35,644 bases of DNA from an uncultured Phenylobacterium sp. (lineage in GTDB: Bacteria; Pseudomonadota; Alphaproteobacteria; Caulobacterales; Caulobacteraceae): contig NZ_CADEGK010000019.1 of the NCBI RefSeq assembly GCF_902826855.1, positions 1-35,644 on the forward strand, written 5' to 3'. The position numbers were made by a program, and so were the translations under genes. Below are positions 1 to 35,644 of the stretch, piece by piece. The notes below the pieces were generated by a model, which was given only the letters and a program-made list of their open reading frames with translations, was not told the DNA's origin and searched no databases. Numbering within the stretch: the first letter of the stretch is position 1; each line of letters starts with the position of its first letter.

Positions 1-924
1 GCCTGGCACGCCTGGGCGGATGGTGGCCCGCGACAGGCGCAGGAACTCGGGCTCGGAGACCGCTGCGCGGGCCCGGCGCACCGTGACGCCCACCGCCAGG
101 GCGCTCGCCGCCTCGCCCTTGAATGTGCCGCGGGACGGCGGCACGTCGGAATAGTCACGGCCCACGGCGCAGGCGATGTGGCGTTCGGTCACCAGCGAAT
201 TGTTCGTCGGGTCGAAGCCGATCCAGCGCAACTGCGGGAAGAACACCTCGACCCAGGCATGGGTGGCGTCGGGGTCGGACCGATCGCCGTGGCGCTTGTC
301 GGTGTAGAGGTAGCCCGAGACGTAGCGCGCGGGGATGCCCCAGGAGCGGCAGATGGCGATCATCACATGGGCGAAGTCTTGGCAGACCCCGGCGCGGGCC
401 TTCAACACGTCGTCGATGGGGCTGTCGGCGCGGGTGACCCCAGCCTCGTAGCCGAACGACACGTAGACGATCTTGTTGAGCGCCTTCACCGCGCTCAGCG
501 GGTCCAGCGCCTTCAGGCTGTCGATGTTGTGCTCGGCCTCGTAGCGGCGCAGCGCCTCGGTCTCGCGGGCGAAGCCGTGCGGGTGCAGGTAGTCGAAGTT
601 GTCGCCGCGCTGGGCGGCGGCGCGCAGGCGGTCCCACTCCCCCATGTCCAGGTGCTTCGGCAGCTCCGGCGGCGGTTGCGTGTCCACCGCGGCGCGGGCC
701 GTGATGGTCAGCTTGTCGTGCGGCTGCGGCACGTCGAAGTGGTAGACCGGGTTACCGAAGCTGTCGGCGTAGGAGAACAGCTGCGCCGGCGGATCCAGCT
801 CGATGTCGAAGCTGACCAGCCGCTGGCGGGTGTGCTTCTGCGGCTGCATCCACACCTCCATCACGCTCTCGCGCACGGCGTAGGCGTAGTCGTACTGGGT
901 GGTGTGGCGGACTTCGAGCAGCAA
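1..924 (-). CDS. Transglutaminase-like cysteine peptidase family protein (3' end outside window)
   Basis: Translating the minus strand from a TTG at 924 gives 308 codons open to the window edge, so the C-terminus is missing. The N-terminal part (residues 1-80, beginning LLLEVRHTTQYDY) matches the beta-sheet domain that precedes bacterial transglutaminase-like domains. The catalytic triad is visible as Cys181 (GVCQDF), His222 (THAWVE) and Asp238 (GFDPTN). TTG was chosen because no ATG lies near, a GAGGAGA ribosome-binding site sits about 10 nt upstream, and the conserved family start is reached exactly there. It begins 14 bp after the stop of the alpha-E gene and is the third gene of an ATP-grasp/alpha-E/transglutaminase operon. 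Family members may be proteases or amidohydrolases of peptide bonds made by the ATP-grasp partner; that role is inferred in the literature from gene context, and the substrate is unknown. No signal peptide is seen, so a cytoplasmic location is likely. Confidence 0.9.
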   Translation of the reverse strand, partial: MLLEVRHTTQYDYAYAVRESVMEVWMQPQKHTRQRLVSFDIELDPPAQLFSYADSFGNPVYHFDVPQPHDKLTITARAAVDTQPPPELPKHLDMGEWDRLRAAAQRGDNFDYLHPHGFARETEALRRYEAEHNIDSLKALDPLSAVKALNKIVYVSFGYEAGVTRADSPIDDVLKARAGVCQDFAHVMIAICRSWGIPARYVSGYLYTDKRHGDRSDPDATHAWVEVFFPQLRWIGFDPTNNSLVTERHIACAVGRDYSDVPPSRGTFKGEAASALAVGVTVRRARAAVSEPEFLRLSRATIRPGVPG

Positions 925-938
925 CGGACCAGGTCTCC

Positions 939-1886
939 TCAGGCGGGCAGGCGGTCTTCCAGCGGATAGGCGACGAAGGCGTCATAGAGGCTGAGGTGGA
1001 TGTCCCAGCATTCGTCGAGCACGGTCTTCAGGAACGCCGAGGCGCCCTGCGCCTCCAGCTCGTCCATGTCGGCAAAGTGCAGGCGCGCCTTCAGCCGTCC
1101 GGCCAGGCGCTCGGGCCCGGCGTTGCCCGACAGGCCGGCGTGGCGCGTAATCGCCGCCAGGTGGGTCTCGATCTGGTGGGTGCAGAAGCGGATGGAGCGC
1201 GGGAAGTCCTCGTCCAGCATCAGGAAGTTCAGGATGAAGCGCGGTTGCACTTCGGCGGTATAGACCCGCAGGTAAGGCTCCAGCGCGCAGCTCATCCGCA
1301 GCACGCTGGTGAGCGCGAAGTGGTCGGCCAGGGCGCGGCGGCGCCGCCGCTCCCCGAACACCACCTCCAGAAGCGAGCCGATCAGCTGGGCGCGTTCGAG
1401 GTACATGCCGAGCTGCAGGAAGCTCCAGCCCTCGCCATGGCTCATGGTGGCGTCGCCGGCGCCCTTGAACAGGTGCAGGTCGGCGATGATGTCGTGCAGG
1501 AACAGTTGGGAGCCGTCGTTGAAGGCCTTGCGGGCGCCGGGGTTGTTCATCCGCAGGTAGATGAGGTTCAGCCGCTCCCAGGTCTCGGTGGTGATCTGGT
1601 CGCGCACCTGGCGGGCGTTCTCCCGGGCGTGCGCGATCGAGGAGAAGATCGAACCGCGGTCGCTGCGGTCCAGGGTGAGCGCCAGGGCCGACTGGTAGGG
1701 CGCGAGCGCCTTGGCCGGGTTGCGGTCGCCCACGGCGTGCAAGGCGATGCGGGCCACCTGGGTGGCGGCCTCCGACCGGTCCAGGGTGGCGTTCAGCATC
1801 ACGTCGGACAGCCGGCACATGTGCTCGGCCCGCTCCACGTAGCGCCCGATCCAGTAGAGGCTGTCGGCTACGCGAGCGAGCATCAT
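939..1886 (-). CDS. Alpha-E domain-containing protein
   Basis: A 315-residue, mainly helical protein beginning MMLARVADSLYWIGRYVERAEH, the signature opening of the alpha-E family (about 310 residues is usual). Its biochemical function is not established; the family is known almost only from its fixed association with circularly permuted ATP-grasp and transglutaminase-like genes. The ATG at 1886 overlaps the TGA of the upstream ATP-grasp gene (ATGA, 1883-1886), indicating translational coupling; a second in-frame ATG follows immediately at 1883. No signal peptide or membrane segment is seen. A proposed role is as partner or scaffold of a peptide-ligating enzyme, which is inference from context. 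Confidence 0.93.
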   Translation of the reverse strand: MMLARVADSLYWIGRYVERAEHMCRLSDVMLNATLDRSEAATQVARIALHAVGDRNPAKALAPYQSALALTLDRSDRGSIFSSIAHARENARQVRDQITTETWERLNLIYLRMNNPGARKAFNDGSQLFLHDIIADLHLFKGAGDATMSHGEGWSFLQLGMYLERAQLIGSLLEVVFGERRRRRALADHFALTSVLRMSCALEPYLRVYTAEVQPRFILNFLMLDEDFPRSIRFCTHQIETHLAAITRHAGLSGNAGPERLAGRLKARLHFADMDELEAQGASAFLKTVLDECWDIHLSLYDAFVAYPLEDRLPA

Positions 1887-3376
1887 CGCGCGTCACCCTT
1901 GGTCTCGGAAAGCACCCAGGTATCCTTCGACCCGCCGCCCTGGCTGGAGTTGACCACGAGCGAGCCCTTGCGCAGCGCCACGCGGGTCAGCGCCCCCGGC
2001 GTCACCACGATCTTCTCGCCGCACAGGATGAACGGGCGGAGGTCCACGTGCCGCGGCTCGACGGCGCTGTCGATCAGGCAGGGCGCGGTGGAGAGCTGGA
2101 TCGTGGGCTGGGCGATGTAGTTCTCGGGGTTGGCGGTCAGCGCATCGGCGAACTCGGCCTGCTCGGCCTTGGTGGAATGCGGGCCCACCAGCATGCCGTA
2201 GCCGCCCGAGGCGCCCACCGCCTTGACCACCAGCTTGTCCAGGTTGGCCAGCACGTGGCTGAGCTGCGCCGGCTCGCGGCAGAGGAACGTCTCGATGTTC
2301 GGCAGGATGGCGTCTTCGTTGAGGTAGTAGCGGATGATCTCCGGGACGTAGGCGTAGACCGCCTTGTCGTCGGCCACCCCGGTGCCCGGCGCGTTGCAGA
2401 TCATCACATTGCCGGCGCGATAGGCGTTGAACAGGCCCGCCGCGCCCAGCGAGGAGTCGCGGCGGAACGTCAGCGGGTCGATGAAGTCGTCGTCCACCCG
2501 GCGGTAGATCACGTCGATCCGGCGCAGCCCCGTGGTGGTGCGCATGTAGACCATGTTGTCGTGCACTACGAGGTCGCGGCCCTCGACCAGCGGCGCGCCC
2601 ATCAGCCGGGCAAGGTAGGCGTGCTCGTAGTAAGCGGAATTGTAGACCCCGGGGGTCAACACCACGACCTGGGGGTTCGGCCGCCAGTTCCCCGCCATGC
2701 TCTTGAGCGTCGACAGGAGCAGATCAGGGTAGCGGTCGATCGCGCGCACCCCGGCCGAGCGGAAGGTGCCGGGGAAGACGCGGCGCGAAGCCTCGCGGTT
2801 GGCCAGCATGTAGGAGACCCCAGAGGGGACCCGCAGGTTGTCCTCCAGCACCGCGAACTCGCCGTTCGGCTGGCGGATCAGGTCCGAGCCGCAGACGTTG
2901 GCGTAGGCCTTGTGCGGCACGTAGAGGTTCTGCATCTCGCGGCGGTACGAGGGCGCCTGCAGCACCAGTTCGCGCGGCACCACGCCGTCCAGCAGGATCT
3001 GCTGTTCCGAATAGATGTCGGCGAGGAACATGTTCAGCGCCTTCAGGCGCTGCACCAGCCCGGCCTCGACGCGGGCCCATTCCGCGCCCGGAATGATCCG
3101 GGGCAGGATGTCGGAGGGGATGATCCGTTCGGTGGAGCTTTCGGCGCCGTAGACCGTGAAGGTGATGCCCTGAAGCAGGAAGAACCGTTCCTGGGTGCGC
3201 TGGCGCTCGGCCAGCTCCTCCGGGGTCAGGGTCGCGAGGCGCGCGTCGAGGGCGGCGTAATGCGGATGCACGCCGCCATCCGCCGTCAGCATTTCATCAT
3301 AGGGGATGGCAGGACCTGTGAGGTCCGCCGCCAGGTCCGCCCGATTGACGCTCACGACCGCTTCGATGCCTCCCAC
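1883..3376 (-). CDS. Circularly permuted type 2 ATP-grasp protein
   Basis: About 497 residues, typical for this family. Recognisable blocks are IPYDEML near the N-terminus, FFLLQGITFTVYG (about residue 66), NVCGSDLIR, VLEDNLRVPSGVSYML, VVLTPGVYNSAYYEH, VIYRRVDDDFIDPL and the late VVKAVGASGGYGM nucleotide-binding segment. ATP-grasp enzymes join a carboxylate to an amine via an acyl phosphate; the substrates of this branch are unknown. It is first in a coupled operon with the alpha-E and transglutaminase-like genes. The start is uncertain. The GTG at 3376 has no clear ribosome-binding site, whereas the GTG at 3355 (protein starting MSVNRADLAADL) has GGGAGG 13 nt upstream. The gene is divergent from tamA, with about 150 bp between them. 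Confidence 0.93.
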   Translation of the reverse strand: MGGIEAVVSVNRADLAADLTGPAIPYDEMLTADGGVHPHYAALDARLATLTPEELAERQRTQERFFLLQGITFTVYGAESSTERIIPSDILPRIIPGAEWARVEAGLVQRLKALNMFLADIYSEQQILLDGVVPRELVLQAPSYRREMQNLYVPHKAYANVCGSDLIRQPNGEFAVLEDNLRVPSGVSYMLANREASRRVFPGTFRSAGVRAIDRYPDLLLSTLKSMAGNWRPNPQVVVLTPGVYNSAYYEHAYLARLMGAPLVEGRDLVVHDNMVYMRTTTGLRRIDVIYRRVDDDFIDPLTFRRDSSLGAAGLFNAYRAGNVMICNAPGTGVADDKAVYAYVPEIIRYYLNEDAILPNIETFLCREPAQLSHVLANLDKLVVKAVGASGGYGMLVGPHSTKAEQAEFADALTANPENYIAQPTIQLSTAPCLIDSAVEPRHVDLRPFILCGEKIVVTPGALTRVALRKGSLVVNSSQGGGSKDTWVLSETKGDAR

Positions 3377-3530
3377 CCGCGTGCCAACTGAATCTGTAGG
3401 CTGCTTGAGGCCGGGCCGGAAGCCGGGTGACGAAATTCGTCGGTCGCTGCCTTCCGAATGGGCGCCGCCTGCGGATGACAGCGTCGGCCTGCGCCGCTAC
3501 ACGACACGGGGGCGCTCGCGAGGAACTGGT

Positions 3531-5303
3531 TTGGGTCGACTGCTCTACGCCGTCGCCGCCACGGCGGCGCTTTGTGCGCCTGCCGCCCAGGCTGCGGAGG
3601 CCCGCGCCACCGTGCAGGGCGAGATGGACCCTGACCTCAAGGCCCTGGTCGAGCGGGTGATCGGCAACACCGACCGGCCCATCGAGAACCGCTTCGAGGC
3701 GCGCCGCCGCGCCCGCGCCGCGGCCGAGGACGCCATCGCGGTGCTGCGCTCCGAGGGCTACTACGCCTACCGCGTCCAGCCTGAGGTGAGCGAGGCCGAC
3801 CCGCCTCGGCCGCTGGTGGAGATCGCGCCGGGGCCGCGGTTCCGGCTGGGCCAGCCCACCCTGGACTGGCGCGGCCGCCCGCCGAGCCCCGCGACCCAGG
3901 CCGAGGCGGCCAGGGCGCTGGCGCTTAGCCCCGGTGGGCCGGGACGCAGCGTCGACATCATCGCCGCCGAGGGCCGGGCGATGGCGGCGGTCCAGAAGCG
4001 AGGCTACGCCGACGCGGTGGCCGAGCCACGCGAGGTGGTCGTCGACCACGCCGACACATCGGTGACGCCCACCTACCGCATTGCCGCCGGCGCGCTCGTG
4101 CGACTGGAAGGCGTGGACCTCGCGCCGGGCGGGCGCACCAACCCCGCCTGGGTGCGTCACCTGGCCCCTTGGGCGGCCGGCGATCCCTATGATCCGGACG
4201 ACGTGGCCGAGCTGGAGCGGCGGCTCCTGGACACCGGGGTCTACGACAGCGTCACCGTGGCGTTGGCCGGGCCCGAGAAGGCCCGCCCGTCCGGCCTGCG
4301 CCCGGTGGTCGTGGCGCTCTCCGAGCGCAAGCCCCGCACCATCGAGGGGGGCGCCAGCTATTCGACCAGCGAGGGCGTGGGCGTGAACGTCCGCTGGACG
4401 AACTACAACCGCCTGGCCCGGGCCGACACGCTGTCGGTCTTCGGCCAGCTTTCCGACCGCGACAGCCGGGTGGGCGTGGACCTGACGCTGCCGCACTGGC
4501 TGCGACCGCAGCAGACGTTCAAGACCGGCGTGGCCGTCTACGACCTGAAGACCGATGCCTTCAGGGAGAAGGGGCTCGGCGTGCGCGCCGACGTCACTCG
4601 CCGCTATGGGCGCAGCTCGTACGTAACGGTGGGCGCCTCGGCCAACGCGACCCGCTCGGACGAGATCCGGGTGGGAACGGTCACCTCGCTCGGCCGGGAC
4701 CTGATCACGCTGGCGACGCTCGGCGACGTTCTGTTGGACCGTTCCAACGACCCGCTCAGCCCCACCACCGGCTGGCGGCTCAGCGCCCGGCTGGAACCGA
4801 CCCTGATCCTGGGCGACACCAACCTGCCGTATCTGCGCGCGGTGGCGCAGGGGACCTACTACCAGCCCCTGGACAAGCTGGCGAAGACCGTGATCGCCGG
4901 GCGGCTGCGCGCGGGCCGGATCCTGAATGGAACCGTCGAACAGATCCCGGCCTCGCAGCGGTTCTACGCCGGAGGTGGCGGCTCGGTGCGCGGCTTTCCC
5001 TACCAGGCGGTGGGACCGCGACTGGCGGACAACACGCCGAAGGGCGGGGTGTTCCTGCTGGAGACGTCGCTGGAGGTGCGGCGCGAGGTGAACGCCAGGT
5101 GGTCGTTCGCCACCTTCGTCGACGCCGGCTCGGTGGGTTCCAGCGGGGCGGCGGACGTGGGCGACCTGGCGGTGGGGGCCGGCATTGGCGTCCGCTACAA
5201 CCTGGGCCTGGTGCCCATCCGGATAGATCTCGCCACGCCGGTGGTCCGCAAGCGCGGCGAGCCGCCGATCCAGGTCTACGTCAGCATCGGGCAGAGCTTT
5301 TGA
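3531..5303 (+). CDS. tamA: TamA: outer-membrane BamA/Omp85-family translocation and assembly protein
   Basis: Omp85-family barrel protein that works with TamB to move or insert proteins, and possibly lipids, at the outer membrane. Starting at the TTG at 3531 gives 590 residues (E. coli TamA is of similar size). This start has a strong GAGGA ribosome-binding site 6-7 nt upstream and gives a clean signal peptide, MGRLLYAVAATAALCAPAAQA. The open frame extends upstream to 3306, but that part antiparallels the ATP-grasp gene and is not secretory. POTRA-like repeats fill roughly residues 25-270 (SEGYYAYRVQPEV and KRGYADAVAE repeat the motif), followed by the C-terminal barrel with the Omp85 motif region FYAGGGGSVRGF and the terminal strand ending in Phe. 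The stop overlaps the tamB start (TTGA, 5300-5303), so the two are translationally coupled. Confidence 0.94.
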   Translation: MGRLLYAVAATAALCAPAAQAAEARATVQGEMDPDLKALVERVIGNTDRPIENRFEARRRARAAAEDAIAVLRSEGYYAYRVQPEVSEADPPRPLVEIAPGPRFRLGQPTLDWRGRPPSPATQAEAARALALSPGGPGRSVDIIAAEGRAMAAVQKRGYADAVAEPREVVVDHADTSVTPTYRIAAGALVRLEGVDLAPGGRTNPAWVRHLAPWAAGDPYDPDDVAELERRLLDTGVYDSVTVALAGPEKARPSGLRPVVVALSERKPRTIEGGASYSTSEGVGVNVRWTNYNRLARADTLSVFGQLSDRDSRVGVDLTLPHWLRPQQTFKTGVAVYDLKTDAFREKGLGVRADVTRRYGRSSYVTVGASANATRSDEIRVGTVTSLGRDLITLATLGDVLLDRSNDPLSPTTGWRLSARLEPTLILGDTNLPYLRAVAQGTYYQPLDKLAKTVIAGRLRAGRILNGTVEQIPASQRFYAGGGGSVRGFPYQAVGPRLADNTPKGGVFLLETSLEVRREVNARWSFATFVDAGSVGSSGAADVGDLAVGAGIGVRYNLGLVPIRIDLATPVVRKRGEPPIQVYVSIGQSF

Positions 5304-8300
5304 GCGCGCCTGAAGACACGCCTGCCGAAGCCGCCGCAGAGGTCGTCGCGGAGCGGAAGCGTTCGCGACTTCCCAAGGCGATCACCGCCGTCGCCGTGAC
5401 CATTCTGGTCCTGCTGCTGGGCGTCCTGGCCACCACCCGCTACGGCGTGCTGATCCCGCAGGTGCGGCTGATGATCGAGGCCCGCACGGACGGGCTGAAG
5501 ATCGGTCGGCTGGGCCAACTCAAGATCGAGGGGCTTTCCGGCGACATCTGGCGCGACTTCCGGGCCCGCCGCGTGACGCTGCGGGACGAAAATGGCGTCT
5601 GGCTGGAGGCGAAAAACGTCCACCTGTCGTGGCGCTACACGAGGCTTCTGCAGCGACGCTTCGAGGCGGACCTGGTCGAAGCGGAGCTGATCCGGGTGAT
5701 CCGACGCCCGACCTTGTCGCCGAAGGGCAAGGACCGCGGCCTCCCGGTATCGTTCGACATCGACAAGGGCCGCGGCCGGCTGCAGCTGGAGCCGGCGTTC
5801 AGCTACGCACGCGGGCTCTACGACCTCACCTTCAACCTCAAGATCGAGCGCCGGGGCGGGCGCAGCGGTACGCTGCAGGCGAAGAGCGTCCTGCACGCGG
5901 GCGATCACCTCGACATCGACTTCGCGGCCAGCCCCACGGGTCCCCTGCGACTGGTCGCCCAGGCCGAGGAGGCTCGCGGCGGAGCCTTGGCCGGGGCAGT
6001 CGGCCTGCCGGCGGACCGGCCGTTCCGGCTGGACATCCGTGCGGGCGGCACGGCCTCCAAGGGCGAGTTCACCGCCAACGCCACGACGGGGACGCTCGCG
6101 CCCCTGGCGGCCCGCGGCGCATGGAACCCCGCGGGCGGATACGCCGGGGGAAGGCTCCTCCTCACCGCCTCGACGTTGACGCAGGCCTTCGCGCAACGCC
6201 TGGGCGACGACCTGCGCTTCGGCATCGCCGGGCGAAGGGCGGGCGATGGAGTCTACGCCCTCGACGCCAAGGTGCGCTCCGATGCGCTCACCGCGCACGC
6301 GTTCGGGTACGGCGACCTCGGCAAGCGGGCGTTGTCGCCCCAGGGCGTGCGGTTGGAGGCTCAGGCCCCCTCGTTGTCGCGGATCACCGGTGGGCCCACG
6401 ACGGGCGCGGCCCGGGTGGCGGGCGTGGTGACGGGGAACTCCGACGCGTGGCGCTTTGTCGGCTCGGGCGCCGTGGCTGATGTCCAGGCCGGCGGCTACG
6501 GCCTGGCTCGGATTTCCGGCCCGATCGAGTTGGCGCGCGGCAAGGCCGGCTATGCGCTGAAAGCGAAGCTGGCGGGCGCCGGCGGGCGCGGCGCGGGCTT
6601 CGCTGCGGCGATCCTGGGCGGCGCGCCCGCTGCGACCCTCGATGCCGAGCGCTTGTCCAATGGCCAGCTTCTGCTTCACCGCCTCGACGTCACCGGCCGC
6701 GGCCTCAAGGTGCAGGCCAGCGGCGGCCGCAGCCTGCTCGGCGCGGTGACCCTCAAGGGCAAGGCCGACATCTCCAACCTCGCGGCCGCCGGGGCGGGCG
6801 CGTCCGGTGGCGCCACCTTGACCTGGCAGGCCTCGCAGGCGCGTGGCGGCGCGCCCTGGACGGTCAGCGCCGACGCCCGCGGTGACCGTTTCGCCACGGG
6901 CCTGGCCGAGCTCGACCGGTTGCTGGGGCCCAAGCCGCGGCTTGAGGCGCAGGCCAACTGGCAGGCCGGACGCCTGGCGGTGGCGAAGGCGGCGCTGGAC
7001 GGTGCGGCCCTGGACGCGACCATCGCCGGCCTGATGGAGAAGTCCGGAACGCTGGCCTTCAAATCCGACTGGACTGCCGTAGGCCCGTTCCGCGCCGGCC
7101 CCGTCGAGGTGACCGGCAAGGCGAAGGGGTCCGGCAGCGTCACGGGCACGCTCTCCCAGCCCAAGCTCGATCTGGTGGCCGACATCGAGCAGCTGGACGT
7201 GCCGCGCCTGCCGCTAACCAACGCCAAGCTGGCGCTCACCTTCCAGCGCCAGGCGGATGGCGATTCCGGGACCGTCGCACTCACGGCTTCCAGCGCCTAC
7301 GGTCCCGCCAAGGCCCGGTCGGACTTCCGTTTCCCCGAGGGCGGCGTCGACCTGACGGCCTTGTCGGTGGATGCGGGCGGGGTGAAGGCGGCCGGCGCGC
7401 TCAGCCTGCGCCGCAACAGCCCCTCTGCGGCCGACCTGACGCTGGAAGTGACCCGCGGCGCCCTGCTCGACGCCGGGCGGGTGGCCGGGACGGCGAGGAT
7501 CACCGACGCCGCCGGCGGGCCGCGCGCGGTGCTCGACCTGCGCGGCGAGAACGTGCAGGCCGCGGGCTCCGGCATCACCATCCGCTCGGCGCGGCTCAGC
7601 GCGGACGGCCCGCTGGCGCGGTTGCCCTTCGCCGCCGAGGCCCGCGGCGCGTCGGGGCAGGGGCCCTGGACGGTCGGCGGCAGGGGTGTGCTGAACGAAG
7701 ACAGGCCCGGCTATCTGATGAGCTTCGAGGGCAAGGGGACGCTGGGCGCGCGCGACCTGCACACCACCGAGGCCGCGATCTTCCGCTTCGGCGGGCCGGA
7801 GCGCAGCGCCCGCGTGCGGCTGGCCGGTTCGGACGGCGGGCGTCTGGACCTCGACGGCATGCTGAAGGGCGACAACGCCGACGTGCAGGCCCGGGTGGCC
7901 GGCATGGGCCTCAACCTGTTCAACGCCGACTTCGACGGCCGTATCGACGCCACTCTGGCGCTGCAGGGGCGCGGCGCCGCCCTCTCCGGAACCCTCGACG
8001 CTCGCCTCGTCAGCGCCCGTGGCAAGGGCACGCCGGCCAACCAGGGGATCGACGGGACGGTGAAGGGCCGCCTCGCCGGAGACACGCTCACCCTCGACCT
8101 CGCCACCAACAACGCCCAGGGACTGCGCGCCAACGCGAGCGTGGTGCTGGCGGCCGAGGCCTCGGCCGCTCCGTTCCGCGTGGCCGTCAACCGCCAGCGG
8201 CCGCTGCGCGGGCGGTTCTTCGCCGAGGGCGAGGTGCGGCCGCTGTGGGAGCTGGCGGTGGGTGGCGAGCGGGCGTTGTCGGGCTACGTCCGCACAGAGG

Positions 8301-9469
8301 GAACGCTCGGCGGGACCCTGGCCGGGCCCAAGGCCACCGGCCAGCTCTCGGTGGAACGCGGGCGGTTCGACGACGGCGGCACCGGTCTTTCCCTGCGCGA
8401 GGTGACGGTGAAGGCCGCCTTCACCGAGAACGCGCTGGACGTCACCGAGGCGCGGGGCGTCGATGGCCGCGGCGGTCAGATCAGCGGCCAGGGCCGCATC
8501 AGCCGCGCCGCCAGCAGCTTCCGCCTGGACCTGAAGGGCTTTCGGCTGATCGACAACGAGCAGGCCACCGCCACCGCCACCGGCCAGGCCACCATCAGCC
8601 GCACCGTCGACGGCAAGGTGAAGCTGGCCGGCGACCTCACCATCGATCGCGCCGATGTGGCCGCCGATCCGCCGATCCCCAGCGGGGTCGTGGCGATGGA
8701 CGTGAAGGAGGTGAACCGCCCTGATGACCTGCCGGCCGCCCTGCCGCGCGGCGCCAGTCCCGGCGCGGGATGGGCGCTGGACGTCAAGCTGCGGGCGCCT
8801 CGGCGGATCTTCCTGCGCGGCCGCGGGCTGGACGTGGAGCTGTCGCTGGACGCCCACGTGGGCGGCACCACCGGCGCGTCGCAGCTCAGCGGCACGGCGC
8901 GCGTGGTGCGGGGCGACTACGACTTCGCGGGCAAGCGCTTCGAGTTCGACGACCGCAGCGTGGTCTACCTGGCCAGCCGTCCGTCCAACATTCGCCTGCA
9001 GCTCGACGCCGTGCGTGAGGACCCGACGCTGACCGTCACGGTGCGCATCCGCGGCACGGCCGAGCGGCCGGAGATCACGCTCGCCTCTTCGCCGAGCCTG
9101 CCCCAGGACGAGGTGCTGGCCAAGGTGCTGTTCGAGCGATCGGCCTCGCAGCTTTCGCCGGTGGAGGCCGCCCAACTGGCTTCGGCGCTCTCCTCCCTGG
9201 CCGGCGGCGGGGGTTTCGACGTGATCGGCAACCTGAGGAGCTTCGCCGGCCTCGACCGCCTGGCCTTCGGCGGCAGCGAGACCTCAGGCGTCAGCGTCTC
9301 CGGAGGCAAGTATCTGACGGACGACGTCTACCTGGAGCTCACCGGCGGCGGCCGCGAGGGCCCCTCGGCCCAGGTGGAATGGCGCATCCGCAAGAACCTC
9401 TCGATCATCTCCCGCATCGCCGGCCAAGCCGGCAACCGCCTCGCGGTGCGGTGGCGGCGGGACTACTAG
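5300..9469 (+). CDS. tamB: TamB: translocation/assembly module inner-membrane protein (DUF490)
   Basis: 1389 residues from a TTG at 5300 that overlaps the tamA stop. A single N-terminal membrane anchor (about residues 22-45, ITAVAVTILVLLLGVLA) is followed by a very long repetitive beta-rich region, as in AsmA-like/TamB proteins that bridge the periplasm as a hydrophobic groove. The last ~330 residues are the conserved DUF490/TamB domain, including YDFAGKRFEFDDRSVVYL, LSSPSLPQDEVLAKVLFERS and the characteristic terminal LAVRWRRDY. It partners TamA, encoded immediately upstream. The length is within the usual range of about 1250-1450. The longer open frame beginning at 5099 lies inside tamA and lacks initiation signals. 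The stop codon shares bases with the convergent phenylalanine hydroxylase stop. Confidence 0.95.
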   Translation: MSAPEDTPAEAAAEVVAERKRSRLPKAITAVAVTILVLLLGVLATTRYGVLIPQVRLMIEARTDGLKIGRLGQLKIEGLSGDIWRDFRARRVTLRDENGVWLEAKNVHLSWRYTRLLQRRFEADLVEAELIRVIRRPTLSPKGKDRGLPVSFDIDKGRGRLQLEPAFSYARGLYDLTFNLKIERRGGRSGTLQAKSVLHAGDHLDIDFAASPTGPLRLVAQAEEARGGALAGAVGLPADRPFRLDIRAGGTASKGEFTANATTGTLAPLAARGAWNPAGGYAGGRLLLTASTLTQAFAQRLGDDLRFGIAGRRAGDGVYALDAKVRSDALTAHAFGYGDLGKRALSPQGVRLEAQAPSLSRITGGPTTGAARVAGVVTGNSDAWRFVGSGAVADVQAGGYGLARISGPIELARGKAGYALKAKLAGAGGRGAGFAAAILGGAPAATLDAERLSNGQLLLHRLDVTGRGLKVQASGGRSLLGAVTLKGKADISNLAAAGAGASGGATLTWQASQARGGAPWTVSADARGDRFATGLAELDRLLGPKPRLEAQANWQAGRLAVAKAALDGAALDATIAGLMEKSGTLAFKSDWTAVGPFRAGPVEVTGKAKGSGSVTGTLSQPKLDLVADIEQLDVPRLPLTNAKLALTFQRQADGDSGTVALTASSAYGPAKARSDFRFPEGGVDLTALSVDAGGVKAAGALSLRRNSPSAADLTLEVTRGALLDAGRVAGTARITDAAGGPRAVLDLRGENVQAAGSGITIRSARLSADGPLARLPFAAEARGASGQGPWTVGGRGVLNEDRPGYLMSFEGKGTLGARDLHTTEAAIFRFGGPERSARVRLAGSDGGRLDLDGMLKGDNADVQARVAGMGLNLFNADFDGRIDATLALQGRGAALSGTLDARLVSARGKGTPANQGIDGTVKGRLAGDTLTLDLATNNAQGLRANASVVLAAEASAAPFRVAVNRQRPLRGRFFAEGEVRPLWELAVGGERALSGYVRTEGTLGGTLAGPKATGQLSVERGRFDDGGTGLSLREVTVKAAFTENALDVTEARGVDGRGGQISGQGRISRAASSFRLDLKGFRLIDNEQATATATGQATISRTVDGKVKLAGDLTIDRADVAADPPIPSGVVAMDVKEVNRPDDLPAALPRGASPGAGWALDVKLRAPRRIFLRGRGLDVELSLDAHVGGTTGASQLSGTARVVRGDYDFAGKRFEFDDRSVVYLASRPSNIRLQLDAVREDPTLTVTVRIRGTAERPEITLASSPSLPQDEVLAKVLFERSASQLSPVEAAQLASALSSLAGGGGFDVIGNLRSFAGLDRLAFGGSETSGVSVSGGKYLTDDVYLELTGGGREGPSAQVEWRIRKNLSIISRIAGQAGNRLAVRWRRDY

Positions 9470-10338
9470 GCCGGATTCGCCTCCTTCTCTTTCGCGTACG
9501 CCTGCGTTCCCCGCGTGATCACCCGATCGGTCGGGAGGATGGTGGCGATGGGGATGTCCCACTGGCTCTGGAGCCACTGGTAGAGGGCCCCGAAGTCGGT
9601 GAGCGTGGCGTCCACCAGGGCCGTCAGCGACGGGATCACGAAGTAGACCTGCTGGAAGTCGTCGATCCGGTACGGCGTGCGCATGACCCGGGCGAGGTCG
9701 AAGGCGAGGCGGTTGGGCGACGGGTCGTCGAGCGCGAAGATCGATTCCGCGTGGCTGGACACGATGCCCGCCCCGTAGATCCGCAATCCCTGCGGCGTCT
9801 GCAGCAGCCCGAACTCCACCGTGTACCAATAGAGGCGCGCCAGGTTGTGCAGCTGCCCCAGGTTCAGCGCCCGCAGACCCCCCTGGCCATAGGCCTGCAT
9901 GTAGTCGGCGAAGGTCGGGTCGGTCAGCATCGGCACGTGGCCGAACACGTCGTGGAAGATGTCGGGTTCCTGAAGGTAATCAAGCTGATGCGGCTGGCGG
10001 ATGAATTGGCCCGCCGGGAAGCGGCGGTTCGCCAGGTGCTCGAAGAACACCGCGTCGGGGACCAGCCCCGGCACGGTGACCACGGTCCAGCCGGTGAGGC
10101 GCTTCAGCTCTTCGTTGACCCGCTTCAGGTCGGGGATGCCGGACCGGTGGAGGTCCAGCGCATCGAGCCCCTTCAGGAACGGGTCGCAGGCGCGGCCCGG
10201 GAGCAGGGCCGCCTGGCGCTCGTAGAGCGTGATCCAGACCTCATGCTCGGCCGGCGTGTAGCCGCTCCAGTCCTGGTCGATCGTCCAGTCGGCCCGGGCG
10301 CCCGGCGGCGGCGTCAGGCTCATCGGCTCCGCAGTCAT
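9466..10338 (-). CDS. phhA: Phenylalanine 4-monooxygenase
   Basis: Pterin- and Fe(II)-dependent aromatic amino acid hydroxylase converting phenylalanine to tyrosine in the cytosol, the entry to Phe/Tyr catabolism. The 290 residues match the compact bacterial monomeric form, which lacks a regulatory ACT domain. Iron ligands are visible as His129 and His134 (FHDVFGHVP) and Glu175 (YWYTVEFGL), and the pterin-side segment GQFIRQP (residues 110-116) is present. Start: the ATG at 10338 has no obvious ribosome-binding site; the ATG at 10323 (MSLTPPPG) has GGAG only 3 nt upstream, so either may be used. The gene stands alone: it is convergent with tamB and divergent from the epoxide hydrolase gene across a 306-bp gap. 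No pterin-recycling gene (phhB) or PhhR-type regulator is adjacent. Confidence 0.96.
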   Translation of the reverse strand: MTAEPMSLTPPPGARADWTIDQDWSGYTPAEHEVWITLYERQAALLPGRACDPFLKGLDALDLHRSGIPDLKRVNEELKRLTGWTVVTVPGLVPDAVFFEHLANRRFPAGQFIRQPHQLDYLQEPDIFHDVFGHVPMLTDPTFADYMQAYGQGGLRALNLGQLHNLARLYWYTVEFGLLQTPQGLRIYGAGIVSSHAESIFALDDPSPNRLAFDLARVMRTPYRIDDFQQVYFVIPSLTALVDATLTDFGALYQWLQSQWDIPIATILPTDRVITRGTQAYAKEKEANPA

Positions 10339-10644
10339 GGGCGCAGAATGGCGGCGTCCGCGGGGAAGTTCCTGTCGGAGTTCTCCGGATTCGCACGGCC
10401 GGGCGGCAAATCCGTGCGCGCGGGCCGCTGCGGACGCCTCTTCGTCCGCGCCGCGATCGACTTTGCGCTCGCCCCGCGGCGATCGGAAACGACCCGCCGT
10501 TTCGTCGATGCAATCATCTGGCGGGTCGAAAGCTGATATCCGACGTGTTGTCGGACGCCGAAGCCAGGACGATGGATCGTCTTCGGACCGATGCGCCCGC
10601 CTTTGTGCCGGCGCTGGGTTCAGTCAAACTCCGGGGGGAGATGC
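10339..10644. other. 306-bp divergent intergenic region with tandem hairpins
   Basis: No convincing gene is seen; the reading frames here are shadows. It must hold the promoters of the phenylalanine hydroxylase (leftward) and the epoxide hydrolase (rightward). Visible structure: a 12-bp palindrome CGGAGTTCTCCG at 10376-10387. There is also a perfect 6-bp stem TCCGAC/GTCGGA with a 5-nt loop (10539-10555), and a bulged hairpin at 10558-10586 (CCGAA, then GACGAT-GG-ATCGTC, then TTCGG). The last two lie about 60-105 nt before the hydrolase start. Function unknown. Confidence 0.5.
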
Positions 10645-11625
10645 ATGCCCGACTTCCGCATGATCGAGACGAACGGGATCAAGGTCCGCGCCGCCATCGA
10701 GGGCTCCGGACCGCTCGTCGTGATGGTGCACGGCTGGCCGGAGAGCTGGTATTCGTGGCGCCACCAGATGAAGCCCCTGGCCGACGCGGGATACACCGCC
10801 TGCGCCATCGACGTTCGGGGCTACGGCGGTTCGGACAAGCCGTATCCGGTGGAGGCCTACGCGATGAAGGAGGTCACCGCGGACGTCGCCGGGGTGGTCG
10901 AGGCGCTGTCGCCGGGCAAGCCCGCGGTCCTGTTCGGCCACGATTGGGGTTCGCCGATCGTCTGGCACACCGCGCTGCTGCACCCCGACAAGGTTCGCGC
11001 CGTCTGCGGCATGAGCGTGCCCTACACCGGCTATCCGGACCGGCCGCTGACCGAGGTGTTCCACGAGGTCTTCACGAAGAACGGCAAGTTCTTCTACATC
11101 GCCTACTTCCAGGAAGAGGGCCCCGCCGAACGGGAATTCGAGAGCGACCTGCGCGGCGCGCTGCGCCGGCTCTACTTCATGGCGTCTGGGGACATGCGCG
11201 ACACCGGCTTCGTGCCGAAGGAAAAGCTCATCGGCGACACCATGACGGGCGGCCTGCCGGATCCGGACCCGTTCCCGGCCTGGTGGACGGAGGCCGACAT
11301 CGACTACTACGTGGGCGAGTTCAAGGGATCGGGCCTGCGCGGTCCCATCAACCGCTACCGCAATTTCGAACGCGACTGGGAATACATGAAGGGCCGGGAT
11401 CACAAGATCCATCAGCCGGCCTACTTCATCGGCGGCGAGCGGGACGGCGTGATGGGCGGCGCGACCGAGGCGTCGATGACGGCGGCCATGGCGCCCCACT
11501 TCGACAACCTGATGGGGGTGAAATTCGTCCCCCGGGCCGGCCATTGGAACCAGCAGGAAAACCCGGCGGACACGACGGCGGCCATGCTGGCGTGGCTGAA
11601 GGACCTGGAGACCTTGAAGGCGTAG
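10645..11625 (+). CDS. Alpha/beta-hydrolase, epoxide hydrolase-like
   Basis: 326 residues with the soluble epoxide hydrolase motif set. These are the oxyanion HGWP (29-32), DVRGYGGSDKP, nucleophile Asp100 in GHDWGSP, acid Asp267 (GGERDG) and base His300 (AGHWNQQE). A lid with the typical tyrosine region (NRYRNFERDWEYM) is also present. Such enzymes open epoxides to diols through an ester intermediate; fluoroacetate dehalogenases share the fold and the Asp nucleophile, but the HGWP motif and lid tyrosines favour an epoxide hydrolase. The ATG at 10645 has GGGGGGAG ending 4 nt upstream; an out-of-frame ATG sits at 10641. No signal peptide. The natural substrate is unknown, and the neighbouring genes do not suggest one. 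Confidence 0.9.
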   Translation: MPDFRMIETNGIKVRAAIEGSGPLVVMVHGWPESWYSWRHQMKPLADAGYTACAIDVRGYGGSDKPYPVEAYAMKEVTADVAGVVEALSPGKPAVLFGHDWGSPIVWHTALLHPDKVRAVCGMSVPYTGYPDRPLTEVFHEVFTKNGKFFYIAYFQEEGPAEREFESDLRGALRRLYFMASGDMRDTGFVPKEKLIGDTMTGGLPDPDPFPAWWTEADIDYYVGEFKGSGLRGPINRYRNFERDWEYMKGRDHKIHQPAYFIGGERDGVMGGATEASMTAAMAPHFDNLMGVKFVPRAGHWNQQENPADTTAAMLAWLKDLETLKA

Positions 11626-11641
11626 GTGGCCCAGGCCACCT
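11624..11641 (+). terminator. Candidate hairpin terminator after epoxide hydrolase gene
   Basis: Perfect inverted repeat AGGTGGCC-CA-GGCCACCT starting inside the stop codon of the hydrolase gene. There is no T-tract, so it would be an imperfect intrinsic terminator or an RNA 3'-end stabiliser. Confidence 0.4.
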
Positions 11642-11672
11642 CGTCCTCGCCCACCCTGACCGCGGCGCGCCG

Positions 11673-11693
11673 CTCTCTTCCCTAGGAAGAGAG
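11673..11693 (-). terminator. Candidate hairpin terminator at end of FAD oxidoreductase gene
   Basis: Nine-bp perfect stem CTCTCTTCC/GGAAGAGAG around a 3-nt loop CTA, which is itself the TAG stop of the oxidoreductase on the minus strand. It lies between convergent genes and may act on both strands. No long T-tract follows. Confidence 0.45.
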
Positions 11694-13184
11694 AGACTGC
11701 AGCCGTGCCGCGTCGGCGGCGGGGTCGACCCCCACGGCGGCGAGCATCTCCTTGCGGTCGGGACCGCCCCGGGGTGGGTAGAGGTGGGCGTTCTTGGCCT
11801 TGCCGCGGGCCCAGACCTTGGCGATCCGGGCGAGGTTGGACGGCCGCTTGAGCCAGGCCTGAGGGTGCTCCAGCATGTGGAAGCCGCGCATGAACGCCCG
11901 GAGCAGCACCACGTCCTCGCGCATGGCGATCGCGACGCCGTCCTCCATGAAGCTGCGGGCCAGCCGGGCGCGACGCGAGGGCGGCCGCGGGGGCAGCAGC
12001 GCCGCGCGCGCCCGACGGATAGCCCCGCGATCGAGGTTGTTCATGACGTCGTAGTAGGGGCGTAGCTCCCGCTCCAGGGCGGCGCGGTAGTCGATCAGGC
12101 GCTGGGCGGGATCGGCGCTGACGTTCAGGGCGTCGCGCAGCAGGTGTGCGCTCACCGCGGCGAAGGAACAGCCGCGGCCGTACAACGGATTGGTCCGCAC
12201 CACCCCGTCACCCACGGCGAACAGGCGCAGGACCGCCGGCCGCCCATCAGGTGCATAGTCCCGCCAGCGGCTTTCCAGTTGGCCCATCCCGAACACCTTG
12301 GTGATGGGCTCCGCGCGATCCGGCGCGATCCACGGGGCAAGACCGGGCAACTCGCGGCAGATGGCGTCGAAGGTCTCCGGATCCACGATCGCCTTGCGCA
12401 ACTCCTCCTCCACGTCCGGTACGCAGAGGGTGATCGAGAAACAGCCGTTGTCGGCCGGGAACACGCCGAACTTCAGGTAGCCCAGATCGCCCGTGGCCGT
12501 GAAGCGGCTCCGCTCCGGCTCCGCCTGGCCCGGCAGCAGGCGGTAGTGGCGGGTGAAGTAGATCACGCCGCAGGGCTCGATCGTCTCCGGGATCACCGCC
12601 CCGGCGGCGGTGAGCTGCTCGAACGCGGGCGTGTTGCGGCCCGCTGCATCCACGACCACGTCGGCTTCGAGTTCGGTCCCGTCCTCCAGCATTACGCCCT
12701 TGACGGTAGGCGGCACGCCGGGCGCGAGGATGAGCGCCTTGACGAAGGTCTCGCCTCGGATGGTCACGCCGGGCAGCTGTTCAGCGTAGCGGCGCATGGC
12801 CAGCTCCAGCGTTGTGCGCCGGCTGGTCAGGACGGCGAGATCGGCGTCGATCGGCTCGGGCTTGTAGGTCTCGCGGTGCCTGGCGGTGAGGCCGCCCTCG
12901 AAACCCAGTTCGCGGCAACCGGCCGCCTGCAGGTCGGCCAGCAGTTGCGGGTGCTCGTCGCGAACCAGGGTGCGCAGGCGGGCCAGGAAGGCGTGGCTGT
13001 GGCGGATATGGCCGACGCCGCGGCGCTGCCAGTCGCCGAACGCGGCCTCGGCCCCGCCCTCGGGCGGCGGCGGATCGCGGTCGAGGACGGTGATCTCCCG
13101 GTCCGGCCCGGCCAGCGCCATGGCGGTCCACAGGCCCGCCATGCCTGCTCCGATCACCAGCACACGCTCGGTCATGTCCCGCAT
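11682..13184 (-). CDS. FAD-dependent oxidoreductase (squalene-epoxidase / geranylgeranyl-reductase-like fold)
   Basis: 500 residues with an N-terminal dinucleotide-binding motif VLVIGAGMAGLW (GAGMAG at 12-17) and the late FAD motif region LFAVGDGVVRTNPLYGRGCSFAAVSAHLL, as in class A flavoprotein monooxygenases and geranylgeranyl-reductase-like enzymes. The reaction is not identifiable from sequence alone. The tryptophan-halogenase WxWxIP motif is not seen. The start at 13184 lies 2 bp after the stop of the DsbA-like gene, so they are probably co-transcribed; an alternative ATG at 13175 gives MTERVLVIGAG. A hydrophobic or arginine-rich C-terminal third ([22 protein letters not shown]) may contact the membrane; this is a guess. 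Confidence 0.88.
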   Translation of the reverse strand: MRDMTERVLVIGAGMAGLWTAMALAGPDREITVLDRDPPPPEGGAEAAFGDWQRRGVGHIRHSHAFLARLRTLVRDEHPQLLADLQAAGCRELGFEGGLTARHRETYKPEPIDADLAVLTSRRTTLELAMRRYAEQLPGVTIRGETFVKALILAPGVPPTVKGVMLEDGTELEADVVVDAAGRNTPAFEQLTAAGAVIPETIEPCGVIYFTRHYRLLPGQAEPERSRFTATGDLGYLKFGVFPADNGCFSITLCVPDVEEELRKAIVDPETFDAICRELPGLAPWIAPDRAEPITKVFGMGQLESRWRDYAPDGRPAVLRLFAVGDGVVRTNPLYGRGCSFAAVSAHLLRDALNVSADPAQRLIDYRAALERELRPYYDVMNNLDRGAIRRARAALLPPRPPSRRARLARSFMEDGVAIAMREDVVLLRAFMRGFHMLEHPQAWLKRPSNLARIAKVWARGKAKNAHLYPPRGGPDRKEMLAAVGVDPAADAARLQSLSS

Positions 13185-13186
13185 CG

Positions 13187-13954
13187 TCAGGTCGCGGAGG
13201 GAGCGGAGGCCGCGGGGAGAGGACGCGGACCGGCCGCCTTCACCTTCGCCAGCGCGGCGCGCACCGCGGCCATGTCGGCCCCGGGGATCAGGTAGTCGCC
13301 GACGACGAACGCCGGCGTACCCTGGAGGCCCAGCGCCTTGGCCAGTTCCCGCACGTCGTTGAGCTGGGTGTCGATCGCCGGGTCGGCGGCGGCCCGGCGC
13401 ACCTGCGCCGGGTCCAGGCCCGCTTCGACCAGGTGCCGGTCAAGCGCCGCTTCATCCAGGCCGCGGTCAGCCATCCAGGCCTTGTAGAGCACCAGGCCCT
13501 TGGCCTTACCCCGCGTCGTCAGCGCCATGCGAGCGGCGGTGTCGGAGACTTCGCCGAAGATCGGGAACTCCTTGAGCACGAAGCGCACGTCCGGGTTCTC
13601 GGCCATCAGCTTGACCATCTCGGGGGCCACCACCTTGCAGTAGCCACAGCGGTAGTCGAAGAACTCGACGACCGTGTACTTGCCGTTCGGGTTGATCACC
13701 AGGTCGCGCGGGTCGGCCTCCAGCGCGCGGCGATGCTTGGCGACATCGGCGGCGCCGGCCTTGGCCTGCTCCAGCATCTGGTTCTGGCGCAGCTTGGCCA
13801 CCGCTTCCTCGATCACCTCGGGGTGTTCGAGCAGGTAGGCGCGGACCTTCTCGCCGAAGGCCGCGTCGGAGGACTTGGGTTGGCAGGCAGCCAGCGCGAT
13901 CGCGGCGCCGAGGGCGAGCGGGGCGGCCGCCGCGAGGAGGAGAGGTCGCTTCAT
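13187..13954 (-). CDS. DsbA-family thiol:disulfide oxidoreductase, probable lipoprotein
   Basis: 255 residues. The N-terminus MKRPLLLAAAAPLALGAAIALAAC ends in a lipobox-like LAAC with Cys24, so it is probably an envelope lipoprotein. A short helical region (about 30-80) precedes a thioredoxin/DsbA domain with the redox motif CGYC (Cys103-Cys106) and the cis-proline GTPAFVVGD. This layout resembles the ScsC/BdbD/Com1-type DsbA-like proteins, in which the N-terminal stretch can mediate oligomerisation. Its likely role is oxidation or isomerisation of cysteines in exported proteins. The start is 5 bp after the M48 protease stop, and the stop is 2 bp before the FAD oxidoreductase start, a tight operon. 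No DsbB homologue lies in the window, so its redox partner is unknown. Confidence 0.92.
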   Translation of the reverse strand: MKRPLLLAAAAPLALGAAIALAACQPKSSDAAFGEKVRAYLLEHPEVIEEAVAKLRQNQMLEQAKAGAADVAKHRRALEADPRDLVINPNGKYTVVEFFDYRCGYCKVVAPEMVKLMAENPDVRFVLKEFPIFGEVSDTAARMALTTRGKAKGLVLYKAWMADRGLDEAALDRHLVEAGLDPAQVRRAAADPAIDTQLNDVRELAKALGLQGTPAFVVGDYLIPGADMAAVRAALAKVKAAGPRPLPAASAPSAT

Positions 13955-13959
13955 CGGTC

Positions 13960-15351
13960 TCAGTGTGTGTGGGTGAGGCTCGAACCTTCGCGCCCGAGGC
14001 GGCGCAGGTCCTCGCGGGTGGGCTGCGCCACCAGCACGATGTCGGTGGCGCGCCGCCATTCGGGCGTGCCTTTGCCCAGCATTTCGCGGGCGCGCATGGC
14101 GAAGACGCGGGCCTGACGCATGTCGCCGATGTTGAAGTTGTACTCGGCGGTGGCCAGGCGGGCCAGACCGTCCTGGTCCAGCTTGTCGTAAGCCTCGGCC
14201 AGCAGTCGCCAGGCGACTGCGTTGTCCTCCTCGCGGAGCAGGGATTTCTTCAGTTCGTCAATACCTTCGAGGACTTTCTGCTTATCCTCGAGCGCGATCA
14301 GCGTCTGGCCGAGATTGATGCGCAGCAACGGCGCGTCCGGCTTGAGGGAGACCGATTTGCGCTGCGGCGCCTCGGCCTCGGGCGCGCGGCCGAACTCGAA
14401 CAGGATTTGGCCCTTCAACTCCCACAGGTAGGGATTGTCCGGCTGTTCGGCCAACAGCGCCTCGATCAGCTTCAGCGCCCGCTCGGGCTCCTTGAGCTGG
14501 TAGTAGGCGATCGCGCGCGCATAGCGGGACGGATAGTCCTTGGCCTTCTCGTCGTACTTGGTGATGGCCACGCCGGGGTTGATGAAGCCGTCCAGCTTGG
14601 CGCGCATGATGGCGTGCTCGGCCATCGCCTGAGGGCTGTCGACCTTGTCGTAGTTCGGCAATTTGGCAACCCGGCTGCGCAGGGCCTCGATCCGGTCCGA
14701 TGAGATCGGGTGGGTGCGGAAATAGGCGTAGCGGCGGGCCTCGGCGAACACCTCCTGGTAGCGGAAGTTGTCGAAGAACTCGGCCAGGCCCTCGCCGGAG
14801 AGCCCGGCCTTGTCGAGCAGGGTGGCGCCGGCCTGGTCCGCCCGGCTCTCCTGCTCGCGGGAAAAGCCGATGGCGCCCAGGGTCCCGAAGTAGCCGGCGC
14901 TGCTGGCCAGGCCGGCCGCGGCGTCTGGGGCGCCGGCGATGGCCGCCAGGATCCCCAGGCCCATGGTCAGCAGGAAGGGCTTCATGCCCGCCGCGTTCAT
15001 CTCTCCCGAGCGCGCCGAGTGGCCGGCGGCTAGGTGGCCGGTCTCGTGGGCCAGAACCCCCTGCAGTTCGTTGGGGTTCTTGGTCTCCAGGATCAGGCCG
15101 GTGAAGACGCCCATCACGCGCGGTGCGGCGAAGGCGTTGAGATCCTTCGACCCGATCAGCACGATCTGGACGTCCTTCGGGTCGATGTTGGCCGCCCGCA
15201 GGATCGGATCGGCGTCCCGGTGCAGGATCTCCTCGATCTCGGTGTCGCGGATCAAGGACTGCGCGTCGGCGGCCTGGGCGGACGCCAGCAGGCCGCCGGC
15301 GACGACGGCGCTCAGGACAAGGCGGGAAACCGACCGGAAGGGGGACTTCAT
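13960..15351 (-). CDS. M48-family metalloprotease with TPR region (BepA-like)
   Basis: 463 residues from the ATG at 15351. A signal peptide (MKSPFRSVSRLVLSAVVAGGLLASAQAADA) is followed by an M48 protease domain with the zinc motif HETGH (102-106) and third ligand Glu168 in SREQESRAD. A C-terminal tetratricopeptide-repeat region (about 270-440) follows. The architecture is that of E. coli BepA (YfgC), a periplasmic chaperone/protease that aids or degrades stalled outer-membrane barrel proteins such as LptD. It lies 65 bp downstream of the RNase E stop and just upstream of the DsbA-like gene; pairing with a disulfide enzyme fits an envelope quality-control role, though this is inference. The protein ends in an odd THTH tail. 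Confidence 0.92.
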   Translation of the reverse strand: MKSPFRSVSRLVLSAVVAGGLLASAQAADAQSLIRDTEIEEILHRDADPILRAANIDPKDVQIVLIGSKDLNAFAAPRVMGVFTGLILETKNPNELQGVLAHETGHLAAGHSARSGEMNAAGMKPFLLTMGLGILAAIAGAPDAAAGLASSAGYFGTLGAIGFSREQESRADQAGATLLDKAGLSGEGLAEFFDNFRYQEVFAEARRYAYFRTHPISSDRIEALRSRVAKLPNYDKVDSPQAMAEHAIMRAKLDGFINPGVAITKYDEKAKDYPSRYARAIAYYQLKEPERALKLIEALLAEQPDNPYLWELKGQILFEFGRAPEAEAPQRKSVSLKPDAPLLRINLGQTLIALEDKQKVLEGIDELKKSLLREEDNAVAWRLLAEAYDKLDQDGLARLATAEYNFNIGDMRQARVFAMRAREMLGKGTPEWRRATDIVLVAQPTREDLRRLGREGSSLTHTH

Positions 15352-15416
15352 GCGCACTTTCTCTGTCGTCCGACGTCCCCCAACGCACCGGCCCAACGCC
15401 GCCGGATGGTAGCGTC

Positions 15417-18127
15417 CTAGCCGCGCCGCCACCAGCCCTTGCGCGGCGCCGGCGCGGGGCCGCTGATCTCGGCCGGATCCGGGGTGCGTGGCGCTGGGGC
15501 CGCCACGGGCTCGGGCTCGGGTTCGGGCTCGGGCTCGAAGGCGACGACTTCCACCACAGGCGCGGCGGATTCGGCGACGGCGGCTTCGGGGCGGGCGCGG
15601 CGGCCTTGCGGCTGCGCGAACGCTTCGGCTTGGCCTCGGCGACGACCGGCTCCGGCGCGGGTTCAGGGATGGGCTCCGAGGCGGGGGCGACCTCCACGGG
15701 CAGTTCCGCGACCGCCTCCTCGGGGGCGTCGGCGACTGCGTCCGCCGTCGCCTCGTCACGGCCGCGACCTCGACCACGGCCGCGCCGGGGACGCTTCGGC
15801 TTCTCAGCGGCTTCCGGCAGCTCGACCCAGATGTCGTCGTCGCTCCCGGTCGATGTCGCGGCGGTTGCAACCGCGGCCGATGGGGCAGGGCCCCTCGGCT
15901 CCGGCGCCCGGGCGGCGGGCTGGCCCTCGCCAGGCGCGGCGATCTTCATGTCTTCGGCCGGGTCGTACCAGACGAAGGGATCGTCGCCGTAGGGCACCCA
16001 GGGGCGGACCCAGGAGAAGGCGTCGGCGGGGCGCACGTCGTCACGCATCCGCCGTCCGCCGCGGCGGCCCCGGCGGCGGCGGCGGTTCTCGCGATCCTCG
16101 TCGGTCTCGCCGGCATGAGCGGCCACGCGCGGCTCGCGATCACCCCGAGGTTCGGCTCGTGGCTCCCCACGGGCTTCGTCTCCACGGCCGCCGCCGCGCC
16201 GCCGGCGCCGGCCCCGGCCACGTCGGCCGCCGTCCTCGCCGCCGCGGTCGCGGTCCTGGTCGTGTTCGCCGCGGGGCTGGTCGTCGCGCGAAACGGCGCG
16301 CGGGGCGTCGTCCTCGTCGTCGTCGCCTTCCAGCTCCAGCGCCTCGTCTTCGTCCTCGTCCTCATAGGCCTCGTCGTCGAGGTCGTCTTCGCTCGGCGGC
16401 GCGTAGGCCTGGATGGGGGCGGCGAGGGCGGCGTGGTCGGGGCGGGTCTCCATGGACGTCCGCTCGATCACGTGGTCGGCGTGGGACATGGCGTCTTCGA
16501 TCAGCACGGTGACGAACAGTCCGAACGCCTGGAACAACCGCGCCAGGTGCGCGCGCTTCTCGTTCAGGATGTAGAGGCCGACTGCGCGCGGCACGCGCAA
16601 GGTGGCTTCGCCGCCCCCCTTCAGCGCCTCGATCTCGAGGGTTCGCAGGGTGGCCAGCGCCGAGGATTCAACCGACCGCACGCGTCCGGTGCCGGCGCAG
16701 TGTTCGCAGACGTGGGTGGTGCCCTCGAGCACGCCGGTGCGGCGGCGCTGGCGGCTGATCTCCATCAGGCCGAAGGGGGTGATCTTGCCCGTCTGCGCCC
16801 GGGCGCGGTCGTCATTGAGGCAATCCTTCAGCTTCTTCTCGACCTCGCGGCGGTTCTTCGACTCTTCCATGTCGATGAAGTCGATGACGATCAGGCCGGC
16901 GAGGTCGCGCAGTCGTAGCTGCCGGGCGGCTTCCTCGGCCGCCTCCATGTTGGTCTTCAGGGCCGTGGCTTCGATGTTCCGCTCGCGGGTGGAGCGGCCC
17001 GAGTTCACGTCGACGGCGACCAGCGCCTCGGTCTGGTTGATGACCAGGTATCCGCCGGAGCGCAACGGCACGGTGGGCGAGTAGATCTGGCTGAGGTGGT
17101 CCTCGACCCTGTACTTCATGAACAGCGGCATCGGATCGCGGTACGCCATGACCTTCTTGGCCTGGCTCGGCATCAGCATGCGCATGAAGTCGCGGGCTTC
17201 CTTGTAGCCCGCCTCGCCCTCGACCCAGACCTCGTCGATGTCCTTGTCGTAGAGGTCCCGGATGGTGCGCTTCACCAGATCCTCTTCCTCATAGATGAGG
17301 GCGGGCGCGATGGAGTGCAGAGTGGTCTCGCGGATGTTCTCCCAAAGCCGCAGCAGGTAGTCGTAGTCGCGCTTGATCTCGGCCTTGGTGCGCTTGGCGC
17401 CGGCGGTGCGCACGATCAGGCCCATGCCTTGCGGCACGTCCAGGCTGGCGACCACGCCCTTCAGGCGCTTGCGGTCGGTGGCGGTGTCGATCTTGCGCGA
17501 AATGCCGCCGCCCCGGGCGGTGTTGGGCATCAGCACGCCATAGCGGCCGGCCAGGGACAGGTAGGTGGTGAGCGCCGCGCCCTTGTTGCCGCGCTCTTCC
17601 TTGACGACCTGGACCAGCATGATCTGCCGGCGGCGGATCACTTCCTGGATCTTGTAGCGGCGCATCAGCCGGCGCTTGCGGCGCGCCAGCTCCTCTTCCA
17701 TCACGTCGTCATCGTCGTCGGAGATCGCGTCGGGTTCGTCGTCGTGGTCCTCGTCGGAGGCTTCGACCTCGCCCCCGTCTCCATTGGCGGCGCTGCGGCT
17801 GCCGCGACGGCCGCGGGCCGGGCGCTCGTCCTCGTCGTGCTCCTCGGCCTCCTCGCGCAGCAGGGCTTCGCGGTCGGCGACCGGGATCTGGTAGTAGTCC
17901 GGGTGGATTTCGTTGAAGGCCAGAAAGCCGTGGCGGTTGCCGCCGTACTCGACGAAGGCCGCCTGCAGGGACGGCTCAACGCGCGTCACCTTGGCGAGAT
18001 AGATGTTCCCTCGAAGCTGTTTGCGGTTCTGGCTCTCGAAATCGAACTCTTCAACGCGGGATCCGTCGATCACCACCACGCGCGTCTCTTCGGCGTGAGC
18101 GGCATCGATCAGCATAGTCTTGGGCAT
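15417..18127 (-). CDS. rne: Ribonuclease E, with an apparent -1 frameshift near its 3' end
   Basis: Essential endoribonuclease and core of the RNA degradosome. From the ATG at 18127 (GGAG upstream) the protein begins MPKTMLIDAAHAEETRVV. An S1 domain (about 36-210) is interrupted by an acidic insert at residues 91-148, as in Caulobacter RNase E. The DNase I-like catalytic domain has Asp residues near 372 (VDVNSG) and 415 (IDFIDME), and the Zn-link CEHCAG is near 474. A disordered acidic/arginine-rich tail follows. The frame stays open far past the natural end, to 14282, across the M48 gene. In the neighbouring frame the tail reads EPEPEPEPEPVAAP...APAPRKGWWRRG and stops at 15417-15419. Adding one base in the four-G run at 15588-15591 joins both parts into a 903-residue protein, close to Caulobacter RNase E. 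Sequencing error and true mutation are both possible. Confidence 0.95.
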
Positions 18128-18571
18128 TATTTTCTCCGCGGCGCGCAGGGACCCGCGGGTCAGGGCGCTGCCGGTGCATGGGACGAGCGCGCGCGCCTTC
18201 GCGGAGGACGCCGGCGACGGCGTCTCGGGAGGCCTTGGGGCCAATAACGGCTCGAGCTGCGCAGCTCATCGGGTGTGTTCCTAGGCGCGTCCCGAGGGGC
18301 GCGGATCGGAGGATGCGTCGTCATCGAGGATTCGATGGAAGCCGACGCCGGCTTGTTTTGTCGCACAACGGACGCGCCCGAACCGGACTGCGACGTCGCG
18401 CGGCGGGACATTGCAGCATGGGGCGGCAAAAGGAAAGCCGCGCTGCGTCGCATGCCCTTTGCGGTCTGCGCGCAGTCGCAAGACCTCGTTAACCCTTTGT
18501 CCACGGGGGCAGCGCCTATATTGGTGTTCTTTCGCGGTTGCGCGAATCTCCGATGTTTCCGGGGCTTAGGG
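18128..18571. other. 444-bp divergent region between rne and the amidase gene
   Basis: No gene is supported here; the open frames have no family likeness. On the rne side it holds three perfect inverted repeats that would lie in the rne leader. These are GACCCGCGGGTC (18150-18161), a 7-bp stem with tetraloop GACGCCG/CGGCGTC (18207-18224) and GAGCTGCGCAGCTC (18254-18267). On the amidase side there is a 6-bp hairpin TTCGCG/CGCGAA (18531-18546). A weak TTGTCC...TATATT promoter-like pair lies at 18497-18522, with a short 14-bp spacer. A structured rne leader would fit the autoregulation known for rne in E. coli, but that is inference. Confidence 0.5.
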
Positions 18572-19798
18572 ATGTTCGGACGAGTCAGGGCGGTGGTGGG
18601 CCGGAACCGGGGGCGAGCGATCGTCGCCGCCGTCGCCGCCGCGTTGGGTCTTGCCGCCTTTGCCGCAGGCCACGCCGCCACAGACAATTCCAGCCTGCTG
18701 AAGGTGCGTCTGGGCGGCGAGGGGGCCAACGCGCGCCTGGTGATCGACCTGGACGGGGCCGCAACCGCCAGGGTGCTCGCCGACGGCGCCGTGGACAACC
18801 GCATCGTCGTCCTTCTGCCCGACGTCACCGCCGCCCAGCCGCAACAGGGGGCGGGCCGCGGAATCGTACGCGCCTGGACCATCGACCAGACGTCCGGCGG
18901 CGCCCGCCTGCAGATAGACCTCGCGGCGGCCGGGGGGATGAAGCGCCGCTTCCTGCTGCCGCCGGCCGACGGGATCACCAGCTACCGCTATGTCATCGAC
19001 GTAACCGCCGCCGCCCCCGTCCGCCTGACCTCGGCTGCGGGTCCGGCCGCGGCGCCGGCGATCCGCACGCAGTTCCTGCCCGTCAGGCGCCCCGCGCCCG
19101 CCAAGGTCGCGCCCCTGCCGCTGAAAAAGGTGGTGGTGATCGACGCGGGCCATGGCGGCAAGGACCCCGGTTCGCTGGGCGCCAATGGCTACGAGAAGGA
19201 CATCAACCTGGCCGCCGCCCTGACTCTGGCCGAGCAGCTGGGGCGCACGGGGCGCTACAAGGTGGTGCTGACCCGCTCGACCGACGTCTACATCCCGCTG
19301 GAAGACCGCGTCCGCGTGGCTCAGCGCGCCGCGGCCGACCTGTTCATCTCCCTGCACTCCGATTCGGGGCCCGAGCCGGACCTGAAGGGCGCGTCGGTCT
19401 ACACCCTCTCCGACAAGGGCGCCGGTCGGTCGGCGCGCTTCGTCACCCAGGACAACTGGCTGATGAAGACCAGCCTTTCCGGAGATCAGGGGGTGCGGGA
19501 CATACTCCTCGACCTCACCCAGCGCGCCACGCGCAACCGCTCGGCCATCTTCGCCCAGACCCTCATGTCCAACATCGAGGGCCGCGCGCCGATCCTGCGC
19601 CGCAGCCACCGCGACGCCGGATTCATGGTGCTTCTGGCCCCCGACGTGCCGGCGGTGTTGCTGGAGATGGGCTTCGTCTCCACGCCCGAGGACGAGGCGC
19701 GGCTGCGCGACCCCGCCGCCCGGGCGCGGCTCATGGGCGCCGTCGCCAGCGCCATCGACGCCCACTTCAGCGACTCGATGAAGCTCGCGTCGCGCTGA
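18572..19798 (+). CDS. amiC: N-acetylmuramoyl-L-alanine amidase (AmiC-type, AMIN + Amidase_3)
   Basis: 408 residues. A signal sequence (RGRAIVAAVAAALGLAAFAAGHA) leads to an AMIN domain (about 40-150), which targets septal peptidoglycan, and a C-terminal Amidase_3 zinc hydrolase. Metal ligands are visible as His194 (DAGHGG), Glu208 (YEKD) and His262 (SLHSDS), with catalytic Glu365 (LLEMGF). It cleaves the amide bond between N-acetylmuramic acid and the stem peptide during cell separation. The ATG at 18572 follows a GGGG-rich site and gives the signal peptide; the upstream extension to 18275 looks non-coding. An insert between His262 and Glu365 (residues ~275-340) corresponds to the regulatory helix region of EnvC-activated amidases. 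First gene of the amiC, PBP1A, prfB set, all in one direction. Confidence 0.93.
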   Translation: MFGRVRAVVGRNRGRAIVAAVAAALGLAAFAAGHAATDNSSLLKVRLGGEGANARLVIDLDGAATARVLADGAVDNRIVVLLPDVTAAQPQQGAGRGIVRAWTIDQTSGGARLQIDLAAAGGMKRRFLLPPADGITSYRYVIDVTAAAPVRLTSAAGPAAAPAIRTQFLPVRRPAPAKVAPLPLKKVVVIDAGHGGKDPGSLGANGYEKDINLAAALTLAEQLGRTGRYKVVLTRSTDVYIPLEDRVRVAQRAAADLFISLHSDSGPEPDLKGASVYTLSDKGAGRSARFVTQDNWLMKTSLSGDQGVRDILLDLTQRATRNRSAIFAQTLMSNIEGRAPILRRSHRDAGFMVLLAPDVPAVLLEMGFVSTPEDEARLRDPAARARLMGAVASAIDAHFSDSMKLASR

Positions 19799-19818
19799 GG
19801 CTGCGACCCCCGCGCCCG

Positions 19819-19847
19819 TTGGCGCCCGCACCGACACAGGCTAGACG
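19819..19847 (+). promoter_or_regulatory. Candidate promoter for the PBP1A gene
   Basis: TTGGCG (19819-19824) and TAGACG (19842-19847) are separated by 17 bp, in the 73-bp gap after amiC. Transcription would begin near 19854, 18 nt before the proposed TTG start. Matches to the consensus are partial. Confidence 0.3.
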
Positions 19848-19871
19848 AGCGCAGGTGAGGCTCGTCCCATC

Positions 19872-22316
19872 TTGACCCCCCCGGACCTTCCCGAGCAGCA
19901 GGCGGTGCCTCCGAGACCCAGGCCGGGCCGGTGGATGGCCATCGTCGGCGTCGCAGCGCTGATGTTCGTCGCCACGGCCGCGCTGGCGACAGGCATCTAC
20001 GCCGCCTGGCTGTTCCACGACCTTCCGGACGCCTCCGACCTGGTGGACTACCACCCGCCGACGGCGACGCGGGCCTATGCCTGGGACGGCACCCTGATCG
20101 GCGAATTCTCCCGCGAACGCCGCATCTTCGTGCCTTACGACGCGATTCCGGCTCAGACGGCCCAGGCCTTCCTGGCGGCCGAGGACCGCGGCTTCTTCCA
20201 GCACGGCGGTCTTGACCTTGGCGGCGCCGGGCGCGCGATGGCCAAGAACGTCCTCAACCTGGCCCAGGGGCGGCGCCTGGAAGGCGGCTCGACGATCACC
20301 CAGCAGGTGGCCAAGAACATCCTGCTCTCCAGCGACCAGACCATCGGACGCAAGCTGAAGGAAGCCATCCTCTCTACGCAGCTCGAGCGGACGCTTTCCA
20401 AGGAGCGGATCCTCGAGCTCTACATGAACGAGATCTGGCTGGGTTACCGGTCGTTCGGGGTGGGGGCGGCGGCCTACAATTACTTCGGCAAGTCGCTGAG
20501 CGAGCTGACCCTGGCGGAGAGCGCCTACCTCGCCGCCCTGCCGAAGGGACCGGACAACTACCATCCGACGCGGCGCAAGGCCTCGGCGCTGGCGCGGCGC
20601 AACTGGGTGATCGGCCAGATGGCCGACCTGGGCTGGGTCACGCGCGCCGAAGCGCGGGCCGCGATCGCGACCGACCTGGTGGTCCAGCCGGCGCCCACCC
20701 GCTCTCAGTACCGTGACGCCGACTATTTCGTCGAAGAGGTTCGCCGCACCGCCCTCAACATGAGGGAGCTGGGAGACGAGCGGCTGAACGCCGGCGGCTA
20801 CTACATGCGCACGACGCTGGACCCGAAACTGCAGAGCTTCGCGAAGCTGGCGATGATGAACGGCTTGGAGAGCTATGACCGCCGCCATGGCTGGCGCGGC
20901 GCTTGGGGCCACGTGACCACCCTGGACGGCTGGAAGAAGGCCGCCGGCAAGCAGCCGAAGCCCCGCGAGCGGGCGGATTGGCGGCGGGCGGTCGTCACCA
21001 GCGTGGCCGGCGGGACGGTCCAGATCCTGACCCTCGACGACGTCACGGGCGCTATCGTTGGCCCGGACGTCGCCTGGGCGCGCGCCGGCAAGGGCATCGG
21101 GGCCGGCGACCTGATCTTCGTGGCCGCGGCCGAGGGCGGCGGCTTCAAACTGAAGCAGGTGCCAGCCGTGAACGGCGCGCTTGTGGCGATGGAACCCTAC
21201 TCGGGCCGGGTGGTGGCCATGGTCGGCGGCTATTCCTTCTCCACCTCCAGCTTCAATCGGGCGACCCAGGCGCTCCGCCAGCCGGGCTCGGCCTTCAAAC
21301 CCATCGTCTACGCCGCGGCCCTGGAAGCCGGTTACACCCCGGCCAGTACGGTGGTCGACGGCCCGATCACCTTCCGCGGCGCCAACGGCCAGGACTGGAG
21401 CCCCGAGAACTATCACCGCGACTACCTGGGGTCGCTCTACCTGCGCCGCGGGATCGAGCTTTCGCGCAACACCATGACCGTGCGCCTCGCCAACGCCGTC
21501 GGCATGCGGCGGATCATCGAGCTGGCCACGAGGCTGGGCGAAACCAAGAAGATGGAACCGGTCCTGGCGATGGCGCTGGGGGCCGGCGAGACCACGGCGT
21601 TCCGGATGACCGCGGCCTACTCCAGCTTCGTCAACGGCGGCCGGGTCGTGCAGCCGCACCTCATCGAGCTGGTGGCGGACCGTAACGGCAAGGCCATCTT
21701 CCGTGCTGATCGGCGCGAATGCGATCGCTGCGACGCGGGTTTCAGCGGCGCGGAGAGCCCGCGCATCCTGCGCGGCGGCGACCAGGTGATGGATCCGATC
21801 ACCGCCTTTCAGATCACCAGCTGGCTGCAGGGCGTGGTCCAGCGCGGCACCGCCACGCAAGCCAACGCCATCGGCAAGCCGGTGGGCGGCAAGACCGGCA
21901 CCACCAACGAGAACCGTTCGGTCTGGTTCATGGGTGTCTCGCCGCACCTGGTCGTGGGCATCTACGTCGGCTTCGACGACAATCGCTCGCTGGGCGGCAA
22001 CGAGACGGGGTCGGTGACCGCGGTGCCGATCTTCACCGAGTTCATGACCAATGCGCTGAAGGACAAGCCCGCCGAGGAGTTCCGGGCGCCGTCCAACGCC
22101 AAGTGGGCCATGGTCAACGGCATCCGCGAGGCGTTCAGGCCGGGCACCGAGCCCGCCGCCCAGGTCGCGCCGCTGGGGGCGGCCGGGCCCGGCGGTCCGG
22201 TCCCCTACGACCAACTGACGACGCCTGCTTCTCCCGGCGCCGCCCCCGCTGCCCCGGTCGCGCCCGCCGCGCCGCCGCCACCCAAGAAGAAGGACGATCT
22301 CTCCGACTTGTTCTGA
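19872..22316 (+). CDS. mrcA: Penicillin-binding protein 1A (bifunctional transglycosylase/transpeptidase)
   Basis: 814 residues. A cytoplasmic stub and one transmembrane helix (about 22-48) are followed by a GT51 glycosyltransferase domain with catalytic Glu104 in EDRGFFQHGGLD and the GGSTITQQVAKN motif. An OB-like insert follows (about 310-430). The transpeptidase domain has Ser473 in SAFKP, SRN (531-533) and KTGTT (from Lys674). It polymerises and cross-links peptidoglycan at the inner membrane. A CDRC pair (ECDRCDAG) sits before the KTG box. The proline/alanine-rich tail ends KKKDDLSDLF. The chosen start is TTG 19872, with a GAGG-like site upstream; an ATG at 19935 would remove much of the cytoplasmic stub. 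Located between amiC and prfB, probably in one transcription unit with septal or elongation roles. Confidence 0.94.
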   Translation: MTPPDLPEQQAVPPRPRPGRWMAIVGVAALMFVATAALATGIYAAWLFHDLPDASDLVDYHPPTATRAYAWDGTLIGEFSRERRIFVPYDAIPAQTAQAFLAAEDRGFFQHGGLDLGGAGRAMAKNVLNLAQGRRLEGGSTITQQVAKNILLSSDQTIGRKLKEAILSTQLERTLSKERILELYMNEIWLGYRSFGVGAAAYNYFGKSLSELTLAESAYLAALPKGPDNYHPTRRKASALARRNWVIGQMADLGWVTRAEARAAIATDLVVQPAPTRSQYRDADYFVEEVRRTALNMRELGDERLNAGGYYMRTTLDPKLQSFAKLAMMNGLESYDRRHGWRGAWGHVTTLDGWKKAAGKQPKPRERADWRRAVVTSVAGGTVQILTLDDVTGAIVGPDVAWARAGKGIGAGDLIFVAAAEGGGFKLKQVPAVNGALVAMEPYSGRVVAMVGGYSFSTSSFNRATQALRQPGSAFKPIVYAAALEAGYTPASTVVDGPITFRGANGQDWSPENYHRDYLGSLYLRRGIELSRNTMTVRLANAVGMRRIIELATRLGETKKMEPVLAMALGAGETTAFRMTAAYSSFVNGGRVVQPHLIELVADRNGKAIFRADRRECDRCDAGFSGAESPRILRGGDQVMDPITAFQITSWLQGVVQRGTATQANAIGKPVGGKTGTTNENRSVWFMGVSPHLVVGIYVGFDDNRSLGGNETGSVTAVPIFTEFMTNALKDKPAEEFRAPSNAKWAMVNGIREAFRPGTEPAAQVAPLGAAGPGGPVPYDQLTTPASPGAAPAAPVAPAAPPPPKKKDDLSDLF

Positions 22317-22373
22317 CCTGCGGCGCAGGCTAGAGGCCCCGTCCCTGTTCGGCGTTCCTGTCCGGAGTTCCCC

Positions 22374-23487
22374 ATGAGATTGGATGTCGAGGCCGCCAAG
22401 GCCGACATCGAGCAGTCGATCGACCTGCTCAGGAGGCGTCTTTGACTGGGAGCCCGCGCTCCGCAAGCTCGATGAGCTGAACGCCCGGGTCGAGGACCCG
22501 ACCCTCTGGGACCGGCCCGACGAGGCGCAGGCCGTCTCGCGCGAGCGCTCGCGCCTGGCCGCCTCGGTGGAGGCTGTCCAGGGCCTGGAACGTGACTTGG
22601 CCGACGCCCTGGGCTACGCCGAGATGGCGGACGAGGAGGCCGACGAGGCCGCTCTCGAGGAGGCCCGCGGCCAGCTGAAGGCCATCAAGGACCGCGCCGC
22701 CCGCGCCGAACTCGAGGCGCTGCTCTCCGGCGAGGCCGACGCCAACGACGCCTTCGTGGAAATCAACTCCGGCGCCGGCGGCACCGAGTCCTGCGACTGG
22801 GCCGGCATGCTGCTGCGCATGTACACCCGCTGGGCCAACGCCCACGGCATGAGCGTCGAGATCCTGGAGGAGACCGACGGCGACCAGGCGGGCATCAAGT
22901 CGGCGACCCTGCAGGTGACCGGCCCCAACGCCTACGGCTGGCTGAAGACGGAGGGCGGCGTCCATCGCCTGGTCCGCATCTCGCCCTTCGACGCGGCGGC
23001 CAAGCGGCACACGTCCTTCGCTTCGGTCTGGGTGTATCCGGTGGTGGACGACACCATCGTCATCGACATCAACCCTGCCGATGTGCGCACCGACACCTAC
23101 CGCGCCTCCGGCTCCGGCGGCCAGCATGTCAACAAGACCGACAGCGCCGTGCGCCTGACCCACATCCCCACCGGCATTGCCGTCGCCTGCCAGGCCGGCC
23201 GCTCGCAACACCAGAACCGCGAAGAGGCCTGGAAGATGCTCCGCGCGCGCCTGTACGAGGCTGAACTGCAGCGGCGCGAGGCGGCCGCCCAGGCGCTGGA
23301 AGACCAGAAGACAGACATCGGCTGGGGCCACCAGATCCGCAGCTACGTCCTGCAGCCCTACCAGATGGTCAAGGACCTGCGGACCGACGTCGAGACCTCG
23401 GACACCGACGGCGTCCTCGACGGCGACCTCGACGCCTTCATGGGCGCCGCCCTGGCCCAGCGGGTGGGGGCGACGCGGGACGCGTAG
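22374..23487 (+). CDS. prfB: Peptide chain release factor 2, with programmed +1 frameshift
   Basis: RF2 recognises UGA and UAA stop codons and triggers peptide release. Translation starts at ATG 22374 (GGAG about 8 nt upstream) and reads 23 codons to CTT, followed by an in-frame TGA at 22443-22445. Skipping T22443 continues in the +1 frame at GAC 22444 to the stop at 23485-23487. The product is 370 residues (join 22374-22442 with 22444-23487). Key motifs fall where E. coli RF2 has them: the stop-codon reader SPF at 203-205 and the catalytic GGQ at 248-250. A GTG-type start at 22384 in the downstream frame would produce an unrelated N-terminus and is rejected. RF2 thereby controls its own synthesis: low RF2 delays termination at the internal UGA and favours the shift. 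Confidence 0.97.
22431..22446 (+). promoter_or_regulatory. prfB programmed frameshift signal
   Basis: Reads AGGAGG-CGT-CTT-TGA-C. An internal Shine-Dalgarno-like AGGAGG stands 3 nt before the slippery CTT T, followed by the in-frame TGA with C after it. The spacing equals that of the E. coli prfB site (AGGGGG-TAT-CTT-TGA-C), and the match to the anti-Shine-Dalgarno is stronger here. Confidence 0.96.
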
Positions 23488-23504
23488 GGTTCGCCGCTCT
23501 CGGC

Positions 23505-23915
23505 TTACTCCGCCGCCACCGCGCTCAGCAATGCCGGCTCCGCCGCCAACGCCAGGCTGCGACCGACGAAGTGGGCTCCAGCCTCGATCGCCAGTTCGGC
23601 GTGGCTGATGTCGCCGTCCACGCGGGCGGTGGGCCAGAGGCGTACGTGGCGGGCGGTGATCGTGCCGGTGACGCAACCGCGGATCTCGACAGTGTCGGCC
23701 TGGATGGAGCCGCTGACGCGGCCGGTTTCGCCGATCGTCAGCTGACCGACGCGCAGGTCTCCCTCGACCGCGCCGTCCAGGTGAAGGTCGCCCTCGGTGG
23801 CGAGGTCGCCTTGGATGCGCACGCCCTCGGCGACCAGCGAGGCCACGGCCACCTTGCGCGGCGCGGAGAGGGTGAGGTCGGCGGGTTCCCCGCCCTTAGC
23901 TGCCTTGGAGAACAT
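23505..23915 (-). CDS. Bactofilin
   Basis: 136 residues forming a right-handed beta-helix (DUF583/bactofilin) core, seen as short repeats such as VRIQGDLATEGDLHLDGAVEGDLRVGQ and VSGSIQADTVEIRGCVTGTI. Short disordered ends flank the core. Bactofilins polymerise without nucleotide into membrane-associated filaments that position cell-wall enzymes and shape stalks, buds or curvature. The start ATG at 23915 lies inside the end of the upstream M23 endopeptidase gene (20-bp overlap, 23896-23915), so the two are translationally coupled. This matches the known bactofilin/M23 endopeptidase partnership (for example LmdC in Hyphomonas; CcmA with Csd proteins in Helicobacter). Convergent with prfB, 17 bp apart. 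The single Cys in the core (RGCVTG) is unremarkable. Confidence 0.94.
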   Translation of the reverse strand: MFSKAAKGGEPADLTLSAPRKVAVASLVAEGVRIQGDLATEGDLHLDGAVEGDLRVGQLTIGETGRVSGSIQADTVEIRGCVTGTITARHVRLWPTARVDGDISHAELAIEAGAHFVGRSLALAAEPALLSAVAAE

Positions 23916-25053
23916 ATTGACCGGCCTTCAGGAAGCGGCCGGGGTTCTGGGCCCGGCCGTTGACCCAGATCTCATAGTGCAGGTGCGTCCCGGTGGACCG
24001 CCCCGTGGAGCCCATGGCCGCAATCCGCTGCCCGATTCCCACGCGTTGGCCCGGCTGCACGGCGATGGTGGAGAGGTGGGCGTAGCGGGTCTTCAGACCG
24101 CGGCCGTGATCGATCTCGACCACCTTGCCGTAACCCGAACGCGCGCCGGTGTATGAGATCACCCCGGGACCGGTGGCGTAGATCGGCGCGGCATGCCCGC
24201 CGCTGAAGTCGACGCCCGAGTGGTAGGCTGGGCGGTGTGTGAACGGGTCGTAGCGCACCCCGAAACCACTGGACTGCGAGGCGACGGCGGTGGGGCGGCC
24301 CAGCGGCATCTCCTGACTGGCGGCGGCCAGGGCCTGGGCCTCGGAGACGTCGCGGGCGGCCCGCTGGATGCGCACCGCGAAACCCTCGTCCACGTCCAGG
24401 ACCGCGGCCAGGGCGCGCGGGTCCTTGGAGTCGATCAGCGGCCCCCCCAGCGCCCCGCTGCGGTCCATGAACGCCGACGGCGTCAGGCCGGCCATACGGA
24501 ATGCCAGCCGCAGCCGGTCGGCGCGGCTCTTGGCGTAGCTGTCGGCGGCGTCCAGCAGCTGTTCCTGCCCGACGCGGACCATCTCGATGCGGCGCACGGG
24601 GCTGGCGTCGGTGTTGCTGGCCAGGGCGCGGCTGATGGCCGGGGTCAGAGCCTCGGTGGCGCCGGCCTGACCCTTGAGGTCGGTGAGCAGGAGCGCCAGC
24701 GCCGCGTGGCGCTTCTCCATGGCCTGGGCCACGTCGGCGCTGGAGCCGGAGGCGGAGTTCAGCCGCGCCAGGGCGCTGTCCAGCCGGGCCTGGCGATCCG
24801 CGACGTAGCGCTCGGACTGGGCCTTCAGCTTGGCGATCTCGCGGTCGGAGGCGGAGGCGGAGAGCAGGCCCACCAGCATCGCCGCGGTGCAGACGCCCAT
24901 CCACATCGCGGCGCCCGCGAGTCCGGCGGCCAGGATCATCTGCTTCTTGGTGGTGAGGACGAAGGCCTTCATGGCCCCGCCCGATCGCACATAGAGGTGC
25001 CGCTCGGGGAACAGCTCCACAACGGAGTGAAGGAGACGCGCGAGACGTTGCAT
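23896..25053 (-). CDS. M23-family murein endopeptidase, membrane-anchored (LmdC-like)
   Basis: 385 residues from the ATG at 25053. After a short cytoplasmic piece (LFPERHLYVRSGGAMKAF) comes one transmembrane helix (about residues 37-65, MILAAGLAGAAMWMGVCTAAML). A predicted coiled coil (about 68-110) follows, then a periplasmic linker, and a C-terminal LytM/M23 domain. Zinc ligands are in YHSGVDFSGG (HxxxD) and THLHYEIW (HxH). It should cut peptidoglycan cross-links. The FPERHLYVRSGG segment is characteristic of M23 proteins encoded beside bactofilin genes, and may be the bactofilin contact; that is inference. A longer frame to 25149 exists, but its extra 32 residues look unrelated to the family. 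The end overlaps the bactofilin start. Confidence 0.93.
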   Translation of the reverse strand: MQRLARLLHSVVELFPERHLYVRSGGAMKAFVLTTKKQMILAAGLAGAAMWMGVCTAAMLVGLLSASASDREIAKLKAQSERYVADRQARLDSALARLNSASGSSADVAQAMEKRHAALALLLTDLKGQAGATEALTPAISRALASNTDASPVRRIEMVRVGQEQLLDAADSYAKSRADRLRLAFRMAGLTPSAFMDRSGALGGPLIDSKDPRALAAVLDVDEGFAVRIQRAARDVSEAQALAAASQEMPLGRPTAVASQSSGFGVRYDPFTHRPAYHSGVDFSGGHAAPIYATGPGVISYTGARSGYGKVVEIDHGRGLKTRYAHLSTIAVQPGQRVGIGQRIAAMGSTGRSTGTHLHYEIWVNGRAQNPGRFLKAGQYVLQGS

Positions 25054-25092
25054 GCGTGCGCCGTAAAGCCCCCCGAACTTCGCGAACTGCGC

Positions 25093-25122
25093 GATATGCG
25101 ACGACTTTTTTCCGTCAGGCAA
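25093..25122 (-). promoter_or_regulatory. Candidate promoter for M23 endopeptidase-bactofilin pair
   Basis: On the minus strand TTGCCT (25122-25117) and CATATC (25098-25093) are 18 bp apart. Transcription would start near 25086, about 33 nt before the ATG at 25053. Matches to consensus are moderate. Confidence 0.35.
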
Positions 25123-25199
25123 CCCGCTTAGGGCAGGTTCTACTGCCAAGCTTCCTCACGTCGCAGAGTTATCATCGTTAAGCGGCGCCGAGCGCCGGC

Positions 25200-25661
25200 T
25201 CACAGCGCCTGGGCGGCCGCCAACACAGCCTCGGCGTGGCCTGGCACGCGGACCTTGCGCCAGACCTTGGCGACCTTGCCGTCGGCGATCAGGAAGGTGG
25301 ATCGGTCGATGCCCATGTACTTGCGGCCGTAGAGGCTCTTCTCGACCCAGGCGCCGTAGCGCTCGATGACCTCGCCCTGGGGGTCCGATCCCAGCTTCAC
25401 ACCCAGATCGTACTTGGCGGCGAACTTCTTGTGGCTGGCGATGCTGTCCTTGGAGACCCCGATCACCGCCACCCCGGACTTGGCGAACTCAGGGCCCAGT
25501 TCTGTGAACGCCCGCGCCTCCTTGGTGCAGCCGCCGGTGTCGTCCTTCGGATAGAAGTAGAGCACCACCGACTTGCCCTTGAAGTCGGCGAGCGACACCG
25601 GGCCGTCCGCCGTCTCCAGGCTGAAGTCGGGGGCCGGGGCGCCTTCGGTCACTGCGGTCAT
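25200..25661 (-). CDS. bcp: Thioredoxin-dependent peroxiredoxin (Bcp/PrxQ family), one-cysteine form
   Basis: 153 residues with the AhpC/TSA thioredoxin fold: PAPDFSLETADG, VVLYFYPKDDTGGCTKEA with peroxidatic Cys45, and VIGVSKDSIASHKKFAAKYDL. It reduces hydrogen peroxide and organic hydroperoxides in the cytosol. Cys45 is the only cysteine in the protein. The position of the E. coli Bcp resolving cysteine (residue 50) is Arg, and the usual TPGCT reads TGGCT. It should therefore act as a 1-Cys enzyme that depends on an external thiol such as glutathione, glutaredoxin or thioredoxin. Such variants are known in the family. A 6-bp stem CGGCGC/GCGCCG just past the stop (around 25185) may act as a weak terminator. 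Confidence 0.94.
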   Translation of the reverse strand: MTAVTEGAPAPDFSLETADGPVSLADFKGKSVVLYFYPKDDTGGCTKEARAFTELGPEFAKSGVAVIGVSKDSIASHKKFAAKYDLGVKLGSDPQGEVIERYGAWVEKSLYGRKYMGIDRSTFLIADGKVAKVWRKVRVPGHAEAVLAAAQAL

Positions 25662-25681
25662 CTCAGAACTCCATTGAGACT

Positions 25682-25775
25682 CGTCATCCGGACGAAGCGA
25701 AGCGGAGAGCCGGGACCCAGCGCGGTGCGCACCGCCCCTGGGTCCCGGATCGGCCTGCGGCCGTCCGGGATGACG
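25682..25775. repeat. Palindromic intergenic repeat element (REP-like)
   Basis: Long imperfect inverted repeat between bcp and tyrS. The outer arms are CGTCATCCGGAC (25682-25693) and GTCCGGGATGACG (25763-25775). The inner arms are CCGGGACCCAG (25710-25720) and CTGGGTCCCGG (25738-25748). It resembles a class of short interspersed palindromes common between genes of alphaproteobacteria, with arms reading as 'GTCATCCGG...' and 'CTGGGTCCCGG'. Only one copy lies in this window. It could fold into a large cruciform or hairpin RNA downstream of tyrS and upstream of bcp. Confidence 0.75.
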
Positions 25776-25782
25776 GAGAGGG

Positions 25783-27108
25783 TTAGACGGGTTTCACCAG
25801 GACGATCTTCTTCTTGCCCGCGGCCAGCTTCACGGCGCCGTCCACGAGGTCGGCGGTCGTGACCGTGCGGTTGGCGTCGGTCTCCTGGTGGTCGTTCACT
25901 CGCAGCCCGCCACCCTGGGCGAGGCGACGCGCCTCACCCTTGGACCCGGCCAGCCCAGCGCCCACGGCAAGGTCGGCCAGCACGATACCGGTGGCCAGGT
26001 CGCCGGCAGCCACCTCGTAGGTCGGCAGGTCGTCGGAGAGCTTGCCCTCCTCGAACGCCGCCCGCGCCGCGCCGTCCGCCGCCTGGGCCGCCTCGGCGCC
26101 GTGCAGCATCCGCGTGGCTTCGTTGGCGAGCACCTTCTTGGCCTCGTTGATCTCCGCGCCCGGCAGGGACTCCAGCCGTGCGATGTCGTCCAGCGGCAGG
26201 TCGGTGAACAGGCGCAGGAAGCGGCCGACGTCGGCGTCCTCGGTGTTGCGCCAGAACTGCCAGTAGTCGTAGGGCGAGCGCATGTCGGCGTTCAGCCACA
26301 CCGCCCCGCCCACCGTCTTGCCCATCTTCTGGCCCGACGCCGTCGACAGCAGCGGCGTGGTCAGCCCGAACGCGGGCTTGTGGTCCACCCGGCGGATCAG
26401 CTCCACGCCGTTGACGATGTTGCCCCACTGGTCCGACCCGCCCATCTGCAGGACGCAACCGTGGGTGCGCTCCAGCTCCAGGAAGTCCACCGACTGCATG
26501 AGCATGTAGTTGAACTCGAGGAAGGTCATCGGCTGTTCGCGATCCAGCCGCGCCTTGACGCTGTCGAACGCCAGCATGCGGTTGATCGTGAAGTGCACGC
26601 CGTAGTCGCGCAGGAACTGGACGTAGCCGAACTTCGAGAGCCACTCGTCGTTGTCGACCATGACCGCGTCGGTCGGGCCATCGCCGAAGGCCAGGAACTT
26701 CGCGAAGGTGTGCTTGATCGAGGCGATGTTGGCCTGGATCTGCTCGTGGGTCAGCAGCGGGCGCTGGCCCTCCTTGTCGGTCGGGTCGCCGACCTTCGTG
26801 GTGCCGCCGCCCATCAGCACGATGGGCTTGTGCCCGGCCTGCTGCAGCCGGCGCAGCATCATGATCTGGATCAGATGACCGACGTGCAGGCTGGAGGCTG
26901 TCGCGTCGAAGCCGATGTAGGCCGTGACGATCCCCGACGCGGCCGCGGCGTCAAGCTCCACCGGATGGGTGATCTGATGGATGTAGCCACGCGCCTGCAT
27001 GGTCTGCAGGAAGGTCGACTTGAACGCGGCTTCGGACATCTCGTCAGGATTCTCTCTCGCAGTTGCGGCGGCCTCTAGCACAGCGGCGGCGGACGTTTCG
27101 AGGGACAT
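25783..27108 (-). CDS. tyrS: Tyrosyl-tRNA synthetase
   Basis: Class I aminoacyl-tRNA synthetase that charges tRNA-Tyr. 441 residues from the ATG at 27108, with the HIGH-type motif HVGH (75-78), GSDQWGN (225-231), the KMSKS-type motif KMGKT (261-265) and a C-terminal S4-like RNA-binding domain (about 375-441). ATG 27108 has GGAG 6 nt upstream. An internal ATG at 27039 ([10 protein letters not shown]) matches where many homologues begin but has only a weak ribosome-binding site. The extra 23 residues ([19 protein letters not shown]) are low-complexity, so usage remains open. The upstream leader carries a Tyr-Tyr micro-ORF and competing hairpins. It is divergent from anmK; bcp follows downstream across a palindromic repeat. 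Confidence 0.96.
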
Positions 27109-27112
27109 GGCA

Positions 27113-27214
27113 GGCTCCGTTGTCGTGAGGAGCCGGCGCGTGGGTCTTCAGGAACAGGTGCGCCGGCCGGGAAGGGCAGGCGCGAGGGATCGGTCGCCTG
27201 CGTCAGGGCAGGCG
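27113..27214 (-). promoter_or_regulatory. Candidate tyrosine-responsive leader of tyrS: chain of mutually exclusive hairpins
   Basis: On the tyrS strand, segment A CGCCTGC (27214-27208), inside the micro-ORF, pairs with B GCAGGCG (27201-27195). B can instead pair with C CGCCTGC (27182-27176), an exact copy of A. GCGCC overlapping C (27183-27179) can pair with GGCGC inside D (27164-27160). D GCCGGCGC (27167-27160) pairs over 8 bp with E GCGCCGGC (27139-27132). GGCTCC (27134-27129), overlapping E, pairs with GGAGCC (27118-27113), which contains the tyrS ribosome-binding site. Neighbouring pairs exclude each other. There is no T-tract, so control of translation rather than termination is the better guess. 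Confidence 0.55.
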
Positions 27215-27250
27215 GTAATAGCGGCCGGGAAGGCGAGCGCGTCCGATCAT
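27203..27250 (-). CDS. Candidate leader peptide of tyrS (15 residues, tandem Tyr codons)
   Basis: A micro-ORF, ATG 27250 to TGA 27203-27205, encoding MIGRARLPGRYYRLP. The adjacent Tyr codons (TAT TAC, 27220-27215) stand directly before hairpin arm A, whose bases form the last codons. It lies upstream of and on the same strand as tyrS. No Shine-Dalgarno is visible, but a promoter-like TTGACT at 27287-27282 would put the transcript start at or next to the ATG, so it could be a leaderless ORF, as for the rhizobial trpL leader. Tandem codons for the amino acid handled by the downstream gene are the hallmark of attenuation leader peptides (compare the Phe-rich leader before E. coli pheST). Chance occurrence cannot be excluded without homologues. 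Confidence 0.55.
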   Translation of the reverse strand: MIGRARLPGRYYRLP

Positions 27251-27257
27251 GGCGGGC

Positions 27258-27287
27258 TAGCTACCCGGCGCGCGTCGTGGCAGTCAA
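27258..27287 (-). promoter_or_regulatory. Candidate tyrS leader promoter
   Basis: TTGACT (27287-27282; 5 of 6 consensus bases) is followed after 18 bp by TAGCTA (27263-27258), a poor -10 match. The expected start is about 27251, at the micro-ORF ATG. The -35 lies only 6 bp from the anmK start, so the two divergent promoters must overlap. Confidence 0.35.
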
Positions 27288-27293
27288 GCGGCC

Positions 27294-28400
27294 ATGCTCG
27301 TGCTGGGATTCATGACCGGGACCTCGCTCGACGCCGTCGACATGGCGGTGCTGGAGACCGACGGCGAGACGATCGACCGCTTCGGCCCGGCCGGCGAGCG
27401 CAAGTTGAGCGACGCGGTGCGAAACGTCATCGTGGAGGCGACCCAGCAGGCCCTGGCCTGGCCGCGCGGGGCGCCGGAACCGCCGATCTTCGCGCACGCC
27501 GCCGAGATGGTGGCTGAGGAGCACTACAGCGCGGCCGAGGCGTTCCTGGCCGCCAACGGCCTTTCGTGGCCGGACATCGACCTGATCGGCATGCACGGCC
27601 AGACGGTGCTGCACGAGCGGCCCAAGGATGGCTCCCCGGGCCGGACCGTCCAGCTGGGCGACGGGGCGATGCTGGCGAGGCTGAGCGGACGGCGGGTGGT
27701 CTACGATTTCCGCTCGGCGGACGTGGCGGCTGGCGGGGAGGGCGCGCCGCTGGCGGCCATCTACCATCTGGCGCGGGCGCGGAAGTCCGGCCTTAAGGCG
27801 CCGGTGGCCGTGCTCAACCTCGGCGGCGTGGCCAATGTCACCCTGTGGCGCGGCGGCAGCGACATCGAGGCTTTCGACACCGGCCCCGGGAACGGCATGA
27901 TCGACCTCCTGGTCCAGGCCCGGGGCGCCGGCCGCTTCGACAAGGGCGGCGCCTACGCAAGCGTCGGCCGCGCCGACGAGGCGGTGGTACGCGCGCTGCT
28001 GGCCCATCCCTACTTCCAGGCCCCGCCGCCCAAGTCGCTCGACCGCCACGACTTCTCGCTGGAGCCGCTGGGGCATGCGCAGCTTGAGGACGCCGCCGCC
28101 ACCCTGGTGGCGTTCATGGCCGAAGCGGTGAAGCTCGGCCTGGCGACCGCCGATCCCGCGCCTGCCCAGATCATCGTCTGCGGCGGCGGGCGGCACAACC
28201 CGGAGATCATGAAGGCGCTGGCCGCCCGCCTGCCGATCCCGGTGAAGACCGCCGAGGACCACGGCTGGCGTGGAGACGCCATCGAGGCCGAGGCCATCGC
28301 GTACCTGGCGGTCCGCAGCTTCAAGGGCCTGCCGATTTCCTTCCCGAAGACCACTGGCGTCGCCCGACCCGCGACCGGCGGACGCCTCGCGAATCCCTGA
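27294..28400 (+). CDS. anmK: Anhydro-N-acetylmuramic acid kinase
   Basis: 368 residues of the AnmK sugar-kinase family. The start LGFMTGTSLDAVDMAVLETDG is the family hallmark (usually GLMSGTSLDGxD), with IGMHGQTVLH, NLGGVANVT and DTGPGNGMIDLL following. It opens and phosphorylates 1,6-anhydroMurNAc to MurNAc-6-phosphate, letting the cell reuse murein turnover sugar. No MurQ etherase gene is in the window. Start ATG 27294 gives the conserved N-terminus; there is no strong ribosome-binding site. The gene is divergent from tyrS across 185 bp, and the family is often found next to tyrS in alphaproteobacteria (recalled, not checked). Confidence 0.95.
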   Translation: MLVLGFMTGTSLDAVDMAVLETDGETIDRFGPAGERKLSDAVRNVIVEATQQALAWPRGAPEPPIFAHAAEMVAEEHYSAAEAFLAANGLSWPDIDLIGMHGQTVLHERPKDGSPGRTVQLGDGAMLARLSGRRVVYDFRSADVAAGGEGAPLAAIYHLARARKSGLKAPVAVLNLGGVANVTLWRGGSDIEAFDTGPGNGMIDLLVQARGAGRFDKGGAYASVGRADEAVVRALLAHPYFQAPPPKSLDRHDFSLEPLGHAQLEDAAATLVAFMAEAVKLGLATADPAPAQIIVCGGGRHNPEIMKALAARLPIPVKTAEDHGWRGDAIEAEAIAYLAVRSFKGLPISFPKTTGVARPATGGRLANP

Positions 28401-28414
28401 GCGGCCGGTCCCTC

Positions 28415-28443
28415 TTGTCAGTCAAACGGCCGTTCGGCAGACT
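28415..28443 (+). promoter_or_regulatory. Candidate promoter with operator-like palindrome for the monooxygenase
   Basis: TTGTCA (28415-28420) and CAGACT (28438-28443) are 17 bp apart. The 10-bp palindrome AACGGCCGTT (28425-28434) sits exactly between them, nested inside CAGTC (28419-28423) and GACTG (28440-28444). This position is typical for a repressor site. The same repeat could also end anmK transcription. Confidence 0.35.
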
Positions 28444-28476
28444 GAACGCCGATCACTTTCGTAGTCGAGGATGACC

Positions 28477-30291
28477 ATGGCTGACGACAAGCCGGAGATC
28501 ACGGGCGCTGACGACCTCGGGTTCGACCCGAACGCCCTGCGCGAAAAGTACCGCGCCGAGCGGGACCGGCGCCTGCGGCCCGACGGCAGCGCCCAGTACG
28601 TCGATATCTCGAAGTTCGCCCACTACCTCGACGACCCCTACGTCGAGCGGGTCGAGCGCGCGCGCATCACGGACGACGTCGAGGTCGTGGTGGTCGGCGG
28701 CGGCTTTGGCGGCCAGCTGGCGGCGGCCCGCCTGCGGGAGGCCGGCATCGAGGACATCCGCATCATCGAGAAGGGCGGCGACTTCGGGGGCACCTGGTAC
28801 TGGAACCGTTACCCCGGCGCCCAGTGCGACATCGAGAGCTACATCTACCTGCCGCTGCTGGAGGAGGTCGGCTACCTGCCGGTCGAGAAGTACTCCCGCG
28901 CCCCTGAGATCCTGCGCCACAGCCGCGCCATCGGCGAGAAGTTCGACCTCTACAAGGGCGCGCTCTTCCAGACCGAAGTCACCGCCATGCGCTGGGACGA
29001 GGACCGCTCGCGCTGGACCGTCGAGACCAACCGCGGCGACGCCCTGAAAGCCCGCTTCGTGGTCATGGCCAACGGGCCCCTTCACCGCCCGAAGCTGCCC
29101 GGCATCCCCGGCGTCGAGACCTTCAAGGGCCACTCGTTCCACACCAGCCGCTGGGACTACGACTACACCGGCGGCGACTCGAACGGCGGCCTCACCAAGC
29201 TGAAGGACAAGCGCGTCGGGATCATCGGCACCGGGGCCACGGCCGTGCAGTGCGTGCCGCACCTGGGCGAGTGGGCCAAGGAGCTCTACGTCTTCCAGCG
29301 CACGCCCTCGTCCATCGACGTGCGCGCCAACCGACCCACCGATCCGGAGTGGGCGCGGAGCCTCACGCCGGGTTGGCAGCAGGAGCGGATGGACAACTTC
29401 AACGCCCTGGTCTCGGGCGGATTCGCCGACAAGGACCTTGTCCAGGACGGTTGGACCGACATCATCGGCAACATCATGCTGCTGGCTCGCAAGAAGATGG
29501 AGGCCGGCGAGGTCGTGGAGAACCCGGCCGAGCTGATGCAGCTGGCCGACTTCAAGAAGATGGAGCAGGTCCGCGCCCGGGTCGACGAGGTGGTCAAGGA
29601 TCCCAGCAAGGCCGAGGCGCTGAAGCCCTGGTACAACCAGTTCTGCAAGCGTCCCTGCTTCCACGACGAGTACCTGGACACCTTCAACCGTTCGAACGTC
29701 GAGCTGGTGGACACCCAGGGCAAGGGCGTCGAGCGCATCGACGAGACCGGCATCTGGGCCAATGGCAAGCACTACGAGATCGACTGCCTGATCTACGCCA
29801 CCGGCTTCGAGGTCGGCACCGACTTCACCCGCCGCTCGGGCTACGAGCTCTACGGCCGCGGCGGCCAGACGCTGACGCAGAAGTGGAAGAACGGCGCCTC
29901 GACCCTGCACGGGATGTTCACCCGCGACTTCCCCAACTGCTTCATCGTGTCGAACACCCAGTCGGGCTTCACGGCCAACTTCCCGCACATGATCAACGAG
30001 CAGTCCAAGCACCTGGCCTATGTGATGAAGCAGGCGCTCGACCGGCAGGTGCGCACGCTGGAGCCCACGCGGGAGGCCGAGGCCGCCTGGGTCCAGACGA
30101 TCATCGACACGGCCCTGATGCGCGAGGACTTCCTCAAGGAGTGCACCCCCGGCTACTACAACAACGAGGGCAATCCCGAGGCGACCGCCAAGCAGAACGG
30201 CTCCTATGGCGCCGGCCCCGTGGCCTTCGTGAAGCTGCTGGAACAGTGGCGCGAGGCCGGGACGCTCGAGGGGTTGGAGCTGAACGCCTGA
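28477..30291 (+). CDS. Flavin-containing Baeyer-Villiger-type monooxygenase
   Basis: 604 residues from ATG 28477, where GAGG ends 6 nt upstream; ATG 28471 is too close to that site. FAD-binding GGGFGG is at 74-79, followed by [15 protein letters not shown] (104-118), typical of cyclohexanone and phenylacetone monooxygenases. The Baeyer-Villiger fingerprint is [12 protein letters not shown] (216-227), with Asp where many have Pro, and the NADP-binding Rossmann motif GIIGTGATA is at 248-256. Such enzymes insert oxygen next to a ketone using NADPH and O2, making esters or lactones. An N-terminal ~60-residue extension precedes the first Rossmann fold, as in steroid or long BVMO types. The substrate cannot be named. 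Downstream is an AbgT-like transporter, and no dehydrogenase or esterase partner is adjacent. Confidence 0.9.
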
Positions 30292-30378
30292 GCTCAATGC
30301 TGGCGTTGTTGGTGCGACTGACGGAGACGTCGGCGTCCTGCGCTTGACGCCCCCAGGCCCCCATGTCCACGTAACGCC

Positions 30379-31920
30379 GTGGGGGATGTTGCTCAGCCTG
30401 TAAGGCGAGGAGGCCGGCTGCTCGACGTGGTCGAGCGGCTGGGCAACGCCTTGCCGGACCCGGTCTTCATCTTCATCTGGCTCATCGCCGCGCTCGTTGT
30501 GGTCTCCACGCTCGGAGAGACCTTGGACTGGCAGGTCGTCAATCCGGTGACGGGCGAGCTCCTGCGGGCGCAAAGCCTGGCGAGTGAAGGCAACGTCCGG
30601 AAACTCTTCACCGAGATGGCCCGAACCTACACCGGCTTCGCGCCGCTCGGGTTGGTGTTGACCATCGTGCTCGGGGCGGGTGTGGCCGAACGAAGCGGGC
30701 TGATGGCCGCGCTGCTCCAGGGCAGCCTGGCGCGGGCGCCGGCACGCCTGTTGATCCCCGCGACATTTCTCATCGGGCTGTTGTCGACCCATGCGGTCGA
30801 CGCCGCCATTCTGGTCTATGTGCCGCTCGCGGCCGTTGCTTTTGCTGGCGCCGGGCGACACCCGATCGTCGGGCTGGTGGCGGCGTTCTCGGGCTGCGGA
30901 ACGGGCCTTGCGGGCAACCTGGCGCCCGGCCAGTACGATGTCCTGATCCTGGGCATCACGCAGACGGCGGCGCGCCTGATCGACCCGCAGTGGACGATGA
31001 ACCCGCTCGGAAACTGGTGGTTCATCGTGGCCGTCGCGGTCTCTTTCACGCTGACCGCGTGGGTGGTGATCGAGCGGGTCGTGGTCCAGAGACTCGGCGT
31101 CTGGGTCGACGGAATCGGGGCGAGGCCCGAGCCCCTGACGCCAGAACAGCGGCGAGGCCTGGCGGCGGCGGGCGCTGCGACCCTCGTGGCGGTCCTCTGC
31201 GCAACGGCTCTGGTGCTCTGGCCGGGCTATGCGCCACTCTATGACGGCGAGGCGGCCCCCGCGCAGCGCCTCTCACCGCTCTTTCAGAGCCTGGCTGCGC
31301 TGATCGCGATCCTTTTCTTCGTCACCGGCTGGGCCTACGGCGCCGCGGCGGGAACAATTCGCAGTCACCGGGACGTCGTGGAGGGCATGGTCCGAGGGCT
31401 GGAGCCAATGCTGCCCTATCTGGTCCTTGTCTTCTTCGCAGCGCACTTCGTGGCGATGATCGGCTGGTCCAATCTCGGACCGATCCTGGCGGTCTCCGGC
31501 GCGGATGTGCTGAGGTCGATGAACGCGCCGCCGGCCCTCATGCTGCCCGCCCTCGCGACGGCGTCGGCGTGGCTCGACTTCCTGATCGCCTCGGGGTCGG
31601 CGAAATGGGCCGCCGTGTCGCCCGCCGTGGTCCCCATGCTCATGCTGCTGGGGATATCACCCGAGATGAGTACGGCCGCCTACAGGATCGGCGACACGGT
31701 CACCAATCTCATCTCCCCCCTGAATCCCTATGTCGTGCTGACGCTGATCTACTGCCGCCGGTGGGTGGCGGAGTTCCAGCTCGGCGCGCTCATCGCGCTG
31801 CTCCTGCCTCTGGCGATGGCGTTCTACGTGGTCGGAATAGCCCTCACGGTCGGCTGGATCGTCCTGGACCTGCCGGTAGGGCCGGGCGCGACAGTGGCCT
31901 ACAGCCTGCCGGCCCGCTGA
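30379..31920 (+). CDS. AbgT-family transporter (p-aminobenzoyl-glutamate transporter-like)
   Basis: About 513 residues, strongly hydrophobic with roughly 12 membrane segments, beginning near LLDVVERLGNALPDPVFIFIWLIAALVVVS, the typical AbgT start. Other family blocks are TGFAPLGLVLTIVLGAGVAERSGL, FLIGLLSTHAVDAA, GNLAPGQYD, SGSAKWAAVSPAVVPMLMLLGISPE and YRIGDTVTNLISPLNPY. Members import p-aminobenzoyl-glutamate (E. coli AbgT) or export sulfonamides and other antimetabolites (MtrF, YdaH). No abgAB hydrolase genes are present, which leaves the substrate open. The start is unsure: GTG 30379 has no ribosome-binding site, while GTG 30427, closer to the first helix, lies 13 nt after GAGGAGG. It lies 87 bp after the monooxygenase and may be co-expressed. 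Confidence 0.92.
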   Translation: MGDVAQPVRRGGRLLDVVERLGNALPDPVFIFIWLIAALVVVSTLGETLDWQVVNPVTGELLRAQSLASEGNVRKLFTEMARTYTGFAPLGLVLTIVLGAGVAERSGLMAALLQGSLARAPARLLIPATFLIGLLSTHAVDAAILVYVPLAAVAFAGAGRHPIVGLVAAFSGCGTGLAGNLAPGQYDVLILGITQTAARLIDPQWTMNPLGNWWFIVAVAVSFTLTAWVVIERVVVQRLGVWVDGIGARPEPLTPEQRRGLAAAGAATLVAVLCATALVLWPGYAPLYDGEAAPAQRLSPLFQSLAALIAILFFVTGWAYGAAAGTIRSHRDVVEGMVRGLEPMLPYLVLVFFAAHFVAMIGWSNLGPILAVSGADVLRSMNAPPALMLPALATASAWLDFLIASGSAKWAAVSPAVVPMLMLLGISPEMSTAAYRIGDTVTNLISPLNPYVVLTLIYCRRWVAEFQLGALIALLLPLAMAFYVVGIALTVGWIVLDLPVGPGATVAYSLPAR

Positions 31921-32025
31921 GCCCTGCACGAAATCTGCACTTGAAGCGGGCTGTCCCCGGACGGGCCGTCCCGCAGGGTGCAATGCCCTTGGCCTAGGAC
32001 TGGTCCCACAACCTGGGGACCGCCG

Positions 32026-33558
32026 ATGCCCGCCCGCCTGCCGACCTTCTGGCTGAAGCTCGTGCTCGCCGTCGGGATCGTGGCGGCGGGAGACGCTCTG
32101 CTCTTCGACGTCGACGGCCTGGGAGCGAACCTCGGCGTGCTCCTGCTGAGCGCCACTGTCGCGTTCGCCATCGTCAGTCCGGCCGTCCGGCGCCACAGGC
32201 TCTCCGCCATCGCGCTCGCCGCGACGGCCCTTCTGGCGCTGCTGCCGTTCGAACGCCCGAGCTTCCTCGGCCTTCTCCTGTGGGCCCTGGCGATGGCCGT
32301 AGCGGCGCTCGGGCCCCGGGCGGCGGGTGGCGACGACGGCTGGCGTTGGCTGCAGCGGCTGGTGATTGGCGGGCTCAAGGCCCTGGTGGGCCCGGCGCTG
32401 GACCTGCGCGACGCGCTCAAGGTCCGCGCTCGCTCTCGACCCGTGATGCTCACGGCGGTCCTGCTCGCCGCGATCCTACCCATCGCGGGCGGCACGCTGT
32501 TCGTCGCCTTGTTCACCAACGCCAACCCGGTGATCGCCCAGGCGCTTGCCACCCTGAGCCTGCCGGCCTTCGAGCCCGCCCGGCTCATCTTCTGGGTCGT
32601 GCTTGGCCTGGTCGTCTGGGCCGTGCTGCGGCCACGCGGCCTGCGCCGGTTCCTGAAGACCCCCGGCCTCGACCGCGACCTGGACCTGCCGGGCGTCACC
32701 ACGGCCTCGATCACGGTCTCCCTGGCGGTGTTCAACCTCGTCTTCGCGATCCAGAACGGCCTCGACATCGCCTACCTGTGGAGCGGCGCGGGCCTGCCGG
32801 ACGGGGTGACCTTCGCCCAGTACGCCCATGCCAGCGCCTATCCGCTGATCGCCACGGCGCTGCTCGCCGGCCTCTTCGTGGTGGTCTTCCTGCGCCCCGG
32901 ATCGGCCACCGCCGCGCGGCCGCTGGTGCGCTGGCTGGTGATCGCCTGGGTGGCGCAGAACGTCTTCCTGGTGGCGTCCACGGCCCTGCGCACCCTCGAC
33001 TACATCGACGCCTATTCCCTGACGCGGATGCGCATCGCGGCGCTGCTCTGGATGGGTGTGGTGGCGCTCGGCCTCATCCTGATCCTCTGGCGGCTGCTCA
33101 GCGCTCGGAACTCGGGGTGGTTGATCAACGCCAACCTCGTCGCGGCCGGCCTGGTTCTGGCGGTCTGCAGCGTCGTAGACCTCGGCTCGGTTGCGGCGGC
33201 ATGGAACGTGCGCCACGCGCGTGAATTCGGCGGCAGGGGTGTTGAACTCGATCTTTGCTACATGCGGCAGCTCAAAGGTGCGGCTCTTGTGCCGCTTGCC
33301 GACATCGAAACCCGAGACATACCGCCGAATCTGCGTGACCGCATTCAGTACACGCGGCGGGTTATCCAGGCCGAGATGGCCGATCGGCAATCGCACTGGC
33401 GTGGCTGGCGTGGGCGCGATGCGCGACGGCTCTCATGGACGCTCCTGCTGATCTATGAACCTCCGAAAATGCCGTCGTCTGTCGGTCGCGACTGCCACGG
33501 CGCCTACACGCCCCCGCCGACCCCGCCATTGACCCCAACAGCGAACCCGAGAACATGA
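32026..33558 (+). CDS. DUF4153/DUF4173-type polytopic membrane protein
   Basis: 510 residues with about a dozen hydrophobic helices in the first ~400. Segments such as LFVALFTNANPVI, TLDYIDAYSLTRMRIAALLWMGVVALGLILILWRLL and AWNVRHA recall the DUF4153/DUF4173 membrane family, whose biochemical role is unknown. A soluble C-terminal tail (about 395-510) contains LDLCYMRQLKGAALVPL and ends in a Pro/Thr-rich stretch. The ATG at 32026 follows GGGGA, which lies in a small hairpin GGTCCC/GGGACC (32002-32021). The stop overlaps the start of the response regulator (ATGA, 33555-33558), so it is translationally coupled to a two-component system. It may be a sensor partner or a target of that system; this is inferred from gene order only. 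Confidence 0.85.
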   Translation: MPARLPTFWLKLVLAVGIVAAGDALLFDVDGLGANLGVLLLSATVAFAIVSPAVRRHRLSAIALAATALLALLPFERPSFLGLLLWALAMAVAALGPRAAGGDDGWRWLQRLVIGGLKALVGPALDLRDALKVRARSRPVMLTAVLLAAILPIAGGTLFVALFTNANPVIAQALATLSLPAFEPARLIFWVVLGLVVWAVLRPRGLRRFLKTPGLDRDLDLPGVTTASITVSLAVFNLVFAIQNGLDIAYLWSGAGLPDGVTFAQYAHASAYPLIATALLAGLFVVVFLRPGSATAARPLVRWLVIAWVAQNVFLVASTALRTLDYIDAYSLTRMRIAALLWMGVVALGLILILWRLLSARNSGWLINANLVAAGLVLAVCSVVDLGSVAAAWNVRHAREFGGRGVELDLCYMRQLKGAALVPLADIETRDIPPNLRDRIQYTRRVIQAEMADRQSHWRGWRGRDARRLSWTLLLIYEPPKMPSSVGRDCHGAYTPPPTPPLTPTANPRT

Positions 33559-34268
33559 CCGCCATGCCCCAGGTCCTCGTCGTCGACGACGATCCGCACA
33601 TCCGCCAACTCCTGGTTTTCGCCCTGGAGAAGGCCGGCATGACCGCCCGCGAGGCGGAGGACGGCGAGGCTGCCCTGGCCGCCGTGCGCCAGCAGGCGCC
33701 GGACCTGGTGGTGCTCGACATCAACATGCCCAAGCTGGACGGGCTGGAGGTCTGCCGCCAGCTCCGCGCGATGGGCGACCTGCCGATCCTGTTCCTGTCC
33801 TCCCGCGACGACGAGATCGACCGGGTGCTGGGCATCGAACTGGGCGGCGACGACTACGTCACCAAGCCCTTCAGCCCCCGCGAGGTCACCGCCCGCGTCC
33901 AGGCCATCCTGCGCCGCGCGCGCAAGCCCGCCGCCGCGCCGGCCGCCGAAGGCGCGCTTAGCCACGGCAAGCTCAGCCTGGACCCGGACAGCTGGGTCGC
34001 GCGCTGGGGCGACGCGGAGGTGGCGCTTACGGTCACCGAGTTCGGCATCCTGCGCATCCTGATGGGCGGCCCCTCGCGGGTATTCAGCCGCGACGCCATC
34101 ATCGACCGCCTGCACGGGCCCGGCTTCGCCATCACCGACCGCACCATCGACAGCCACGTGCGCAACCTGCGCGGCAAGTTCGCGGCGCTGGGCGCCCAGG
34201 ATGTGGTCGAGACCCGCGCCGGCGTCGGCTACCGGCTGGGGCCCTGCCTCGGCCAGCCGTCCCCGTGA
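33555..34268 (+). CDS. OmpR/PhoB-family response regulator
   Basis: 237 residues. The receiver domain (about 4-120) has the acidic pocket DDD (11-13), phospho-acceptor Asp55 in VVLDINMPKLDG and conserved Lys104 (VTKPF). After a short alanine linker, a winged-helix DNA-binding domain follows (about 135-230), with LTVTEFGILRILM, VFSRDAIIDRLHG, RTIDSHVRNLRGK and a GVGYRLG wing. It resembles the CreB/BaeR type of transcription factor. The target genes are unknown. The start overlaps the membrane protein stop, and the kinase start follows within 8 bp, making one coupled three-gene operon. Confidence 0.95.
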   Translation: MTAMPQVLVVDDDPHIRQLLVFALEKAGMTAREAEDGEAALAAVRQQAPDLVVLDINMPKLDGLEVCRQLRAMGDLPILFLSSRDDEIDRVLGIELGGDDYVTKPFSPREVTARVQAILRRARKPAAAPAAEGALSHGKLSLDPDSWVARWGDAEVALTVTEFGILRILMGGPSRVFSRDAIIDRLHGPGFAITDRTIDSHVRNLRGKFAALGAQDVVETRAGVGYRLGPCLGQPSP

Positions 34269-34275
34269 CTCCACC

Positions 34276-35644
34276 TTGATCGAGCGCCTCAAGGACTGGC
34301 TCGGCGGCCACTGGCCGCGCCTGCGGCTGCGCGCGATCCTGTTCACGGTGCTTCTGTTCACCGCCGCCATGCCGGGGTTCGCGGCGCTCTACCTGCGGGT
34401 CTACGAGAACACCCTGGTGCGCCAGACCGAGGCCGAGCTGGTGGCCCAGGGCGCTGCCCTGGCCTCGGCCGCCGCCATCGCCTGGCCCGGCGCGCCGCCA
34501 CCTCGGCCGCGGCCCGCCAAGCCGCCCGAGGGCTACTACCGGCCCGAGTTCACCACCATCGACCTGAACCAGGGCCAGGTGCTGCCGGAACGCCCGTGGG
34601 CGCCGCGCATGCGCAAGGCGATGGACCCCGACGCCATCGCGGTCGCCCGCCGCGTCGGGCCGGTGATCGAGCGCACCCTGCAGACGACACTGGCCTCGGT
34701 GTACGTGCTCGACCGACGCGGGATCGGCGTGGCGGGCCAGGGCTACGGACGCGACTTCTCGCCCCTCCCGGAGGTGCGCTGGGCGCTCTCCGGCCGGCCC
34801 TACACGGTGATGCGGGTCAACGGCGACCTGGAGGCGCGGTCGCGGTTCGAGTGGCTGAGCAAGGCCTCGGGGATCCGCCTGCATCATGCCCGGCCCATCG
34901 TCGTCGGCGGCAAGGTGAAAGGGGTGCTGCTGCTGTCGCGCTCGCCGCGGGCCCTGTTCCGAGGACTCTATGAAGACCGGGGCAAGATCATCTTCGGGGC
35001 CGGGGTGATCTTCCTGACCCTGGTGGTGCTGTCCGGTCTGGTGGCGCGCGGCGTGACCCTGCCGATCGAGAAGCTCAGCGCCGCCTCACGCGATGTGGCC
35101 GCAGGCCTGGGCGAGATTCCAAGGACACCCCGTACCGCCGCCATCGAGATCCGCGCCCTCTACGATGATTTCCGCGCCATGGCCGAGCAGATCGAGCGCC
35201 GCAGCGGCTACCTCCGCGACTTCGCCGCCGCGGTCAGCCACGAGTTCAAGACTCCCCTGGCCGGCATCACCGGCGCGGTGGAACTGCTCCAGGACCACTT
35301 CGAGACCATGTCGCCGGCCGAGCGGCGTCGCTTCCTGGACAATATCGCCGGCGACAGCGAGCGGCTGTCACAGCTCGTCACCCGCCTCCTGGACCTGGCT
35401 CGCGCCGACATGGCCGCCCCTGAGGCCGGGACCGCCACCGACCTCGGCGAACCGGTGCGCCGCGCCGCCGACGCGGCAGGCCTGCAGGTGAGCGTCGACA
35501 TCCCCCGCGACATCGGCGCCGTGGCGGCGCCCGCCGCGACCCTTGAGACGGTGCTGACCATCCTGTTGCAGAATAGCCGCCAGGCCGGCGCCACGCAGGC
35601 CCGCGTCAGCGCCTTGCCGCAGCGGCGGATGGCGTCTTCCATCA
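34276..35644 (+). CDS. Membrane sensor histidine kinase (3' end outside window)
   Basis: An open frame from TTG 34276 to the window edge encodes at least 456 residues; no nearby ATG fits, so TTG (7 bp after the regulator stop) is the probable start. Two membrane helices (about 17-40 and 235-258) enclose a ~190-residue periplasmic sensor domain with a proline-rich start (PPPRPRPAKPPEGYY). A HAMP-like segment (about 260-310) follows, then the H-box FAAAVSHEFKTPLAG with phospho-acceptor His322. The N-box begins ILLQNSRQAGA (Asn433). The G-boxes lie beyond the window. It is the cognate kinase of the adjacent OmpR-type regulator by operon structure. The layout (regulator, kinase, polytopic membrane protein) recalls CreBC-CreD, but the membrane protein is not CreD-like. 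Confidence 0.93.
   Translation, partial: MIERLKDWLGGHWPRLRLRAILFTVLLFTAAMPGFAALYLRVYENTLVRQTEAELVAQGAALASAAAIAWPGAPPPRPRPAKPPEGYYRPEFTTIDLNQGQVLPERPWAPRMRKAMDPDAIAVARRVGPVIERTLQTTLASVYVLDRRGIGVAGQGYGRDFSPLPEVRWALSGRPYTVMRVNGDLEARSRFEWLSKASGIRLHHARPIVVGGKVKGVLLLSRSPRALFRGLYEDRGKIIFGAGVIFLTLVVLSGLVARGVTLPIEKLSAASRDVAAGLGEIPRTPRTAAIEIRALYDDFRAMAEQIERRSGYLRDFAAAVSHEFKTPLAGITGAVELLQDHFETMSPAERRRFLDNIAGDSERLSQLVTRLLDLARADMAAPEAGTATDLGEPVRRAADAAGLQVSVDIPRDIGAVAAPAATLETVLTILLQNSRQAGATQARVSALPQRRMASSI

Follow-up and report, generated by a model that had tools for sequence, protein, structure and literature searches.

Our analysis points to a ribosome-mediated attenuator upstream of tyrS in Phenylobacterium that would sense charged tRNA-Tyr through a short leader peptide, act on the Shine–Dalgarno (SD) site of tyrS and be accompanied by an internal promoter, P2. 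We consider this explanation as a whole probable and its sensing component, the reading of Tyr codons, very likely. Comparison of sequences reveals a Tyr-Tyr ORF at a nearly fixed site, together with conserved and mutually exclusive helices that extend up to the SD. In the model that we favor, transcription from an upstream promoter, P1, would begin at the AUG of the leader ORF or immediately beside it. A shortage of Tyr-tRNA would make a ribosome stall on the Tyr codons and cover arm A of the leader RNA, whereupon arms B and C, and D and E, would pair, E would release the SD and translation of long TyrS would follow. With Tyr-tRNA plentiful, the ribosome would finish the leader ORF, C would pair with D and E would mask the SD. 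P2, which lies within an extension of the tyrS coding sequence, would probably supply a basal level of short TyrS outside the switch.

A Tyr-Tyr leader ORF upstream of tyrS

In the window, by which we mean the whole stretch of 35,644 nucleotides of Phenylobacterium DNA analysed, the leader ORF lies on the minus strand between tyrS and the divergent gene anmK (Table 1). The initial annotation of this DNA had described a 15-codon ORF with adjacent TAT and TAC codons, a series of RNA arms and a stem on the SD; the ORF and its codons were confirmed, and all of the arms and the SD stem could be located in the sequence. Rfam models returned no match at the gathering score in the window, T-box included. 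Farther along the window, on the plus strand, are a gene for a flavin monooxygenase-like protein (28471-30291; best NCBIfam model pentalenolactone D synthase, 843.9 of the 1100 bits needed) and, adjoining it, one for an AbgT-like transporter (30379-31920; 380.6 of the 753.55 bits needed), both matches falling below the model cut-off.

Table 1. Features of the tyrS leader region in the window; z values are from the own-versus-foreign pairing test on 72 leaders, and promoters are predicted
Feature	Position	Strand	Details
anmK	27294-28400	+	divergent from tyrS
Promoter P1	27259-27287	-	-35 TTGACT 27287-27282; -10 GTAGCT 27264-27259; 17-nt spacer
Leader-peptide ORF MIGRARLPGRYYRLP	27203-27250	-	15 codons; ATG at 27250, TGA ending 27203
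5' arm GATCGG	27243-27248	-	partner B'; z -8.4; 88.8% of cells paired
Adjacent Tyr codons TAT TAC	27220-27215	-	in leader ORF
Arm A CGCCTGC	27208-27214	-	partner B; z -7.6; 84.4% of cells paired
Arm B GCAGGCG	27195-27201	-	partner A or C
Arm B' CCGATC	27188-27193	-	partner 5' arm
Arm C GCGCCTGCC	27175-27183	-	partner B or D; B:C z -3.4, C:D z -3.9
Arm D GGCCGGCGC	27160-27168	-	partner C or E; D:E z -2.0 only
Arm E GCGCCGGCTCC	27129-27139	-	partner D, or SD via 3' part GGCTCC; E:SD z -7.6
SD (GGAG) plus CC, pairing with E	27113-27118	-	6-bp stem GGCTCC:GGAGCC
TyrS N-terminal extension	27040-27108	-	long start ATG 27108; 23 codons; in related leaders too
Probable internal promoter P2	27073-27101	-	-35 TCGAAA 27101-27096; -10 CTAGAG 27078-27073
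tyrS, tyrosine--tRNA ligase	25783-27108	-	TIGR00234, 368.7 bits; inner start 27039

Conservation in close relatives had been named at the outset as a check on the proposal, and it extends through the genus and into a second family. A search of 101 Phenylobacterium genomes gave a tyrS match in 96 and, with the partial matches in G074 and G091 left out, 94 upstream regions for inspection. A Tyr-Tyr leader ORF is kept upstream of tyrS in 89 of them, by a rule that calls for an ORF of 13-18 codons located 33-39 nt after TTGAC with Tyr-Tyr in place; these ORFs have 15-17 codons and begin about where transcription should start. The exceptions are two genomes with Tyr-Cys (G029 and G057), one without Tyr (G082), one with no leader found in the inspected region before tyrS (G075) and one (G036, locus L091) in which an insertion of ~110 nt with inverted repeats separates the P1 -10 from an intact Tyr-Tyr ORF, MIGPAPLTGRYYRLRS. 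With named genomes added, and the unrelated ORFs L038 and L041 removed from 102 candidates, 100 distinct leaders were available for comparison. Tyr-Tyr is present in 96 of the 100, at codons 11-12 in 93 and at 12-13 in 3, and is encoded by TATTAC in 89, TACTAC in 6 and TATTAT in 1; the stop codon is TAG in 60 leaders, TGA in 22 and TAA in 18. One leader, L167, has lost both Tyr codons and a recognisable SD and retains the P2 motif.

A tRNA synthetase can repress its own mRNA, as that encoded by thrS does in E. coli, and by this precedent the leader RNA might be bound by a protein, for example TyrRS, or act in trans as a small RNA, with the Tyr codons incidental. The strong nucleotide conservation of the leader is compatible with such a role, and the attenuator small RNA rnTrpL provides a second precedent in the portion of PMC7298713 consulted. 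However, the near-universal Tyr-Tyr pair is maintained while its codons vary synonymously, the stop codon varies and the frame stays, and we regard protein binding or a trans-acting RNA as a quite improbable explanation. Sensing by translation of the Tyr codons is the reading that we retain.

To follow the element beyond the genus, we used a covariance model built from 79 leaders (alignment A1). The model matches 193 of 299 family genomes, distributed over 14 of the 22 genera, with a cut-off of E<=0.001; at the looser E<=0.01, 57 of 299 genomes of the order match. Fifty of these 57 order-wide loci were inspected: tyrS lies alongside in 44, of which 42 have a Tyr-Tyr upstream ORF, and the six matches that lack a nearby tyrS are all weak (E 7e-4 to 0.0075). 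Twelve of the 44 belong to the genus; outside it, the Tyr-Tyr ORF is found at 30 of 32 inspected tyrS loci and the other two retain one Tyr (Tyr-Cys in L227, Tyr-Arg in L234). The leader is also present in Caulobacter and Brevundimonas, and in a second Caulobacterales family, whose TyrS is ~59-64% identical over the compared stretch, the Tyr-Tyr ORF occurs at 9 of 10 tyrS loci. A class-wide element was considered and rejected: 8 of 385 genomes matched, of which one is the window's own genome; the seven foreign matches are weak (best E 2.9e-4) and had no tyrS nearby by tblastn. Within what the search filters can detect, the element seems confined to Caulobacterales.

Alternative pairings of the leader RNA

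The initial annotation proposed alternating pairings and a search for covarying stems. We compared how well each arm pairs with its own partner and with the partners from other species, in 72 leaders that have both a recognised SD and Tyr-Tyr. Own partners were most strongly preferred in A:B, E:SD and a helix absent from the initial annotation, GATCGG (27248-27243) with CCGATC (27193-27188), which is among the best-supported of all; the preference was smaller in B:C and C:D (Table 1). Control pairs outside the model gave z values of -2.1 (A:C), +1.0 (B:D), +1.7 (A:SD), +1.0 (5' arm:SD) and 0.0 (5' arm:C), and D:E at -2.0 is not better than the A:C control. The predicted alternation thus gains own-versus-foreign matching for A:B, B:C, C:D and E:SD, and weakly for D:E.

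Alignment A1 was obtained from 86 non-redundant leaders by removing four without Tyr-Tyr and the divergent L013, L163 and L185. The non-stalled structure has 88.7% of its cells paired on this alignment, against 83.2% with shuffling and 31.5-43.4% when slid, and 69 cells changed on both sides, against 25.2 in shuffles (a number reached in 0 of 500); these cells fall in 9 pairs, against 6.8 in shuffles (reached in 42 of 500). For B:C, 80.8% of cells are paired (77.0% shuffled) and 19 are changed on both sides (11.0 shuffled), with such changes in only 2 pairs, no excess over shuffles. An RNAalifold consensus alone contains 5 pairs, a low yield that may be explained by the alternation of pairings and the superimposed ORF.

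We also modelled the states of the switch by equilibrium folding with an assumed ribosome footprint, in 85 leaders with a recognised SD and Tyr-Tyr. With a ribosome at the Tyr codons, the leader of the window folds into B:C and D:E; placing the ribosome at the stop codon, or omitting it, gives C:D and the stem on the SD. Across the 85 leaders, the mean change in pairs from the finished to the stalled state is +4.65 for B:C, -4.22 for C:D, +3.06 for D:E and -2.81 for E:SD. Shifts of more than one pair have the expected direction in 49 leaders and the opposite one in 11 for D:E, and in 54 and 5, respectively, for E:SD. In six rounds with shuffled arms, the D:E and E:SD shifts disappear; the B:C shift mostly persists, because arm B is covered by construction. 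The computed folding therefore swaps pairings in the way first proposed, and fails to do so with shuffled arms, consistent with mutually exclusive RNA structures that would be selected by the position of the ribosome.

The computed effect is uneven across species. A strict joint criterion for the switch was failed by 41 of the 85 leaders. Openness of the SD, tested in 98 of the 100 leaders, 11 of which lack an SD by the rule used, rises in the stalled state from a mean of 0.10 to only 0.19; it increases by more than 0.2 in 18 of the 87 leaders with an SD and decreases by that much in one. The small change in computed SD exposure, the failures of the strict criterion and six leaders without SD masking, described below, argue against a uniform on/off mechanism across species.

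GC-rich sequence folds readily, and from one sequence alone it could not have been decided whether the short ORF and the hairpins had arisen by chance in a GC-rich stretch. The controls and comparisons speak against this. Sixty-three tyrS upstream regions failed the leader rule and, with L091 set aside on account of its displaced leader, just one of the remaining 62 (L050) held a short Tyr-Tyr ORF. Upstream ORFs with Trp-Trp or three Trp codons were found at none of 20 trpS loci in the genus, and one with three Phe codons at 1 of 15 pheS loci (L274, on the reverse reading), in a scan that placed the gene start at position 1500 of every locus, an inaccurate position for the few shorter ones. 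Together with the species-specific pairing, the loss of the switch in shuffled arms and the conservation in the genus, which refutes a chance origin, these counts leave that reading a negligible probability. On the trpS and pheS counts we also rejected the idea that leaders of this type are general in the genus and precede those two genes as well.

Two predicted promoters and the probable output of the proposed switch

The spacing of P1 is nearly invariant. In all 100 leaders, the start codon of the leader ORF lies 35-38 nt from the -35 (search range 28-45 nt) and 6-9 nt from the end of the -10, the position of this hexamer being set by the fixed 17-nt spacer. Transcription from P1 would on this spacing start at or beside the AUG of the leader ORF. 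A scan for E. coli-type promoters found none. The motif TTGACTGCCA[CT]G, at 27276-27287 on the minus strand of the window, is kept in 85 of the 100 leaders and is longer than the -35 box explains; the window's own genome contains it once. A regulon for the conserved 12-mer TTGACTGCCAYG was considered and rejected, with one site in that genome.

Several features of this region were observed in passing. L187, in which the divergent gene, judged by eye, is not anmK, retains the motif TTGACTGCCA[CT]G as well. At L053, L197, L198, L200, L203, L204, L206, L207, L209, L210 and L212 the -35 lies within a palindrome, TTGACnnnnGTCAA, that could be a regulator site. The P1 -10 region GTAGCTAGC (window 27256-27264) is nearly palindromic and could serve transcription towards anmK too.

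The GGAG that arm E would mask serves the long tyrS start at 27108; the initial annotation did not note this, nor a second start at 27039 behind a probable promoter. The match to TIGR00234 begins at TyrS residue 34, and the 23-residue extension is outside the family model. Within 110 nt of the inner tyrS start, 85 of the 100 leaders carry a TGNTANN motif, and in 68 of these 85 its distance from CTCGA is constant. The motif takes the form TGCTA in 66 leaders and TGTTA in 16. CTA and TTA are rare in the tyrS stretches examined (17 of 2774 leucine codons), yet they are kept in this motif. A few of the 85 (L011 and L015, for example) have no extension, and their match may be something else; L110, L142 and L168 have the CTCGA motif and no in-frame ATG for the extension. 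At Brevundimonas loci that have no leader, GTGCTACAC precedes the inner tyrS start. Judged by its sequence and the alphaproteobacterial -10 consensus, P2 is likely to be a real internal promoter for the inner start at 27039, so that tyrS probably yields two forms, a long one subject to attenuation and a short one that escapes it.

Since the probable promoter P2 lies downstream of the switch, a fraction of the tyrS transcripts may escape it. This amends the initial model, which is otherwise largely supported: that model had counted a transcript start downstream of 27203 against itself, and the probable P2 start is such a start. At the extreme, virtually all tyrS mRNA would come from P2, leaving the P1 leader with little influence on TyrRS in most conditions, a scheme that would suit both the frequency of the P2-like motif and the similar motif at leader-free Brevundimonas loci. 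But the leader is retained in 89 of 94 genus genomes, and in a clade with small genomes (L171 and kin) most members carry the leader and lack the P2 motif; we judge such a marginal role for the leader to be very unlikely.

How the leader would act on tyrS is less certain. No intrinsic terminator was found in 26950-27350, the region searched for the signature of classical transcription attenuation, and the last arm forms an SD-masking hairpin with the stem GGCTCC:GGAGCC. Since that region yielded no terminator and the last arm is complementary to the SD, we favor translational control of the start at 27108, and we think it rather likely that SD masking is the main output. Six leaders (L083, L115, L120, L139, L169 and L175) keep the upstream ORF and arms A-D and lack the anti-SD, the SD and the long start; in the same six, a P2-like -10 directly follows arm D. 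Their output must differ or have been lost. They would fit a transcriptional output of the same Tyr-codon sensor: without a stalled ribosome, transcription would end early, before tyrS, by Rho-dependent or another non-canonical termination, and the anti-SD stem would have a secondary role. The best-known attenuators do act on transcription (PMC7298713, in the part consulted). Against such an output here stand the absence of terminator-like sites in 26950-27350 and the species-specific match of arm E to the SD (z -7.6), and we consider it unlikely, albeit the most serious of the alternatives to SD masking.

Relation to known leader-peptide systems

Leader-peptide attenuation of synthetase genes is already known; the tyrS variant and the probable internal P2 are new here. 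Leader-peptide attenuators at pheST in gamma-proteobacteria, and candidates at trpS and leuS in Streptomyces, are described in the sections of PMC1262725 consulted, and there too a short ORF rich in cognate codons precedes the synthetase gene and is accompanied by alternative RNA structures. Those, however, are described as classical attenuators with terminators, whereas the present element concerns tyrosine and tyrS, no terminator was found and the SD is masked. In Caulobacter crescentus, a member of the same order, a putative small leader CDS likewise precedes a synthetase gene on the trpS mRNA, but the synthetase is a different one and the text examined contains no RNA switch (PMC4117421). 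The main text of that article does not mention tyrS, although its datasets may list a Tyr-Tyr upstream ORF, and the examined part of PMC4287350 does not name tyrS. The leaderless trpL attenuator of Sinorhizobium meliloti, as presented in excerpts of PMC7298713 and PMC10117765, is also an alphaproteobacterial leader peptide, with an ORF at the extreme 5' end of its transcript; unlike the tyrS leader, it senses Trp and acts on trpE(G) through termination of transcription. A literature search, with subscription papers mostly outside its coverage, returned no description of a tyrS leader peptide of such a kind.

T-boxes read uncharged tRNA directly. They too sense tRNA charging to control synthetase genes, but they need no leader peptide, whereas the tyrS leader has one and gave no Rfam match in the window. 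T-boxes include an SD-masking ileS type of Actinobacteria that acts on translation (PMC1262725, sections consulted).

On the broadest form of the proposal, an order-wide Caulobacterales element in which a leaderless Tyr-Tyr peptide controls masking of the tyrS SD, P2 is nested and the balance between two TyrRS forms depends on charging, our judgment is evenly balanced. If the proposal is true, a tyrosine leader-peptide attenuator would operate on tyrS in the group that contains Caulobacter, a standard laboratory bacterium. Its output seems to act on translation rather than on termination, and the probable P2 suggests that charging may govern a choice between two forms of TyrRS.
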